The translations under genes and the position numbers were made by a program. 64,000 bases of DNA from positions 1-64,000 of the forward strand of contig CALURI010000007.1 in assembly GCA_944323135.1 (NCBI GenBank), in the 5' to 3' direction. The notes below the pieces were generated by a model. That model had not been told where the DNA came from and did not search any database. It saw only the letters and a program-made list of their open reading frames with translations. The stretch is from Candidatus Gastranaerophilales bacterium. Its GTDB lineage: Bacteria; Cyanobacteriota; Vampirovibrionia; Gastranaerophilales; Gastranaerophilaceae. Positions 1 to 64,000 of this stretch are shown here, one piece after another. Position 1 is the stretch's first letter, and every line of letters starts with the position of its first letter.

Positions 1-201
1 ATTATATTAGGAGGTCATAGAACAATAAAATGGCTTGCAAAGAGCGTTTCATATAAAGAAGCTGCTTGCGGTGCCGGTTATGTTGGTGCAAATACCCCTT
101 ATTGCCGTGATGCAGGTGCAATATCAATTAATAGTGAATGTGCATCCAGCAATTCATTATGTCGTTTAAAATATGTAAGACCATTTAAGTTCTTATTTTA
201 A
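1..201 (+). CDS. C-terminal end of an unidentified Cys-containing protein (partial)
   Basis: Frame 1 is open from the first base to a TAA at 199-201, giving the last 66 residues of a protein whose start lies outside the window. The tail contains four cysteines (in ACGAG, YCRD, ECAS and LCRL) and ends in basic and aromatic residues. Cysteine pairs suggest an exported, disulfide-bonded domain, but I do not recognise a family. A strong hairpin terminator follows 20 bp downstream, which supports this being a real gene end. It could be the C-terminal part of a pilin-like or surface protein, as others in this window end in Cys-containing domains, but that is a guess. Confidence 0.6.
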   Translation: MILGGHRTIKWLAKSVSYKEAACGAGYVGANTPYCRDAGAISINSECASSNSLCRLKYVRPFKFLF

Positions 202-220
202 TTGAATTTATATTTATCAG

Positions 221-257
221 AGAAAGAGGCAGTATAATTAAAATACTGCCTCTTTCT
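221..257 (+). terminator. Intrinsic terminator after the partial gene
   Basis: A perfect 15-bp inverted repeat (AGAAAGAGGCAGTAT / ATACTGCCTCTTTCT) with a 7-nt loop sits 20 bp after the stop codon. The T-rich 3' arm takes the place of a separate U-run. Confidence 0.8.
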
Positions 258-317
258 AATTTGCGCTAAATTGAATTTTGTGTTATTATTTCTTTTGGAA
301 TAGGAGAGTTAGTTTTT

Positions 318-1967
318 ATGGCTACAAAAGAATTTTTTTCAACATCTCAAGAATTAAAAGAATTTATGTCTGCTGCTAGAGCAACTATTATTGCTCCATT
401 TTTTGGTAATAATGTTGAGGAAATTAAATCAGTTTCCGAAGCTTATAAATTAGCAAAAAACAGCCCGGGAACTATTGAATTAACTGGGATGCCTGTGTTT
501 AAACCCGAAAAAATAGGGCTTCCAAAGGATGCAAATCAGCTTTTATTTAATGATGGTGCAGTCGTTGGTCGTTGTGCTGCTGCCAGAAAGATAGTTGGAG
601 AACCAGAATGTGATTTATCAGTTTTACTCCCTATTATAAGAGAAGCAATCTATAAAACAAGAGATAGATTGATGTATAAAACTGAAACTGTTATTGGGCT
701 TGATAAAGATTTTATGGTAAAAGCTCATTTACTTATTCCGGAAGGTTTTGAAAATATTTTGTATAGCTGGATGTTAAATTTTCAATATATTAATGAAAGT
801 TATGCAGAATTGTATGAAAATTCAAGAAGTATTGATGAGGCTGATATCTTTGTATTTTCTGATCCGGATTGGTCACATCCAGATTTCCCTTATGGTTTAA
901 CGTTTTTTGACCCTGAGCATAATTGCGCTGCAATTTTAGGTATGCGATATTTTGGTGAACATAAAAAAGGGACTTTGACGCTTGCTTGGGGATGTGCTTC
1001 CCGCAACGGTTATGCATCTTGCCATGGCGGAATGAAACGCTATAATTTTGAGAATGGCGAATCATTCAGAGCTGCTGTATTTGGGCTTTCGGGTTCCGGT
1101 AAATCCACTATTACTCATGCTAAACATGATAATAAGTTTAATATTACGGTTCTACACGATGATGCTTTTATTATAAATGTTGATAAGAAATATTCTATTG
1201 CTCTTGAACCTGCTTATTTTGATAAAACTGCTGATTACCCGGTAGGGAGTGAAGATAACAAATTTATATTAACACAGCAAAATGCAGGTGCAATTGCTCT
1301 TTCTGACGGAAAAGTTGTTTCGGTTACAGAAGATATTAGAAATGGTAACGGTCGTGCCGTAAAATCTAAACTCTGGTCTCCAAACAGAGTTGATAGAATT
1401 GATGAACCTATTAATGCTATATTTTGGCTTATGAAAGATCCGACTATTCCTCCTGTATTAAAACTTTCCGGATCTTCTTTAGGCTCTGCAATGGGAGCTA
1501 CTCTTGCAACAAAAAGGTCATCTGCAGAAAGACTTGCCAAAGGTGTTGATCCGAATGCTTTGGTTGTTGAACCTTATGCAAATCCTTTCAGAGTTTATCC
1601 GCTTTCGGTTGATTATGATAGATTTAAAAAGCTTATTTTTGACGGTGTTGACTGTTATATATTGAATACCGGTGATTTTATGGGTACAAAGGTTAAAAAG
1701 GAAATAACTTTATCTGTTATAGAAGCTATTGTTGACGGAAGTGCTAAATTTCATAAATGGGGAAATTTCTCAGATATTCAAATAATGGATATTGAGGGAT
1801 TTGATACTTCTTTCGCAAATAATGACTATGCAAAACAGTTTAAAGCCCGCATGAATGACAGAGTTGAGTTTGTCAAATCCCGTGAGATTGAAAAAGCAGG
1901 GCGTGATAAACTTCCTGATGATGCTTTAGAAGCATTGACTTCTGTTATCAGAGAAATTTCTGTTTAA
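318..1967 (+). CDS. pckA: Phosphoenolpyruvate carboxykinase (ATP type), divergent
   Basis: Interconverts oxaloacetate and ATP with phosphoenolpyruvate, CO2 and ADP, linking the C4 acids to glycolysis or gluconeogenesis in the cytosol. The 549 residues carry the kinase-1a P-loop GLSGSGKST near residue 256 and a metal-binding HDD near residue 280. The adenine/substrate region around TEDIRNGNGRA and the late GDFMGTKVKKE segment also fit the family. It is slightly longer than the usual 520-540 residues, and the P-loop has Ser where the classical enzyme has GTGKT, so this is a divergent branch. AGGAGAG lies about 10 nt before the ATG. The gene stands alone behind a terminator and is followed 30 bp later by a small membrane protein. 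In a fermenter it may run towards oxaloacetate; direction cannot be read from sequence. Confidence 0.85.
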   Translation: MATKEFFSTSQELKEFMSAARATIIAPFFGNNVEEIKSVSEAYKLAKNSPGTIELTGMPVFKPEKIGLPKDANQLLFNDGAVVGRCAAARKIVGEPECDLSVLLPIIREAIYKTRDRLMYKTETVIGLDKDFMVKAHLLIPEGFENILYSWMLNFQYINESYAELYENSRSIDEADIFVFSDPDWSHPDFPYGLTFFDPEHNCAAILGMRYFGEHKKGTLTLAWGCASRNGYASCHGGMKRYNFENGESFRAAVFGLSGSGKSTITHAKHDNKFNITVLHDDAFIINVDKKYSIALEPAYFDKTADYPVGSEDNKFILTQQNAGAIALSDGKVVSVTEDIRNGNGRAVKSKLWSPNRVDRIDEPINAIFWLMKDPTIPPVLKLSGSSLGSAMGATLATKRSSAERLAKGVDPNALVVEPYANPFRVYPLSVDYDRFKKLIFDGVDCYILNTGDFMGTKVKKEITLSVIEAIVDGSAKFHKWGNFSDIQIMDIEGFDTSFANNDYAKQFKARMNDRVEFVKSREIEKAGRDKLPDDALEALTSVIREISV

Positions 1968-1997
1968 TAAATAAAAAAATAAAAAAAGGATAATTTT

Positions 1998-2504
1998 ATG
2001 CAAAAAAGATATGCAATGTCAAATATGGGTTACGCAATAATTTTTGTAATAGTTTTAGGAATTATTATGATTATCAGCACACCTATGATAATTGACAGCT
2101 ATAAGAGCGGAAATAAAAATAATCAGCAGAACATTTCTGAGAGACGTTACGATGAAGAAAGACAAAATGAGGAGTTAAGACAAACAAGAGAAAAACGGTA
2201 TAGGGATAATTCCTTTGATAATGATGCTAATATGATTAATTTATCTGATAAAATTAATAGCATTGAAATTAATTTTGATTCAAGAATAAGAACATTAGAA
2301 CAACAGCAAAGGGAATTGCTTGAAAATAATAATAGTGCTCGTGAAAGAGTACAAAATCCCCAAGAAGAAGTTTCTGATAAATTCGTTTGTACAATAGAAG
2401 GTAATTTGGATTCTGAGGGGAATTTAGTTCCTATAGACAGTAAATCTTCTGCTCAAACTAATAGACGACAAAAAATAGTATTTGTCTGTGATTATAAAGA
2501 ATAA
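1998..2504 (+). CDS. Small membrane-anchored coiled-coil protein, unknown function
   Basis: This 168-residue protein has one hydrophobic segment at about residues 10-30 (YAIIFVIVLGIIMIISTPMI) followed by a highly charged Asn/Gln/Arg/Glu-rich region. That region is likely coiled coil (about residues 85-120), and the protein ends in a short C-terminal domain with two cysteines (FVCTIEG and VFVCDYKE). The topology suggests a single-pass anchor. A good site (AAAGGA) precedes the ATG by 9 nt. It lies 30 bp behind pckA and before a strong terminator, so it may be co-transcribed with pckA. No family is recognised. Confidence 0.6.
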   Translation: MQKRYAMSNMGYAIIFVIVLGIIMIISTPMIIDSYKSGNKNNQQNISERRYDEERQNEELRQTREKRYRDNSFDNDANMINLSDKINSIEINFDSRIRTLEQQQRELLENNNSARERVQNPQEEVSDKFVCTIEGNLDSEGNLVPIDSKSSAQTNRRQKIVFVCDYKE

Positions 2505-2506
2505 AA

Positions 2507-2543
2507 AAATAAACCGTTTGTATTTTATACAAACGGTTTATTT
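2507..2543. terminator. Bidirectional terminator between convergent genes
   Basis: A 17-bp inverted repeat (AAATAAACCGTTTGTAT and its complement, loop TTT) with A-rich and T-rich flanks lies between the plus-strand membrane protein gene and the minus-strand ferredoxin gene. It can terminate both. Confidence 0.85.
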
Positions 2544-2560
2544 TTATTAAATTGATTTAA

Positions 2561-2737
2561 TTATTCAACTTCGATTGCTGATACCGGGCAAGCTTCTGCA
2601 GCTTCTTTTACACAATCCATATTATCTGCAACTGCAGCTTCATCAACTTGAGCAACACCGTCTACTGAAAATACTGCATCACAAATAGATTCGCAAGCGC
2701 CGCATCCGATACAAGAATCATTTACTTTTACTGTCAT
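2561..2737 (-). CDS. Small single-cluster [4Fe-4S] ferredoxin
   Basis: A 58-residue low-potential electron carrier. Cysteines fall at 9, 12, 15, 19, 42 and 50. The CxxCxxC plus C50-Pro set should bind one [4Fe-4S] cluster. The C19/C42 pair matches the disulfide positions of Desulfovibrio gigas-type one-cluster ferredoxins, which are also about 58 residues. I placed the start at the ATG at 2737, which has AAGGAG upstream. A longer frame reaches 2782, but its extra Lys-rich residues are not typical. It is monocistronic, facing the pckA unit across a shared terminator. It probably serves oxidoreductases elsewhere, possibly the Etf/NfnA-type flavoproteins at 46.8-49.6 kb. Confidence 0.9.
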   Translation of the reverse strand: MTVKVNDSCIGCGACESICDAVFSVDGVAQVDEAAVADNMDCVKEAAEACPVSAIEVE

Positions 2738-2826
2738 TTCTACTTTCTCCTTATATTTTAAATACAATGTGAATTTCTTCACTTACAAATTATAATATAA
2801 AACATTTAAAATTTCAATTGGACTTT

Positions 2827-4005
2827 TTAAATATTAAGCCATTGTCTTATTCTGTTTGAAATATAGTCAAATCCTTTAATCATACCGAGATTTTCGCCTT
2901 TTATATTTTTTTCATAAATAAGAATCGGTACATATTCTCTTGTATGATCAGTCCCTTCGACAGTTGGGTCACATCCGTGATCAGCTGTAATTATTAATAA
3001 ATCATCATTACTCATTGCATTTATAATGTCATCAACGTATGTATCAATTTCTTCAATTGCTTTCCCGTAACCTTTCGCATCATTTCTGTGACCGTAGAGC
3101 ATATCGGTATCTACAAGATTTGTGAATATGAAGGTTTTGTCATTAAATGTTTTTTTATTGGCAGGATAAGCAATTTTTTCTAAATCAAGTTTATTTTTTA
3201 CGGCTTTAAGAGTTAATTCAAGACCTTCTTTATTAGAACCGGTATGAATTGCGTGGGTTATACCTGATTTTGAGAAGATATCTTCAATTTTTCCTATTCC
3301 GATAACTTTTCCGCCTTTGTCTTTTATTTCATTTAAGAGTGTATACGCAGGAACCATTGAATAATCTCTTCTGTCTTTTGAAATTCTGGTTGGTTTCCCG
3401 TCAATAATTTTATAAGGACGGGCAATTACTCTTGATACGTTCCAATTGTCTTCATCTAAAATTTTTCTTGCTATTTCGCACCATTTATATAATGTTTCCA
3501 AAGGAATTAAGTCTGTATCGAGTGCGATTTGAAAAACGCTGTCAGCACTTGTATAGACAATCGGAAATTTTGTTTTATGATGTTCTTCATTTAATTCGGC
3601 GATAATTGCAGTTCCGCTTGCCGGAATATTTGCAAGAACTCCGCCGCAATTTGTTTCTTTTATAAATTTTTCTATTAATTCATTAGGAAACCCGTTTGGG
3701 AAGGTCGCAAAAGGTCTGTCAGAAACCAGTCCAGCCATTTCCCAGTGTCCGGTTGTAGTATCTTTGCCTTTTGATTTTTCCTCCATAATTCCGTATTGTG
3801 CTGTCGGGTTATCAACTTTTTTTATACCTTTATAATCTTGAATATTCCCAAGTCCCATTTTCTCCATATTAGGGACATTTAATCCGTTATTAAATTCACA
3901 TACATTTTTTAATGTGTTACATTTAGGTGAATCATTAAATTCTTGACAATCAGGCATTGCTCCTGTTCCCATAGAATCTATTACCATTACTATTGCTCGT
4001 TTCAT
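2827..4005 (-). CDS. deoB: Phosphopentomutase
   Basis: Converts ribose-1-phosphate or deoxyribose-1-phosphate to the 5-phosphate in nucleoside salvage. At 392 residues it has the usual DeoB length and the alkaline-phosphatase-like metal-binding signatures: N-terminal VIDSMGTGAMPD, TTGHWEMAG near residue 88, and C-terminal TADHGCDPT near residue 342. The Ser/Thr nucleophile region KGKDTTTGHW is intact. The gene lies 38 bp downstream of a secreted-protein gene on the same strand, so the two may share a transcript, though no functional link is evident. Confidence 0.95.
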   Translation of the reverse strand: MKRAIVMVIDSMGTGAMPDCQEFNDSPKCNTLKNVCEFNNGLNVPNMEKMGLGNIQDYKGIKKVDNPTAQYGIMEEKSKGKDTTTGHWEMAGLVSDRPFATFPNGFPNELIEKFIKETNCGGVLANIPASGTAIIAELNEEHHKTKFPIVYTSADSVFQIALDTDLIPLETLYKWCEIARKILDEDNWNVSRVIARPYKIIDGKPTRISKDRRDYSMVPAYTLLNEIKDKGGKVIGIGKIEDIFSKSGITHAIHTGSNKEGLELTLKAVKNKLDLEKIAYPANKKTFNDKTFIFTNLVDTDMLYGHRNDAKGYGKAIEEIDTYVDDIINAMSNDDLLIITADHGCDPTVEGTDHTREYVPILIYEKNIKGENLGMIKGFDYISNRIRQWLNI

Positions 4006-4043
4006 AATTTTTTACCCCTTCAATATAAATAATTTTATCAATC

Positions 4044-4577
4044 TTAATCTGCTGTGTCAATTACTGTATAAGCGTTAAAATCAAGACTGCCGTAAATGAT
4101 TTGAACATGATAATCTCCGTGAGGTAAAAGTTTTACAAAATTTATTGTTTTTTCTCCGAAATCGTCATTAGTTTCATTTACTGGAAGTTTTGCTACCATA
4201 TAGTGTGATTGGTATAATTTAAGATAAGTTTTACCGTTTTCTCTTTCCCCTTTTACTTCGTAATGTCCGGGAGGAATAATTGAATCTTCATCAAGTTTAA
4301 GATTTAAAGGTATAAGTAATATTTGCGGTTCTTTCACTGTTATGTTTAAAGATTCTGTTTCATTGCTTTGGGAGAAATTTTCGCCTTTTGGAATATTTTT
4401 ATCTCTTTTTTTCTTTCCTTTTTTGCTTTCAAGAGCTTTTTGAAATTCTTCTTCGCTTACGGGTTTTTGCCCGTATACGTTTGTATCTCCGTAATTATCC
4501 CATAAATCATCTTCTGCAAATGTTATATTTACGGTAGCAAAAAGTAAAATAAATAAAAATATCAGAAGTTTTTTCAT
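4044..4577 (-). CDS. Secreted protein of unknown function
   Basis: The 177-residue product starts with a clear Sec signal peptide (MKKLLIFLFILLFATVNITFA, cleavage likely after FA). A charged linker rich in Lys/Glu/Ser follows (residues 22-75), then a compact beta-rich domain (LIPLNLKLDEDSIIPPGHYEV and following). The late segment LPHGDYHVQIIYGSLDF suggests a small beta-sandwich. It lies upstream of deoB on the same strand and downstream of a sigma-factor gene, from which it is separated by a terminator-like double hairpin. No enzyme motif or known family is recognised. Confidence 0.6.
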   Translation of the reverse strand: MKKLLIFLFILLFATVNITFAEDDLWDNYGDTNVYGQKPVSEEEFQKALESKKGKKKRDKNIPKGENFSQSNETESLNITVKEPQILLIPLNLKLDEDSIIPPGHYEVKGERENGKTYLKLYQSHYMVAKLPVNETNDDFGEKTINFVKLLPHGDYHVQIIYGSLDFNAYTVIDTAD

Positions 4578-4601
4578 ACTTTATATTGTAATGATTTTTA
4601 C

Positions 4602-4659
4602 AAAAAAGTATACCTTTATTTATATGAATATAAATAAAGGAGGTTAAAATACCTCCTTT
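4602..4659 (-). terminator. Two overlapping hairpins after the sigma-factor gene (terminator, possibly attenuator)
   Basis: Read on the minus strand, hairpin A (AAAGGAGGT / ACCTCCTTT, 4659-4636) comes first, then hairpin B (CCTTTATTTATA / TATAAATAAAGG, 4640-4613), then a run of six T. The two share five bases (4636-4640), so a full-length A and a full-length B exclude each other. The simplest role is termination after the sigma-factor gene. The overlap, and the SD-like AGGAGG in A, would also permit read-through control of the secreted-protein/deoB genes. Confidence 0.6.
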
Positions 4660-4702
4660 GAAAACTTGTTAATAAAAACACAAAATATAATGTAATACAC
4701 AC

Positions 4703-5602
4703 TTAGTCAACGTATTGACCTAACACGGAGAATCTCATTTTTTTCAGTGCTCGTAATTCTGTTTGGCGAATGCATTCTTTTGTTACGCCATAGATATTGC
4801 CTATTTCTTCAAGAGTTTTTTTCTCATCACCTTCAAGCCCGTAGCGCATTTTTACAACTTCTTGTTCCCGGTCTTTTAATGTTGAAATTACATTTAAAAT
4901 ATCTGTTCTTAAATCTTCATATTCAGCATTCTCTGTTGCAGATGCTTTTTTGTCTTCAATAACTTCAGCTATGTTAATTTCTTTGCCGTTATTGTTTTCC
5001 ATGCTGCTTTCAATGGAAATTGTTTTTGAATATGCGTTTAAAAACATATCAATTTTATCTGATGAAATATTCATTCTTTTTGCAACATCTTCATTTTTAA
5101 TATAGCAATTGTTTTCGCGTTCCATTTGGTGTTTTAGTTTGGAAAATCTTGATAATGTTTCTTGGATGTATACAGGAATTTTCATACAATGAGATTGCTC
5201 TGAAATTGCTTTGAACATTGATTGCTTAATCCACCAGCTTGCATAGGTCGCAAATTTGTATCCCAGTTTATAATTGAATTTTTCTGCTGCAATCATTAAA
5301 CCTAGATTCCCTTCTTGTATCAAATCTGTCATTGGAAGATTTGACATGTGGATTGCTTTTTTTGCAATGGTGATTACAAGTTTCAAGTTGGCGTTAATAA
5401 GTTGTTTTTTTGCTTCGAAATCGCCATTTTGCGCTTTTTTTGCAAGCTCTTTTTCTTCAGACGAGGTAAGTGATTTGTAATCTGAAATTTCTCTTAGGTA
5501 ATTTGATAGTACACTATCACTTGCACCGTCGAAAATTTCATTTTTGGCAGGATTGGATAATTGTCCAGAAGCTTTCATTTTGACGGGTGAATTTTTTTTC
5601 AT
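4703..5602 (-). CDS. RNA polymerase sigma factor, SigA/RpoD-type (group 2-like)
   Basis: A 299-residue sigma-70 protein with region 1.2 (VLSNYLREISDY), region 2 including the core-binding and -10 recognition helix (DLIQEGNLGLMIAAEKF and YATYASWWIKQ-like), region 3, and region 4 with a helix-turn-helix (TLEEIGNIYGVTKECIRQTE). It lacks the long acidic region 1.1 of primary sigma factors, and its region 2.4-3.0 departs from SigA consensus. A non-essential group 2 factor is therefore more likely than the housekeeping one. The start has no obvious strong RBS. An AT-rich 190-bp divergent region with a perfect inverted repeat separates it from a thioredoxin-like gene. The target regulon is not visible here. 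Confidence 0.88.
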   Translation of the reverse strand: MKKNSPVKMKASGQLSNPAKNEIFDGASDSVLSNYLREISDYKSLTSSEEKELAKKAQNGDFEAKKQLINANLKLVITIAKKAIHMSNLPMTDLIQEGNLGLMIAAEKFNYKLGYKFATYASWWIKQSMFKAISEQSHCMKIPVYIQETLSRFSKLKHQMERENNCYIKNEDVAKRMNISSDKIDMFLNAYSKTISIESSMENNNGKEINIAEVIEDKKASATENAEYEDLRTDILNVISTLKDREQEVVKMRYGLEGDEKKTLEEIGNIYGVTKECIRQTELRALKKMRFSVLGQYVD

Positions 5603-5685
5603 ACCTATTTAAACTCCTTCGTTATTTTGGGGAACACAAGACGATACACTTATAAATATATATAAAACTACTTTTGTATATATAT

Positions 5686-5707
5686 AGTATATACCATAGT
5701 ATATACT
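5686..5707. promoter_or_regulatory. Inverted repeat in the divergent sigma-factor / thioredoxin-like promoter region
   Basis: A perfect 9-bp dyad, AGTATATAC-CATA-GTATATACT, lies about midway between the two divergent starts and close to putative -10 elements of the sigma gene. It could be an operator or simply AT-rich promoter sequence. Confidence 0.4.
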
Positions 5708-5750
5708 TTTTTAAACATTTTTGTTAAGTTTTATTTCAAATGATAATAAT

Positions 5751-5778
5751 TTGTCAGAGAAAAGTTTTATTGTATAAT
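5751..5778 (+). promoter_or_regulatory. Promoter of the thioredoxin-like gene
   Basis: TTGTCA (5751-5756), 16-bp spacer, TATAAT (5773-5778). The predicted RNA start is only about 10 nt before the ATG at 5795, leaving just enough leader for the GGAGG site. Confidence 0.6.
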
Positions 5779-5794
5779 AATGATGGAGGATATT

Positions 5795-6268
5795 ATGAAG
5801 AAAAAATTACTTATTACATTAGGAATTATAATAGCAATGGCTGTTTCATCCATTGTAGGATTTGCGGTAGCTGCCATGAATACACCAAAACACCCATCAG
5901 ATTATAAAATAGGTATTTCTTATGAAAAGGCTGTTGTGTCAGATAAACCAATGCTTATTTTATTTTATGTTGACTGGTGTGGTTATTGTATGAAATTTAT
6001 GCCTAAATTTAAAATGTTAAGTAGTATTTATAAAGATAAATATAATTTTGTTATGCTTAATGTTGAAGATGCAAATTATAAAAATTTAATCGAAGATGTT
6101 GGTATTTCAGGATTTCCGACAGTTTATATTCTTGACCCTAAATATGATAACAGAGTTTTAATGTCAAATAATTATTATCAGAATTTGAAAAAATTCAGAA
6201 TTGAATTAGACAGATACTTAAGAATAAGGACTTTGTTGGATAAAGCAGCAGCTTTGGAACAAAAATAA
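5795..6268 (+). CDS. Membrane-anchored or secreted thioredoxin-fold protein
   Basis: The 157-residue product begins with a hydrophobic signal/anchor (LLITLGIIIAMAVSSIVGFA) and continues into a thioredoxin fold. The active site is WCGYC (ILFYVDWCGYCMKFMPKF), and the cis-proline motif is SGFPTVYIL about 55 residues later. It should act as a thiol-disulfide oxidoreductase outside the cytoplasmic membrane, like TlpA or DsbD-gamma-type proteins. The start at 5795 is preferred over 5780 because GGAGG ends 7 nt before it. The several Cys-containing exported proteins and pilins in this region are plausible substrates, by inference only. Confidence 0.8.
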   Translation: MKKKLLITLGIIIAMAVSSIVGFAVAAMNTPKHPSDYKIGISYEKAVVSDKPMLILFYVDWCGYCMKFMPKFKMLSSIYKDKYNFVMLNVEDANYKNLIEDVGISGFPTVYILDPKYDNRVLMSNNYYQNLKKFRIELDRYLRIRTLLDKAAALEQK

Positions 6269-6271
6269 GCA

Positions 6272-6305
6272 TAAAAAAAAGACCTTGATATTTATGTTCA
6301 AGGCC
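6272..6305. terminator. Weak hairpin after the thioredoxin-like gene
   Basis: A six-bp stem (CCTTGA/TCAAGG) flanked by eight A on the left. The T-run would be on the minus strand, where no gene ends, so its role as a plus-strand terminator is uncertain. Confidence 0.3.
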
Positions 6306-6411
6306 TATCCGTTTAAATAAGAAGAGAGAGCTTTATATTTATATAAAGTACGGATATTATAAAAAATTGCTATTTTTGAAGTTAATTATTAAGAAATTTT
6401 AACAATTAATT

Positions 6412-7194
6412 ATGAAAGATATTCAGAACTTAAAAGATAATAGGAATGTTGATATTCAAAAGGTAGGGATAAAGCATCTTGAACTGCCTCTTATAATCCA
6501 GCGAAAAAACAATTCAAATCAGGTTGTTTGTGCTAAGGCCAGAGTAAATGTTTCATTACCAAGAGATTATAAAGGGACTCACATGTCAAGATTTGTTGAG
6601 GTTCTTGCTGAATGGAAAAATAAGAATTTGTTGGGAGTTGATATAAAAGGTTGTTTAGAAAAAATAATAAATAATCTTGAGGCTCAAAGCGGCGAATTAG
6701 AATTCAAATTTACTTATTTTTTGGATAAAAAATCACCTGTTACAGGTTTGTCAGCACCAATGAGCTATGAGTGTCTTTTTGAAGGTTGTATTGAAAACGG
6801 TGATTATAAATTCGTTCTGGGTGTTGAGGTTCCTGTTACTACACTTTGTCCTTGTTCTAAAGAAATTTCTGATAACGGCGCGCATAATCAAAGAGCGTTT
6901 ATCAAGGTTAAGATTTCGTATGATGAAAGTGAACAAGTATGGCTGGAAGATTTGATAGAGATGATAGAGGGTTGTTCTTCTTGTCCTGTTTATCCTTTAT
7001 TAAAGCGTGAAGATGAGAAATTTGTAACTGAAAAAGCTTGGGATAATCCTAAATTTGTAGAAGATGTTTTGCGTGATGTTGTTGTAAAACTTCGAAATCA
7101 CCCTATAATAAAAGAATTTGAAGTCGAATGTGAAGCTTTTGAAAGTATTCACAATCATTCTGCGTGGGCTTTTCAGCATGAAATTAAAGATTAA
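6412..7194 (+). CDS. folE2: GTP cyclohydrolase I type IB
   Basis: Converts GTP to 7,8-dihydroneopterin triphosphate, the first step to folate and to queuosine precursors. The 260 residues match the FolE2 family: an N-terminal strand followed by SLPRDYKGTHMSRFVEVL, the catalytic-site cysteine in TLCPCSKEIS (near residue 149), and the C-terminal FESIHNHSAWAF. This enzyme type replaces zinc-dependent FolE in many bacteria. The start has no SD-like sequence. The gene is monocistronic and converges on a peptidase gene across a bidirectional terminator. I see no riboswitch in the 140-bp leader. Confidence 0.93.
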   Translation: MKDIQNLKDNRNVDIQKVGIKHLELPLIIQRKNNSNQVVCAKARVNVSLPRDYKGTHMSRFVEVLAEWKNKNLLGVDIKGCLEKIINNLEAQSGELEFKFTYFLDKKSPVTGLSAPMSYECLFEGCIENGDYKFVLGVEVPVTTLCPCSKEISDNGAHNQRAFIKVKISYDESEQVWLEDLIEMIEGCSSCPVYPLLKREDEKFVTEKAWDNPKFVEDVLRDVVVKLRNHPIIKEFEVECEAFESIHNHSAWAFQHEIKD

Positions 7195-7235
7195 AATTTG
7201 TAAGATACAATTGCGTTGATACTCCAATTTCTGAA

Positions 7236-7270
7236 AAAACAAGGACAAGTAAAATACCTGTCCTTGTTTT
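7236..7270. terminator. Bidirectional terminator, folE2 / M49 peptidase
   Basis: AAAACAAGGACA and its perfect complement enclose an 11-nt loop, with A-rich and T-rich flanks, between convergent genes. Confidence 0.85.
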
Positions 7271-7286
7271 TAATTTTTAATTTTAT

Positions 7287-9011
7287 CTATTGATTAAGAA
7301 GTTTTTCAGCCAGTTCTGATTCTGTCCTTCCGTTTAATGTTTTGTTGATTTTTTGTAGTTTTTGGGCAATTAGTTCCATATTATCAGTCCATACAAAGTT
7401 ATCAAGAACATATTTTTCTGCTTTATCAAAATCTCCTTCTATTTGAATTCTCACAATTTCTGAGAGCATTTCTTTTGCGATTGGAACTACTTTGTCTATA
7501 TTTACATGGATTTTGCCATCTATAATATCATAGGCTCCACGTTCTGCAAAATATTTGTTTTGCATTACTGTACGTACTCTGTGAGCTTGGCTAAGTGTTG
7601 GTTTTGATTTTAAGAAATTATCTGCAACAGTAGTTACAATTATTTGTTTTCTTTGTTCTTCTGTGTACATTCCAAGTTCTGTTAATAAGTCAACAAAAGC
7701 TAAAGAACCCATATCTGCTTTATTTTCTTCAATAATATTTCTGTATTTGCCAAGAGTTTCACAAGCTTTTTTAGGTCCAAGTGAATGTGCATTTTCATGG
7801 CCGATTGTAAACCAATGATCTGCTTCATCTAAATAATATTTGTGTTGATCTTTATCTAAGATTGCGTCTAATCTTTCTTGAAGTTTTTTCATATCACTTA
7901 TGAAACGGATTTGCCTGTGGTAAACATTACGTCTGCCACCGCCTATTGTAAGTGATAATTTGTCGTCATTCGGTAAGTTTTCCGCAAGAGTAATTCCGCC
8001 TCTATATGCACCAACGTCACCGGTTACAGCAACCAAATCAACATCAACCATTGTTTGTTTTGCATCACTGTTAGGGTTAATGTTTTGTTCGTATTCATCA
8101 GCGTATGGCATATTTTTTGCAAGTGTCGGAAGATATTTTTTTATTGCCATAAGAGCTTCTGTGCCTTTTTTGTTTACGATTCCGACTCTGCCGCCCAGAA
8201 AATCTTTTGGAGTTGCTTTAATCCCATGTTTTTCAAGAAGCTCTGAAAGTTCTTTGTTTTCTGCAATTGTACCAGTCATCTCATCTTCATAGTTTTCTCT
8301 TGTGATTGTAAATTCAAGAGGGGTATCTTGCAGAGTTGCCCATTTTTTATCAGCGTAAGCATCAAGCATTGGATCAGCTTTTCTCAGAGCTTTTGCCTGA
8401 AGTTTTAAGTATTCGTTAAAATCTTCATTTGTTGATGTTTCAGATGCTTTTTCTATTTCTTCTGCCATTTTTGTAAAGTCTTCTTTGAATTTATCAATAT
8501 AGTCTATCCCGACTAATTCATTGCCATTTTTTTCAACAACTGAACGCTGGGTTAATATTTTTTTGACTTCATCAATTTTTCCTTCATTAATCATTTTTGT
8601 TAAAATACTGTGAAATTCTTCTTTTGACAAGTCTTCTGGATATACCCCTTTGCCTGGATGTTCTTTAATCCCTTTTGCAAGGTAAATTTTATTAGACATT
8701 GTATCAATTGCGTTCATACCTTTTTGTGCATCAAAAAGAATTTTTGTAAGTTCTGCTTGTTTGTTTCCTTTTTTGATTTCTTCTTCCAAAAATGCTTTGA
8801 ATTCAAGGTTGTGATGACAATCAATTTGCATATTAATTTTTTCTAAGATGTAAGCGGATTTAACAAGATGTTTTAGTGCATCTTTATCTCCTTGAGCCAG
8901 TCCCAGATATTCCGGTGCATCTGATTTTAACATTTTTTTAGTCATTAAATAATCTTTGTTTGTACGTTTTTCTAATTCTTCCATAGAAAGACCAAATTCA
9001 AACTCTTTCAT
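7287..9011 (-). CDS. Dipeptidyl-peptidase III-like zinc metallopeptidase (M49 family)
   Basis: A 574-residue cytosolic protein without a signal peptide. The zinc site is HENAH (near residue 402, in FTIGHENAHSLGP), followed by EENKAD about 30 residues later. These correspond to the HExxxH/HExxH and EExxAD motifs of M49 peptidases. Bacterial M49 members with a five-residue HExxH rather than the six-residue form are known. The N-terminal half is helical and has no recognised motif. The expected activity is release of dipeptides from the N-terminus of oligopeptides, useful in peptide catabolism. GGAG-like bases precede the ATG. It is monocistronic. Confidence 0.75.
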   Translation of the reverse strand: MKEFEFGLSMEELEKRTNKDYLMTKKMLKSDAPEYLGLAQGDKDALKHLVKSAYILEKINMQIDCHHNLEFKAFLEEEIKKGNKQAELTKILFDAQKGMNAIDTMSNKIYLAKGIKEHPGKGVYPEDLSKEEFHSILTKMINEGKIDEVKKILTQRSVVEKNGNELVGIDYIDKFKEDFTKMAEEIEKASETSTNEDFNEYLKLQAKALRKADPMLDAYADKKWATLQDTPLEFTITRENYEDEMTGTIAENKELSELLEKHGIKATPKDFLGGRVGIVNKKGTEALMAIKKYLPTLAKNMPYADEYEQNINPNSDAKQTMVDVDLVAVTGDVGAYRGGITLAENLPNDDKLSLTIGGGRRNVYHRQIRFISDMKKLQERLDAILDKDQHKYYLDEADHWFTIGHENAHSLGPKKACETLGKYRNIIEENKADMGSLAFVDLLTELGMYTEEQRKQIIVTTVADNFLKSKPTLSQAHRVRTVMQNKYFAERGAYDIIDGKIHVNIDKVVPIAKEMLSEIVRIQIEGDFDKAEKYVLDNFVWTDNMELIAQKLQKINKTLNGRTESELAEKLLNQ

Positions 9012-9073
9012 TATAATATTTCTCCTTTTTTTGTTGGTGCAATTATAACATTAGAGTATTTATATTAAGTCGT

Positions 9074-9544
9074 CTATTTGTGGTAAGTTTCACCTTTAAT
9101 GATTTTGAAAGCTCTATAAATTTGTTCTACAAGTATTAGGCGTGCAAATTGGTGAAGAAATGTCATTTTTGACATACTCATTTTTAAGTTTGCTCGTTCT
9201 GATACAATTGGAGAAATTCCGCAAGAAGATCCTATTATAAATATGATTTCTGATGTCCCGTCATTTGTAAGTTCTTCAATTTTTTTTGCAAATTCTTCAG
9301 ATGAAAACATTTTACCTTTTATTTCCATTGTTATTACAAAGGATTGAGGCTTTATGTATGAAAGGATTTTTTCACCTTCCTGCTCTAATATTTTTGAAGT
9401 TAGGTTTTCATCTTTAATTTCTATTGGGGAAATTTCTATAATCTCTAAAGAAGTATAAGGGGTAAGACGTTTTAAAAATTCATCAATACCATCTTTTAAA
9501 TATTTTTCTTTAACTTTTCCGAGTGCAATAATTTTAATTTTCAT
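9074..9544 (-). CDS. rlmH: 23S rRNA (pseudouridine1915-N3)-methyltransferase
   Basis: A SPOUT-class methyltransferase that methylates pseudouridine 1915 in helix 69 of 23S rRNA. From the ATG at 9544 the protein is 156 residues, the normal RlmH length. It has the glycine-rich SAM knot FIIGSSCGISPIV and the C-terminal LILVEQIYRAFKIIKGETYHK with the conserved Tyr-His-Lys tail. A longer frame to 9580 would add 12 residues absent from the family. The start overlaps the end of the mechanosensitive-channel gene by 11 bp, indicating translational coupling. Confidence 0.93.
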   Translation of the reverse strand: MKIKIIALGKVKEKYLKDGIDEFLKRLTPYTSLEIIEISPIEIKDENLTSKILEQEGEKILSYIKPQSFVITMEIKGKMFSSEEFAKKIEELTNDGTSEIIFIIGSSCGISPIVSERANLKMSMSKMTFLHQFARLILVEQIYRAFKIIKGETYHK

Positions 9545-10388
9545 CTTTAGACATATAAACAGTTGTAGAAGGGAATGCAAAGTCTATTCCTTCTTCTCTG
9601 AAACGTTTAATAACTTCAAGTATAAATTGTTCTTTTATTTTGAGGTAATCTTTATATACATTTGTTTTGGTGTAAGCATTAACTTTAATATCAATTGAGC
9701 TTGATGATAATGTTTCAAGATATACAATAAAGTCATCATGTATTTTTGGATGTTCTTTGAGAATATTTTCAAGAATAGAAATTGCTTTTTTTAATTTTTC
9801 ATCAGATGTGTCATACGTAACTCCGAATGTTTCAAATATTCTTCTTTTTTTGCCGTTAGTTACATTTTTTATGACAGTTCCCGCAACAACGTCATTAGGA
9901 AGGATAATTAAAGAATTGTCGAGAGCTCTTATTTTGGTAGATCTCATATTAATTTCTTCAACGTTTCCTTCAAATCCGTTAACAGAAATGTAATCTCCGA
10001 GTTTATATGAATGATCAGACAATATTCCGAATGTGCCAAAAACGTTAGCTATAGTATGTTGAGCAGCAAAGCCGACAGCTAAACCTGTTATTCCAAAACC
10101 AGCTATCAATGAAGACATTGAGTAACCATGACTTTGTAAAAATGATGCGATTAAAAAGAATAATACGATTCCTTTTAATATATTGCTCAAAATCGGAACA
10201 AATCTCGCAAGCGGAGAATTATTACTTTCAGATAATTTTGTTTTTATGTGGGAATCTAATATATCAATTAATTTAAAAGCAATTGCTCCTATTATGAAAA
10301 TTACAATAATTTCAAATACAAATTTTATGCGTAATGCAATAAGAAGTTTCTCAATCTTATCCGAAAAATCGTAAATTTCATTAATCAT
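9534..10388 (-). CDS. mscS: Small-conductance mechanosensitive channel (MscS family)
   Basis: A 284-residue inner-membrane channel that releases solutes on hypo-osmotic shock. Hydrophobic segments at about residues 25-50 and 65-85 precede the pore helix AGFGITGLAVGFAAQHTIANVFG (Gly/Ala pattern, residues ~95-117). A cytoplasmic beta domain follows (GDYISVNGFEGNVEEINMRSTKIR). The length equals E. coli MscS. It is the first gene of a two-gene unit with rlmH. A tRNA gene lies 50 bp upstream on the same strand. Confidence 0.92.
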   Translation of the reverse strand: MINEIYDFSDKIEKLLIALRIKFVFEIIVIFIIGAIAFKLIDILDSHIKTKLSESNNSPLARFVPILSNILKGIVLFFLIASFLQSHGYSMSSLIAGFGITGLAVGFAAQHTIANVFGTFGILSDHSYKLGDYISVNGFEGNVEEINMRSTKIRALDNSLIILPNDVVAGTVIKNVTNGKKRRIFETFGVTYDTSDEKLKKAISILENILKEHPKIHDDFIVYLETLSSSSIDIKVNAYTKTNVYKDYLKIKEQFILEVIKRFREEGIDFAFPSTTVYMSKDEN

Positions 10389-10438
10389 ATTTTCCTCACT
10401 TAAAAATAATCTAAAGAGATAGTAAAAAGTATAAAAAA

Positions 10439-10511
10439 AGCGGAAGACGAGACTCGAACTCGCAACAGCCTGCTTGGAAGGCAGGTACTCTAGCCATTGA
10501 GTTACTTCCGC
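10439..10511 (-). tRNA. tRNA-Gly (anticodon TCC)
   Basis: On the minus strand the sequence folds into a complete cloverleaf. The acceptor is GCGGAAG/CTTCCGC, the D stem is ACTC/GAGT, the anticodon stem CCTGC/GCAGG encloses CTTCCAA, and the T arm is GCGAG-TTCGAGT-CTCGT. The discriminator is U, as expected for bacterial tRNA-Gly, and CCA is not encoded. A run of T follows directly. Confidence 0.97.
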
Positions 10512-10620
10512 ATATTTCTAATATAATATAAAAAAAAATTTTTGCAATAGTTAGAATAAATTAAATCTAATTCTAAAGAATTAGCTCAAGTTCGTTAGTT
10601 TTTTTGTGTAAAAGTTATTC

Positions 10621-10820
10621 TTTCGAGTGGTGAAAACCATTGAAAAAAGCGTTAATATATATATGTAAGCTTGTTATATCCAGGCACTTTTTCGGGGTTG
10701 CGATAAGATTTTTTCTTTAAGCGGTTTGGTTGAAAATATAACAAGCTTATTTCCTAAAATTAAAACTCTATGTTTGATATGTAGAAACTTGTCTGATTTA
10801 TTTTCGGGCAAGTCTTTTTT
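10621..10820 (+). ncRNA. Possible structured RNA of unknown class
   Basis: The 380-bp gap 10512-10893 holds no plausible ORF but clear structure. There is a small GNRA-type hairpin (TGGT-GAAA-ACCA, 10628-10639) and a perfect 14-bp stem (10666-10679 with 10736-10749, core AAGCTTGTTATAT) enclosing 56 nt. A terminator follows at 10787-10820. It could be a free small RNA (6S-like in size) or a regulatory leader of the parvulin gene at 10894. I do not see conserved motifs of tmRNA, RNase P RNA, SRP RNA or a riboswitch I know. The limits given are approximate. The rest of the gap holds only a 7-bp hairpin at 10567-10584. Confidence 0.4.
10787..10820 (+). terminator. Intrinsic terminator at the end of the structured region
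   Basis: ACTTGTC (10787-10793) pairs with GGCAAGT (10807-10813, one G-U pair) and is followed by CTTTTTT. It ends 73 bp before the next ATG, so it separates the structured RNA from the parvulin operon or attenuates it. Confidence 0.7.
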
Positions 10821-10893
10821 CTTATAATAAGATTGATGAAACACTTTTTTAGTGCTATCATAATAAAGTACAAATTAAAAAGGAGTTTTTATA

Positions 10894-11184
10894 ATGTTAA
10901 AAGAAGTTAGAGCAAGTCATATTCTAGTTAAAACTGAAGATGAAGCTAAAAATTTGTTGGAAGAAATTAAAGGCGGAAAATCTTTTGCAGATGCGGCTAA
11001 AGAATATTCTCTTTGCCCATCAGGTCATGATGGCGGAGATTTAGGATTTTTCAAACGTGGTGTTATGGTAAAACCATTTGAAGATGCTGCTTTTAATTTG
11101 AAAAAAGTCGGAGATATTTCAGAACCAGTTCAGACACAATTTGGCTGGCATTTGATTCAAATGACTGGAATGATTGATGATTAG
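10894..11184 (+). CDS. Parvulin-type peptidyl-prolyl cis-trans isomerase
   Basis: A stand-alone 96-residue parvulin (PpiC/rotamase) domain that isomerises Xaa-Pro bonds. It has the family landmarks ASHILVKTEDEA at the start, the basic SGHDGGDLGFFKRGVMVKPF loop, and the C-terminal QFGWHLIQM with the conserved His. No signal peptide is present, so it is a cytosolic chaperone-like enzyme such as E. coli PpiC. AAGGAG lies 10 nt before the ATG. It overlaps the following aminopeptidase gene by 8 bp; both proteins act on prolyl bonds. Confidence 0.93.
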   Translation: MLKEVRASHILVKTEDEAKNLLEEIKGGKSFADAAKEYSLCPSGHDGGDLGFFKRGVMVKPFEDAAFNLKKVGDISEPVQTQFGWHLIQMTGMIDD

Positions 11185-12697
11185 TGCCGTTGAAAAAATC
11201 CGAGAATTTATGAAGGAACAGGGAGTTGAATATCTTCTTGTTAATTCTGCAAATAAATATTTGGAAGAGTATACTCCATTAGATGAAAACTCACGTTATG
11301 TACTAACTGATTTTTCAGGTTCCACAGGTGATGCTCTTGTTACGTGTGATAGAATTTATTTGTTTGTTGATGGGAGATATCATATTCAGGCTGATTTAGA
11401 GGTTGATCATAATATTGTAACTGTTGAAAAGTTGCAGACCGGACAGATATTTTTACAAGAGCTTGTAAAAAAAATCCCTGAGGGGCAAGCACTTGGTATA
11501 TTTTCAAAGAAAAATTCTCAAAGAAGAGTTGAATATTTGGAAGCTCTTGGAGTAAAACTTAAGTATTTTGATATTGACCCTTTAGATAAAAATCTTTCTT
11601 ACGATAATTCAAATATTGTTAAGGTTGATGGTGTTTCTGTTGAAGATAAAATAAAAGATATAAATTTTGATGGTGCTGTTTTAATTACTGATTTGGAGGA
11701 AGTTTCTTATTTATTCAATTTGAGAGATTTTTCAAAAAATTATTCAAGCAAAATCAGAGGCAAAGCTGTAATTTTATCAGACAGAGCACGTATGTTAGAT
11801 GATATTGATGATTTTGTCGAAAGTTATCAAGGTAACATTTTTGTTGATAAATCAACGATTAATGCTTATGATTATGCATTGATTGGTGACAAGGTCAGGG
11901 TTTTGAATGACAGTCCCATAAAATTAATGAAGTCTGTAAAAACTGATGATGAAATAAATCATTATAAAGACGCTTTCAGACGTACAGATATGGCAGTTCG
12001 TGCAATTCGTGATTATATTGAAAATAATGATAATATTTCAGAATTTGATATTGCCGAAGAATTGGAAAAACAATTTAAACATTTAGGTGCGAAAAGTTTA
12101 AGCTTTAAATCAATTGTTGCGAAGGATAAAAATTCTGCTCTGGCTCATTATTCAAAATGTTCAAAAGATGAAATAATAAATGACGGTTCTCTCATTTTAA
12201 TTGATTGCGGTGCATATTATGAACAAGGACTTGCAACAGATATTACAAGAGTTTTTGTAAAAGGAAAGCCTTCAGATTTGCAAAAGAGAGTTTATACAAC
12301 TGTTTTGAAAATGTTTTTGAATGCTTATAATTCGGATTTAACAAACGGTTATGAAATTGATGCTCTTGCAAGAAAAATATATTTTGAAAATGAAATAGAC
12401 GGGTTTGTATTTAATCACGGTCTAGGTCATGGAATAGGTGTAAGTGTTCATGAGTATCCTCCAAATTTAAGTAAAAATGAGATAGCTAAAATTGATATAA
12501 AAGATAATATGTGTTTTACAATTGAACCCGGCCTGTATAACGAAAGTCATTTTGGTGTAAGACTTGAAAATTCCTGTTATATGAATAAAGGTAAAAAAAC
12601 ATCTTTTGTTCACATGAACTATGAAAAAAAACTTATTGATTTTTCTTTATTAACAGAGCAGGAAAAAGAATGGCTGAAAGAATTTGAGGTTTTATAG
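11177..12697 (+). CDS. pepP: Xaa-Pro aminopeptidase (M24B family)
   Basis: Removes the N-terminal residue preceding proline. At about 506 residues, an N-terminal creatinase-like region precedes the metal-dependent pita-bread domain. The di-metal ligands are visible: LIDCGAYYEQGLATDITRV (two Asp), LGHGIGVSVHEYP (His), TIEPGLY (Glu) and RLENSC (Glu). I start at ATG 11177, inside the stop region of the parvulin gene; a TTG at 11174 is the only nearby alternative. It is in one operon with parvulin upstream and a SpoU methyltransferase 2 bp downstream. Confidence 0.92.
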   Translation: MISAVEKIREFMKEQGVEYLLVNSANKYLEEYTPLDENSRYVLTDFSGSTGDALVTCDRIYLFVDGRYHIQADLEVDHNIVTVEKLQTGQIFLQELVKKIPEGQALGIFSKKNSQRRVEYLEALGVKLKYFDIDPLDKNLSYDNSNIVKVDGVSVEDKIKDINFDGAVLITDLEEVSYLFNLRDFSKNYSSKIRGKAVILSDRARMLDDIDDFVESYQGNIFVDKSTINAYDYALIGDKVRVLNDSPIKLMKSVKTDDEINHYKDAFRRTDMAVRAIRDYIENNDNISEFDIAEELEKQFKHLGAKSLSFKSIVAKDKNSALAHYSKCSKDEIINDGSLILIDCGAYYEQGLATDITRVFVKGKPSDLQKRVYTTVLKMFLNAYNSDLTNGYEIDALARKIYFENEIDGFVFNHGLGHGIGVSVHEYPPNLSKNEIAKIDIKDNMCFTIEPGLYNESHFGVRLENSCYMNKGKKTSFVHMNYEKKLIDFSLLTEQEKEWLKEFEVL

Positions 12698-12699
12698 CA

Positions 12700-13452
12700 A
12701 TGCAGGAAATTACAAGTGTTAATAATGATTTAGTAAAACAAACTGTTAAATTACAGCAAAAAAAATATCGTGACAAAGAAAATAAATTTTTGCTGGAAGG
12801 TAAAAAGTGTGTTGAAGAAGCATATCAAGCAGGTCTTGAGATTGATTATGTTTTAGTATTAAAAGAAAAAGCAGATGAATATAAATATTTGGGAGATAAA
12901 TTAATATTAACAGATAGCGCTGTTTTAAAAAAAGTTTCAACAACGGATACTGCTCCTGAAATTGTTGGAGTTGCCGTTAAAAAGGTTTATTCAATTTCAG
13001 ATTTAAAAAATGCTAAAAAAGTTGTTTTACTTGAAAATATTAAAGATTTGGGAAATCTTGGGACAATTTTAAGAACTTCAAAGGCTTTTGGGGTAGATGC
13101 AGTAATATTATACGGGCGAGAATGTGCAGACATTTATAATCCTAAATGTGTTCGCTCATCTGTTGGTAATTTATGGAAAATTCCTTTTGTTTATATGGAC
13201 TCTTTAAAAGATTTAAAGAAACATTTTAATGAATTTGAACGTGTTGCAACTTTACCCAGAGCAAAAGAATATTTGAAAGATATAAATATTAAAGAGCCTT
13301 TGCTTGTTATGTTTGGTTCAGAGGCAGACGGATTATCCGAAGAATTGATTAATTTTGCAACAAAAGAAGTCAAAATTGAGATGGAATCATCTGTTGAATC
13401 TTTAAATCTGTCTGTTTCCTGTGCAGTTGTTATGTACAAACTTTTTATTTAG
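12700..13452 (+). CDS. RNA 2'-O-methyltransferase, SpoU/TrmH family
   Basis: A 250-residue SPOUT enzyme with an N-terminal substrate-binding domain (L30e-like, KFLLEGKKCVEEA) and a C-terminal knot. The three SpoU motifs are present: NLGTILRTSKAFGVDAVIL, LLVMFGSEADGLSEEL and VESLNLSVSCAVVMYKL. Such proteins methylate ribose in 23S rRNA (RlmB-like) or tRNA; the exact target cannot be assigned. It is the last gene of the parvulin-pepP operon, starting 2 bp after the previous stop. Confidence 0.9.
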   Translation: MQEITSVNNDLVKQTVKLQQKKYRDKENKFLLEGKKCVEEAYQAGLEIDYVLVLKEKADEYKYLGDKLILTDSAVLKKVSTTDTAPEIVGVAVKKVYSISDLKNAKKVVLLENIKDLGNLGTILRTSKAFGVDAVILYGRECADIYNPKCVRSSVGNLWKIPFVYMDSLKDLKKHFNEFERVATLPRAKEYLKDINIKEPLLVMFGSEADGLSEELINFATKEVKIEMESSVESLNLSVSCAVVMYKLFI

Positions 13453-13496
13453 ATTAATTTTTAAATTTGTAAAATATTGTTTTTTGCGAAAATATC

Positions 13497-13524
13497 TTGT
13501 CAGAATAAAAATTATTTTTATAGT
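13497..13524 (+). promoter_or_regulatory. Putative dnaA promoter
   Basis: TTGTCA (13497-13502), 16-bp spacer, TATAGT (13519-13524). The predicted RNA start is about 5 nt before the dnaA ATG, and no ribosome-binding site is visible. No DnaA box (TTATCCACA-like) is seen in this 83-bp gap. Confidence 0.4.
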
Positions 13525-13535
13525 AAAATTAAATT

Positions 13536-14915
13536 ATGGATGAAAAAGAGATATGGAGCAAAGCAAAAGAGGAGTTAGCAGAAACGGTTCCGACATTCAA
13601 AATGTGGATAGAGCCTTTGGAACTTGCATCTTTTGACGGTAATGTTTTAACTTTGATTACAGCTCATGCACTTGCCCCGCAGGCTATAAAATCACAGCAT
13701 GATGCTAAAATCCTTGAAGCATTAAAAAATGCTTACGGTAAAAATATAAGTTATAACATTTTGTATGATGAAGAATTTGCTGAGCGTTATCAAAAAGAAA
13801 AGAAAAAAGAACTTCAAAAACAGAAAAAAGCTCTGCCTGAATCAGACGAAAACAGAATTATGGATAATCTTGCACAGATGCAATCGTCTGCTAATTTGAA
13901 TTTGAAATATAAATTTTCAAATTTTGTAGTTGGTGAAAATAGCAGATTCGCTCATGCTGCAGCTTTTGCTGTTGCTCAAAATCCTGCAAAAAAATATAAT
14001 CCATTATTCATATATGGTGCTTCCGGTTTAGGTAAAACCCACTTAATGCAAGCAATCGGGCATTATATAATTTTTAATAAACCGAAATTAAAAGTTAAAT
14101 ATATTAAAACAGAAGAATATGTTAATGAATTAATAAAAAATATTCAATGCGGCGGAAATGACAGAAATGCGCGTATGGATAAATTCCGTCAGAAATATAG
14201 AAATGTTGATGTTTTATTAATTGACGATATTCAGTTTTTAGAAAGCAAAACTTATACTATGGAAGAAATTTTCCATACTTTTGATAGTTTGCATAATAAA
14301 AATAAGCAAATTGTTATAACTTCAGACAGGCTACCTAAAGATATTCCGACTCTTCCTGACAGATTAAGAACCCGTTTTGAGATGGGATTAATGGTTGATA
14401 TTACACCGCCTGATTTTGAGACAAGAGTTGCGATTTTGAAAAATCTTGCAGAACAAGCAAATGTAAATGCGGATTTCGATGTGTTTGAATATATTGCCAA
14501 AAATTTTGTCAATAATGTAAGAGAATTGGAAGGTGCATTTAATAAAGTTAGCGCTTATGCTGATATTGAAAAAGTTGATTTAACACTTGCTTATGCAAAA
14601 AAAGTTTTGAATTGTGAAGTCTCTAAAGAAGAACTTACTGTTGAAAAAGTTGCAAGAGCTGTTGGAGATTATTATGGTGTATCTTTAAATGATTTTTTAA
14701 GCTCCGCAAGAAATCAGCGAGTTTCTTCCGCGCGTCATGTTGCGGTTTATATGACTCGTGAACTTACTCAAAAAAGTTTCGAAAGTATTGCAGAATTTTT
14801 TAAGAAAAAACACACTACAATGCTCTATTCATACGAAAAAATAAAAGATGAAATCAGAACAAATAAAGATATGGAAAATGCCGTGTATACAATAAGAAGA
14901 AGTTTGGAAAAATAA
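13536..14915 (+). CDS. dnaA: Chromosomal replication initiator protein DnaA
   Basis: Binds DnaA boxes and melts the origin. The 459 residues have domain I (EIWSKAKEELAETVPTF), a short linker, the AAA+ domain with Walker A GASGLGKTH (near residue 162), Walker B LLIDDIQF (near 228) and sensor I/II. Domain IV carries the DNA-binding signature SARHVAVYMTRELTQKSF and KKHTTMLYSYEKI; the signature His-Thr-Thr is kept, but Asp-His is Lys-His. Unusually, dnaN does not follow, ruvA does, and no DnaA boxes flank the gene. The replication origin is therefore probably elsewhere, as in many cyanobacteria. Confidence 0.96.
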   Translation: MDEKEIWSKAKEELAETVPTFKMWIEPLELASFDGNVLTLITAHALAPQAIKSQHDAKILEALKNAYGKNISYNILYDEEFAERYQKEKKKELQKQKKALPESDENRIMDNLAQMQSSANLNLKYKFSNFVVGENSRFAHAAAFAVAQNPAKKYNPLFIYGASGLGKTHLMQAIGHYIIFNKPKLKVKYIKTEEYVNELIKNIQCGGNDRNARMDKFRQKYRNVDVLLIDDIQFLESKTYTMEEIFHTFDSLHNKNKQIVITSDRLPKDIPTLPDRLRTRFEMGLMVDITPPDFETRVAILKNLAEQANVNADFDVFEYIAKNFVNNVRELEGAFNKVSAYADIEKVDLTLAYAKKVLNCEVSKEELTVEKVARAVGDYYGVSLNDFLSSARNQRVSSARHVAVYMTRELTQKSFESIAEFFKKKHTTMLYSYEKIKDEIRTNKDMENAVYTIRRSLEK

Positions 14916-14945
14916 ATACGGTAATTTAATAGGTTAGAGGAAATT

Positions 14946-15563
14946 ATGTATGATTATATAAAAGGGATTTTAACAAGTAAATCAAATTCTGCAAAGGGTA
15001 CATTTGTTACTGTTGAAGCTTCAGGTATAGGTTATCTTTTAGAAGTTACAATGAGAGATTTTTCTCAAATGCCTGATGGTGATGTAAAAATTTATACAGT
15101 GTTGCTGCATAGAGAAGATAAAATGAGTCTTTGCGGATTTTTGCACAAAGAAGACAGAGATATTTTTAATATTTTAACTTCTGTTTCAGGAGTTGGTTCT
15201 AAAATGGCTTTAACCCTTCTTGATGAATTTGAATCTTCAGAGCTTATAGGTTTTGTAATTGATGGTAATTATAAGGAGCTTACACGTGCAAAAGGTGTAG
15301 GGCCTAAATTAGCCCAAAAAATTATTCTTGAGTTAAAAGATAAGTTGATGAATTATCAGACAAAAGAGCCTATAAAAATAACTTCAATAACTCCTTCTAA
15401 AATAGATAACAGAGCCGTTGAAGATGCTCAAATGGTTCTGATATCTCTTGGATATGAAAGAAAAGAAATTCAAGATTCTTTATCAAAGTCTCTTGCAATA
15501 TTAACTGATAAAGCTTCTGCAGAAGAAATTTTAAAAGAAGCATTAAAGATTTTATCAGCATAA
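14946..15563 (+). CDS. ruvA: Holliday junction branch-migration protein RuvA
   Basis: Recognises Holliday junctions and loads the RuvB motor. The 205-residue protein has the N-terminal OB fold, paired helix-hairpin-helix motifs (TSVSGVGSKMALTLL and RAKGVGPKLAQKIILEL) and a C-terminal RuvB-binding three-helix domain. AGAGGAAA precedes the ATG. It lies 30 bp after dnaA, so co-transcription is likely; ruvB and ruvC are not in the window. Confidence 0.95.
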   Translation: MYDYIKGILTSKSNSAKGTFVTVEASGIGYLLEVTMRDFSQMPDGDVKIYTVLLHREDKMSLCGFLHKEDRDIFNILTSVSGVGSKMALTLLDEFESSELIGFVIDGNYKELTRAKGVGPKLAQKIILELKDKLMNYQTKEPIKITSITPSKIDNRAVEDAQMVLISLGYERKEIQDSLSKSLAILTDKASAEEILKEALKILSA

Positions 15564-15592
15564 AATACAAAAATAAGGATTTTTCTAAAATA

Positions 15593-15621
15593 AAAAACTC
15601 ACCAAATTTTGGTGAGTTTTT
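15593..15621. terminator. Bidirectional terminator, ruvA / pilD
   Basis: AAAAACTCACC and GGTGAGTTTTT form a perfect stem over an AAATTTT loop between convergent ruvA and the prepilin-peptidase gene. Confidence 0.88.
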
Positions 15622-15651
15622 ATAAATTTTATAATTTTATATAAATAATTC

Positions 15652-16647
15652 CTATAAAATAAGAGCAATAAATGCAGCTACAACCATTGCAGGCCCAAAC
15701 GGCATATAAGTTCTATTTTCAGGATGTTCTCTTAATCCTTTAAAAATTAATATACAAGAAATAATACCGAGTGCTGCAAGTACAATTGCACATATAGTAT
15801 ATAAAACAATGTTATCAACAGTTATTACTCTGTAATTTTGTAATGTATAGAATGTAATGGCAAATAACACAAAAACAGTGAAGGTTATAAGAGTTTTCCA
15901 ATCTTTATTTTTAGCAAGTCCTTTAACAAATATAGGTAAGAATATAATTACCTGAATAAGTACAGACATTGCAAGAACTACAATTAGTGATCTCCAGCCA
16001 AAAATTGAGCCTAAACCTGCAGCAATAAATGTGTCACCTTCTCCGAAAGCTCTTGTCCCCACGATTAAATATCCTGCTCTTGCGCATATTTCAAGAATTA
16101 CAGCACCTAAAAGCATCCCCATAAGTGATATAAATATAGGATTGTTAAGTACAAAGTATTTTGTAAATTCTATAGGAGTGCCGGCTATGTGTGTTTGGAA
16201 TAGTGATACTGCTGTTACGACAATTGCGTATAAAAGACCGACAGCTATTAATGTATATGTATGAATATCATAAACAACTTTTTCTTTAATATCAGTTCCG
16301 GCAATAACAATTAGTAATGATGAAATTACCCAGGCAAATAATGTATCAGCACTTACTCCGAATTTCATAAATAATAATGTAAAAATTATACCTGTTAAAA
16401 GCTCAACAATCGGGTATTGAATGCTGATGTGTTCTTTACAAAATGCACATTTCCCTCTTAATAAGATATATGATAATACCGGTATATTATGCCACCACTT
16501 TAAGGGGTGTTGGCATTTGGGGCATTTTGATGCCGGAAAAACTATTGATTCTTCACTTAATGTCCTTAAAATAACGACATTTAAAAAACTTCCTATACAT
16601 AAACCGATTATAAAAATAAATGTTAAAATAGCAATTAATGCTCCCAT
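15652..16647 (-). CDS. pilD: Prepilin leader peptidase / N-methyltransferase
   Basis: A polytopic membrane aspartic peptidase (A24) that cleaves the Gly-Phe bond of type IV prepilins and pseudopilins and N-methylates the new Phe. The 331 residues include the cytoplasmic zinc-type cysteine region (CPKCQHPLKWWHNIPVLSY and GKCAFC), needed for methyl transfer. The two catalytic Asp regions are GTDIKEKVVYD and GEGDTFIAAGLG. At least seven hydrophobic segments follow. Its substrates should include the GFTLAE prepilins at 20, 36, 42, 44 and 54 kb. It is 15 bp downstream of a SigF-like gene, so pilus control and processing are probably co-expressed. Confidence 0.94.
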   Translation of the reverse strand: MGALIAILTFIFIIGLCIGSFLNVVILRTLSEESIVFPASKCPKCQHPLKWWHNIPVLSYILLRGKCAFCKEHISIQYPIVELLTGIIFTLLFMKFGVSADTLFAWVISSLLIVIAGTDIKEKVVYDIHTYTLIAVGLLYAIVVTAVSLFQTHIAGTPIEFTKYFVLNNPIFISLMGMLLGAVILEICARAGYLIVGTRAFGEGDTFIAAGLGSIFGWRSLIVVLAMSVLIQVIIFLPIFVKGLAKNKDWKTLITFTVFVLFAITFYTLQNYRVITVDNIVLYTICAIVLAALGIISCILIFKGLREHPENRTYMPFGPAMVVAAFIALIL

Positions 16648-16662
16648 TTTTGATGTCTCCTT

Positions 16663-17466
16663 TTAGTTTTCATCTTTAGATGTAATGATTTCATACATTT
16701 TGCTTAAAGCTTTTTTTAATCTTCTTGAAACTTGCATTTGAGAAATATTTATTCTTTCCGAAATTTCCCGCTGGTTCAAATCTTGGTAGTAACTCATTTC
16801 AATGATTTCTTGTAAATCTTTCGGAAGTTTTTTTATAGCTGCGGCAAGCATCATTTTGTTTTCGTAAGCGTTCATGAATTCCTGATAATCACCTGCCGGA
16901 ATTTTATCGATTAGGGTTAAATCATCGTCATCAACTGTTGAGATTGCTTGATCAAGAGAAAGTGTACTTTTACAAAGCTCAATCTCCATTACTTCGTGAA
17001 TTTTTTCAACAGAAACTCCTACAATATCCGCAATTTGTTCTTCTGACGGATCTTCAATTCCTTTTTCTTTAAGTTGTTTTACGGCTGAACTTATTTTAAA
17101 AACAAGTTCTTGTAATTCTCTTGGAGCTTTTATCATTGAAGCTTTATCTCGCAAATAATGTTTAATTTCTCCTCTGATAAAATAAGATGCGTAAGTTCTA
17201 AATTTTGTATTTTTTTCAGGGTTAAAAAATTCAATAGCTTTAATTAAGCCTATTGAACCTACCTGAATTAAGTCTTCATTTGAAATTCCGGATTGCGCGG
17301 AAATGTTTCCTGCAATTTTTTTTACAAGATACATTCCGTTTTCCACAATATTAATATGGAGCATACGTTTTTTCTTCTCATCAGTACAATTTTTGTACGT
17401 AAGAAGTTGCTCGTCCAAATCTTCTATAGTTTGTTTTTCTTTACTCTCCAACAAATTATTCTCCAA
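16663..17466 (-). CDS. RNA polymerase sigma factor, SigF/SigB-like (group 3)
   Basis: A 267-residue alternative sigma factor with region 2 (NISNEDLIQVGSIGLIKAIEFF-like, RTYASYFIRGEIKHYLRD), region 3 (DPSEEQIADIVGVSVEKIHEV) and region 4 (SYYQDLNQREISERINISQMQVSRRLKKAL). The AQS/EDLIQVGxIGL and IRGEIKHYLRD segments place it with the SigB/SigF/SigG branch. In cyanobacteria SigF controls type IV pilus genes and motility. The direct linkage to pilD, 15 bp downstream, is consistent with that role here. No anti-sigma gene is adjacent. Confidence 0.85.
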   Translation of the reverse strand: MENNLLESKEKQTIEDLDEQLLTYKNCTDEKKKRMLHINIVENGMYLVKKIAGNISAQSGISNEDLIQVGSIGLIKAIEFFNPEKNTKFRTYASYFIRGEIKHYLRDKASMIKAPRELQELVFKISSAVKQLKEKGIEDPSEEQIADIVGVSVEKIHEVMEIELCKSTLSLDQAISTVDDDDLTLIDKIPAGDYQEFMNAYENKMMLAAAIKKLPKDLQEIIEMSYYQDLNQREISERINISQMQVSRRLKKALSKMYEIITSKDEN

Positions 17467-17579
17467 TATTATTAGTATTATAACATAATATTTTTATTTT
17501 AGAAATCATTAAATTTATGTAATAATTTAACGGCATGTAAAATTTTTGTGCTACGATATAAAAATAACGGAGTGAAAAA

Positions 17580-17861
17580 ATGATTACTATTAAAGATGTA
17601 GAGCATGTTGCAAAACTGGCAAGACTTGAATTAACAGAAGAAGAAAAAGAATTATATACAAAACAATTAGGTGATGTTTTAAAGTATGTTGACCAGATGA
17701 ATGAGGTTGATACTTCAAATGTTAAACCTATGTGTCAGGTTATTGATTTTTGTAATGTAATGAGAGAAGATAAAGTCGTACAGGAAATTAGTAAAGAAGA
17801 ATTAATGGCAAATGGCCCTGAAGTTGAAGACGGCTTTTTTAAGGTTCCTAAAATTAACTAA
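17580..17861 (+). CDS. gatC: Aspartyl/glutamyl-tRNA amidotransferase subunit C
   Basis: The small subunit of GatCAB, which converts Glu-tRNA-Gln (and Asp-tRNA-Asn) to the amide form. The 93 residues match the family throughout: DVEHVAKLARLELTEEEK at the start, LGDVLKYVDQMNEVDTSNV in the middle, and a C-terminal EVEDGFFKVPKI. CGGAG lies 7 nt before the ATG. gatA and gatB are not adjacent. A 150-bp gap without clear features separates it from pyrG. Confidence 0.95.
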   Translation: MITIKDVEHVAKLARLELTEEEKELYTKQLGDVLKYVDQMNEVDTSNVKPMCQVIDFCNVMREDKVVQEISKEELMANGPEVEDGFFKVPKIN

Positions 17862-18011
17862 AATCAATATTTTAGTTTTTTAATAGTAAGGGGTTACATA
17901 TATAAAACAAATTAATTAATACTGATTCATACAGAATATAGTTTTATTTATGCATTGAGTTGTATGGGGTAAAGTTGATATTATAAAATTTGTATTGTTG
18001 GAAAGGGATAA

Positions 18012-19610
<1,599 letters not shown>

Positions 19611-19624
19611 AATGTTTAAACCAT

Positions 19625-19659
19625 AAAAAAACTTTCTAATTTATTTAGAAAGTTTTTTT
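19625..19659. terminator. Bidirectional terminator, pyrG / prepilin
   Basis: A7-CTTTCTAA pairs with TTAGAAAG-T7 between convergent pyrG and the prepilin gene that ends at 19664. Confidence 0.88.
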
Positions 19660-19663
19660 ATTA

Positions 19664-20580
19664 TTATTTCCCTCTGACAAAATCATGCCAGTAATCTTTA
19701 CCGGATTCTGTCGGGTGTTGGTTTATAAGTGCATAATTTGAACAAGTAAGTTGCAATATCCTATCTGAAGTATATTTGCAATAGTCTTTTGTAGATATAG
19801 TACAGTTTCCATCGTATGACGTACAACTTGGATTATTTTTATGCTCTTGTCCCCAAGGAATAACATATCCGTCTGTCGTAAACATAAATACAAAGTAATC
19901 TTGCCCGTATCGGTTCGGAGCTTTTTCACCGTTAATATCAATGCAAACTTTAGGTCCATTATTTCCTAAATTTGGTAGATCATCAAAGCCAATAACTCTC
20001 CCTTGAGAATCCCAGAAAAAGCCGCTTACATTACAGTTAGAAGCATACGTTTTATTCCCTGTAATACCTTTCCACTTATAAGGTGAAGCTCCTATTGTAT
20101 TCCCTTCTTCATCTGTTGAATCCCATTTTAAATCTGACTTTTTTAAAACAGCATTAAATTCTTTTTGGAATTCTTTGAATGTCTTTGTAGATGTATAAGT
20201 TGCCGCATATTCACTGACAGAGATTCCATTGTGTACTTGAAACATCTTAGCTGCTTGATTTAAATCTGAATATGCTGCTTTTAACTGATTTTGTAAAACC
20301 ATATATTTGTAATTTGCAATTAACGAAGGCATTGTCATTGCAGCAACAACACCAATAATACCAAGCGTAATTAACACCTCAGCAAGAGTAAATCCAAAAT
20401 GTCGTGTTGTATTCTTTTTCAAGTTAAAAAAATCTCTCTCAATGTGATGCATAACTTTATTATACATCTTTATAATGTTAATGTAAAGTTTATAATCACA
20501 AAAAATTCTAAAATCTTGAAAACCATTGTCTAATATGCATTTTTCGGGGGGGGGGCGATTCTCAGCTCTTCTCTATTCAT
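19664..20580 (-). CDS. Prepilin-like protein, copy 1, behind an out-of-frame poly-C tract
   Basis: A type IV pilin/pseudopilin-like protein. The class III leader ends FG before FTLAEVLITLGIIGVVAAMTM (the transmembrane assembly helix with Glu at +5). A roughly 200-residue periplasmic domain with several cysteines follows. The frame is open from an internal ATG at 20467, which has no good RBS. A better start, ATG 20580, has AGGAGG 7 nt before it and a TTGACA-N17-AATAAT promoter, but the ten C at 20555-20546 put it out of frame (stop after 16 codons). With 11 C the frame runs uninterrupted through all 38 codons to 20467 with no stop. See the phase-variation finding. Cleavage by PilD is expected. 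Confidence 0.8.
20546..20555 (-). repeat. Poly-C tract (10) in the start region of prepilin copy 1
   Basis: Ten consecutive G on the plus strand, 25 nt into the frame that opens at ATG 20580. Eleven would join that ATG in frame to the prepilin; ten does not. Confidence 0.9.
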
Positions 20581-20614
20581 AATATTGCCTCCTTTTATAT
20601 AAATCTCTGTATTT

Positions 20615-20643
20615 ATTATTTATAATATTTTGATTTTTGTCAA
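20615..20643 (-). promoter_or_regulatory. Promoter of prepilin copy 1
   Basis: Minus strand TTGACA (20643-20638), 17-bp spacer, AATAAT (20620-20615), identical in layout to the other three tract-bearing prepilins. The -35 box overlaps the stop codon of the HD-GYP gene. Confidence 0.75.
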
Positions 20644-21422
20644 GATATCGCCTGTGTATTTGTTACGGTATTATTTGCATAGTTCACAAGAGCTTTGAAT
20701 ACAAAAGGATGGAGTTTTCCTTCTTTTACATCTTGATAAATTATGGTTAAAGCTTCTTTTGGATTCATAAGGGCTTTATATGTGCGGGTTTCTGTTAAAG
20801 CTGAATATTTATCTGCTGTTGATAAAATTTGTAAGTCTAAATCGGCATTAAAATCATTGCCAACCAAAGGATAACCTGTTTTTTGTGCATTCTGGTGATG
20901 ATTTCTTATTAGATTTAATGTCTTCTTATCAAGGTTTGTGTTTTTTAGTAATTCATAGCTAAGTTGTGAATGCTTATGCATTATTTGGGTTTCAGCCTCA
21001 CTAAGTTTAGCAGGTTTGTTCAAAATTTCACGCGGAATAAAAACTTTGCCAAGGTCGTGTAGGTAAGCTGCAGATTCAATGGCTTGAGAGTTTACTTTTG
21101 TTTGTAGTGAAAAAGGAAGATTTTGCGTAATCCCTATACAAATATTTTTTGTATCTGTTGCATGATGTGCTAAAAGTTGTTCTAATTCCTGCATATTTAA
21201 ATTTAATTCAGGGTTAAAATCTTTTACAAGATTTTTTATTTTAGGATTTGCATTAATCATTTTTCTGATAGCAGTTTCTGATGTGTATCTTTCAAGTGAA
21301 TAACTTTCAAATTTGTCAGAGTATAAGTCGCCGGAAAATACTGCGCTAAATTTATTACGGTTGATATAAATATTTGGTTGTATTGCGCCCACACCAAGCG
21401 CTTTAGAAATTTCCAATCCCAT
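20640..21422 (-). CDS. HD-GYP domain protein, putative c-di-GMP phosphodiesterase
   Basis: The 260-residue protein has an N-terminal region of about 85 residues and an HD-GYP domain. Its key residues are visible: HHATDT, the metal site LHDLGKVFIP, KHSQLSYELL, and HHQNAQKTGYP, which contains the GYP signature. Such domains linearise cyclic di-GMP. The N-terminus contains FSAVFSGD, resembling the short F-x-G element found near the N-terminus of several other cytosolic proteins here. It is transcribed towards prepilin copy 1, whose promoter starts at this gene's stop codon, so pili and c-di-GMP turnover are physically linked. Confidence 0.85.
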   Translation of the reverse strand: MGLEISKALGVGAIQPNIYINRNKFSAVFSGDLYSDKFESYSLERYTSETAIRKMINANPKIKNLVKDFNPELNLNMQELEQLLAHHATDTKNICIGITQNLPFSLQTKVNSQAIESAAYLHDLGKVFIPREILNKPAKLSEAETQIMHKHSQLSYELLKNTNLDKKTLNLIRNHHQNAQKTGYPLVGNDFNADLDLQILSTADKYSALTETRTYKALMNPKEALTIIYQDVKEGKLHPFVFKALVNYANNTVTNTQAIS

Positions 21423-21590
21423 TAGACTTTTTACACTATAAATTTACTACACTACTGCTATATATTTATAAAGTGTTTTTTTATTTGAAAATTGTCTTTA
21501 AAATAGTACATGTGTACAATTTTTAACAAATTTGGATTAAATATATGTAAAGAATAATTTTTTTCTTATTGCGTGTGTTATTATAAAGAT

Positions 21591-22541
21591 ATGAAAGATA
21601 TAAAAAATGTTTTGATATGCGGTATAGGAGCTGTAGGCAGTATTTATGCCAACAAAATACAAAATTATGATACTGAAAGTTTAAGAGTTTTAGTTGATAA
21701 AAAACGATATGAAAAATATCTTAATAATCCGATAATTTTTAATGGTAAAGAGTTAAATTTTAATTATGTTTTGCCTGATAATAAAGATTTTAAGGCTGAT
21801 TTGATTATAATAGCCACAAAATACGACGGTTTATTGGATGTAATTGAAAATATTAAAAATTTTGTTCAGGAAGATACTGTTATAATGGCACTTTTAAACG
21901 GTGTTACAAGTGAAAAAATTATTACGCAAACTTATGGTCGTGATAAACTTTTATATTCCTATTTTATAGGTCATAGTGCTATAAGAAACGGCAGAAATGT
22001 AATTCATGATGATGTTAATACAATTGTATACGGCTCTGAAAATTCTGCTGATTTTGAAAATGTGCAAAGGGTAAAAGAATATTTTGAACGTGTCGGTATA
22101 AATTACAAAATTCCTGATGATATAATACATTCTCTGTGGCTGAAATTTATGCTTAATGTCGCTGCAAATCAGACAACTGCAATTTTAAGACTCACTTTTG
22201 GCGAGATGCTTGAAAATGATAAATGTATGGAATTTGCTGTTAATTTAATGAAAGAAGTCCAGCTAATAGCAAAAGCAGAAGGTGTAAAAAATACTGATAT
22301 AATGATTGAAGAAACAATTGAAAATTTAAATAAAATGATTCCTGAAGGTAAAACATCAATGCTCCAAGATGTTGAAGCCGGAAGAAAAACAGAAGTTGAA
22401 ATGTTTGCAGGAACGATAATTAAACTCGGATTAGAATACGGTATTGCAACTCCTTATAATAAAATTATAAAAGAGATGATTGAGATTATTCACAAGAAGC
22501 AAGATATAAATAAACCAAAACAATTGCTTAATATTTCTTAA
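21591..22541 (+). CDS. panE: Ketopantoate reductase family protein (PanE/ApbA)
   Basis: An NADPH-dependent 2-hydroxyacid reductase that would make pantoate for coenzyme A. The 316 residues begin with the Rossmann motif LICGIGAVGSIYA. They include the family's MALLNGVTSEKII segment and the catalytic-domain motif LWLKFMLNVAANQTTAI with the conserved Lys/Asn. SMLQDVEAGRKTEVEMFAG at the end is a hallmark of the C-terminal domain. The start at 21591 matches family N-termini; the frame extends upstream to 21573 without support. No RBS is evident. The symbol is tentative, as some PanE homologues act on other 2-ketoacids. Confidence 0.85.
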   Translation: MKDIKNVLICGIGAVGSIYANKIQNYDTESLRVLVDKKRYEKYLNNPIIFNGKELNFNYVLPDNKDFKADLIIIATKYDGLLDVIENIKNFVQEDTVIMALLNGVTSEKIITQTYGRDKLLYSYFIGHSAIRNGRNVIHDDVNTIVYGSENSADFENVQRVKEYFERVGINYKIPDDIIHSLWLKFMLNVAANQTTAILRLTFGEMLENDKCMEFAVNLMKEVQLIAKAEGVKNTDIMIEETIENLNKMIPEGKTSMLQDVEAGRKTEVEMFAGTIIKLGLEYGIATPYNKIIKEMIEIIHKKQDINKPKQLLNIS

Positions 22542-22606
22542 TATAAGGCAATTTTTTCTTATATTTTTTCTTTATTAAATTACGGGGAAATTTATAGGAG
22601 AATATT

Positions 22607-23380
22607 ATGGTTGAAAAAATTTCAAAACAACAAGCTTATTACAATTCTGTTATGGCTAAACTGCCGGAAGTAAAGAATAAAAGTGTTCATACCGTCAGAA
22701 AAGGAGAAACTTTGTGGAATTTGGCAAGAAAGAATTTAAATAAGAAAAAAGTTACAAACAATGAGATTAATAATAGAATGCTTTTAATCGCAAAGCTTAA
22801 TAATATGGATTCTGTTGAAGATATGAACAATCTTAAAGTAAACCAAAAAATATATCTTCCTTCACAAAATAGTGCAGGTCAGACAGTGCAAAATAATAAA
22901 TCTTCTAGGACAAAAGCCGTTGTGAATAATAAAATAAAACCGGTAATTAAAAAGAATACAAATAAACAACAGGCTCCGGTAAAAACAAGGGTTGTTTCTC
23001 GCAGAACAGATGCAGAACAAAGTGTAAATTCCGCTTTAAAAACTATTAAATATGATAAAACAGTAAAAGTTGAAAAAGTAAATCTATATCTTAGTGATTG
23101 TTATCATGTAAGTAATCAGACTAAATCAAGATTTGGTTCCTTTCTAAATAAAAATAATATGGTTATGTCATTCAGTGTAGGTCAAGACAAAAAAATTAAC
23201 AGTATTTACCTTGAAGATTCTAAAAGAAACTTAAATGTGTACGGATATGATTATAAGATTGATTCAAATGGTACAATCCGCGAAAATCAATATCCTTATA
23301 ATGTTAAAGGAAAACTTTCTAAACAAGAAAATAATCAGTTAAGATTAGAACTGCAAAAAACTGTTAAAAAAGCAAAATAG
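22607..23380 (+). CDS. LysM-domain protein
   Basis: A 257-residue protein with one LysM domain at about residues 29-84 (VHTVRKGETLWNLARKNL ... NLKVNQKIYLPS), a basic Gln/Asn/Lys linker, and a C-terminal domain (residues ~140-250) of unknown type. LysM binds peptidoglycan sugars. There is no obvious signal peptide, so export or cytosolic placement is uncertain. AGGAG lies 8 nt before the ATG. It is monocistronic, with a hairpin after the stop. Confidence 0.78.
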   Translation: MVEKISKQQAYYNSVMAKLPEVKNKSVHTVRKGETLWNLARKNLNKKKVTNNEINNRMLLIAKLNNMDSVEDMNNLKVNQKIYLPSQNSAGQTVQNNKSSRTKAVVNNKIKPVIKKNTNKQQAPVKTRVVSRRTDAEQSVNSALKTIKYDKTVKVEKVNLYLSDCYHVSNQTKSRFGSFLNKNNMVMSFSVGQDKKINSIYLEDSKRNLNVYGYDYKIDSNGTIRENQYPYNVKGKLSKQENNQLRLELQKTVKKAK

Positions 23381-23387
23381 TTTATTT

Positions 23388-23434
23388 AAAATGTAACAGG
23401 ATATTTAAATTTAAAAGTTATCCTGTTGCATTTT
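23388..23434. terminator. Hairpin between convergent LysM and small membrane-protein genes
   Basis: AAAATGTAACAGGATA (23388-23403) pairs with its near-perfect complement (23419-23434). The right arm lies inside the 3' end of the minus-strand gene that stops at 23411. Confidence 0.65.
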
Positions 23435-23644
23435 GTTGTTATAATCAATAGTTTGCTGACGCATATTTTGAATTTCTTCTACTTGCCGGTCAACATGTTC
23501 TTCAACGCTTTCTTTGTTTACTGATGAACCGTTCAAGTTTAATGAAGAAATCCCTTTTATTGAATTTATACCTATTAAAAGAATTACAGATGTTATTAAA
23601 AGACTTATTAATAAATCAATTGCGCCGAATGCTTGTTTTTTCAT
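23411..23644 (-). CDS. Small single-pass membrane protein, unknown
   Basis: A 77-residue protein with basic residues, then one hydrophobic segment (AIDLLISLLITSVILLIGI, residues ~7-26), and a charged, likely coiled-coil tail (EEHVDRQVEEIQNMRQQTIDYN). The start resembles a pilin-type leader (KKQAFG then hydrophobic) but lacks Glu at +5, having Asp at +3. I treat it as a plain anchor. It is the last gene of the rne operon, 10 bp after its neighbour. Confidence 0.6.
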   Translation of the reverse strand: MKKQAFGAIDLLISLLITSVILLIGINSIKGISSLNLNGSSVNKESVEEHVDRQVEEIQNMRQQTIDYNNKMQQDNF

Positions 23645-23654
23645 ATATGTTACC

Positions 23655-23945
23655 TTAGTTTAATTTATTTTTGTTTATGAAAAATTTAATGGCTTCTTCT
23701 GTTGTTTTCGGAGTTTTTAATATTTCATCTTTTATAATATCGTGATTTTTTTTGTCGACAAACATTTTTTTATAGATTTTTAATCCTGCAAAAATCACAA
23801 TTGATGAAAGAATAACTCCGCCCATCGCAAGAGCAAATTTTATAAGAGGGGTTTGTATAACAGCGGTGCGGGTTTGTTCACACAAGCCCGCATTTGCTGT
23901 TAAAAATAATAATGTAAATATTGTATTAAATATTTTATTCTTCAA
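23655..23945 (-). CDS. Small exported/membrane protein, unknown, TTG start
   Basis: The best start is TTG at 23945, preceded by GAGG at 6 nt. This gives MKNKIFNTIFTLLFLTANAG, a good signal peptide with cleavage around GLC. An ATG further upstream (24044) would place 33 very basic residues in front and overlap rne by 110 bp, which is less likely. The 96-residue product has a second hydrophobic segment (IKFALAMGGVILSSIVIFAGL) and a basic cytosolic tail. Its first codons overlap the end of rne, so translation is coupled. No family is recognised. Confidence 0.6.
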   Translation of the reverse strand: MKNKIFNTIFTLLFLTANAGLCEQTRTAVIQTPLIKFALAMGGVILSSIVIFAGLKIYKKMFVDKKNHDIIKDEILKTPKTTEEAIKFFINKNKLN

Positions 23946-25749
23946 CTTTTGCCTCTGTTGTTTCTTTTGTTTTTCTTGTTCGTGTTTTTTTAGCTTTTGA
24001 AGCTCCTCTGTTTGGTCTTCTAGTCTTTTTTGTTTCTTTTTCAATAGGAGGTTCGGTATCAGAATTTGTCGTTATGGAAACTTCTGTCCCTGCTTGTTGT
24101 TGAACTGCTTCTTCCGTATCTTTTGTTTGAGAAGTTGTTTCTGCGGATTTTTTTGCATCAGGTTCTATTGTCGGTTTAATTTCTTCGTTAGGTTTAAGAA
24201 CTGTTTCTGCTGTTTCTATTGTTGTTTCTTTTAAAGTTTCCGGTTCAGTTTTCTTTTCAAATTTATTTTTTCTGCTCCCGCGTTTTTTCCTAGTATCTCG
24301 TTTTTCAGTTTCTTGTACTGCTACAGTAGATGGATTTTCAACTTCGATTTCAGGTATTTGTTGGGTTTCAATTTGTTCTTCAATTTGATTTTCTTGTTGT
24401 GGGGCAGGTTGGTTATTATTGTTTTTGTTTTTATTCTTTTTGAAATTATTTACAGGTAATTTCATTTTTGCCGCTTTTGCTCGATATTCTCCTTCTGCTG
24501 TCGGGGAGGCAAAGTTAAATTCATTCATAAAATAACCTGTACCTTGACAATGCGGACATTTTCTTGTAAATATTTCAGAAAGTGATTGACCTTGTCTGTG
24601 TCTTGTAAGTTCTACAAGACCTAAATCTGAAATCTGTCCTACTTGAGGTTTGGCTTTATCAGGCTCAAGTGCTATTTCAAGTTCTTCAAGCATAGCCAGT
24701 TTATCTGCACGTGACATCATATCAATAAAGTCAACGATAATCATTCCTCCGATATTTCTTAGTCTTAATTGGCGTGCTATTTCATGAACCGCTTCAATGT
24801 TTGTTTTTAAAATCGTTTCATCTTGTGTTGATGAACTTGTGAATTTGCCGCTGTTTACATCAATTACGGTTAACGCTTCTGTTTGTTGGATAAATAAATA
24901 ACCGCCTGAAGGCATATTTACTTTTACATTCAATGCTGCTTTTATTTCTTTATGAATATCTGTTGCAATCAGAAGAGGTTCTGTCCCTTTGTAAAGAGTT
25001 ACTTGAACATTTTTATTCATATGCCAATTTTGCAAAATATTCTGAACTCTTTGCATCGCAAAAGCTGTGTCTACAATAATTTCTTTTACATCTTCAGTGC
25101 AAGCTTCTCTGATAGTTCTGTATAGCAAATCTTGGTCTCTGTATAAAAGATTTGGAGGCGTCATTGTTTCTGCTGCCGTAATGATATTGTTCCATTTTTC
25201 AAGCAGAATTTCTAAGTCTTCTTGAATATCAGCTTCCGATTGCCCTTCTGCTTCAGTTCTTATAATCACACCTACTCCTACAGGTTTTATAAGACTTACT
25301 ACTGATTTTAATCTTGCTCTTTCTTTTGAGTTTTCTATTTTTTTGCTTATGCTTATGCCTGGTTCATTTGGCATTAGGACTAAAAATCTGCCGGGTAAAC
25401 TTATTTCTGTTGTAACCCTAGGGCCTTTGTGACCTGTAGGTTCTTTTACAACTTGTACAATAAGTTTTTGTTTTGGAGAAAGTTTGTCTTTTAGTGCACC
25501 TTTTCCCATAACATCTTGAGCGTGTAAAAAGCCCATTTTGTCAGTGCCGACATTTACAAATGCCGCATCAATACTTGGAAGAATGTTATCAACTGTTGCA
25601 AGATAAACATCTCCTAAAATTACTTCTCCTCTTGAAATAAAAAAGTCGGTTACTTTTCCGTTTTCCATTACTGCGGCAATATTGTCACGTTCAGCAATGA
25701 TGATTTTTTTCTCAACATTTCCGTTTTTGTTGTGTTTGTCGTTTGTCAT
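23935..25749 (-). CDS. rne: Ribonuclease E/G family endoribonuclease
   Basis: A single-strand-specific endonuclease for mRNA decay and rRNA processing. The catalytic half (residues 1-~415) has the S1 domain (ILGDVYLATVDNILPSIDAAFVNVG), the catalytic Asp pair in VIDVNSGKF and IIVDFIDM, and the zinc-link CPHCQGTG. The C-terminal ~190 residues are a disordered, Glu/Lys/Thr-rich arm ending in a basic stretch (KKTRRPNRGASKAKK). In cyanobacterial RNase E a basic C-terminal motif binds PNPase; pnp is present at 51.5-53.7 kb, but the motif is not identical. It lies 12 bp after the radical-SAM gene. Confidence 0.93.
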   Translation of the reverse strand: MTNDKHNKNGNVEKKIIIAERDNIAAVMENGKVTDFFISRGEVILGDVYLATVDNILPSIDAAFVNVGTDKMGFLHAQDVMGKGALKDKLSPKQKLIVQVVKEPTGHKGPRVTTEISLPGRFLVLMPNEPGISISKKIENSKERARLKSVVSLIKPVGVGVIIRTEAEGQSEADIQEDLEILLEKWNNIITAAETMTPPNLLYRDQDLLYRTIREACTEDVKEIIVDTAFAMQRVQNILQNWHMNKNVQVTLYKGTEPLLIATDIHKEIKAALNVKVNMPSGGYLFIQQTEALTVIDVNSGKFTSSSTQDETILKTNIEAVHEIARQLRLRNIGGMIIVDFIDMMSRADKLAMLEELEIALEPDKAKPQVGQISDLGLVELTRHRQGQSLSEIFTRKCPHCQGTGYFMNEFNFASPTAEGEYRAKAAKMKLPVNNFKKNKNKNNNNQPAPQQENQIEEQIETQQIPEIEVENPSTVAVQETEKRDTRKKRGSRKNKFEKKTEPETLKETTIETAETVLKPNEEIKPTIEPDAKKSAETTSQTKDTEEAVQQQAGTEVSITTNSDTEPPIEKETKKTRRPNRGASKAKKTRTRKTKETTEAKVEE

Positions 25750-25761
25750 AAATAAAATCCT

Positions 25762-28326
25762 TTACTGTAATTCTTTAAAATCTTTGTCAAAAAAGCGTAT
25801 ACGCTTAATATCAAAGGTTACATCGGGTGCAATTAAATTCATCAAAACATCTGCTCTCAGTGCGGGAATTTCTTCTTTTGTCGTTCCGTTTTTTTGATTA
25901 ATTGCGGATTGCCCGCTTTTAAGTACTATGAACAGACTTTCATCTTCAAATCTATACGATTTAATCGACTTTTTAATGTCTGTTTTTTTGATTAAACCTT
26001 TTTTGTTTTTCTTCTCAATAAAAATTTCTTTGGAAGATAAAACTTTGTCTGTATTATATCGTAAATTTTCAAAATCGTAAAGTGATTTATTAAAAATATC
26101 AATTTTATATTCTGCCCATTGAGCTGTTATATCAATTGCAGGTGCATTTTTTTCTATTTTTACAATACTTATAATTTTTGATTGTTTTGGTAATACTTTC
26201 TCTAACTTTAGTTTGAGTGTATCTAATGTTAAGTTATCGAAAAGTTCAATATCTACAAGTTCGCATTCACTTTCCGCAAATAACGGGAGCGCTATGCCCA
26301 TTGAAACTTTCATTGAAGGATTGTAACCCAGAGAATATACAATATTTAAATCTGTTCTTGCAAGTGCTTTGAAAAATGTGTTTTGCCAATCAAGATGTGA
26401 AAAATATTTTAAGATTCCGGTTTTGGTTAATTTAATTCTGTATTTATATATTTCTCTATCGTAACCGTTAATTGTTTTCGGATCTTTTATTTCGATTTTT
26501 AATTTTTGAGCTTTTTCGCTTGCTTTAAAAGGTTTGGCAAGAATTTTATGAGTTTTTAAGTTTTTACATACTCCACAATTAACACATTTTGTTTCACAAG
26601 TTGGAACAATAGCCGGATTATCAGTTGAGATATTTTCTGAAATTGCTGTCCTGTATTCATTTAAGAACCATTCTTTATCAACTCCGATATTTATATAATC
26701 CCAAGGGAGTTTTTCTTCTGTGGGGTATTGCTTTTGTGCAAGTTCTTTAAGATTAATCCCGAGTTCTTTTGCTGTTTCGTGCCAAATGTCTTTTTTGAAA
26801 TATTCTCCCCATGCATCTAAATAGCATCCTTTTTTATAAAGAGCTTCAATATATTTACAAAGATTTTCATCTCCCCTTGTTAATACAGCTTCAAGTTGTG
26901 AGATTGTATCTTCGTGATAATTAATTTTTAATCCTTTAATATGTGCGGTTTTTTCTTTTAAGTAGCGGATATGTTCATTTACTTTATCTAAGCACATTTG
27001 TCCGTACCACTGGAATGGTGTAAAAGGTTTTGGTACAAAAATAGATAAAGTGCAGGTTATATCCAAGCCGTGGGTTAGTCCTTTTTCTCTTTTGATTTGA
27101 CGGCAGCGATATTTGATTTTATTTAAAAGTTCTGCCATTTCATCCATATCTTTAAGCGTTTCTGTCGGAAGCCCGCAGATAAAATAAAATTTAATTTTTG
27201 ACCAGCCGTTTTCGTAAAGAGTTAATACCGCATTCAAGATTTGTTCTTCCGTAATATTTTTTTTAATGACGTTGCGTAATCTTTGGCTGCCTGCTTCAGG
27301 TGCAAGTGTCATTGTTGATTTTCTGACACTTTGTACAAGATTCGCAAGCTCAAGATTAAATCCGTCAATTCGTTGGCTTGGCAATGATACAGAAATTTTC
27401 TTTTCATTAAAATCAACTGCTAATTCTTTTATTACTTCATTAATATTTTTATAATCGTTTGAAGAAAGTGAAAGAAGTGAATATTCATCATAGCCTGTAT
27501 TTTTTACAAGTTCTTTTGCTATTTTTATTATATCTTCAGCTTCTCTTTCTCTAATAGGCAAAGTAACATGTCCGGGTTGACAAAAACGGCACATTCTGCC
27601 GCAGCCTCTTCTTATTTCTACAACAGCTCTATCTTGAACTGAGGTTGAAAATGGTATAGGGTATGATTTAAGTGCGGTATCATATTTAAGTTGTGCAATT
27701 CGCTTTGTGACTGTTCCTCCGGTTAAAGCTGACCAGCGTCCTGAATTTTCCCCTTCGCAAAGAGCTTTAATCCTTTCTTTTCTTGGAAGTCCTTTTGTTT
27801 TTTCTAAAATTTCACAAACTTCTAAAATACTGTCTTCTCCGTCACCTATCATGAATACGTCTATAAAATCTTGAACGGGTAATGGGTTAAATGCACAAGG
27901 ACCACCAGCAATAATAATAGGGTCATTATCTGTTCTCATGTCATTGCGATAAGGGATATTTGCCATTTCAAGCATTTTTAAAACTGTAGGATAAGCCATT
28001 TCATATTGCAGTGAAAATCCGACTGCATCAAAATCTTTTACATAACGTTTACTTTCAAGCGTATATAACAATTTTGGCTGAAAATCAGCTTCCGGTGCAT
28101 AAACTCTGTCTGCCATGTAATTTGGTTGTTTATTTACAATATCATATAAAACTCGTAAGCCTAAATTGCTTACTCCTATTTCATATTTATCAGGAAATGC
28201 AAAAGCAAATCTGACTTTTGCAGAGTCAAAATCTTTATTATATGATAAAAATTCTCCGCCTACATACTGATAAGGTTTATTGCATTTATATAAGGCTTCG
28301 TGATTTTCTCTAAAAAAACAATTCAT
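25762..28326 (-). CDS. B12-binding-type radical SAM protein fused to DUF2344 (TIGR03960 + TIGR03936)
   Basis: The 854 residues hold an N-terminal cobalamin-binding-like domain (residues ~35-190), a radical SAM domain with EIRRGCGRMCRFCQPG (C-x3-C-x2-C), and an Elp3-like remainder. A second four-Cys cluster follows (CETKCVNCGVC, near residue 615), then the C-terminal DUF2344 domain (KTGILKYFSHLDWQNTF, SMKVSMGIALPL). The order radical-SAM protein then RNase E/G is a long-known neighbourhood in many bacteria, suggesting a link to RNA or ribosome metabolism, but the reaction is unknown. Some species encode the two halves separately. Confidence 0.9.
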   Translation of the reverse strand: MNCFFRENHEALYKCNKPYQYVGGEFLSYNKDFDSAKVRFAFAFPDKYEIGVSNLGLRVLYDIVNKQPNYMADRVYAPEADFQPKLLYTLESKRYVKDFDAVGFSLQYEMAYPTVLKMLEMANIPYRNDMRTDNDPIIIAGGPCAFNPLPVQDFIDVFMIGDGEDSILEVCEILEKTKGLPRKERIKALCEGENSGRWSALTGGTVTKRIAQLKYDTALKSYPIPFSTSVQDRAVVEIRRGCGRMCRFCQPGHVTLPIREREAEDIIKIAKELVKNTGYDEYSLLSLSSNDYKNINEVIKELAVDFNEKKISVSLPSQRIDGFNLELANLVQSVRKSTMTLAPEAGSQRLRNVIKKNITEEQILNAVLTLYENGWSKIKFYFICGLPTETLKDMDEMAELLNKIKYRCRQIKREKGLTHGLDITCTLSIFVPKPFTPFQWYGQMCLDKVNEHIRYLKEKTAHIKGLKINYHEDTISQLEAVLTRGDENLCKYIEALYKKGCYLDAWGEYFKKDIWHETAKELGINLKELAQKQYPTEEKLPWDYINIGVDKEWFLNEYRTAISENISTDNPAIVPTCETKCVNCGVCKNLKTHKILAKPFKASEKAQKLKIEIKDPKTINGYDREIYKYRIKLTKTGILKYFSHLDWQNTFFKALARTDLNIVYSLGYNPSMKVSMGIALPLFAESECELVDIELFDNLTLDTLKLKLEKVLPKQSKIISIVKIEKNAPAIDITAQWAEYKIDIFNKSLYDFENLRYNTDKVLSSKEIFIEKKNKKGLIKKTDIKKSIKSYRFEDESLFIVLKSGQSAINQKNGTTKEEIPALRADVLMNLIAPDVTFDIKRIRFFDKDFKELQ

Positions 28327-28329
28327 TTA

Positions 28330-28674
28330 TTATGCTAAATCCTCCGGAAAATATTTATCGATTTCAATTATCGTGCCGTCAAGAGTGTTTTCTTCAAAAG
28401 ATTTCATAAATTTGAAAAGAGCATTATTCGGAACATCATAATTATAAAGTACTGTTTCCCCTTTGTATTCTCTCATTACTCTAACTATATAATGGCATTT
28501 TTCTGCGTATTTCAGTAAATGCTCAGGCATAAATTTATTCCCGTTATGATCTTTGTCTATTCTAACGTAACTGAAACCGGCATAATATTTCACTTTTTCT
28601 TTTATTTCTTCTGAAATATTGTTGTTATGTTTTGAAAATATATCTATAACTTTTTTGTTTATTTCATCACTCAT
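28330..28674 (-). CDS. Conserved-looking small protein heading the rne operon, unknown
   Basis: A 114-residue, acidic-ended cytosolic protein without signal peptide or membrane segment. Features seen are an N-terminal amphipathic helix region, FSYVRIDKDHNGNKF in the middle, and ALFKFMKSFEENTLDG towards the end. It sits 3 bp before the radical-SAM gene, so it is first in a likely five-gene operon (28674 to 23411). I do not recognise a family. Confidence 0.6.
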   Translation of the reverse strand: MSDEINKKVIDIFSKHNNNISEEIKEKVKYYAGFSYVRIDKDHNGNKFMPEHLLKYAEKCHYIVRVMREYKGETVLYNYDVPNNALFKFMKSFEENTLDGTIIEIDKYFPEDLA

Positions 28675-28726
28675 ATTTATATTTAACTATATTTAAGGCC
28701 GGCATGGCTAAAATGTTAACAATTTG

Positions 28727-28735
28727 TGATATAAT
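28727..28735 (+). promoter_or_regulatory. Extended -10 promoter of the GT-D gene
   Basis: TG-A-TATAAT, an extended -10 element, lies 27 bp before the GTG start; no good -35 is visible. Confidence 0.45.
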
Positions 28736-28761
28736 ATCTATAAAATTAAGGAGATGCTGTT

Positions 28762-29703
28762 GTGTTTATTAAGAAAAATAGGATTACCGGAAGATTAATT
28801 GTTAATTTGTTTGGATTACGTTTAAAATTCAGATTACCTGTTAATAAAAACAAAATAGATGAAAAATTCTCAAATCTTTTATATGAACTAGCTGATCCGA
28901 GAACTCTTCAAAATATAAGACTTCCTAAAGTATTAAATTTGTATGATACTTTGTATGATCTTGTAGATTCAAATAAGTCTTTGGCACGTTTTGGTGATGG
29001 TGAATTTAAAATCATGATGGGAGAGAGTATTAATTTTCAAAAATATGATGCGAAGCTTGCAAAACGTTTATGTGAAATTTTGACAAATAATTCTGATAAT
29101 TTAATGGTTGGTATTCCTGATGTATTCGGTTTTTGTCCGAGTGATTATTTTAGAAGGGTTTTAATTTCAAGCAGAGATTTTTTATATAAGTATATTAATT
29201 TTGACAAAACTTACGGAGATGCTTTTTTAACTCGTCAATCAAAATTTTCCAGTGAAACAAAGGGGAATGACTATTACAATAATTTGAAAAAATTGTGGGA
29301 TGGCAAAGATATTGTGATAGCGGAAGGAGAAGGATGCAGACTGGGAATCGGGAATGATTTGTTTTCCAATGCAAAATCAATAAGACGTATTCTTTGTCCA
29401 ATAAAAGATGCTTATTCAAAGTATGATGAAATATTAAATGCATGCAAAAATTCCGGAGCAGATTTATTTATAATTGCGCTTGGACCTACTGCAACCGTTT
29501 TAGCTTATGATCTTGCAAAATTGGGTTATAGAGCTCTTGATGTCGGTCATATTGATACAATGTATGAATGGTTTATTAGAAAAGCGACTAAAAGTGTTCC
29601 TATCGAAGGAAAAATTGTTTTTAATGAAGAAAGAAACAAAAATCATATTGTTCCTTGTAAGGACAAAAGATATTATGAACAAATAATTACTACGATAGGT
29701 TGA
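28762..29703 (+). CDS. GT-D fold glycosyltransferase (DUF1792, SP_1767-like)
   Basis: A 313-residue enzyme for surface glycan synthesis. The hallmark of the GT-D family is SLARFGDGEFKIM (near residue 75), with the E/D catalytic-metal residues, plus DIVIAEGEGCRLGIG and FIIALGPTATVLAYDLAKLGYRALDVGHIDTMYEW in the second half. The N-terminus has a basic-hydrophobic motif (VNLFGLRLKFRLP) shared with the next gene, likely for membrane association. GTG start with AAGGAG 8 nt upstream. Donor and acceptor cannot be predicted. Confidence 0.85.
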   Translation: MFIKKNRITGRLIVNLFGLRLKFRLPVNKNKIDEKFSNLLYELADPRTLQNIRLPKVLNLYDTLYDLVDSNKSLARFGDGEFKIMMGESINFQKYDAKLAKRLCEILTNNSDNLMVGIPDVFGFCPSDYFRRVLISSRDFLYKYINFDKTYGDAFLTRQSKFSSETKGNDYYNNLKKLWDGKDIVIAEGEGCRLGIGNDLFSNAKSIRRILCPIKDAYSKYDEILNACKNSGADLFIIALGPTATVLAYDLAKLGYRALDVGHIDTMYEWFIRKATKSVPIEGKIVFNEERNKNHIVPCKDKRYYEQIITTIG

Positions 29704-29792
29704 TCACGTTCGAGAAAAGACTATCCTTTAGAATTATAGAATTATTGCTAATTTTTATTATAATTAAATTATAATAGTGTATTATAAAAAAA

Positions 29793-29812
29793 TAGCCATC
29801 CGGCTAATTTTT
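29793..29812 (+). terminator. Terminator after the GT-D gene
   Basis: A five-bp GC-rich stem TAGCC/GGCTA with loop ATCC, followed by ATTTTTAT. Confidence 0.55.
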
Positions 29813-29861
29813 ATGAGCGTTATTAAATGTCATAATAAAAATATTATATAGGATTAAGAAA

Positions 29862-30590
29862 TTGAAATTTATAGAAAAAGGTACGGCAAATCATTCTTTT
29901 AAGATAAATATTTTTGGAATAAAAATTCGTTTTAGAAATCGTTTTGCATTTAAAAATAATAAAATATTATTAATAGATAAATGCGGTAATGAAAGGCAAG
30001 TTCAAAAATTAAATGGGTTAAAAGTTAATTTTTTGGGAGCGAATTCTGTCGTCAAAATTAACATGCCATGCCCTAAATTTGAAAATACAATAATAACTTG
30101 TGGTGATAATGTCTGTGTTTCTATCGGAGCTTCTGAGCACAGAATATTAAATTCAAATATTCATGCAACTGCTTCTTATTCAAATATAAATATTGGTAAA
30201 AATAATTTTATAAGAGGCTTTTTTATCGCAAGTACCGATAAATCGGGCATCTCTGTAAATGTTGGGGATGATTGCCTTATTGCAAGTGGTGTAAGGCTTC
30301 TTACGACAGATTTTCATACTGTCATTGATAATGAAACAAAACAAATTTTAAATCCTCCTGCAGATATTAATATCGGTAACCATTGTTGGATATGCGAAGA
30401 TGTTACGATAACTAAAGGAGTAACAATCCCTGATGATACTATTGTCGCAGCAAAATCTTATGTTACAAAATCTTTTGAAAAGCCAAACACAATAATAGGA
30501 GGAATTCCTGCAGGTATTATTAAAGATAAAAATACAAGCTGGTCAGTGTTACCTTACTGGCAATATGCAGAAACTGTTAAGTCTACTTAA
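29862..30590 (+). CDS. Left-handed beta-helix acetyltransferase-like protein
   Basis: The 242-residue product has hexapeptide repeats from about residue 80 (SNINIGKNNFIRG, INIGNHCWICEDVTITKGVTIPDDTIVAA), ending in GGIPAGIIK, the usual end of this fold. The active-site His lies in LLTTDFHTVID. Its N-terminus, KINIFGIKIRFRN, closely resembles that of the upstream glycosyltransferase. It probably O-acetylates a surface sugar or lipid-linked glycan. TTG start, with AGGA 8 nt upstream. The last 8 bp overlap the convergent gene that ends at 30583. Confidence 0.8.
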   Translation: MKFIEKGTANHSFKINIFGIKIRFRNRFAFKNNKILLIDKCGNERQVQKLNGLKVNFLGANSVVKINMPCPKFENTIITCGDNVCVSIGASEHRILNSNIHATASYSNINIGKNNFIRGFFIASTDKSGISVNVGDDCLIASGVRLLTTDFHTVIDNETKQILNPPADINIGNHCWICEDVTITKGVTIPDDTIVAAKSYVTKSFEKPNTIIGGIPAGIIKDKNTSWSVLPYWQYAETVKST

Positions 30591-30897
30591 ATTTTTTTGC
30601 GTAGTCTTTATATTCTTTTATAAATCCGATTATTTCAAGTGCAAGTTCTTTTCTTATATCTATTGGGGCATTTTTTAGATATTCCATAGCATGTGAAACT
30701 TTAATATTTTTGTCATACCATCTGCGCATAATATAATTATACTGGTCATCCAATGACAGTTCTATATTAAAGTCAATATCTTTTAATCTGTCTATGATAA
30801 AATCAGCACAACGAACCTGAATGTATTCTTCAGCTTTTTCAAGTTCGGCAACAGCTTTACTTACTGTCGGATCAATGTCATACCAGCGTTTTTTCAT
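30583..30897 (-). CDS. RWYD-repeat protein, copy B, unknown function
   Basis: A 104-residue, mostly helical cytosolic protein made of two repeats of about 45-50 residues. Each starts with RWYD and a following hydrophobic helix (RWYDIDPTVSKAVAELEKA and RWYDKNIKVSHAMEYLKNA). It is a paralogue of the adjacent 99-residue gene upstream on the same strand (38-bp gap). No catalytic motif is visible. The stop overlaps the end of the convergent acetyltransferase gene. Confidence 0.65.
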   Translation of the reverse strand: MKKRWYDIDPTVSKAVAELEKAEEYIQVRCADFIIDRLKDIDFNIELSLDDQYNYIMRRWYDKNIKVSHAMEYLKNAPIDIRKELALEIIGFIKEYKDYAKKFK

Positions 30898-30935
30898 ACA
30901 TTCATAATACTGATTTTTTTTTATATTGTCAAGTT

Positions 30936-31235
30936 CTATGCAATTGCTGTATTCATATATGCAAGTACTGATAATGAAATATCTTTTTGTAATTCTTTTT
31001 TGGTTTCTTTTAAATATGCAAATGCAGTTGAGACTGTTTCATTTTTATCATACCATCTTTGGTATTTATTTGACAGATTAGTTTTTGCAAGATTTTTAAT
31101 GTAATCAAAATCTTTATCTTTTTCTTTTACAAGTTTAATAATATATTTAGCATATTCTACTTGTGCATCAGGTTGAGCACACTCAATCATACTAATTGCC
31201 ATACAAACATCTGGTTCTAAATCATACCAACGCAT
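30936..31235 (-). CDS. RWYD-repeat protein, copy A, unknown function
   Basis: A 99-residue paralogue of the gene downstream, with the same two-repeat layout (RWYDLEPDVCMAISMIECA and RWYDKNETVSTAFAYLKET). The start is well supported by GGGAGG about 5-10 nt upstream of the ATG. Tandem duplication of the gene on top of an internal duplication is clear from the protein sequences. Function is unknown. Confidence 0.65.
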   Translation of the reverse strand: MRWYDLEPDVCMAISMIECAQPDAQVEYAKYIIKLVKEKDKDFDYIKNLAKTNLSNKYQRWYDKNETVSTAFAYLKETKKELQKDISLSVLAYMNTAIA

Positions 31236-31336
31236 CCAGCTTCCTCCCTTTCATTTACAAATTTATTATGCCCATATTTTTGTAAAAACAAACTGCCCGA
31301 AAAATTTATTGTAAAATATTTTAAATTTATTATTTT

Positions 31337-31365
31337 TTGAATTTATTGAATAAGTGTTGTATAAT
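31337..31365 (+). promoter_or_regulatory. Promoter with leaderless geometry
   Basis: TTGAAT (31337-31342), 17-bp spacer, TATAAT (31360-31365). The -10 ends 7 nt before the ATG at 31372, so the RNA should begin at or next to the start codon. Confidence 0.6.
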
Positions 31366-31371
31366 TCTGCT

Positions 31372-32526
31372 ATGAAAAGATTTTTTGCCTTGTTATTATT
31401 AATTTCATTTATATCTTGTAATACTTTAGTTTACGCCGAGGTGTTAGAAGGTCATGCAGAAAAAACGGATGTTTATGAACAGCAACTTCAAAAAGAGCTG
31501 TTTACCGGTCAAGTTGAACATCTTGAGCGAAAAGATGTTATCAATATGACTGTTTCTCAAGTCCTTGACAGTAATATAAATATGGAAGGTGATGAATTTT
31601 TTGCAGAAGTTACAGATGAAGTTATGGGCGATACAGGTGTAATTATTCCTAAAGGAACTATCGCTCATGGCAGAATTTCTCAAACAGGTGATGCTAAACG
31701 TTTGGGACGTCAAGCGTGGATATCTTTAGATTTTGATTATCTTGTTACCCCTGACGGACGTGAAATTCCTATTGAAGGTAAAATGTCAACTAAATTACAT
31801 CCCATAGCTGAAACATCTAAAATAGTTGCTCAAGATGTTGGGTATACTTTGGCTGGTGGTGCTGTTGGCGGATTTATGGCTTTGAATTGGCTTGGTCTCG
31901 AAGCAGCTATTGCATCTCAGGGATATACTGTTGCAGGCGGAGCCGCAATAGGTGGAGCTATTGGGCTTGGTATGGCATTGATTAGGAAGGGGCATGATGT
32001 TTTAATTGCACCCGGAGATGAAATACGTGTGAAAATCAATACAACTGTTCCTTTACCTGTATACAAAGAATCTGCTTTGATGCAGCATGAAATGTTTTAT
32101 CCAGGTCTTGATATTCATATTAGTGATATTAAACATGAAACTGACCCTTTTGGAGAGGCTAATACAATTACTTTAACTGTTATGATTTCAAATATGTCAG
32201 ATAAGACGTTTTCAGGACTTGATATGGCGTTGGTAAATGATTATAATTCTGTTTTCAGACCTTCGATATTTGGTGATACAAAGTTAATGTTTAAACAAAT
32301 TCGTCCAGGTGACAAATTTGCAGGACGTGTTTCTTTTTCTGTTGATAATATTAACAGGAGTTTTTGGCTGACATTTTATGACAGACGTAAAGGAACTGCT
32401 TTAACTAAAATTTCTATTGATAATGCGTATAGAAATGTTTCTGAAAAAACAAAGAAAAAAAATTTAAAATTACGAAAGAAAAAAACGAATTTTAAAAAAG
32501 AAGAAGATCTTCTTGACGTGCAGTAA
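31372..32526 (+). CDS. Secreted protein with glycine-zipper segment, unknown
   Basis: From ATG 31372 the protein is 384 residues with a signal peptide (MKRFFALLLLISFISC..., cleavage most likely after VYA). A beta-rich domain (PKGTIAHGRISQTG ... GREIPIEGKM) resembles the stability/assembly domains of VirB10-like proteins. A glycine-rich hydrophobic segment follows (TLAGGAVGGFMALNWLGL ... GAAIGGAIGLGMAL), then a C-terminal domain and a very basic tail. It is probably cell-envelope associated. No family is assigned with confidence. There is no RBS; see the leaderless promoter. Confidence 0.65.
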   Translation: MKRFFALLLLISFISCNTLVYAEVLEGHAEKTDVYEQQLQKELFTGQVEHLERKDVINMTVSQVLDSNINMEGDEFFAEVTDEVMGDTGVIIPKGTIAHGRISQTGDAKRLGRQAWISLDFDYLVTPDGREIPIEGKMSTKLHPIAETSKIVAQDVGYTLAGGAVGGFMALNWLGLEAAIASQGYTVAGGAAIGGAIGLGMALIRKGHDVLIAPGDEIRVKINTTVPLPVYKESALMQHEMFYPGLDIHISDIKHETDPFGEANTITLTVMISNMSDKTFSGLDMALVNDYNSVFRPSIFGDTKLMFKQIRPGDKFAGRVSFSVDNINRSFWLTFYDRRKGTALTKISIDNAYRNVSEKTKKKNLKLRKKKTNFKKEEDLLDVQ

Positions 32527-32551
32527 TTGTAACATTTTATTGAATATGCAG

Positions 32552-32579
32552 TTGCAATAAAATTATTTTATGTTACAAT
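32552..32579 (+). promoter_or_regulatory. Promoter of the BlaI-like operon
   Basis: TTGCAA (32552-32557), 16-bp spacer, TACAAT (32574-32579), followed by a 41-nt leader with an AGAGGAA site. Confidence 0.45.
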
Positions 32580-32620
32580 ATTAGTAATTAGAAAATTAAA
32601 CAAAGAAAGTAGAGGAATAT

Positions 32621-32962
32621 ATGGTGTGCGGCAAATTGGAAATCGATATTTTAAATTCATTCTGGAAGCTTACGGAGAATGATGAAGATAGAGATATTTC
32701 CATTCAAGACATTGTAGATGATTTATCTGCAAATGGTGTTACACGTGCTTATACAACAATTAAAACTGTTATGGACAGACTTACTGTAAAATCTGTTCTT
32801 GTTCGTTATAAAGTTGGTAAAAAATTCTTTTATAAAGCTGCGATGAGTAAAACTGAAATGGCTTCAGATGCAATAAAAACAGTTGCGGAACACTATTTTG
32901 ACGGTAATTATTCCGATATGATCAAATTTATTGATACAAATATTCAAGATGTGTTAGTTTAA
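32621..32962 (+). CDS. BlaI/MecI-type winged-helix regulator
   Basis: A 113-residue DNA-binding protein with the family signature AYTTIKTVMDRLTVKSVLVRYKVG, the recognition helix and wing, near residues 45-70. A C-terminal dimerisation helix follows. Classical BlaI/MecI repressors pair with a BlaR1 sensor protease and regulate beta-lactamases. No BlaR1 or beta-lactamase is here, so the regulated genes may be the two downstream genes of the operon (an unknown protein 4 bp away and a secreted protein). Confidence 0.8.
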   Translation: MVCGKLEIDILNSFWKLTENDEDRDISIQDIVDDLSANGVTRAYTTIKTVMDRLTVKSVLVRYKVGKKFFYKAAMSKTEMASDAIKTVAEHYFDGNYSDMIKFIDTNIQDVLV

Positions 32963-32966
32963 AAAA

Positions 32967-33332
32967 ATGGATTTGATTAAAGATAGACAATTTGTTGCAT
33001 CGCTGATACGTCAGGTGTTAATTTCTCGTATGTGTGTGAGGGAAGCAATTTTAAATTTTCCGCGTGATACTGAAGATAAAAGTATTCAGGCGGCTTATCA
33101 TGCTTTAGTTCATTTTGAGGCAGATGAAGATTTGCGAGCAAAGGATAAACTTTACCGGGAAGAGCAAGATGATTATCTTGAATTTATTTCGAGTATTCTT
33201 GAGCGAGGAGAAAATTTGCCTGAAAATATTATTAACAATTATGAAAAATATTATACTTGTGCTAATATCCCTCATGAAAAAAATATGAGAGGATTTTTTA
33301 AAAGTTTTTTGAGATTTTTGAATATAAAATAG
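32967..33332 (+). CDS. Unknown small cytosolic helical protein
   Basis: A 121-residue protein, 4 bp behind the BlaI-like gene. It is helical and charged, with a likely coiled-coil middle (ADEDLRAKDKLYREEQDDYLEF) and a basic C-terminus (FFKSFLRFLNIK). No Cys-based metal site or catalytic motif stands out. It may work with the regulator, judged from operon position only. Confidence 0.6.
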   Translation: MDLIKDRQFVASLIRQVLISRMCVREAILNFPRDTEDKSIQAAYHALVHFEADEDLRAKDKLYREEQDDYLEFISSILERGENLPENIINNYEKYYTCANIPHEKNMRGFFKSFLRFLNIK

Positions 33333-33356
33333 CAGAATGTTAAATAAGGAGAAAAT

Positions 33357-34397
33357 ATGAAAAAATTAGTTTTATTATTAAGTATTATGCTGTTAGCAAG
33401 TGGTACAGTTCTAGCGAAAAGTAATAAAAATTTGGAAGTTTTGCCGGTAATGTCTTATGAATCAGCACAAGCTAACAGAGTTTGGGTTGGGACTTTTCAA
33501 CTTGTTTGGAATGATTTGATGGATGGAATTGTAAAAGGACCTGTAAAATTTGAAGGTTACAAATCACCGCTTGCCAAACAATTAAATAAACAAAAATTTA
33601 AAGCAGATCAGCTTTCTGAAAATTCTTATTATAAAGCTTATGGTGAAACATCTCCTCAGTTGAAGGCTCAGATTGAAGAAGGTATAAAAGAAAAATTTAA
33701 TGAAACAAGTGATATTTTAGATTCTGTAGATTGGACTCCTGCTCCAGGGAAATATTTTTTATATGCAATGTTGAAAAAGGATTTTAAATTTTTAACTGCA
33801 TTTGACAAACTTAAACCGGCAAGATTTGCTCATTCTTTCAAAAAAGTTGAATATTTCGGAATTGATCAAAATAGTGATAATATTTTAGATAATATGGTCA
33901 ATGTATTATTCTATAATTCGAAGGATGATTTTGCCATTGCAATCAGAACAGATGGTAATGATGTGGTTTATCTATACAGAACTGATGATGATAAGACTTT
34001 TGACAAGTTATATTCAGATATGTTTATGAAAAAAGCTTATTATGACGGTCCAACAAAATTTAATTCCGGTGATGAATTAAAAGTGCCTAATATCAATTTA
34101 TACAGAGAAAAATCTTTTGATGAATTGTGTAATCATGAAATCAAAGGTACAGATATGCTAATTTCTCAGGCCTTAGAAACAATAGACTTTAAAATGGATA
34201 ATGAAGGTATTAAATTAAAATCTGAAGCCGCAATTGCGGTTACAACATCAGCTTTAATTCCTGAAACGGTTAAACCTCGTAAATTTTATTTTGATGATAC
34301 TTTTGTAATGTTTTTACAAGAGGCTGATAAAATAAAACCATACTTTGCATTACGTGTAGATGATGTTTCATTAATAAATAAAACTGAAAAAAAATAA
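33357..34397 (+). CDS. Secreted protein with distant serpin-like C-terminus
   Basis: The 346 residues begin with a signal peptide ending VLA. The last ~75 residues have the order of elements seen in serpins: a hinge-like stretch (EGIKLKSEAAIAVTTSA), a proline-containing loop, then KFYFDDTFVMFLQEADK and a final strand. Serpin hinges have small Ala/Gly/Thr residues before the reactive centre. FLYAMLKKDFKFLTAFD fits the strand 3A region. The resemblance is judged by eye and is weak. It is the third gene of the BlaI-like operon, 24 bp after its neighbour, with AAGGAG upstream. Confidence 0.6.
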   Translation: MKKLVLLLSIMLLASGTVLAKSNKNLEVLPVMSYESAQANRVWVGTFQLVWNDLMDGIVKGPVKFEGYKSPLAKQLNKQKFKADQLSENSYYKAYGETSPQLKAQIEEGIKEKFNETSDILDSVDWTPAPGKYFLYAMLKKDFKFLTAFDKLKPARFAHSFKKVEYFGIDQNSDNILDNMVNVLFYNSKDDFAIAIRTDGNDVVYLYRTDDDKTFDKLYSDMFMKKAYYDGPTKFNSGDELKVPNINLYREKSFDELCNHEIKGTDMLISQALETIDFKMDNEGIKLKSEAAIAVTTSALIPETVKPRKFYFDDTFVMFLQEADKIKPYFALRVDDVSLINKTEKK

Positions 34398-34407
34398 CAA
34401 AAATTAA

Positions 34408-34438
34408 AAATGGCGGTTGTTTTAAACAACCGCCATTT
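34408..34438 (+). terminator. Terminator of the BlaI-like operon
   Basis: AAATGGCGGTTGTTT and its perfect complement form a 15-bp stem. The trailing T-run is short. Confidence 0.75.
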
Positions 34439-34464
34439 AAATATTAATAACTGTATAATCAGAG

Positions 34465-34493
34465 TTGTAAGATTATAACAATTATTGTATAAT
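34465..34493 (+). promoter_or_regulatory. radA promoter with leaderless geometry
   Basis: TTGTAA (34465-34470), 17-bp spacer, TATAAT (34488-34493). The ATG of radA at 34500 is 7 nt after the -10 box, and there is no room for a ribosome-binding site. Confidence 0.65.
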
Positions 34494-34499
34494 TTATCT

Positions 34500-35870
34500 A
34501 TGGTAAAAGTTAAATCTAAATGGGTTTGTTCAGAATGTGGTTATGAAACGGCTGGATATCTTGGGAAATGCCCTGAATGCGGAGCTTGGGGAAGTTTAAC
34601 AGAAGAAATGCAGTTTAGTGCAAAGCCTCAGCAAGTATCAATGCATGATGAGTTTATAAATACTGAAAAACCTGAGCTTTTGAAAGATATCCATATAGGA
34701 GAAGAAGTAAGGGTCCCGACTAATATTTCAGAATTTGACAGAATTTTAGGCGGAGGATTAGTACAGGGTTCTCTTGTGTTAATCGCCGGAGATCCTGGAA
34801 TAGGGAAATCTACTATTTTATTGCAAACAAGCGGTGAACTTTGTAAAAATAATAAAAAAGTTTTGTATGTTTCGGCAGAAGAAAGTGCAAGTCAATTAAA
34901 ATTAAGAGCGCAAAGGCTTTCTATTAATGCCGATAATTTATATATTTATCCGCAGACTTCTATGGAAAATATAAAATCACAAATAGAGGATTTGATGCCT
35001 GATGTTGTTGTAATTGACAGTATCCAAGCTATTTATTCTCAAAATGTAGCAAGTTCTGCAGGTAGTGTTTCTCAAATACGTGAGTGTACAAATCTTTTAA
35101 TGCATATTGCAAAATCAAAAAATATAACAGTTATTGTTATCGGTCATGTTACAAAAGACGGAAATATTGCAGGTCCAAAGGTTCTTGAACACATGGTTGA
35201 TACTGTTATATATTTTGAGGGTGATAAATATAAATCATATAGAATGCTTCGTTCTATGAAAAATCGTTTTGGAAATACTTCTGAAGTCGGGATTTTTGAA
35301 ATGGGTATGGATGGTTTAAAATGTGTTACCAATCCCAATGAATTATTTTTAAATGAAAGGTCACAGGTTTCAGTACCGGGCAGTGCCATTGTTGTAACAA
35401 ATGAAGGAACTCGCCCGTTATTAGTTGAAATTCAGGCTCTTGTCGGGACAACACCTTATCCTTCTCCAAGACGTGTTGCAAACGGTGTTGATACAAGCAG
35501 AGTTTTGCAAATACTTGCTGTGCTTGAAAAAAGAGTTGGTTTAAATCTTTCCAAGCAAGATGTGTATGTTAATGTTATGGGCGGGATTGATGTTTCAGAA
35601 CCGTCTGCTGATTTAGGAATTGCATTAGCGGTTGCTACATGTGCAAGAGATGTTGTTGTAGATTCGCAAACGGTTATAATCGGTGAAATTGGGTTGTCCG
35701 GAGAAATTCATCCTGTTAATAATATCGAAAAACGTTTGAATGAAGCTGTTATGACAGGTTTTAAAAAAGCTATAATTCCTTATGCAAACAAAATTGAAGA
35801 TAAAAGAATTGAAATAGTACCTGTCAAACGTCTGATTGATGCAATTTCAGCTTGTGTATCTCCTGTATAA
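34500..35870 (+). CDS. radA: DNA repair protein RadA (Sms)
   Basis: A RecA-related hexameric helicase that drives branch migration in recombination. From ATG 34500 it is 456 residues with an N-terminal four-Cys zinc finger (CSECGYETAGYLGKCPECG), Walker A GDPGIGKST (near residue 99) and the RadA-specific KNRFG motif (SMKNRFGNTSEVG). The C-terminal Lon-like domain (VNVMGGIDVSEPSADLGIALAV) is complete. The frame extends 5 codons upstream to 34485 but overlaps the -10 box. It is monocistronic. Confidence 0.95.
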   Translation: MVKVKSKWVCSECGYETAGYLGKCPECGAWGSLTEEMQFSAKPQQVSMHDEFINTEKPELLKDIHIGEEVRVPTNISEFDRILGGGLVQGSLVLIAGDPGIGKSTILLQTSGELCKNNKKVLYVSAEESASQLKLRAQRLSINADNLYIYPQTSMENIKSQIEDLMPDVVVIDSIQAIYSQNVASSAGSVSQIRECTNLLMHIAKSKNITVIVIGHVTKDGNIAGPKVLEHMVDTVIYFEGDKYKSYRMLRSMKNRFGNTSEVGIFEMGMDGLKCVTNPNELFLNERSQVSVPGSAIVVTNEGTRPLLVEIQALVGTTPYPSPRRVANGVDTSRVLQILAVLEKRVGLNLSKQDVYVNVMGGIDVSEPSADLGIALAVATCARDVVVDSQTVIIGEIGLSGEIHPVNNIEKRLNEAVMTGFKKAIIPYANKIEDKRIEIVPVKRLIDAISACVSPV

Positions 35871-35877
35871 GATATTA

Positions 35878-36222
35878 TTATTTTTCTTTTTTAGTTTCAA
35901 CACCCGGAGAATCTTTGATTATAAACGGTCTTACAAATGCATAAGTCCCGTATAAAGATGCCAAAAGTCCTGCAGCCATAGTCCCTTTAAATAATTTAGG
36001 GTGTTTTGCTTTGTTTACAAGCCCGCCTAAAGTAACAAGCGTAGTTCCTGTCATAATTCCAAGATATCCTTTGAAAATTGTACGCGCAACGACAATTGTG
36101 TCCGTCATATCTGCAGAATTTTTGGTGTAAGTGTGAAATTTGTCCAAAAAAGATTCTTTTTTGTTGTTATTGTTGTAATTTCCATTAAAATGCTGATAGT
36201 TTGAAATACTTGCTATTCTCAT
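35878..36222 (-). CDS. Small membrane protein with N-terminal F-x-G motif, unknown
   Basis: A 114-residue protein with two hydrophobic segments (GYLGIMTGTTLVTLGGLV, GTMAAGLLASLYGTYAFV). It starts MRIASISNYQHFNGNY, which has the MRI start and F-N-G element seen at the N-termini of unrelated proteins in this window. Charged residues flank the membrane hairpin, and a Lys-rich tail ends the protein. It is 12 bp after the XRE regulator gene on the same strand. Confidence 0.6.
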   Translation of the reverse strand: MRIASISNYQHFNGNYNNNNKKESFLDKFHTYTKNSADMTDTIVVARTIFKGYLGIMTGTTLVTLGGLVNKAKHPKLFKGTMAAGLLASLYGTYAFVRPFIIKDSPGVETKKEK

Positions 36223-36234
36223 TATTGTTTTACC

Positions 36235-36513
36235 CTAATCTTTGTCAGGAATATATTCAAAAATATCCTGAATTCTACAATCCAGAGCATAACACAGTTT
36301 ATTTATTGTTTCAAGTTCTATTGTCTTTGTTTTGTTATGATAAATCTTAAATACAGCAACGTGACTTAATCCTGCAATCCTTGCAGTTTCAGCCATATTC
36401 ATTCTCCTTATACCCATCATTTCAGATAACTTATTTTTAATCATGTTAGCAATTCTAGCATTTATTATAAATTTCGTAATTATATTATTTGCTTGACTAA
36501 TAATATTATTCAT
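36235..36513 (-). CDS. XRE-family (Cro/C1-type) transcriptional regulator
   Basis: A 92-residue protein whose helix-turn-helix lies in MAETARIAGLSHVAVFKIYHNKTKTIELETINKLCYALD, a classic XRE domain with the CRIQDIFEYIP end. The N-terminal ~22 residues before MIKNKLSEMMG are dispensable to the fold; the start could be at 36444 instead. Neither start has a clear RBS. The divergent 49-bp space to the prepilin at 36563 contains repeated AATAATATTATT-like palindromes that could be its operator. Confidence 0.8.
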   Translation of the reverse strand: MNNIISQANNIITKFIINARIANMIKNKLSEMMGIRRMNMAETARIAGLSHVAVFKIYHNKTKTIELETINKLCYALDCRIQDIFEYIPDKD

Positions 36514-36562
36514 GTATTTAATAATATTGTAATAACGTTTAATAATAAAATAAGGAGATTGT

Positions 36563-37306
36563 ATGAAAAAAGGTTTTACTTTGGCTGAAGTCCTTATAAC
36601 TCTCGGAGTGATAGGTATTGTTGTTACAATGACAATGCCTGTTTTAATTTCTCATTATAGAGATAAAGAATTTGTAACACGTTTAAAAAAAGTTTATTCC
36701 GTACTTGATAATGCTTATCATAGTATTATTTTTGAAGAGGGAAATGCTTCATCTTGGGATATGCTTCCTGTGGAATATGAAATTAATAGTGATGGAAATA
36801 TTATTGAAGATGTATACGGTGTAAAAATTGATAAAAATGCTTATCCAAATTCAATTATGGTATATAAGCTTTTTAAACCTTATTTAAAAGTAGTGAAAGA
36901 ATGTGAAAAAAATGATCATAGTTGTTTTCCTGAAGAAGTTATAGAATGGGGTAGTCGAAAAATTTGCGCTGGATCTTCATCAATTTGTTCATTATATAAA
37001 AATGGAAGTGGGGCAAGAATATTTATAGTTTTAGAGGATGGAATAAGTATAGGTTTTTTACAAAATCAAGTTATTTATGTTGATTTAAACGGGCCGGCAA
37101 GACCTAATAAAGTTGGGGAAGATGTTTTTCAGTTTAATTTAGGTGTAAATTCATTGACATTGCCAAATGATGGAAATGAAACAGATGGTGGTGTTATCTG
37201 TTATTCCAATAATTGGACATGCTCTGCTTGGGCAATAATAAATGAAAATTTGGACTATTTGCACTGTAATGATTTAAACTGGAAAAGTAAAATAAGGTGT
37301 AAATAA
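36563..37306 (+). CDS. Prepilin-like protein, constitutively in frame
   Basis: A 247-residue pilin-like protein with a minimal leader MKKG before FTLAEVLITLGVIGIVVTM (Glu at +5). A periplasmic domain with many cysteines follows (CEKNDHSCFP, KICAGSSSICS, VICYSNNWTCSAW, YLHCND and a final RCK). AAGGAG lies 7 nt before the ATG. Unlike the other four complete prepilins in the window, it has no G/C tract and needs no frame change. It diverges from an XRE regulator that may control it. The minor-pilin or pseudopilin role is inferred from the N-terminus. Confidence 0.85.
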   Translation: MKKGFTLAEVLITLGVIGIVVTMTMPVLISHYRDKEFVTRLKKVYSVLDNAYHSIIFEEGNASSWDMLPVEYEINSDGNIIEDVYGVKIDKNAYPNSIMVYKLFKPYLKVVKECEKNDHSCFPEEVIEWGSRKICAGSSSICSLYKNGSGARIFIVLEDGISIGFLQNQVIYVDLNGPARPNKVGEDVFQFNLGVNSLTLPNDGNETDGGVICYSNNWTCSAWAIINENLDYLHCNDLNWKSKIRCK

Positions 37307-37343
37307 TTAACTTTTTTTTAATAATTCAAACCTTCATACCTAC

Positions 37344-37372
37344 TTGATTAGTTTTTTTGTTGATGATATAAA
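37344..37372 (+). promoter_or_regulatory. gap promoter
   Basis: TTGATT (37344-37349), 17-bp spacer, TATAAA (37367-37372), then a 38-nt leader with an AAAGGAAA ribosome-binding site. Confidence 0.6.
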
Positions 37373-37410
37373 TTCCATGTGAGAGTTTTACAAAAGAAAG
37401 GAAAACACTT

Positions 37411-38415
37411 ATGGTAAATGTAGCAATTAACGGTTTTGGTAGAATCGGTAGAAATACTCTACGCGCTGCTATCAGAGAAGGTATTTTTGACAAAATTAAT
37501 TATGTAGCAATCAATGACCCAGGTTTAAAACCTGCTGATGCTGCTAGACTTTTCAAATATGACTCTGTAATGGGTAAATTTGATGGTACTGTTGAAGCTT
37601 ATGAAGAAGGTATTATTGTAAACGGTAAGAAAATTAAATTCTTTGCAGAAAAAGATCCTGCACAATTACCTTGGAAAGATTTAGGTGTTGAAGTTGTTGT
37701 TGAATCAACAGGTTTCTTCACAGATGCAACTAAAGCTCATGCTCATATTGATGCTGGTGCTAAAAAAGTTATTATCTCTGCACCTGCAACAAATGAAGAT
37801 ATTACAATTGTTCTTGGCGTAAATGACAAAATGTATGATCCAGCTAAACATAATGTAATTTCTATGGCTTCTTGTACAACTAACTGCTTAGCTCCTGTAG
37901 CTAAAGTTATTGATGAAAAATTCGGTATCGTTAAAGGTTTAATGACAACAGTTCACTCTTATACAGGTGACCAAAGAATCTTAGATGCTGGACACAAAGA
38001 TCCTAGAAGAGCTAGAGCTGGTGCTTTAAATATTGTTCCTACAAAAACAGGTGCCGCTAAAGCTGTTGCTCTTGTATTACCTCAATTGAAAGGTAAATTG
38101 GACGGTTTCGCTATGAGAGTTCCTACTCCGGACGTATCATTAGTTGACGTTGTATTCGAACTTTCTAAAGACGTTACTGTTGAAGAAGTTAATGCAGCAT
38201 TAAAAGAAGGTGCTGACGGACATGTTCTTTGCTATACTGAAGAACCGTTAGTTTCTTCTGACTATGTTGGAACATCTCAATCATCTACAGTTGATGCTTT
38301 ATTAACTCGTGTAATGGGTGGAAACCAAGTTAAAATCATTTCTTGGTATGATAACGAAATGGGTTATTCTACTCGTTTAGCTGAAACTACTTTGATGGTT
38401 GCTTCAAAATTATAA
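37411..38415 (+). CDS. gap: Glyceraldehyde-3-phosphate dehydrogenase
   Basis: A glycolytic enzyme making 1,3-bisphosphoglycerate with NAD(P). It has the Rossmann start INGFGRIGRNTLRAA, the catalytic SCTTNCLAP (Cys near residue 153), the HSYTGDQ His loop, and the C-terminal SWYDNEMGYSTRL. The 334 residues are standard length. Codon choice is visibly more uniform than in its neighbours, with GCT, GGT and GTT dominating, as expected for a highly expressed gene. It is monocistronic with its own promoter and terminator. Confidence 0.98.
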   Translation: MVNVAINGFGRIGRNTLRAAIREGIFDKINYVAINDPGLKPADAARLFKYDSVMGKFDGTVEAYEEGIIVNGKKIKFFAEKDPAQLPWKDLGVEVVVESTGFFTDATKAHAHIDAGAKKVIISAPATNEDITIVLGVNDKMYDPAKHNVISMASCTTNCLAPVAKVIDEKFGIVKGLMTTVHSYTGDQRILDAGHKDPRRARAGALNIVPTKTGAAKAVALVLPQLKGKLDGFAMRVPTPDVSLVDVVFELSKDVTVEEVNAALKEGADGHVLCYTEEPLVSSDYVGTSQSSTVDALLTRVMGGNQVKIISWYDNEMGYSTRLAETTLMVASKL

Positions 38416-38434
38416 TTTGTAAAAGATTATAGTT

Positions 38435-38468
38435 AAAAAAGAGTCTGTAATTTTACAGACTCTTTTTT
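38435..38468 (+). terminator. gap terminator
   Basis: AAAAAAGAGTCTGTAA pairs with TTACAGACTCTTTTTT; a long stem ending in T6. Confidence 0.92.
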
Positions 38469-38537
38469 ATTACCTGATTTACCAATTTAAAAATTTAAAT
38501 TTTTGTTGAATGATAAATTTGAAAGTGAGGTAAATTT

Positions 38538-38741
38538 ATGCAGATTGTGAAAATTGTTAGTTATATTTTAGTTTTAGTCGGGGCTTTAAATTGGGGACTT
38601 GTTGGTTTTTTCAATATTGATTTAGTTGCATTAATTTTTGGAGATATGACTGTAATGTCAAGAATTGTTTATGGTTTGGTAGGAATTAGCGCAATTCTTT
38701 ATGGTATTACGTCTTATCGTGATGTTTTTGAAAATAATTAA
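38538..38741 (+). CDS. DUF378 family small membrane protein
   Basis: A 67-residue protein with two transmembrane helices (IVSYILVLVGALNWGLVGFF and SRIVYGLVGISAILYGI). The ALNWGLVGFFNIDLVALIFG segment is the recognisable core of DUF378. Function is unknown in all members. AAGTGAGG lies upstream of the ATG. It is monocistronic between gap and a small secreted-protein gene. Confidence 0.88.
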   Translation: MQIVKIVSYILVLVGALNWGLVGFFNIDLVALIFGDMTVMSRIVYGLVGISAILYGITSYRDVFENN

Positions 38742-38771
38742 GGGGGTATTTTTCGGGAAAAATTTGATAAA

Positions 38772-38805
38772 AGGCAGGCTTATTTATATGAGCTTGTCTT
38801 TTATT
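38772..38805 (+). terminator. Terminator of the DUF378 gene
   Basis: AGGCAGGCTTAT pairs with ATGAGCTTGTCT (12 bp with several G-U pairs), followed by TTTTATT. Confidence 0.7.
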
Positions 38806-38849
38806 GTGCAATATGTTAAAATAGAATATAGTTTGCGAAAGGATTTTGT

Positions 38850-39230
38850 ATGAAAAAGAGTTTTATATGTTTATTATTTGCTTTATTTTTGATTAGTTCT
38901 ACTGCTGTTTTTGCACGTTCTTATTTGGGGACTGAATTACCGCTTGCTGGGAAAACACAACTCCCGCAGAATATGCAGGCTGTTGTTCTTGGTTTTGTTT
39001 ATTCAAAAGTCGCTCGTGAGGTAAAAGGTTGTAATAAATTTATTTTATCGGATACAATTGTTGTAAAAGAAAAAAGTAATGTGGAATATAATAGACACGG
39101 ACGTGAAATTGGTGGAATTTGGTCTGAAGAGTGGAAAGTTAATGCTTGCGGAATGGAAGTTATTGTTCCAGTTAATTTTACAACAACAGGCAATGGCGTA
39201 AAATATGATATTCAAAACATAAAACAATAA
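38850..39230 (+). CDS. Small secreted protein, unknown
   Basis: A 126-residue protein with a Sec signal peptide (MKKSFICLLFALFLISSTAVFA). The mature domain has two cysteines (KGCNKFIL, NACGMEV) spaced for a disulfide, and a beta-rich pattern (WSEEWKVNACGMEVIVPVNFTTTG). GAAAGGA precedes the start. It converges on the M16 peptidase gene with only 3 bp between stops. No family is recognised. Confidence 0.65.
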   Translation: MKKSFICLLFALFLISSTAVFARSYLGTELPLAGKTQLPQNMQAVVLGFVYSKVAREVKGCNKFILSDTIVVKEKSNVEYNRHGREIGGIWSEEWKVNACGMEVIVPVNFTTTGNGVKYDIQNIKQ

Positions 39231-39233
39231 TTA

Positions 39234-42032
39234 CTATGCTGATAGATTTGCAAGGTATTCTTGATTAGCGTTTATAGAATCTTCAGTTGCAAGGATTGAG
39301 TAGGTCGGTTTACCGGCGAAAATGTAGTTTGCTGCATTATAAATATCGTCTGCCGTAATTTTATCTATTTCATTAAACAATTGATTTTCTCTTGAAATTC
39401 CATAAGGAGATTCCATGCCTTGAATTAGGCTTAATGTTATGCCAAAAGGTGAGTGGTTAGCATTTAAAAGATTGTTTTTTATGGTTAATTTTGCATTATT
39501 TAATTCTTCATCTGTAACTTTTTCTGTTTTAATTTTTTCGATATGTTTATTAAAACCTTCTATTGATTTTTGTATGTTATCAAAACTTTGTTCACCTGTT
39601 TCTTTATTGTCAGTTGTTGTGCTTATGTTTAAGGTTAATAAACCGATATCATTATTTATTTCATAATTTGATTTTACATGGTATGCAAGTTTCTGTTTTT
39701 CACGTAAATCCGTAAAGAGTCTTGATGAAGGATTTTCACCTAAGATTGTATTTAAAAGAGCCAATGTAATACGGTCTTTAATGTTTTCATTAACTTTAAA
39801 TTTGTATGCTTCAATAATTTCTGCTTGATTTTTAAAATGAGTATCTGTCAGAACCTTTGTTTGTTCAATTGGCTGATAAAGTTCTTGTAATTTTTTGGTT
39901 GTAAAAGGTTGAACAGGTTTAAATTCTGAGATAGTCTTAAAGAATGTATTTTTAAGCTCAGGTTTTTTATCAAAAGGTGCAGATATTGAGATTTCACCTT
40001 TACCGTCTTTAATTAAGTTATTATAATGATTTTTTACATCTTCGATTGTTAATGTTTCAAGATCTTGCAATATTTCATTTTTTGAGTAACCTTGAGGAAG
40101 CCCTTTAAATATTTCTGTATCAAGTTTATCAAATGCAGATTTATCTGAAGTTTGGATATCTTCTTTTATTTTTGCTTTTGCATGTTCAAATTCTTCTTTG
40201 GTAAATCTTGGGTTTTCAACTGTTTCTTGCAAACTTTTCAATGCTTTTTGTAAATCTTCGCTGTCACAGGTTGCAGTTGCGGAAATATAATCAAATCCGC
40301 AGTTAATACTGTTTTTAATCCCGTTTTTAGCCAAATCTGTTTGATAATCTTCTTGATTTCTGAAAATTGAACCTTCCTCAAGCATTTCATCAAGAACAAG
40401 TGCTGATGATGGTTTACCGTTAAATGTTTTATCTGTTGTTATTTTGAAAATTAAATCTGTATTATTTGTTTTTGAATTTATTGTTGCAATACGGTAATTA
40501 TTGTGCATATCATATTCTTTTACGTTTGATATATTAATAGCTTCTTTTTTGCTGCCTGTAAAAGATACATTTTTGTAATTTTTTTGAATACTTTCTTCAG
40601 TTGCTGAAGATGGGTGAATCAGGGTAACAGAAGCTTTATTTATATCTAAATATTTTTTTGCAGTGTTTACAAGATCTTCTGCAGTCATTGAATTTACAAT
40701 TTCTTCAAAATTATTTAGATAATTTTCATTATTTTCAAGTATTGAGGTTCCGATTGCGTTATTTGTATCAAAAGAGTTTTCAAACAAATATGAGAAATTA
40801 TTAAGAAGTTTTTTCTTAATTATTTGCATTTCTTCATCTGTCGGAGGATTATTAGCTATATTTCCGATTTCATTAAATATAGTTTTTAATATTTTTTCGG
40901 AATTTTCATCGGATGATTCTGCCATTATCATTAAAACTCTACCGTCTTTAGGGTTTGTACTGATTTTTTCTTCTTCCGCGAAGCTTCCAGTATTATATTG
41001 TTTAATCTTTTTATTAATTCTTGATGTTTTAGTCATCGTAAGCAGGTTAAGAAGAGCTTCAGTATAAATTCTGTCTTTAGTATTATCTGATGTTGGTCCG
41101 TTAAAGCCTACAACTATTGATGTTGCATTTGCTTTATCAGAAATTAAATCTTCTCTTACTGTTTTTTGTATTGGGGTAAATTTTTCAATATGTCTTTCTT
41201 TTACGGGTTGTTTTTTTGATGTAAAGTATTTGGAAATTAATTTTATGGTATCTTCAGGTTTTACATCTCCGGTTATTACTGTAACCATATTGGCAGGATA
41301 GTAATTATTATTGAAATAATTTACGACATCTTCCCTTGTAAGGTTTGTAATATTATCAGTTGTACCTCCAATCATATCAGTTGAAGTTGTTTTAATACCG
41401 TATAGATTTTTAATCATCTTGTTTATTGCAAGATTTTCGGGTTCAGAGGTAATCATGTTGATTTCTGAATTTACGATTCCTTTTTCTTTTTCAAGTTTAT
41501 CTGTTGCAAAAAGCGGAGTTTCAATCATGGATGCATGAAGTTTTATTTTGTTTTCTAAATCTGAGTCATTCAAAAGATTTGAACTTATATAATAATTAGT
41601 TTCTGCAAAGCCTGTTGAGGCATTTGTAGATGCTCCCATTTTGTCAACTTGTTTGAAGAAATCTCCTTCTTCCAATCCTTGAGAACCATTAAATAAATTA
41701 TGTTCAATATAATGGCTTATTCCGCGAAGTTTATCAGGTTCATTCATAGAGCCTGTGTTTACATAGGTTCTTAAAACTGTTTCTCCGTCTTGAGGTACAA
41801 TAATTACTTTTTGACCGTTTGAAAGTTTATAGCAGTATGCTTTTGTATCATAAGGAAAATTTATTTCTCCGATTTTAGAATACTGCATTGGAGTTTTTAC
41901 TGCATAGTCAGGCTGAACATTTGACAATTCCGTTATTTGCTGCGGATTTGTTTGAGTTTCATTACCTTTAAATGCTGGTTTGTTATTTATTTGATAATTA
42001 TTTACACAATTAATTGAATTTATTCTAACCAC
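39234..42032 (-). CDS. M16-family (pitrilysin/insulinase) zinc peptidase, two-module
   Basis: A 932-residue protein with two M16 halves. The active first half has the inverted zinc motif HYIEH (near residue 106, in GISHYIEHNLFNGS) and a downstream Glu in EKGIVNSEINM. The second half (from about residue 495) lacks the motif, as expected for the inactive partner. There is no signal peptide. Instead the N-terminus reads MVRINSINCVNNYQINN, followed by PAFKGN, the short F-x-G element seen elsewhere here. Half-to-half closure forms a chamber that degrades peptides. It is larger than bacterial single-half M16 proteins (about 430). Confidence 0.88.
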   Translation of the reverse strand: MVRINSINCVNNYQINNKPAFKGNETQTNPQQITELSNVQPDYAVKTPMQYSKIGEINFPYDTKAYCYKLSNGQKVIIVPQDGETVLRTYVNTGSMNEPDKLRGISHYIEHNLFNGSQGLEEGDFFKQVDKMGASTNASTGFAETNYYISSNLLNDSDLENKIKLHASMIETPLFATDKLEKEKGIVNSEINMITSEPENLAINKMIKNLYGIKTTSTDMIGGTTDNITNLTREDVVNYFNNNYYPANMVTVITGDVKPEDTIKLISKYFTSKKQPVKERHIEKFTPIQKTVREDLISDKANATSIVVGFNGPTSDNTKDRIYTEALLNLLTMTKTSRINKKIKQYNTGSFAEEEKISTNPKDGRVLMIMAESSDENSEKILKTIFNEIGNIANNPPTDEEMQIIKKKLLNNFSYLFENSFDTNNAIGTSILENNENYLNNFEEIVNSMTAEDLVNTAKKYLDINKASVTLIHPSSATEESIQKNYKNVSFTGSKKEAINISNVKEYDMHNNYRIATINSKTNNTDLIFKITTDKTFNGKPSSALVLDEMLEEGSIFRNQEDYQTDLAKNGIKNSINCGFDYISATATCDSEDLQKALKSLQETVENPRFTKEEFEHAKAKIKEDIQTSDKSAFDKLDTEIFKGLPQGYSKNEILQDLETLTIEDVKNHYNNLIKDGKGEISISAPFDKKPELKNTFFKTISEFKPVQPFTTKKLQELYQPIEQTKVLTDTHFKNQAEIIEAYKFKVNENIKDRITLALLNTILGENPSSRLFTDLREKQKLAYHVKSNYEINNDIGLLTLNISTTTDNKETGEQSFDNIQKSIEGFNKHIEKIKTEKVTDEELNNAKLTIKNNLLNANHSPFGITLSLIQGMESPYGISRENQLFNEIDKITADDIYNAANYIFAGKPTYSILATEDSINANQEYLANLSA

Positions 42033-42065
42033 ATGTATATTAAAACATGAAGAATAAAAAAATTG

Positions 42066-42817
42066 CTAGTTAGAATTTGTATCAGGTATAATTTGTTCCC
42101 AAGGGTAGTTTTTTCGGATTTCCCAGCCATCCATTTCGATTAAGCGTGTGCAATCATGTCTTCGACCTTTTGCAGCTCCAACTTTGCATTTTTCATTTAA
42201 TTCTTCTCTTGTTAAACCATCAGATGAAGGAGTAGAAGTTATAAATTTTCCTTTGTAAAGAGTAAATAAAAAAGTCCTTTTGCCGTCATAAGATTCAGAT
42301 TTGCAATATTTATAATCAGTGCAGTAAAAGAAATATACCACAGGTTCACTTTCCCAAAGACCAATATATGATGAAAAACCGCTTCCATCAGTGAATGCAA
42401 TTTTATAATGTTTTTCTGTTTCTTCTTCTGAAGTAATTGTTTTTATATATTTCCCAATTCCGTTATTAATCCAATCTTTAATTTTGCTGATATTTCCAGC
42501 ATCTTCTGAGGTAAATATACTATCCTCAGGTGTAATTCCTTCGTCATTTTCCCATTGCATTATTGCTTGATTCATTATTGAATAAAATTTAGAAAGTTTA
42601 ACTGCTGTTTGTTTTTTTTGATAATTCACAATTAACGCAGGCATAGTCATAGCTGCAACTATACCAATTATTCCAAGAGTAATTAAAACTTCCGCAAGAG
42701 TAAAACCAAAAGATTTATTTGAGTGATACTTTAAAAAGTAAGTATATTTGTTCAAACCCCTTCTTATACTTGCGTTTTGCGGGGGGGGGGCACTTTCAAA
42801 GCTTTGTTATAACTCAT
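42066..42817 (-). CDS. Prepilin-like protein, copy 2, behind an out-of-frame poly-C tract
   Basis: A pilin-like protein whose frame as sequenced is open from TTG 42755 (MNKYTYFLKYHSNKSFG then FTLAEVLITLGIIGIVAAMTM). That TTG has no properly spaced RBS. The upstream ATG at 42817 does (AGGAG 7-8 nt before), and so does the conserved promoter. Between them are ten C; with ten, the ATG frame stops after 17 codons, and with 11 it reads MSYNKALKVPPPPQNASIRRG and on into the pilin. The mature domain is ~190 residues with four to five cysteines. The first ~210 bp are nearly identical to copy 3; the C-terminal domains differ. Confidence 0.8.
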
Positions 42818-42864
42818 TTCTCAACTCCTCTTATGCTTCCAACACTTTTATTATTTATGATTTA
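42651..42864 (-). repeat. Direct repeat A flanking purA (promoter, tract and prepilin N-terminus)
   Basis: Nearly identical to 44807-45019, apart from the tract length and a few substitutions. It covers the promoter, RBS, leader, poly-C tract and the start of the conserved pilin helix. Both copies have the same orientation. Confidence 0.9.
42781..42790 (-). repeat. Poly-C tract (10) in the start region of prepilin copy 2
   Basis: Ten G on the plus strand, immediately after nine codons from ATG 42817. One more base would restore the frame. Confidence 0.9.
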
Positions 42865-42878
42865 TTTAATTTTGTCAA
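42850..42878 (-). promoter_or_regulatory. Promoter of prepilin copy 2
   Basis: TTGACA (42878-42873), 17-bp spacer, AATAAT (42855-42850), 3 bp after the purA stop codon. Confidence 0.75.
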
Positions 42879-42880
42879 GT

Positions 42881-44158
42881 TTATTTGAAAATAGTTTGTT
42901 CTCTATCCGGTCCTACGCTTACGATAGAAATTGGGACTTCGAGTAATTCTTCCAGTCTCGCGAGATATTTTTTTGCATTTTCAGGGAGTTTTTCATAATC
43001 TGTAATCCTTGAAATATCTTCTCTCCACCCTTTGTGGGTTTCATATTCGGGTTCTAAATATTTATGGATAAATACATCTGTCGGGTAATTTGTGTAAATT
43101 TTACCGTTTCTAGTGTCTTTGTATGCTGTACAAACTTTTATTTCATCAAATGTGTCAAATACATCTATTTTTGTCAGGGCAACTGAAGTTAGGCCTCCAA
43201 CTAAAACGGAATATTTCATTGTTACGGCATCAAACCAGCCGCAACGTCTTGCTCTTCCTGTTGTTACGCCATATTCATGACCAATTTCCCTTATTTTATC
43301 CCCTGTTTCATCTTTTAATTCCGTAACAAAAGGTCCTTCTCCAACTCTTGTTACGTAAGCTTTTGCAACACCTATAACTTCATCAATCATAGTCGGCCCA
43401 TAGCCTGAACCTGTTGCAGCTCCTCCGCCTATTGGATTTGAAGATGTTACAAAAGGGTATGTTCCATAATCTATATCTAGCATTACACCTTGCGCACCTT
43501 CAAAAAGAATTGCTTTTTTTTCACGTTTAGCATCTTCCAAAACTTTTTGCCAGTCAAAACATACATAAGGTCTGAAAATTTCTGCATATTTTTTGCATAA
43601 ATCTAAAATTTCTGTTTTTGTATAAGTTTTCAGTCCGTAAACTTCTTTTAACGTTTTATTTTTTAATGGAAGTATTATGTCAAGTTTTTCGGATAATGCA
43701 TCTTCTGAATACAAATCTTCGACTTTTAAACCGATTCTTGCCATTTTGTCAGTGTAAGTAGGCCCTATACCTTTTTTTGTTGTTCCGATTTTACCTTTAG
43801 TTGCATTATTTTCTGAATATCCGTCAACTTCTGTATGATAAGGCATTGTAATTGATGCCAGCGGATTAATTTTAAGCCCTGAAACATCAATTCCTTCTTT
43901 TATAAGACCTTGAATTTCTTCTTCAAAGTATTCTGGTAAAATGACTGTTCCTGCACCTATAAAGCAGATTTTATCTTTATATAAAATTCCTGATGGGATT
44001 AAGTGAAATTTAAAAGTCTTGTTATTCGCAACAACAGTATGTCCTGCATTACAGCCGCCTTGATATCTGATAATTAAATCAGCATCTTGTGCTAATAAAT
44101 CAGTAATTTTTGCTTTCCCTTCATCGCCCCATTGAGCGCCTACTACAACCTTATTCAT
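42881..44158 (-). CDS. purA: Adenylosuccinate synthetase
   Basis: Converts IMP, aspartate and GTP to adenylosuccinate in AMP synthesis. From ATG 44158, with AAGGATTAAGGG upstream, the protein has about 425 residues. Key motifs are QWGDEGKAK (P-loop; the usual GKGK is GKAK here), GCNAGHTVV, GTTKKGIGPTYTDK and GRARRCGWFDAV. The frame extends upstream to 44191 but family members start at MNKVVVGAQWGDEG. Prepilin copies 2 and 3 lie on each side in the same orientation as 210-bp direct repeats. Confidence 0.95.
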   Translation of the reverse strand: MNKVVVGAQWGDEGKAKITDLLAQDADLIIRYQGGCNAGHTVVANNKTFKFHLIPSGILYKDKICFIGAGTVILPEYFEEEIQGLIKEGIDVSGLKINPLASITMPYHTEVDGYSENNATKGKIGTTKKGIGPTYTDKMARIGLKVEDLYSEDALSEKLDIILPLKNKTLKEVYGLKTYTKTEILDLCKKYAEIFRPYVCFDWQKVLEDAKREKKAILFEGAQGVMLDIDYGTYPFVTSSNPIGGGAATGSGYGPTMIDEVIGVAKAYVTRVGEGPFVTELKDETGDKIREIGHEYGVTTGRARRCGWFDAVTMKYSVLVGGLTSVALTKIDVFDTFDEIKVCTAYKDTRNGKIYTNYPTDVFIHKYLEPEYETHKGWREDISRITDYEKLPENAKKYLARLEELLEVPISIVSVGPDREQTIFK

Positions 44159-44224
44159 ATCCCTTAATCCTTTCTTTGAAAAACAGGTCAATTACTTATT
44201 TATTTTAGCACAAAAAAATATTTG

Positions 44225-44972
44225 TCATAATCTTATTGGGTAATCACTTTTGAACTCCCAACCGTCAAGTTCTAGTAATCCGGTACATGATTGGTGGAAC
44301 AGGTCAGAAAGGCATAGAGATTTTAATTCATCCCTGCTTTTATCTGTTCTATTTGCGTATGCATATAATTTTGGTGTTTGAGCCCTTCCACTCTTACATA
44401 AGTAAAATACAAAAATATCTCTTCCGCCTTCATTAGGAATTTGGTCACCGTTGATGTCGACAAATATGTCATAACAAGAACCGGTATTTACTATTATGCT
44501 TGTTCCGTCTGATAAATAAATTTGTGGTTTGTTTGTCAGATATTTATTGTTGATTTCTTTTGTACAGGATTCTTCATATTTAATGGAGTTAACGTATGGT
44601 TTTAAATATGTTTCAGCAAACATTTTTGATGCATTTGAGCGTTCTTCTACTTTATCATCGGTAAAACTTAAATATTCCCAATTTTCCATTCCGCCATAAT
44701 CAAGTTGAGCGCTTGTTAATGCTTGTGAAATTACTGAATAAGCTTTTTTTACCTTTGTTGCGGTTGTTTTTTTCTTATGATTAGCAATCAACGTGGGCAT
44801 AGTTAAAGCTGCAACTATACCAATTATTCCAAGAGTAATTAAAACTTCCGCAAGAGTAAAACCAAAAGATTTATTTGAGTGATACTTTAAAAAGTAAGTA
44901 TATTTGTTCAAACCCCTTCTTATACTTGCGTTTTGCGGGGGGGGGCACTTTCAAAGCTTTGTTATAACTCAT
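44225..44972 (-). CDS. Prepilin-like protein, copy 3, behind an out-of-frame poly-C tract
   Basis: As sequenced the frame is open from TTG 44911 (MNKYTYFLKYHSNKSFG then FTLAEVLITLGIIGIVAALTM). The strong start is ATG 44972 with AGGAG upstream. The tract here has nine C, two short of the 11 that would give frame (8 would also work); with nine the frame stops after 34 codons. The periplasmic domain (~180 residues) contains several cysteines (ESCTKE, GSCYD, YLCKSG, SLCLSD, QSCTGL) and differs from copy 2. The promoter lies within the 3' end of the upstream gene (45017). Confidence 0.8.
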
Positions 44973-45019
44973 TTTTCAACTCCTCTTATGCTTCCAACAC
45001 TTTTATTATTTACGATTTA
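44807..45019 (-). repeat. Direct repeat B flanking purA
   Basis: Nearly identical partner of 42651-42864, 2.16 kb away. Its promoter end overlaps the stop codon of the GH15-like gene. Confidence 0.9.
44937..44945 (-). repeat. Poly-C tract (9) in the start region of prepilin copy 3
   Basis: Nine G on the plus strand; the only one of the four tracts that is not ten long. The surrounding sequence is the same as in copy 2. Confidence 0.9.
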
Positions 45020-45033
45020 AATATTTTTGTCAA
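45005..45033 (-). promoter_or_regulatory. Promoter of prepilin copy 3
   Basis: TTGACA (45033-45028), 17-bp spacer, AATAAT (45010-45005). The -35 box lies inside the last codons of the gene that ends at 45017. Confidence 0.75.
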
Positions 45034-46684
45034 GTGTAAGATTTTCTGCTCTTTTTAAATTTTCAAGCATTAATTTTGATGCGTCATATAAAGATGCTTG
45101 TGCCCAGCCAAGAGGAGTATGTGTGCCCGGAACAAAAATTATTTCACCTTTTGAGGTTTTTACTGCCTGATAAGCTTCTGGTATTTGAAAAGGCGGACAT
45201 GGTTTTCCGTTTGCTTTGTACGAATTTTCTCCTGTAACTCTTGCATAAGCACGATTTATGTATTCTGTTTCTTTTTTCAGTGCTTTTTGTAAGAGTTTGA
45301 GAGTTCGTTTGCTCGCATATTTATCTGTTTCGATTTTATCAAGCAGGCGTTTAGCTGCTGTTCCGTAACTTTTTGAAATATCGCTTGTCATAAACCATTG
45401 TGCTTCAGTTTTTTCAGGTAATTTCTTATTATGATCTATTTTATGGCCTGCAGTCATATTAAGGTATCTGTCGCCTGAATATCTTAGAGTTCCATTGGCT
45501 CTTACAAGTTCCGGTGTTGTTTTAGTACCTTTTTCAAGTTGGTTTAGGCGTTTAAAAATTTCAAGGACATCAGAGATAGTGTTATTGCTATATTTTTCTG
45601 TTTGAGCAACAAAACTGAGAGCTCCGTCAAGTATTCTTTCATTATTTACAGGAACTTCTTGCAAGCTGTCATTTTTAATTCTGTATTCTCCCCAAGTAAG
45701 TAAATCTCTTAAACCTTTTTCATCTTTAAAGACTTTTCCGTTCTTGGAGTTAAAAAATCTTTGTCTGACTTTTAAGATTTCTTTATTGTCTGTTGGTGAA
45801 TACATGAGATTTATTATTTTTCTAAAACCTTCATTAATAATTGCAACATCGCTTGTTGGTGTCATAGTGAAAGTCTTTTCTTCCCAAGCGCCTGTTGATT
45901 TTGCATAAGGATAAATAATATTTTTTAAATAGGCTGTGATATTTGTTACCGCATCTATTGAGTTTTGAGAGATATCTTTTGCAGTTTTGTAGCCGTAAGG
46001 CGCGCCTTGTAAACCGTCAAAAATTAAATCTCCCATTGTTTGTAAGTAAAGTCCAGGTGATTCTAGTCTTGTATGCGGAAACCATTTGTGGGATTTCATA
46101 TTTAAGGGATTAAATACATGGCCAATACCATTTTTTGCAGTCGATGCCCAATCATGATTTAATTCATATTCAATTGGGTTATTTATAATCTTGTTTAGTA
46201 TTCTTTCTTGTTTTTTGTAAAATTTTCCGATATTTTCCATTAGCGGTACTGCTGCTTCCGGATATCTGTCTTTTAATATTGGAAAGTATCTGCAACTGTC
46301 TGTAACCCATACGAGTTTGCTCATTAAAGGATTTTCTTTCGGGTTGATAAGACTTGTTGTTATAAAATGGGTTTTATTGTTTATATTTAAATCGTAAACA
46401 CCATTGTTTGTAGCAAAATTAAATAATTCTTTGAAGTTTTCAGTAGAATAATCGGGTTTAATTTTTTCAGCAATTGCTTTATTATGTATTGTTAAATTGT
46501 ATCCGTTAAGTTTTTTTATAACAGGTTTGTAATTGTCAAAAATATTGACCGGAATTTTTCCTTTAAAAGATACGCTGTCATAAGGAATAGAACTTGTTGC
46601 AGAAAATGATAAATTCTTTCTATTTTGAATCTGTGTATTTTTTCTACTCTTAATTTCCCCTAATTGTATTGGTAATATAAACAT
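45017..46684 (-). CDS. Possible GH15 / phosphorylase-kinase-alpha-like alpha-barrel protein
   Basis: A 555-residue cytosolic protein. The sequence suggests an (alpha/alpha)6 barrel with short motifs like those of GH15 and PhK-alpha proteins: KLVWVTDSCRYFPI near residue 125 (compare DxWVRD), RLESPGLYLQTMGDL near 220, and GAWEEKTFTMTPTSD near 275. Match quality is poor, so the assignment is tentative. The N-terminus, MFILPIQLGEIKS with VSFKGK near residue 40, has the MxI start and F-x-G element shared with several other proteins here. A glycogen-synthase-like gene lies at the right end of the window. Confidence 0.55.
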   Translation of the reverse strand: MFILPIQLGEIKSRKNTQIQNRKNLSFSATSSIPYDSVSFKGKIPVNIFDNYKPVIKKLNGYNLTIHNKAIAEKIKPDYSTENFKELFNFATNNGVYDLNINNKTHFITTSLINPKENPLMSKLVWVTDSCRYFPILKDRYPEAAVPLMENIGKFYKKQERILNKIINNPIEYELNHDWASTAKNGIGHVFNPLNMKSHKWFPHTRLESPGLYLQTMGDLIFDGLQGAPYGYKTAKDISQNSIDAVTNITAYLKNIIYPYAKSTGAWEEKTFTMTPTSDVAIINEGFRKIINLMYSPTDNKEILKVRQRFFNSKNGKVFKDEKGLRDLLTWGEYRIKNDSLQEVPVNNERILDGALSFVAQTEKYSNNTISDVLEIFKRLNQLEKGTKTTPELVRANGTLRYSGDRYLNMTAGHKIDHNKKLPEKTEAQWFMTSDISKSYGTAAKRLLDKIETDKYASKRTLKLLQKALKKETEYINRAYARVTGENSYKANGKPCPPFQIPEAYQAVKTSKGEIIFVPGTHTPLGWAQASLYDASKLMLENLKRAENLTLDKNI

Positions 46685-46786
46685 ATACTTTCTCCTTTAC
46701 AATATTTATGAAAAAGTGTAAAAAAATTTTTTGTTGTATATTAATTATTTTGTTACAATATTTAATAGAATTTTATTATTATAAAT

Positions 46787-47812
46787 TTACAATATATTTA
46801 TATCGGATGTATTTTCCCCATTTGAATTTTTTATTATTTTTATTAATTCAGGAATAACTTCAAAAACATCTCCTACAAGCCCACAGTCACAGTGATTAAA
46901 TATTTGAGCATTTGCATCATTATTTATTGCAATAATTTTATCACTGTTTTGCATCCCTACAATGTGTTGAATGGCTCCGGAAATCCCGCATGCAATATAA
47001 AGTTTTGGGGTTACGGTTTTGCCTGTTTGACCTATTTGAATATCAACAGGAGCTAACCCCATATCAACAGCTCCTCTGCTTGCTGCAATGCACCCGCCTA
47101 TTGATTGTGCAAAATTCTTCAAAAGTTCAAAACCTGCTTCATTTTTCATCCCTTTCCCGCCTGCAACGATTATTTCAGCGCTATCAAGATCATTTATTGA
47201 GGTATTTAAACCTTTGACAAATTCTATAAATTCAACCTTTTTTTGAATATTATCGATTTCAGGTTTTATATAAATAAATTTTGTATCTTTAACTGTATTT
47301 TCAGGGGCAGGTTTAAAAACTTTCGGTCTTACAGTTGCCATTTGGGGTAAAGTTTTGCATAATATTGTAGCCATCAATTGTCCGCCAAATGTTGGGCGTG
47401 TTGCTGCAAGTTGTCCTTTTTCATTTATATCAAGTTCTATACAGTCTGCTGTTAATCCTGTATGTAATGATGAAGAAATCCTCGGCGCTATGTCTCTTCC
47501 TTGAGTGGTCGCACCTACAAGAATTATTTCCGGTTTAATCTCTCTTATAATATCAATTGCAACTTTTGAATATAATTCTGTTGAATAATGCGTTAATCTG
47601 TTGCTTTCTGCAATATAAACATAATCAAACCCTGAATTTATAAAAGCTTCTTTAAAATTTTCAGAAAGTCCTGTTTTACATATTAAAAGAGCTGAAACAG
47701 ATGCATTATTTAATTTTTTAGAAAGTTCCTGAGCTTTATTTGCAAGTTCAAAAACAACGGTATGAAGGTAGTTTTCTTTTGTAACTTCTGCATACAACAT
47801 AATATTACTCAT
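46787..47812 (-). CDS. etfA: Electron transfer flavoprotein alpha subunit
   Basis: A FAD-binding subunit that pairs with EtfB to pass electrons from dehydrogenases. From ATG 47812 it is 341 residues. The C-terminal FAD domain is clear: ASRGAVDMGLAPVDIQIGQTGKTVTPKLYIACGISGAIQH. The start overlaps the end of etfB by 8 bp. The extra upstream Met (47827) lies inside etfB and is not needed. The substrate dehydrogenase is not in the window. Confidence 0.95.
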   Translation of the reverse strand: MSNIMLYAEVTKENYLHTVVFELANKAQELSKKLNNASVSALLICKTGLSENFKEAFINSGFDYVYIAESNRLTHYSTELYSKVAIDIIREIKPEIILVGATTQGRDIAPRISSSLHTGLTADCIELDINEKGQLAATRPTFGGQLMATILCKTLPQMATVRPKVFKPAPENTVKDTKFIYIKPEIDNIQKKVEFIEFVKGLNTSINDLDSAEIIVAGGKGMKNEAGFELLKNFAQSIGGCIAASRGAVDMGLAPVDIQIGQTGKTVTPKLYIACGISGAIQHIVGMQNSDKIIAINNDANAQIFNHCDCGLVGDVFEVIPELIKIIKNSNGENTSDINIL

Positions 47813-48590
47813 TGGAAAATCCTCCAAATTCTGTTATTCTTTGGACCAAAGTGTTGCAATCTGAGCAAATTTCGCATTCTGCTCTGTTATGCTCAGGCCG
47901 AAATGCTCGACTTACGTAAGTTGGAGAGCCCTTAATTCCTGTTTCTTCAGGAGTTAAACCGATATCTTCCATCGAATAGACTGTGATATTAGTATTTTGT
48001 GCTTTTATAATTCCGTTTATTTTCGCTCTGCTCGGTTCGTCAAACCCTTTTAGAACGCATAAAAGTGCAGGAAATTCAACTTTAACGGTTTCTAATCCCT
48101 CTTCAATTTCCCGTACTGCATAAACACATTCTTCATCACATTTTTTTAGTTCTTTTACATAAGTAACCTGAGGAATATTAAGCTGATTTGCAACACTGGG
48201 ACCAGTTTGTGCAGTATCACCGTCTATTGCAAATTGACCGCATATAATTAAATCATAATCAGGTAACTTATTTTTAATTGCCGACGCAATAGTTTTACCT
48301 GTTGCATAGGTATCGGCTCCGGCAAATTTTTTATCAGAAATTAAAACTGCATTGTCACATCCAAGTGCAATTGCTTTTTTCAACATACTTTCCGCTTGTA
48401 AAGGCCCCATAGTTAAAACAGTTATTTCAACATTTTTAAGAGTTTTTTTAAGCTTTAAAGCTTCTTCAATTGCATAAATATCATAAGGGTTTATTATACT
48501 TTCAACCCCTTCTCTTTGTATTGTATTATTTTCAGTCCATTTTATATCTGTGGTATCAGGAACCTGTTTTATGCAGACAATTATTTTCAT
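47805..48590 (-). CDS. etfB: Electron transfer flavoprotein beta subunit
   Basis: The nucleotide-binding partner of EtfA, 261 residues. It starts MKIIVCIKQVPDTTDIKW and contains the conserved ALKLKKTLKNVEITVLTMGP and DLIICGQFAIDGDTAQTGPSVA (adenine-nucleotide region) and EEGLETVKVEFPALLCV. In bifurcating Etf systems EtfB binds AMP or a second FAD; the sequence alone does not decide it. It overlaps etfA and lies 9 bp after a 60-residue Cys protein gene. Confidence 0.95.
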   Translation of the reverse strand: MKIIVCIKQVPDTTDIKWTENNTIQREGVESIINPYDIYAIEEALKLKKTLKNVEITVLTMGPLQAESMLKKAIALGCDNAVLISDKKFAGADTYATGKTIASAIKNKLPDYDLIICGQFAIDGDTAQTGPSVANQLNIPQVTYVKELKKCDEECVYAVREIEEGLETVKVEFPALLCVLKGFDEPSRAKINGIIKAQNTNITVYSMEDIGLTPEETGIKGSPTYVSRAFRPEHNRAECEICSDCNTLVQRITEFGGFSNE

Positions 48591-48599
48591 AATAAAACC

Positions 48600-48782
48600 T
48601 TATCTGTGTTGTTGAGCGGATTTTTGTCTTGCATTGGTTTCTAACAAAGCATTATATGCTAACATATACATTGCACATTTTCTTACACTTGGCAAATACC
48701 AAGCACAGCTTTCAAGTGTACAAACTTTATCGATATCGGATCCTGCACTCATCAAAGGGCAGTATGGTATATCTTTAGCCAT
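48600..48782 (-). CDS. Four-cysteine 60-residue protein in the etf operon, unknown
   Basis: A 60-residue protein with four cysteines, in YCPLM, VCTLESCAWYLP and RKCAMYML. The arrangement could bind zinc or an iron-sulfur cluster. Spacing of 9 bp to etfB and 11 bp to the NfnA-like gene makes it a genuine operon member, not a chance ORF. AAGGAGAG lies upstream of its start. No family is recognised. A role as a small electron carrier or complex subunit is only a guess. Confidence 0.65.
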   Translation of the reverse strand: MAKDIPYCPLMSAGSDIDKVCTLESCAWYLPSVRKCAMYMLAYNALLETNARQKSAQQHR

Positions 48783-48793
48783 TATGTCTCTCC

Positions 48794-49636
48794 TTATATT
48801 TTTTCTGCTTGTTTTAGCAAATTACAATTTTCGTCTCGTTTTCTTTCTTGATCTTTATATATTTTTGTTCTGTTTATAACTTCATCAAAGTCAATTTTGT
48901 GAGCATCAAAATCAGGTCCGTCAACACAAGCAAATTTTGTTTCCCCTCCGACAGTTATGCGGCAAGCTCCGCACATTCCGGTACCGTCTACCATAATCGG
49001 GTTCATACTTGCTTCAGTATAAATCCCTTTATCGCGAGTTAAATCAGCCACTGCGCGCATCATTGGCATTGGACCTACAGCTATTGCATAGTCTACTTTT
49101 TCTTGTTTTATAATTCTGTCTAAAACTTGAGTCACAAATCCTTTTTCGCCTAAACTGCCGTCATCTGTCGTGATGAAAAGTTCACTGCAGGCATCTTTCA
49201 TTTTGTCTTGCCAGAATATTAAATCTTTAGTTCTGGCTCCCATAACCATATAAACTTTATTTCCGGCTTCTTTAAAAGCTTTTGCAATTAAATAACAAGG
49301 AGCTGCACCGTATCCGCCAGCCAAACATACAACAGTACCATATTTTTTTATGTGTGTAGGTTGCCCTAAAGGTCCCACTAAATCATGAATTTCATCGCCT
49401 ACATTTAATGAGGCAAGTTGTTTGGTTGAATATCCGACAGCCATAAATACAAGAGTAAGTTCTCCTTTATCTTTATCGATATCTGCAATTGTTAATGGAA
49501 CTCTCTCGCTGTTTTCTTTTGCTCTAAATATTATAAATTGTCCTGCTTTTGCATTTCTTACTACATAGGGCGCAAAAACCTTAATTTCGTACTGTTTGGG
49601 ACAAAGCTCTTTTTTGGATAAAATTTTATATCCCAT
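48794..49636 (-). CDS. NfnA/SudB-like ferredoxin-NAD(P)H reductase subunit
   Basis: A 280-residue flavoprotein of the dihydroorotate-dehydrogenase electron-transfer/NfnA type. An FAD-binding barrel comes first (AKAGQFIIFRAKENSERVPLTI), then an NAD(P)-binding domain (VVCLAGGYGAAPCYLIAKAF). A C-terminal [2Fe-2S] site follows (DGTGMCGACRITVGGETKFACVDGPDFD). NfnB (GltA-like), the usual partner, is absent. The start at 49636 has AAGGAG; a Met further upstream (49657) is not supported. Co-transcription with etfBA suggests a flavin-based electron-transfer unit connecting NAD(P)H, ferredoxin and Etf. Confidence 0.88.
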   Translation of the reverse strand: MGYKILSKKELCPKQYEIKVFAPYVVRNAKAGQFIIFRAKENSERVPLTIADIDKDKGELTLVFMAVGYSTKQLASLNVGDEIHDLVGPLGQPTHIKKYGTVVCLAGGYGAAPCYLIAKAFKEAGNKVYMVMGARTKDLIFWQDKMKDACSELFITTDDGSLGEKGFVTQVLDRIIKQEKVDYAIAVGPMPMMRAVADLTRDKGIYTEASMNPIMVDGTGMCGACRITVGGETKFACVDGPDFDAHKIDFDEVINRTKIYKDQERKRDENCNLLKQAEKI

Positions 49637-49806
49637 AATTTTCTCCTTCTTATACAAATATTATACTATAAAATGCGGAAATTAAAATAGTTATTAAAAA
49701 TTAATATAACAACAAAAATTAGTTATTATGTTAAGGAAATTTTCATACAGGTATATTATTTTATTATTTAGAATTAATTTTTTTTAATTATTAGTTAAGG
49801 AGAAAA

Positions 49807-50352
49807 ATGAATAATAGTAATAATTTTTTAAAGTCTGTTATTGATAATAAAAAAATGTTTTATGAAAGGATAAAATGTAAGGCTTTATGTCATAAGTATA
49901 ATTCAATATCCCCTGAAATGATTGGAACAAGGCTTGAATTGTTAAAAAATATACTTGCCAAAACCAAAACTATTTTTCTGGTTGAACAGCCTTTTATGTG
50001 TGATTACGGTTACAATATAGAGATTGGTGAAAATTTTTATTCTAATCACAATCTTATAATTTTAGATGCAGATAAAGTTATTTTTGGAGATAATGTGCTT
50101 GTAGGTCCAAATTGTGCGATTTATACAAGTACGCATCCATTTGATGTTGCTTTAAGAGAAAAAGGAGTAATTTATACAAAGCCTGTTGTTATTGGTAATA
50201 ATGTCTGGATATGCGGGAATGTTACAATATTACCGGGAGTTACAATAGGTGATAATTCAATAATCGGAGCCGGCAGCGTTGTTGATAAAAATGTTCCCGC
50301 AAACGTTGTAGCTGTGGGAACACCTTGTAAAGTTTTAAAATATTTAAATTAA
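49807..50352 (+). CDS. Maltose/galactoside O-acetyltransferase family protein
   Basis: A 181-residue trimeric left-handed beta-helix acetyltransferase (LacA/Maa/NodL group). The middle motif VEQPFMCDYGYNIEIGENFYSNHN, the active-site His in YTSTHPFDV, and the terminal VWICGNVTILPGVTIGDNSIIGAGSVV with GTPCKVLKYL are typical. It acetylates sugars using acetyl-CoA; the physiological acceptor is unknown. AAGGAG lies 5 nt before the ATG. It converges on a kinase gene 3 bp away. Confidence 0.9.
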   Translation: MNNSNNFLKSVIDNKKMFYERIKCKALCHKYNSISPEMIGTRLELLKNILAKTKTIFLVEQPFMCDYGYNIEIGENFYSNHNLIILDADKVIFGDNVLVGPNCAIYTSTHPFDVALREKGVIYTKPVVIGNNVWICGNVTILPGVTIGDNSIIGAGSVVDKNVPANVVAVGTPCKVLKYLN

Positions 50353-50355
50353 TAA

Positions 50356-51402
50356 TTATTTATCAATTTGGTATGTATATTCAGGTTTTGCGTTTAATCT
50401 TTCTTCTATTTCTTTGAAAGTTAACAATCCTTGTGTTGCTCCAAATGCTGATACTACACCTGCTGAATTAACAGATGCATACATTAAAGCTTTTCCTATA
50501 TCTAATTTGGTTTTACCCAAAGCTGCACAAAAAGTTGATGCAAATGCATCTCCTGCTCCAAGAGTTGATACAACAGGACCGTCAAATACTGGGCAATAAT
50601 AATATTTTTTACCGTCATAAGCATAAGCACCTTTGCCGCCATCAGTAATTACAATGATTTGATAATCTCTTACTTTTAATTTCTTAAACATTTCTTTTAC
50701 ATCAGGGTGAATAAGTGCTTCTGAAAATTTTTCTTCTCTGGTATCAGGTCTTACCTGAATTTGAGTTGCCATTGTTGCTTCTTCTTTGTTCATTACAACA
50801 ATATGTGCATTTTCTAATATTTTTTTAAGATAATTAAATCCTTTTTTCAAACTTGAAGAGCCTGCATTAAAGCATACTTTTACATGATTTTCTTTTGCAA
50901 AATTTACGATATCATCAAGAACTTTGGTACTGTCTCCGTTAAGAGGTGCTATATACAAAAGTTTGGCATTTTTAATTGTATCAAAGTTTATATCTTCTTT
51001 TTTAATTGTTGCGTTTGCTCCGCGGTGAGCTAAGACAGTTCTGTCTCCTTGGAAACTTACAAGAATTATTGAAAATCCGGTACTTTCTTTAGGGTTTTGA
51101 ATTATATTTGATAAATCTACATTTTTATTTTTAAAAGATGCTAAAATCCCTTCAGAATAAATGTCATCTCCTATTTTAAAAATAGCACTGGTCTTAAATC
51201 CCAGATTTGCGAAATTGCAGGCTGTGTTAATACCTCCTCCTCCTACTTGTGATGTGAATTCGGTAATTTCAACTTTGGCCCCGTACGGGTAACTCATAAA
51301 TTCTGATTTTTTGTTTTTTGTGTATACTGAAACAATATTTGCATCATCACTTTCAACAAATACATCCATTGTTGCACTTCCGATAGTTATAACGTCGCAC
51401 AT
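50356..51402 (-). CDS. PfkB-family carbohydrate kinase
   Basis: A ribokinase-fold sugar kinase, 348 residues. The first signature is GGGGINTACNFANLGFKTS (residue ~52), and the second, with the catalytic Asp, is STLGAGDAFASTFCAALG (residue ~285). An extra loop around residues 210-240 (ATQIQVRPDTREEKFSEAL) distinguishes it from plain ribokinase. The substrate is not predictable, but a sugar or a nucleoside is likely. It lies after the pnp terminator on the minus strand with its own start. Confidence 0.9.
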   Translation of the reverse strand: MCDVITIGSATMDVFVESDDANIVSVYTKNKKSEFMSYPYGAKVEITEFTSQVGGGGINTACNFANLGFKTSAIFKIGDDIYSEGILASFKNKNVDLSNIIQNPKESTGFSIILVSFQGDRTVLAHRGANATIKKEDINFDTIKNAKLLYIAPLNGDSTKVLDDIVNFAKENHVKVCFNAGSSSLKKGFNYLKKILENAHIVVMNKEEATMATQIQVRPDTREEKFSEALIHPDVKEMFKKLKVRDYQIIVITDGGKGAYAYDGKKYYYCPVFDGPVVSTLGAGDAFASTFCAALGKTKLDIGKALMYASVNSAGVVSAFGATQGLLTFKEIEERLNAKPEYTYQIDK

Positions 51403-51445
51403 CTTAAATTTCCTCCAATCAATTTTAGCTTAGCACAAAATAAAA

Positions 51446-51480
51446 TAAAACAACAGCCGATATTTTCAACTGTTGTTTTA
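51446..51480 (-). terminator. pnp terminator
   Basis: On the minus strand TAAAACAACAG pairs with CTGTTGTTTTA and is followed by TTTTATTTTG. Confidence 0.8.
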
Positions 51481-51509
51481 TGATTTTTTATAGTGTTTTA
51501 TTTGTTAAA

Positions 51510-53651
51510 TTAATTCAATTGAGCTTTTTCTTCTTCAGAAACCCCTTTAATTGTAAGGTTAACTCTGCCTTTATCATCAATTTTAATTACTTTAACAATA
51601 ACTTCATCTCCGATATGAAGATGCGGTTCAATAGTTGCGATTTTTTCATTGCAAACTTGAGAAATATGAACCATTCCGTCTTTACCCGGAGCTAATTCTA
51701 CAAATGCTCCGATTGGAATAATTCTAACAACTTTGCCTTTTACAACCATTCCGGGTTCTGCTTTAAATGTTAAATCTTTAATCATTTTTTGAGCAATTTG
51801 TGCACCTTCCTGATCATTTGAAGTTATTGTTACAACACCATTGTCTTGAATATCAATTTCTGCACCTGATGCATCAATAATTGATCTGATTTGTTTGCCG
51901 CCTGGTCCGATCACAGTTCCGATATCTTCTGTCGGAATTGTCATTGTTGTAATGCTTGGAGCATAAGGTGACAAATGATCTGCAGGTGCTGAAATAACTT
52001 CTCTCATTTTGCCTAAGATATGTAATCTTCCTTCTTTAGCTTGTGCTAAAGCTCTGCGCAAGGTATCGTTTGCAATACCTTTAGCTTTCATATCCATTTG
52101 CAATGCTGTAATACCTGTATCATTACCTGTTACTTTAAAGTCCATATCACCCAAGAAATCTTCTATACCTTGAATATCTGTTAATACAACAGGTTCTTTA
52201 CCTTCTTCTGTAATCATACCCATTGCAACACCGCCAATCATACATTTTACAGGTACGCCTGCATTCATTAGTGCCATAGATGATCCGCAAGTTGATGCCA
52301 TTGATGTTGAACCGTTTGATTCTAATACATCAGATGTTACACGAATTGTATATCCGAATTCTTCTTGTGATGGGAGGGCCGGAATATTTGCTCTTTCTGC
52401 TAAATTTCCGTGACCTACTTCACGTCTGCCGGGACCTCTTAGTGGTTTTACTTCACCTACTGAAAATCCAGGGAAGATATATTTATGCATATAAGTTTTT
52501 TCAGTTTGAGGGTCAACTCCGTCAAGTTCCTGTTTCATTCCAGGCCCTGCAAGAGTTGCAACTGATAATACCTGGGTTTGTCCTCTTGTAAATACGGCAG
52601 AACCGTGTGCTCTTGGAAGAACGCCAACTTCGCACCAGATAGGACGAACTTCATGAGGTTTTCTTCCGTCAGCTCTAACGCCTTCATCAAGAATCATTGT
52701 ACGCATAATGTGTTTTTCTGCATTTTTGAATTCTTCTGCAACAAAATCAATGCCTGTTTCTTCCATTATCTTTTTAATATAATCGTCTTCAGGGAGTGCA
52801 TCAATTTTTTCTTTAACAAGCTTTTTAGCTTCTTCAAGTTTGTTTTGTCTGTATTCTCTGTCAAAATTGTGGTATGCGTCAAAAATCATATCGTGTGCTG
52901 TTTCATCAATGATTTTCTTAATTTCAGAAGTATCATAAGGATTTACAAACTCTTCTTTTTCAACGCCGCATTCTTTCATAAATGCAACCTGTGCTTCACA
53001 TTGTTTTCTGATTTCAACTTGTGCAAATTCAACAGCATTCATAATATCGTCTTCTGTAACAAATTTGCAACCTGCTTCAACCATAATTACAGAATCATGT
53101 GTACCAGCAACTACGATGTCTAAGTCTGATTTATCAGCTTGTTGATGTGTTGGGTTTGCAATCATATTACCGTTTTCATCTCTTGACACTCTAACAGCAC
53201 CGATAGGACCTTCAAAAGGTGCTCCTGATAACATTAAAGCACAAGATGCGCCAAGCATAGCAAGAGTATCAGGTTGATTTTGCTGATCATAGCTGAATAA
53301 TTGGGCTACTATTTGAATATCGTTTCTGTATCCTTTAGGGAAAAGAGGTCTTATTGGTCTGTCAATAAGTCTTGAAATAAGAATTGCTTTATCTCCTGCT
53401 TTCCCTTCTGAACGGTTGTAACCGCCAGGAATACGTCCTATTGCAGACATTCTTTCTTCATAATCAATTAATAACGGGAAGAAATCAATCCCAACTCTTG
53501 GTTCTTTTGAAACGCAACAATGTACAAAAAGCATTGTATCTCCGCATCTTACAGTAACAGAACCATTTGTGGATTGAGCATATTTCCCTGTTTCAACGGT
53601 AACTGTTTTCCCGCCGATTTCAATCTCAAATTTCTTTGTTTCAGGTACCAT
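51510..53651 (-). CDS. pnp: Polyribonucleotide nucleotidyltransferase (PNPase)
   Basis: A phosphorolytic 3'-5' exonuclease, 713 residues. It has two RNase PH domains (the active second one with RGQTQVLSVATLAGP and GRREVGHGNLAERA), a KH domain (EDIGTVIGPGGKQIRSI) and an S1 domain (GKVVRIIPIGAFVELAPGKDGMVHISQV). It probably works with RNase E (23.9-25.7 kb) in mRNA decay. rpsO, its frequent upstream neighbour, is absent. AAGGAAAATT lies before the ATG, and the leader contains a hairpin. Confidence 0.97.
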   Translation of the reverse strand: MVPETKKFEIEIGGKTVTVETGKYAQSTNGSVTVRCGDTMLFVHCCVSKEPRVGIDFFPLLIDYEERMSAIGRIPGGYNRSEGKAGDKAILISRLIDRPIRPLFPKGYRNDIQIVAQLFSYDQQNQPDTLAMLGASCALMLSGAPFEGPIGAVRVSRDENGNMIANPTHQQADKSDLDIVVAGTHDSVIMVEAGCKFVTEDDIMNAVEFAQVEIRKQCEAQVAFMKECGVEKEEFVNPYDTSEIKKIIDETAHDMIFDAYHNFDREYRQNKLEEAKKLVKEKIDALPEDDYIKKIMEETGIDFVAEEFKNAEKHIMRTMILDEGVRADGRKPHEVRPIWCEVGVLPRAHGSAVFTRGQTQVLSVATLAGPGMKQELDGVDPQTEKTYMHKYIFPGFSVGEVKPLRGPGRREVGHGNLAERANIPALPSQEEFGYTIRVTSDVLESNGSTSMASTCGSSMALMNAGVPVKCMIGGVAMGMITEEGKEPVVLTDIQGIEDFLGDMDFKVTGNDTGITALQMDMKAKGIANDTLRRALAQAKEGRLHILGKMREVISAPADHLSPYAPSITTMTIPTEDIGTVIGPGGKQIRSIIDASGAEIDIQDNGVVTITSNDQEGAQIAQKMIKDLTFKAEPGMVVKGKVVRIIPIGAFVELAPGKDGMVHISQVCNEKIATIEPHLHIGDEVIVKVIKIDDKGRVNLTIKGVSEEEKAQLN

Positions 53652-53665
53652 AATTTTCCTTTCTT

Positions 53666-53689
53666 GCTCGTGGCGAACTTTCCTCGAGC
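53666..53689 (-). promoter_or_regulatory. Hairpin in the pnp leader
   Basis: GCTCG and CGAGC pair over a 14-nt loop 15 nt before the pnp ATG; a TATAAT -10 box is at 53744-53739. In E. coli a leader hairpin is cut by RNase III for autoregulation; here only the hairpin is seen. Confidence 0.35.
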
Positions 53690-53792
53690 TTTGCGCTTTT
53701 CTGACGCAATTTGTTATACACTTCTATTGTTCTTTTTTATTATACCTCAAACAAGAAAAAGTTGAATTTTCTATAAAGTAATATAATTTATT

Positions 53793-54514
53793 TTACCAAG
53801 GATAATCCTTGCTAATTTCCCAACCGTCTTGTATTATTTTAGCGGCGCAAGTTCTGCCTTCATTTTGAAGATTACATCCCTGATTTATTTCATCTCTTGT
53901 ATTTTCATAGCCTTCAGGTAAAATACCTTTTCCGTTTATTCTTTTAAATATAAAAACATCTTTTCCTACTGTATTTGGATTTTTCCCGCCATTAATATCT
54001 ACTATTATCATGTTAGTTTTTGCATTAGTTGTACCAATTCCTGTATAAACAAAAATTGCATACAAAGTTCCGTCAGGAAGATAAAATATTATACGGCTGT
54101 CCGCAGACATTGATAATCCAACATTAAAAATTGTTTTATTTAAGTATTTATAAGGAATATTAGAATTAAAACCGCATTCTTTGTATGTTTTACATAAATT
54201 TGAATTGTTGAAAAAAGGTTTCCAATATTGATTATAATAAGCTTCAGCCCCGATATCATAAGCATCTTCCCAGTGTTCAGATGAACCATTTGAAGCTTCT
54301 GACATTTTAAATGCTTGATTTAATACAGAATATGCTTTTTTTAGTTTAGTAAGATTTTCTTTTTTTTGATAATTTGCAATTAATGACGGCATTGTCATTG
54401 CCGCAACTACTCCGATGATTCCTAAAGTAATCAAAACTTCTGCTAAAGTAAAACCCTTAGAACCGCCTACATTTTGCGGGGGGGGGGCACTCTCAAAGCT
54501 TTATTATAATTCAT
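53793..54514 (-). CDS. Prepilin-like protein, copy 4, behind an out-of-frame poly-C tract
   Basis: In the frame as sequenced the only start codon lies inside the pilin helix (TTG 54434), which would remove the leader and GFTLAEV. Reading upstream in that frame gives QNVGGSKG, FTLAEVLITLGIIGVVAAMTM, back into the C tract, with no start. The proper start is ATG 54514 (AGGAG upstream), which the ten C put out of frame (stop soon after). With 11 C it encodes MNYNKALRVPPPPQNVGGSKG then FTLAE, a 21-residue leader. The ~200-residue mature domain has four cysteines. This copy is the best evidence that the tract is inside the gene. Confidence 0.85.
54478..54487 (-). repeat. Poly-C tract (10) in the start region of prepilin copy 4
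   Basis: Ten G on the plus strand, after nine codons from ATG 54514 and ten codons before FTLAE. One extra base joins the frames. Confidence 0.92.
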
Positions 54515-54546
54515 TTTTTAACTCCTCTTATACTTCCGACACTTTT

Positions 54547-54575
54547 ATTATTTACTATTTTGTTTTTTTTGTCAA
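54547..54575 (-). promoter_or_regulatory. Promoter of prepilin copy 4
   Basis: TTGACA (54575-54570), 17-bp spacer, AATAAT (54552-54547), the same arrangement as copies 1-3. Confidence 0.75.
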
Positions 54576-54580
54576 GGTAA

Positions 54581-54606
54581 AAAAAAAGCCCTTTTAGGGC
54601 TTTTTT
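54581..54606. terminator. Terminator between the 98-residue protein gene and prepilin copy 4
   Basis: A7-GCCC-TTTTA-GGGC-T6, a strong bidirectional hairpin. Confidence 0.88.
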
Positions 54607-54657
54607 CGCATATTAGATAAAGAAAAATTAGTTTATTTTATAAAGATTTTTTTACGG

Positions 54658-54954
54658 TTAAAAATGCATATCAAATGATGATGGCATTCCGTTAATTTTT
54701 TCATCTTCCATTCTCATTGCGGAACCGATTGTAAAGCTTTCTGCATAGAGTTTATTTATTTTATAGTTAATATCCCCTGTAAATACTTCCTCATTATCTT
54801 CAAGAAATTTGAAAAGAGGGTCAGTCGGATTTTTAACTATATTGCCTAATGTTCCGCCAGCCAGTTTTAATGTTTTTTCTCCTATTTCAGGAACTTTTAC
54901 ATTCATTCCGAATGGTTTATATGGTCTGTTAAATGAAGCACCTGTATCTGTCAT
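54658..54954 (-). CDS. Small protein of unknown function
   Basis: I start at ATG 54954, which follows AAGGAATTAATTATA; a Met at 54984 is not supported by an RBS. The 98-residue product has no membrane segment. Features are an N-terminal ASFNRPYKPFG, a glycine-rich middle (LKLAGGTLGNIV) and an acidic second half. No family is recognised. It is followed by a strong terminator, which favours a real gene. Confidence 0.6.
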   Translation of the reverse strand: MTDTGASFNRPYKPFGMNVKVPEIGEKTLKLAGGTLGNIVKNPTDPLFKFLEDNEEVFTGDINYKINKLYAESFTIGSAMRMEDEKINGMPSSFDMHF

Positions 54955-55053
54955 TATAATTAATTCCTTATTAACTAAGTACATTTTGTTAATCGGAATT
55001 ATTTTGGGAAAAGTTTAATTTTTTGATTATTTTATTTTACAATTTGTAATAAT

Positions 55054-56535
55054 TTATTCTTTGGTATATTTCATTCCGTTTAATTTTATTTTTATTCCGG
55101 TTTGTTCAAAATAATTTTTTGCCATATTTATAACTGAATCGGCTGATAGTAATCCCTGATTTACGTCATTTATAAGAGTTTTAAAATATTTTATGCCGGC
55201 TTCTTTACTGAATGGAAAATCCTCATTTTTTATGTTTTTACATCCATGTAGCAAATTACACCAGTTATGAGCTAGAGCCCAGTTATCAATATTATCAATG
55301 CCTCTTATTATTCTATTATTTTTGGACAAGTTTTTGTTTATTAATTTAAGCTCTTTATCTGATGTATTTCTTAGAATTGGGGTGATATGTTCAATGGTTA
55401 CAAGAGAATCTGCCAGCAATTTGGAGATTATTATTTCGGTTGGCTCATTTTTATATTTTACTATAAATGCATCTTTGTTACTCAATGATGTTGGTAATTT
55501 CTTTATTTGTTTTTCAAATTTGTTCCGTAATTTTTCGTTTTTTACATTTTCAAGAATTTCATATAATTTGTAGGTAAAAGCTTTGTTACTGAATTGTACT
55601 TTTACAGGGACACCAAGTATTTTATTTTTAGTCAATTCACATAGTTTTATGATTGATAAATTATTATTGTTTTTGGCTTTTTCTGTGATGTTATTTAATA
55701 AAATTAATTTTAGTTTGTCTTTTGCGTTAAAATTATGTGGAGATAAATAGTTGCCTTTTCTGTTAGGGTTAATTTTAGCTTGTAGATAAACTCTTTTTAG
55801 CCATTTTTCAGGTAATGTTTGGTCAATTTCTTTAAAAATCGGGTGGGTTAATATCTGGGCAATTTTTAATATTTCTTCTTTTTCTTTGAGGGGTAATGTT
55901 TTTGCAAGCTTATTAAGCTGATAACAAAATTCTTTTGCACTGTATTCACTTACATAAGGGATTTCTTTTATTCTGTGTTTACTGTGGTTTATTAATATAT
56001 CAAAATCTTTGTGTAATTCTGTTGGCAGTTCAGGTTTTAATTTTTGAATATTATGTAATATAAAGTATTGTTTATGAATCAGTCGTTTTTCAGCTGATGG
56101 AGTCATTTTTTTAAGTATGTATTTTAAATCATTATTTGGAAATGCTCTACTGTAATTTGATATTTGTTTTACTAATTTAATTCTTTCCGAAGGTAAATAA
56201 TCTTTAAAATGAAGCATTACTCTTGAAAAAAGTTCCCCGCTTGAAGAAAGACGTTTAGAAACGTGTTGGAACATATCAAGTTCATTCTGTGTGAACATTG
56301 ACCCTCCGCACCATATACACCCGAGATGACCATTTTTTGCAAGCTTTTTTAATTCATTTTTATTTGTTATAAATGTTGAATATTTCCCATTAAAACTTAT
56401 GTCTGAATTATTAGCGGTAAATGTGTCAGTGTTATTTTCGGGAATAGAATTTTGATGTAAAGGTGTTGAGAGAGTTTGTGAATTAATTACAGAATTTTTA
56501 TTTTTTATTCCAAATGTTATTGGTAAAATTCTCAT
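55054..56535 (-). CDS. HNH-type protein with long internal insert, paralogue A
   Basis: From ATG 56535 the protein has 493 residues. It has the MRILPI start and ISFNGK element, then a CIWCGGSM knuckle (CxxC) near residue 74. After ~280 residues of helical sequence come TIEHITPIL and WALAHNWCNLLHG, where HxxCN replaces the usual CxxCN. CxxC, EHxxP and (C/H)xxCN are the elements of a zinc-bound HNH endonuclease fold, here with a large insertion. A longer frame uses a TTG at 56601. It overlaps or abuts paralogue B. Nuclease activity is not shown. Confidence 0.65.
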   Translation of the reverse strand: MRILPITFGIKNKNSVINSQTLSTPLHQNSIPENNTDTFTANNSDISFNGKYSTFITNKNELKKLAKNGHLGCIWCGGSMFTQNELDMFQHVSKRLSSSGELFSRVMLHFKDYLPSERIKLVKQISNYSRAFPNNDLKYILKKMTPSAEKRLIHKQYFILHNIQKLKPELPTELHKDFDILINHSKHRIKEIPYVSEYSAKEFCYQLNKLAKTLPLKEKEEILKIAQILTHPIFKEIDQTLPEKWLKRVYLQAKINPNRKGNYLSPHNFNAKDKLKLILLNNITEKAKNNNNLSIIKLCELTKNKILGVPVKVQFSNKAFTYKLYEILENVKNEKLRNKFEKQIKKLPTSLSNKDAFIVKYKNEPTEIIISKLLADSLVTIEHITPILRNTSDKELKLINKNLSKNNRIIRGIDNIDNWALAHNWCNLLHGCKNIKNEDFPFSKEAGIKYFKTLINDVNQGLLSADSVINMAKNYFEQTGIKIKLNGMKYTKE

Positions 56536-56590
56536 AAAATTAGAATATACCTGAATAAAATTTTTTGCCAATTTGTTAATAACTGTAACA

Positions 56591-57544
56591 TTACACGTCA
56601 AGTCGGCTTATATCAAGGCATATCATTTCATCTGAGAGTATATGTAATATTTGTTGTAAATTTATTATATATTCTTTTTTGCATAAACCTTTTTTGCATA
56701 AAGAAATTAATTTATCAATTTGAATTTGAGCATTTTGCGGCATATATGGATTTTCTTCAATTTGAACCGAAATAGGATAATGATGGCGTGAATTGTTGCA
56801 GTATGAACATTCAAGTGCAAAATTCAGAGAGTTGTTTAAACCTTTCATACATTTCGGCATCAGATGCTCAAATGTTCCGACAGATGGGTGAATAAGATTT
56901 AACGCAATTACAGATGAACGTTTTCGCGCATTTTTTACAACAAAGGCACATACTTCATCACTTGATCTGGGTAATCTGCGAGCAATTTCTAATATTTCTT
57001 CTTTTATCTTTTTGCTTTCAAGATTTTTTATTATATTTTTTAATTTATAAATAAAAATTCTTCTGGAAAAAGGTTTATGCGGTTCAGGATCATAAATTAT
57101 ATCATTAGTCTTAATCATTAATTTTCGAATTTGACGGGCTGTTTTTTTAGGTAAGATTCTTCTGTAAAAGCTGATTTTGTTAAAAATTACACTTTGAATT
57201 TTTACAAGGGCAAGTTCATGAATGTCTTTTTTCATTTGAAGAAGTTCTTTAAAATTTTTATCAGGATATTTTACTGCCATCGTTTTAAACATGTTAAATA
57301 CTTGTCTTTCTACCGGATGCATAATTTTTTCGTATGGAGACAAAACGGAAATAGCTTCTAAAGCTGAACCTGATAATTCTGGCATTTCCATTAGTTTTGT
57401 ATAAATGTCGGGGTGAAGCATTTCTTCTCCACAGCACAGGCATGGTATATGATAATTAAGTAGGTTTTTTAATTCTTTTCTGGTGAGTGGAATTTCGCAA
57501 ACTTTAAAAGAAATATTCTCAATTTTTACTATTTTTTTCTCCAT
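56591..57544 (-). CDS. HNH-type protein with internal insert, paralogue B
   Basis: A 317-residue protein with CLCCGEEM near residue 35 (after ENISFKV). About 180 residues of helical sequence follow, then GTFEHLMPKCMKGLNNSLNFALECSYCNNSRHH, which is a standard HNH end (EHxxP, N, CxxCN). The N-terminus aligns with paralogue A (ISF, ELKxL, CxxCG, M). It is the upstream gene of the pair. Function is unknown; either a nuclease or a non-catalytic zinc-binding protein. Confidence 0.7.
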   Translation of the reverse strand: MEKKIVKIENISFKVCEIPLTRKELKNLLNYHIPCLCCGEEMLHPDIYTKLMEMPELSGSALEAISVLSPYEKIMHPVERQVFNMFKTMAVKYPDKNFKELLQMKKDIHELALVKIQSVIFNKISFYRRILPKKTARQIRKLMIKTNDIIYDPEPHKPFSRRIFIYKLKNIIKNLESKKIKEEILEIARRLPRSSDEVCAFVVKNARKRSSVIALNLIHPSVGTFEHLMPKCMKGLNNSLNFALECSYCNNSRHHYPISVQIEENPYMPQNAQIQIDKLISLCKKGLCKKEYIINLQQILHILSDEMICLDISRLDV

Positions 57545-57677
57545 ACTTTATCACCGCAATTATGTTCAATAATAATATTCCCGATTTTTTACTTTTTAAA
57601 GCAAATTTTTAGCATAATAAAATTACAGATATTTTGGTTATCTGTTTTTATAAAAATATTCTGATAATTTGTTACCT

Positions 57678-58289
57678 TTAAACTCCCATTGGCGGTGGTT
57701 GAATATATAGAGGTTTTAGTTTTCTCCAGTTTCCTTCAGAGTCTTTTTGTTCGGCTAGTTCGGCAAGGATTTCTCCAAGCGCGTAATTCCCTGATTGATA
57801 TGAAATACCGCCGAGTAACGGCTGTAATTTGTCATCGGTAATCAATGTATAATTGCCTGTTTTTATAATTTCTTGAATTTTTTCTAATTGAACCGCACCT
57901 TTAATTTCATTATCATAGTAAAGGTATGCACAATTTTTTCTTGCATCAAGTGCAACAAGTGGGTTCTCACAATCGGCAGCTTTGGCAAGAATTTCAAGTG
58001 ATGAAATCCCGACAGCTTTACAATTTAATTGTTGAGCCATTACTCTTGCAACTGTTACGCAGGCTCTAATGCCTGTAAAACTTCCGGGACCTATATTTAC
58101 GGCTATTAAATTAATATCCGCCGGTTTTATATTATTTTGGCTCATTATTTCTTGCAGTGTTGAAATTAAAAACGCAGAATGATATTTATTGTCACGGTTT
58201 TCAACAATTCTTGATGTAAGAATTTCTCCGTTACGTTTTAAAGTCGCATACATTTTATCTAAGCAAGTATCAAAAGCAAGTGTTATCAT
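57678..58289 (-). CDS. tsaB: tRNA threonylcarbamoyladenosine biosynthesis protein TsaB
   Basis: Needed with TsaC, TsaD and TsaE to make t6A37 in tRNA. It has 203 residues in the ASKHA fold: AFDTCLDKMYATL at the start and the conserved NIGPGSFTGIRACVTVARVMAQ near residue 65. TsaD is not in the window. The gene starts within the last 4 bp of tsaE, so the two are translationally coupled. Confidence 0.92.
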   Translation of the reverse strand: MITLAFDTCLDKMYATLKRNGEILTSRIVENRDNKYHSAFLISTLQEIMSQNNIKPADINLIAVNIGPGSFTGIRACVTVARVMAQQLNCKAVGISSLEILAKAADCENPLVALDARKNCAYLYYDNEIKGAVQLEKIQEIIKTGNYTLITDDKLQPLLGGISYQSGNYALGEILAELAEQKDSEGNWRKLKPLYIQPPPMGV

Positions 58290-58747
58290 TTGGATAAACC
58301 CTCTATTATTTCATCTTTTCCTATTGATTCAAATTCATATATTCTTGAATCATCATCATTATATTTTACGTTAATTTTTATGTGGTTAAATGGAGCTTCA
58401 TTTTGATTAAATTCTGCCCATTCAACAAATGTTACTTTTTTGCCTTCAGAGTATTCTCTTAATTCATCATAAATTGTTTTAATACCTTCATTTTCAAGCC
58501 TGTATAAATCGAAATGATAGATTGGAATTGAACCTGTATGATATTCATTTAGGATTACAAAACTTGGGCTTGTAACTTTTTCTTTTACATCAAGTGCATC
58601 TGCAACAAGTTTTACGAAAGCTGTTTTGCCTGCACCAATTTCTCCGTAAAGATTTATAAAACAACCTTCTTTTAATAACGGTGCAAATTTTTTTGCAAGT
58701 TGTTTAGTTTCTTCAAGATTATGGCAAATTTGTTTATACTTTTTCAT
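58286..58747 (-). CDS. tsaE: tRNA threonylcarbamoyladenosine biosynthesis ATPase TsaE
   Basis: A P-loop ATPase that regenerates the TsaBD complex. The 153 residues include Walker A GEIGAGKTAFVK (near residue 36), SPSFVILNEYH, and the FVEWAEF motif. It overlaps the GGDEF gene upstream by 14 bp and tsaB downstream by 4 bp. Confidence 0.93.
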   Translation of the reverse strand: MKKYKQICHNLEETKQLAKKFAPLLKEGCFINLYGEIGAGKTAFVKLVADALDVKEKVTSPSFVILNEYHTGSIPIYHFDLYRLENEGIKTIYDELREYSEGKKVTFVEWAEFNQNEAPFNHIKINVKYNDDDSRIYEFESIGKDEIIEGLSK

Positions 58748-60068
58748 AAATTTCTGCTCTGTTCCTTCCGTTTCCTTTAGCTTTATACAGTGCTTTATCA
58801 GCGTTTTGTAATAGCGTTTTTTCGTTGTCTTCAGGATTAAATTCTGAAATTCCTAAGCTAATTGTAACATTAATATTTTTTTCTTGTACATCAGGATTAA
58901 CTTTTGAAATGTCTATTTTTGTATTTTTTACTGCTTGAAGAAGTCTGGATGCAACCATTTGCGCTTCATTGAGCTTTGTAAACGGCAGTATTATTACAAA
59001 TTCTTCTCCGCCGTATCGACCTGCAATATCGTAGTCTCTGAGTTGATGTTTAATGACATTAGAAATTGTTTTTAATACCAAATCTCCTGATGCATGACCA
59101 TAGGTATCGTTTATGTTCTTAAAATAATCAATATCTGTCATAATTGTACATAAACTTCTGTTTTGACGTTTTGCACTTGAAACTTCTTGTTTTATACGTT
59201 CTTCAAGTTGGTGTCTGTTATAAAGACCGGTTAAAGCATCCAAGGTCGCATGTTTTAAAATTTCCGCATAAACATTGGCACGATTTATTGTGGTGGCTGC
59301 TTGATTGGTTAATTGTTCTATATAATTTATTTCTTTTTCGCTTAAAATATTATCTGTACTTTTTGTTACAATACAGCCAAGAAGCTTATTTTCACTAATT
59401 AAGGGAAACAGACCAATTTTTTTATCAGGAGTTAAAATATACTCGGATTTGTTAGTAAGACATTTTAACAATTCAAATATTTTTTCATCTTTGCAAGCAT
59501 TCGGCCAAACTAGTTTGTTATCTATAAAAATATAAATAAGATGTTCAGATACAAATTTGTCAATCATTTCTCCGATAATCGGAATTATGTAGCTGGTTTC
59601 ATATTGAGTTTCAATAATTTTTGCAATATTTTTCATCGAATCGTGGAAATCAATATTTCTTTGCATTCTGTCAGATAATATTATGTTTTGAATTTTTAAT
59701 GAGATTAAATATGATGCAACTTTTAAGAATTCAATACTGTCTTTGTCAGGTATAGTTTCAAATTCTATCATACCTATAAGTTTTTGACCTTCACAAAGTG
59801 AACAGTAAAATTTTTCATCTTTTGCAAGGAGTGTGTTTGTTTTTAATTTCTCGAAAATTTTATATAAGCTTTTGGTTTTATCTTTGTGCCTGTATTCTTC
59901 GATAGAAATCCAGCTTTTTGAAAAATCTCTTAATGTCTCTGATGTATTGTCATATATATAAATATTTATTGGGTTAAATATTTCCTCAAGAACACGTGTA
60001 ATCCCTTCAGGATTACACGTGTCATTCAGCTTTTCTGATAAATTTTCAATCTCATCGAATTTTGACAT
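58734..60068 (-). CDS. GGDEF diguanylate cyclase with N-terminal GAF-like sensor
   Basis: A 444-residue cytosolic protein with no membrane segment. A GAF-like region (residues ~100-270) is followed by a GGDEF domain with the active site GRYGGEEFVIIL. An inhibitory-site RxxD (RDYD) lies five residues before it, typical of feedback-controlled cyclases making c-di-GMP from GTP. It starts inside the yebC stop (TAATG) and overlaps tsaE by 14 bp. The c-di-GMP-degrading counterpart may be the HD-GYP protein at 20.6 kb. Confidence 0.92.
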   Translation of the reverse strand: MSKFDEIENLSEKLNDTCNPEGITRVLEEIFNPINIYIYDNTSETLRDFSKSWISIEEYRHKDKTKSLYKIFEKLKTNTLLAKDEKFYCSLCEGQKLIGMIEFETIPDKDSIEFLKVASYLISLKIQNIILSDRMQRNIDFHDSMKNIAKIIETQYETSYIIPIIGEMIDKFVSEHLIYIFIDNKLVWPNACKDEKIFELLKCLTNKSEYILTPDKKIGLFPLISENKLLGCIVTKSTDNILSEKEINYIEQLTNQAATTINRANVYAEILKHATLDALTGLYNRHQLEERIKQEVSSAKRQNRSLCTIMTDIDYFKNINDTYGHASGDLVLKTISNVIKHQLRDYDIAGRYGGEEFVIILPFTKLNEAQMVASRLLQAVKNTKIDISKVNPDVQEKNINVTISLGISEFNPEDNEKTLLQNADKALYKAKGNGRNRAEIYEKV

Positions 60069-60817
60069 TACGCTTCCAATTTTTGTAGAATTTCATCTGA
60101 TATATCAAAATTTGCATAAACATTTTGAACGTCATCATGTTCTTCAAGTTTATCTAAAAGTTTTAAAATTTGATCAGCTGTTTTTTCGTCTGTTATTTCT
60201 ATTGTATTTTGTGGAATTCTTGTAAGTTCAGCAGATTCACTTTTAAATCCTTCAGCTTCAAGACCTTCCGTTACTGATTGGAAATTTTCTGCTGATGTAA
60301 TAACTTTATACTGCTCATCTTCTTCATTAACATCTAATGCATCTAAACTGATTGCAGCTTCAAAAAGTTTATCAAAATCAACACTTTTGTCAAAAGTAAT
60401 AACTCCTCGTTGATCAAACATCCAGCCAACACAGCCTGTTGCACCAAGACTTCCGTTATATTTTGTAAAGAAACTTCTGATATCTCCGGCTGTTCTGTTT
60501 CTGTTATCTGTCATTGCTTCAATTACAACAGCAACCCCGCCCGGTGCATAACCTTCATAAATAAGTTCTTCGTAATTATCAGCAGAACCTGCTCCAGCAC
60601 CTTTTTCAATTGCACGTTTTATGTTGTCATTGGGTAATCCTGCTGCTTTGGCTTTTTCTATTGCGGTTCTTAAACGGAAATTCCCGGCAGGATCAGGACC
60701 GCCAAGTCTTGCTGATACTATTAATTCTCTTGAGTATTTTTGAAATACTACTGCTCTTTGTGAATCTACTTTTGCTTTTTTATGCTTAATGGTTGACCAT
60801 TTTGAGTGTCCTGACAT
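60068..60817 (-). CDS. yebC: YebC/PmpR-family regulator
   Basis: A 249-residue cytosolic protein of the TACO1/YebC family (MSGHSKWSTIKHKKAKVDSQR at the start). Members act as transcription regulators or relieve ribosome stalling at proline-rich sequences. Domain structure is intact (NDNIKRAIEKGAG, YEGYAPGGVAVVIEAMTDN). The start at 60817 fits the family; upstream in-frame residues to 60865 do not. It is first in the yebC-GGDEF-tsaE-tsaB operon. The four prepilin leaders carry polyproline, a possible but unproven target. Confidence 0.92.
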   Translation of the reverse strand: MSGHSKWSTIKHKKAKVDSQRAVVFQKYSRELIVSARLGGPDPAGNFRLRTAIEKAKAAGLPNDNIKRAIEKGAGAGSADNYEELIYEGYAPGGVAVVIEAMTDNRNRTAGDIRSFFTKYNGSLGATGCVGWMFDQRGVITFDKSVDFDKLFEAAISLDALDVNEEDEQYKVITSAENFQSVTEGLEAEGFKSESAELTRIPQNTIEITDEKTADQILKLLDKLEEHDDVQNVYANFDISDEILQKLEA

Positions 60818-60905
60818 ATTTTTTACCTCTTTAATCTGATTATACTTATATTGATATTTTAACACAAAAAGTTTTATTGTTTTTTTAATGTGATAAAATA
60901 GTTTT

Positions 60906-61808
60906 ATGAATTATAAAAAAAATGTATATTATAAATATTTTGATGAAAATATTTTAACGCAAGTGAAGGAATTTGAAATTCAGCGTATAAATATTATTAA
61001 AAAAGTAATTTTATCTTCGGCTGCATATTTTTTTGTTGGAATATGTTTGGCTGTGTGTTTTGTATTTGTTAAATTTGAACCTGTATATAAATTTATCCTT
61101 GTTCCTTTAATTTTATTTTTAATGTATGCGTGTATTATAAAAAGTATTGTGAATTTTGTTATTGCCGGCAAAGATTTTCAGGCTATGCTTTATGAAAAAG
61201 TTTTTCCTTTGTTTTTGGTCCCGTTTGCAAATTTTAAAAAATGGCCTAAAAATCATAATACAGATGTTATTATTGATTCTAAACTTTTTCATAACTTTGA
61301 TACTCAAGAAGATGTAGCAAGCTTTTTCGGTTTTTATGAGCGTACGAATATTATTGTTTCTGATTCCAGAATTAAAATGCCGCTAAAAGGGGTTAATAAG
61401 CCGGATTTGTTTAAGGGAACTTTAATCCAGCTTGAATTAGAAAAAAGCATTGATAATCATGTAATTATGTTTTCTAAAAATGAGAAAAAATTTAATAATT
61501 ATAAGCAGATTAATCCGCATATTGATGATATGAATAAATATTTGTATGTGTTTGCAAAGAATAATAATAATTTGGAATTTATTTCCTTAAAGTTTTGGAA
61601 TACTGTTAAAAAATTTGGTGCATTATATACAGCAAAAGGATTTGAATTATCTTACAAGGATAATATTGTTCTGATTGCTATTAGACAGAAAAAACCTATG
61701 CTGTTTGGTTTTTTATTCAGATCTTTATTAAAGGCAAAAAATTACGATGACCTTATTGAAAGATTCATCGTAATTTTTGATTTAGTTGATATTTTAAATG
61801 AAGGTTAA
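60906..61808 (+). CDS. Two-TM membrane protein, DUF3137-like
   Basis: A 300-residue protein with two N-terminal transmembrane helices (residues ~37-56 and 62-82) and a cytosolic domain containing LFKGTLIQLEL. This layout resembles the DUF3137 (galanin-like) family, judged by eye. The -10-like TAAAAT ends 7 nt before the ATG and there is no RBS, so the mRNA may be leaderless. It overlaps the convergent end of the glycogen-synthase-like gene by 4 bp. Function is unknown. Confidence 0.6.
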   Translation: MNYKKNVYYKYFDENILTQVKEFEIQRINIIKKVILSSAAYFFVGICLAVCFVFVKFEPVYKFILVPLILFLMYACIIKSIVNFVIAGKDFQAMLYEKVFPLFLVPFANFKKWPKNHNTDVIIDSKLFHNFDTQEDVASFFGFYERTNIIVSDSRIKMPLKGVNKPDLFKGTLIQLELEKSIDNHVIMFSKNEKKFNNYKQINPHIDDMNKYLYVFAKNNNNLEFISLKFWNTVKKFGALYTAKGFELSYKDNIVLIAIRQKKPMLFGFLFRSLLKAKNYDDLIERFIVIFDLVDILNEG

Positions 61809-64000
61809 GCTGCTTTATCTAATTTTGGCTTGTCTTCTTTTTTTGTATCTGTTGTTGTTTGCGGAGCTGTATTTTCGGCTGTTTTATCAGCTTTTTTATC
61901 GCGTTTTAAATATGCATAAGCCGCAGTGCCGATTGCCGCAATACCAATACCTGTTCCGATGATAATTTTAGTCCATTTTGTTCTGGCTTTTGATGCGCTT
62001 TCTTTTAATGCATCAGCTATGCCAAATTTATTACCTAACATACGGCTCATTTTTTTATTGCTTCTGGCTGCTATTCCTTTATCTACTTCAAAAACTTCTG
62101 TCATATAACGTTCATTTGCAGTTTTGCCTCCGTTATATGCAGAATTTTCATGCCAATCAATTTTTTGTTGAAGGCTATCTCTTACCATAGAAGCATACTT
62201 AGATACTTTACCTTCTTCATGTTTGAGATTATAATCAGATACTGCTTGTTGTATGCAATCTTTTACTTCTGCAGCGTTTTTTAACATTCTTTCAGAGTCT
62301 ACAGCATTGCCGAGTTCTTGAGCTGAAATATTTTGGAATTTAGAAGTATCTATGTTTATAAGATAAGGATTTTTAGTTAAGTAACCTCTTGTTGCGGCAA
62401 TAAAGTCTGGAGCTCCACCGGTTTTTGTACTTATAACAGGCGTACCTGCTGCAAAAGATTCAAGAGGCGTAATTCCGCAAGGCTCATATCTTGATGTGAA
62501 AATAGAATAAGTTGCACATCCTACAAGTCTGTTAGGGAAGAATCCGTTGACGTACATTGCATTGCCTTTATAAATTCCGCCATCTAATTCTTCTATCTGT
62601 CTGATAATATCTTTAACCCATTTAAAATCTCTTGCATCGTCTTCCCAAACACCTGCACCGACAATCAATTTACAATGTTTTTTTGTTTCTTTATCAACGT
62701 TTGGGTCTTTTAAGAAGTCTAAAAATGCTTGAAATGTAGAAGGATAACCTTTTTGTGGATCAGGACGTCCCCAACCCATAAATATCATATCGCCTTCATT
62801 ATATTTTGATACATGTCCTATAACACTTGCTTTATCGCCGGATATTTGACTTTGAGTAAAGAACATTTGAGTTAAACCAGTTTGACCGTTTTTATCAAAT
62901 GCTTCTCCTAAAGTGTCAAGCAACCATTTTGTATTTGCTTTTTTAGCTTTCAAGACTTCATCAAGGTTGTCTGATACAAATTTGCCGTTTGCATCATATA
63001 CCGGTTTGTATTCGTAAGTTGTAAAGCCTGCTTTTGATTTTGTTAAACCGTTTATAAAGTTGCCTCTGCAGAAATTTGCGGTCGGGTCATTTAGTCTTAA
63101 GTTAGCCGGAGTACTTCCGTTTGTAATATCAATAGTTTTTGTTTCTGCAAGTTTTGTTGTCATAAATTGGGCAATATCAGGTGTATTCGAGGATTTCATT
63201 TCTTTGCCGTAATTTACTGATACTGTACCGCAGCTAATATTTTTAGGGTTTGCTTTTGTCCCTGCGACAGGAACCATTGACAAGTTAAATGTCCGAACTT
63301 CATTTGCAGTGTCTATATAGTCATCGCGGAAGTTTTGCATAAAAGGCTCTAAAATTTGATATGCAAATCTTTTTTCTTCTTTAGTTGCTCTTGTCCAGTT
63401 AGCTTCTATTTCTCTTAATTTTACAATTTGAGAATGTTTATTTAAATTATCAACATCTTCTTTTCTTGCAGCCATTCTAAAGAAGTCAAAAGGATTACTT
63501 TCTGCTCCTTGATAATCTCTTCCGGGGTTATGGAAACGCCCGTCAGCTTTAACGCCGTTCCAGTATTGGTTCCCGAAATGAGATTCATCTGCAATATAGT
63601 TCATTACCATAAAGCCCGGTCTATCGTGTACCCATATGTTTGAAGGATTATAAAATCCGTGTTTTTCAGTATTTAATTTAGGTAATACATCTACAAATAC
63701 TCTGTTACTGTCGGCATAAGCAAGATCTGTTTTGATTTCTTGAAGCTTGCCGTTTACTTTTACTTTTGCACTTCTGGAATAATAAGCTTTATCAGTTCCA
63801 TAAGGAGATTCAAATCTTGCTAAACCTTCTGTGTGCATAAAATATGCAGCGTTTCTTTCTGCTTTGTTTGGTGCAGCTTTGGAGTTTATTGCTTCAATTT
63901 GTTTTTTTACTTCATCGGTGTTTAATTTAGCTTCATATTTTTCTTTTAAATATTTATCTGTATTAACAAGCTGCTCTACTTCTTTTTTTATTTTTGCTTC
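61805..64000 (-). CDS. Glycogen/starch-synthase-like glycosyltransferase with C-terminal membrane anchor (partial)
   Basis: The frame is open from the window edge (no stop to 64000), so the N-terminus is missing; about 730 residues are visible. The C-terminal GT-B motif SRYEPCGITPLESFAAGTPVISTKTGGAPDF is the nucleotide-sugar site of GT5-type starch and glycogen synthases, and GWGRPDPQKGYPSTF is the preceding motif. After the GT domain comes a hydrophobic segment (KIIIGTGIGIAAIGTAAYAYL) and a Lys/Thr-rich tail, which is unusual for cytosolic glycogen synthases. The donor is unknown. Confidence 0.8.
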   Translation of the reverse strand, partial: EAKIKKEVEQLVNTDKYLKEKYEAKLNTDEVKKQIEAINSKAAPNKAERNAAYFMHTEGLARFESPYGTDKAYYSRSAKVKVNGKLQEIKTDLAYADSNRVFVDVLPKLNTEKHGFYNPSNIWVHDRPGFMVMNYIADESHFGNQYWNGVKADGRFHNPGRDYQGAESNPFDFFRMAARKEDVDNLNKHSQIVKLREIEANWTRATKEEKRFAYQILEPFMQNFRDDYIDTANEVRTFNLSMVPVAGTKANPKNISCGTVSVNYGKEMKSSNTPDIAQFMTTKLAETKTIDITNGSTPANLRLNDPTANFCRGNFINGLTKSKAGFTTYEYKPVYDANGKFVSDNLDEVLKAKKANTKWLLDTLGEAFDKNGQTGLTQMFFTQSQISGDKASVIGHVSKYNEGDMIFMGWGRPDPQKGYPSTFQAFLDFLKDPNVDKETKKHCKLIVGAGVWEDDARDFKWVKDIIRQIEELDGGIYKGNAMYVNGFFPNRLVGCATYSIFTSRYEPCGITPLESFAAGTPVISTKTGGAPDFIAATRGYLTKNPYLINIDTSKFQNISAQELGNAVDSERMLKNAAEVKDCIQQAVSDYNLKHEEGKVSKYASMVRDSLQQKIDWHENSAYNGGKTANERYMTEVFEVDKGIAARSNKKMSRMLGNKFGIADALKESASKARTKWTKIIIGTGIGIAAIGTAAYAYLKRDKKADKTAENTAPQTTTDTKKEDKPKLDKAA

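Follow-up and report, generated by a model that had tools for sequence, protein, structure and literature searches.

Type IV prepilin genes behind C/G tracts in Gastranaerophilales: a large repertoire probably under default-OFF phase variation

The window, by which we mean the whole 64-kb stretch of Gastranaerophilales DNA analysed here, carries four C runs on its minus strand (lengths 10, 10, 9 and 10 in copies 1 to 4), where the chance expectation for 8-mer C runs over its entire length is 0.07. Each run lies between an upstream ATG and a pilin coding sequence on the same strand. In copy 1, the ATG at 20578..20580 opens the leader MNREELRIAPPP..., followed by the C10 tract (20546..20555) and by a pilin ORF that starts at an internal ATG and bears the GFTLAEVLITLG motif (19664..20467, N_methyl); a TTGACA at 20638..20643 is a -35-like element, so called from its sequence. 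Copy 2 begins with the ATG at 42815..42817 (leader MSYNKALKVPPP...) and continues through a C10 tract (42781..42790) into a pilin body listed as a TTG-opened ORF without an ATG start (42066..42755). Copy 3 (ATG 44970..44972, C9 tract 44937..44945, pilin body 44225..44911) has almost the same leader as copy 2 and an unlike pilin body, and copy 4 (ATG 54512..54514, C10 tract 54478..54487), which at 11 C reads MNYNKALRVPPPPQNVGGSKG/FTLAEV, has a pilin body without its own ATG start (53793..54434). All four upstream ATGs have a GGAG-type ribosome site, with TTGACA about 60 nt further 5'. The N-terminal cleavage/methylation motif scores above cut-off in copies 1-3 (PF07963 and TIGR02532), and the listed ORF of copy 4 begins inside the prepilin motif. 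As expected of type IV prepilins, the genome encodes their likely processor, a prepilin peptidase (Peptidase_A24, PF06750 and PF01478; minus strand, 15652..16647). A tract-free prepilin that starts MKKGFTLAEV (plus strand, 36563..37306) provides a constitutive comparison within the same window.

As assembled, all four copies are off, as the initial annotation had held, and its proposal of a common ON length stands as well: the distances from ATG to pilin are 2, 2, 1 and 2 modulo 3, so that every copy comes into frame at 11 C (or 8, or 14). Only copies 1, 2 and 4 are exactly one base short, as had been stated for all four; copy 3, with 9 C, needs two more or one fewer, its pilin being in frame at 8 or 11. 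For copy 1, the 38 codons said to lie open between the tract and the ATG at 20467 are in fact counted from the upstream ATG, the interval from tract to internal ATG being 78 nt (26 codons); the frame is indeed open there, as had been predicted, but this one stretch is weak evidence alone, with stops making up some 9-12% of codons in other frames. Nor is the copy 1 leader unrelated to all others: MNREEL[KR]IAPPP or near variants of it occur elsewhere in the same genome, at no fewer than five loci (L031, L055, L072, L074, L075).

The genome to which the window belongs (1.95 Mb, 34 contigs) holds 59 C runs of at least 8, both strands counted. Read with their flanks, the runs measure 10 in 49 of 58 cases, 9 in five and 11 in four, and nearly all lie 15-36 nt 3' of an ATG with a Shine-Dalgarno sequence and 5' of a GFTLAEVLITLG type IV prepilin. 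They fall into two classes of locus, with poly-C on the coding strand (MNREELKIAPPP, MFNREALRVPPP, MDLRAFRIAPPP) or with poly-G (MKRLLRTVKSGGG, MKRFVKIENVGGG). Across 33 species of the genus, the summed counts of exact runs of 9, 10 and 11 are 148, 1621 and 150, and many genomes have some 50-170 of these loci; elsewhere in the order tract-type runs are rare, the exceptions being a few genera within this family. The distribution of pilin 5' ends is bimodal, with no run above 4 in 13 of 88, a run of 6-8 in three and of 9-11 in 72, in a tally that oversamples 11-base loci; decayed tracts of 5-8 are almost lacking among these 88. Homologues whose ATG is fixed in frame without a tract, which the initial annotation had expected to tell against its reading, do exist (12 of the 13 pilins without a long run have an in-frame ATG), yet these are other loci, which coexist with the tract-bearing ones.

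The ON length read from the four copies extends far beyond them. We read tract stretches from consensus assemblies, one per species, with a choice of loci partly biased to those holding 9s or 11s, and in this material, which comes from many species, 11 modulo 3 is the length that brings the pilin into frame in 145 of 167 loci with an assignable start. A rule was used to assign the starts, and the 22 exceptions include some whose start is doubtful. Collapsing similar leaders gives 47 upstream sequence families, of which 39 have ON at 11; because leaders share ancestry, these families are not fully independent. Ten-base loci with a good start (n=116) need one additional base in 110 cases, two in 3 and none in 3, and the need for +1 holds for both tract bases and over all three registers of the ATG-to-tract distance, which varies while the tract-to-pilin distance compensates. 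Eleven-base tracts are plainly in frame in 22 of 28 sampled. Among loci of the window's own genome with a clear start, only one is in frame from its leader ATG as assembled (a G11 tract on contig 5, near 95.87 kb), and another, L061, could be read at 10 if translation began at a second, overlapping ATG. Other start codons that would give the pilin frame without a change of tract length were considered and set aside, as they exist in just 17 of 109 loci.

Beyond the tract, the pilin frame contains 8 stops in 4846 codons, as against 416 in 4715 and 573 in 4796 in the other two frames, so that the openness remarked on in copy 1 is a property of all loci. It is kept even in loci with an internal ATG and a promoter-like site (0 stops in 738 codons), and in the unshifted frame a stop comes mostly at codon 12-17. 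With the pilin frame open to this degree, reading in the ON frame through the tract appears to be under selection. The same observation bears on whether these genes are silent cassettes or pseudogenes that merely serve as a store for gene conversion. Such a store would fit the finding that nearly all are off as assembled and that leaders are common to different bodies, but it would need neither an ATG nor a frame, and here the start and the ON frame are kept across the tract and the bodies are intact; we consider this reading highly improbable.

Tract length is narrowly set. In 12 genomes of the genus, G-flanked runs of 9, 10 and 11 number 20, 766 and 40 (about 93% at 10), and runs that are not G-flanked in the same genomes number 32, 62 and 26 (hand counts). 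In another genus of the family whose mode is also 10 (G061), 23 of 24 sampled ten-base pilin tracts need +1. G078 and G075 have 9 as their common length; where a start can be assigned, every nine-base tract (24 of 24) needs +1 and most of the 10s sampled are ON. Genus g12 is mixed in both tract length and phase. A usual length of 9 is seen in one genus and of 10 in two, and as judged from the assemblies the rule is that ON equals the usual length plus one, with a set length that differs by lineage. G tracts are hard to sequence and their annotated lengths can err (PMC9187656), but it is extremely unlikely that sequencing or assembly has simply called the runs one base short: a set length that differs between genera argues against an artefact fixed at 10, the very assemblies concerned also yield 9s and 11s and have C runs of other kinds with a wider spread of lengths, there is agreement between assemblies produced by different projects, and the runs of a Helicobacter sp. 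MAG spread broadly, from 8 to 14. Homopolymer bias, one of three causes the initial annotation had offered for the OFF state of the four copies, is for these reasons unlikely; a real default-OFF state fits best, and slippage by RNA polymerase fits less well.

We think it probable that these loci form a large type IV prepilin repertoire under default-OFF phase variation, turned ON by a replication slip of +1. Each pilin gene would open with an ATG that precedes a C or G run by some 15-36 nt; at the usual length of the lineage (10 in this genus), translation would end soon after the tract and yield no pilin, a one-base expansion during DNA replication would bring the pilin into frame, and a contraction would turn it off again. 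Each cell would then show few pilins, and different cells a different few. The model might be squared with the tight set length and the scarcity of +2 phases if slips are balanced at the set length: a +1 ON state would then revert fast, and ON would be brief and self-resetting. The tract, its start and phase, the open ON frame, the intact bodies, the minority of loci at the ON length and a single polarity relative to GC skew are all read directly from the DNA; from them we infer replication slippage as the switch, ON cells at low frequency, display at the surface and selection for default OFF. Switches that work by replication slippage have C/G runs as their standard substrate, and default-OFF phase variation accounts for such tracts here as well as for the in-frame 11s, the nature of the products (pilins) and the pairs of near-identical leaders with unequal tracts. 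A simple repeat lies in the 5' part of the reading frame, a change of one unit toggles that frame (off at 10, in frame at 11, with pilin bodies intact), and tract length varies among near-identical copies: copies 2 and 3 (10/9), L059 and L057 (10/11), L147 and L143 (10/11) and the L116 pair (10/8), a comparison of few pairs in which 9- and 11-base loci are oversampled.

Against phase variation, one length is held tighter than in known contingency genomes, for which a broad spread of lengths, absent here, is typical if not strictly defining; moreover, +1 but almost never +2 is needed, though 9s are about as common as 11s. Loss of mismatch repair was discarded as a cause, MutS_V being present in 20 of 20 genomes, and with MutS present slippage may be slow. 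A search for phage carriage found no match to the tract motif in viral contigs.

The nearest precedent for a replication-slippage switch is the sortase-dependent pilus of Bifidobacterium breve, whose G tract is turned ON by replication slippage, with about 30% ON at one locus in mice (PMC9187656). The likeness is close, in that a gut commensal carries an early G run in a pilus gene and its database genome is off by one. However, B. breve has sortase pili, with one or two switched clusters per strain, and reaches ON by losing a base from tracts of 8-13 (PMC9187656), whereas the present loci encode type IV prepilins, number from tens to more than 100 and reach ON by gaining a base at a near-uniform length. 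The poly-G/C contingency loci of Campylobacter jejuni and Helicobacter resemble them in the many C/G runs per genome, and in C. jejuni both the ON length and the ON/OFF state vary by locus (PMC4965091). Among the open-access papers searched, we found no description of phase variation in Gastranaerophilales. If the reading is true, these gut bacteria, non-photosynthetic relatives of the cyanobacteria, possess switchable surface genes in unusually large number, probably with a role in attachment or in avoidance of phages or immunity.

Programmed decoding offers another account of the fixed phase: the DNA would stay at 10 (or 9) and either RNA polymerase would add a base or the ribosome would shift by -1, giving a low, fixed level of every pilin. 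Recoding of this kind explains the tight set length and the near absence of +2 phases, and it suits the single fixed length per genus, the constant need for +1 across registers, families and three genera, and the lack of decayed tracts. At this length the runs exceed the minimum for a ribosomal slippery site and come near the extent of the RNA-DNA hybrid. A fixed run in a fixed phase one base short, with an early stop in the unshifted frame, is also what known programmed slippage and -1 frameshifting look like (PMC1088944, PMC4066793), and a slippery heptamer X XXX XXX followed by a nearby 0-frame stop is present here. Nevertheless, the downstream stimulatory RNA structure usual for -1 frameshifting is missing: we found no excess of structure either up- or downstream of the tract (mean z -0.09 and 0.05). 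G runs, the majority here, are weak for -1 frameshifting in E. coli, in which G_GG.G_GG.U gave the lowest value of a survey, 0.018% without a stimulator (PMC4066793). Transcriptional slippage in bacteria is known chiefly from A/T runs (PMC1088944, PMC3711429) and would call for a conserved base in the mRNA run, whereas here that run is C or G according to chromosomal orientation only. Finally, most sampled 11-base tracts are plainly in frame in the DNA itself, and genus g12 mixes lengths and phases. One-base recoding on C/G runs throughout the genome, in hundreds of prepilin genes of at least three genera and with a genus-specific set length, thus seems to us rather unlikely.

The orientation of the tracts also helps to distinguish the DNA level from the RNA level. 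Along a contig, poly-C nearly always lies on one and the same strand, whatever the direction of the genes, and among all long loci that strand is the C-rich one in 88 of 93 tracts, the five exceptions all lying in one locus with a skew near zero. On the longest contig of G006 there is a single change of polarity, and it falls within the interval in which third-position GC skew flips sign. The mRNA run is therefore C10 or G10 depending on how the gene is oriented relative to the GC-skew strand; the G-rich strand being taken as leading, co-directional genes carry poly-G and head-on genes poly-C in their mRNA. Because polarity tracks GC skew, what is conserved is a property of the DNA strand and not the base in the mRNA, and this fits a DNA-level process such as replication slippage better than RNA slippage, though ordinary strand-biased mutation may be the source of the polarity. 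A dnaA-proximal origin was rejected as the landmark, as dnaA of G006 lies mid-contig, away from the switch. On the same contig (G006:C1), no tracts are listed over about 170 kb (~176-349 kb) around the skew switch at 300-320 kb, which is a probable origin, and tracts are spread across much of the remainder. In the Helicobacter sp. MAG (G044, the genome of L168), poly-C runs of 8-14 likewise lie mostly on one strand per contig, and a bias of C/G runs to one strand may be a general trait of bacteria that have contingency loci.

Strand polarity would also suit a site that acts in the DNA itself, a fixed 10-bp run used for recombination or protein binding, for example as a crossover for swapping leaders, with the reading frame a secondary matter. 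On the poly-C strand, loci of both coding orientations share a core, AGCTnnAAATyG-C10-GA (correlation 0.57, P=0.0013 in the own genome and 0.53, P=0.0055 in other species, with loci fetched by the motif itself excluded), and near-identical leaders stand before unlike pilin bodies. But selection appears to keep a phase and an open frame for which a pure DNA site has no need, and the tract flanks differ in genus g16; we hold such a site to be very unlikely as the main explanation. An unusual rule such as usual length plus one for ON, with a set length specific to each genus, allows tuning by selection, tuning by mutation and recoding to be told apart directly.

Several smaller observations concern the leaders. 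In copies 2 and 3 (42660-42900 and 44810-45030), the leader and the pilin N-terminus are near-identical and the pilin bodies unlike, which suggests that leaders spread by gene conversion. At C5:94437-97462 of the same genome, adjacent pilins with near-identical leaders carry one G11 (ON) and one G10 (OFF) tract. In several relatives, contigs often end at a tract (e.g., G003:C52:2, G013:C91:10, G009:C1:6, G032:C71/C72:45), as a result either of shared leaders or of mixtures of lengths in the population. Between tract and pilin, loci such as L032, L041, L057, L059 and L060 contain a promoter-like site (TTGnnn-17-TATAAT) and then a palindrome (e.g., GATGTAnTACATC), after which comes a short leader with its own ATG, MKKLLG/FTLAEV; promoter-like site and palindrome could possibly form a second, regulated start for some pilins.
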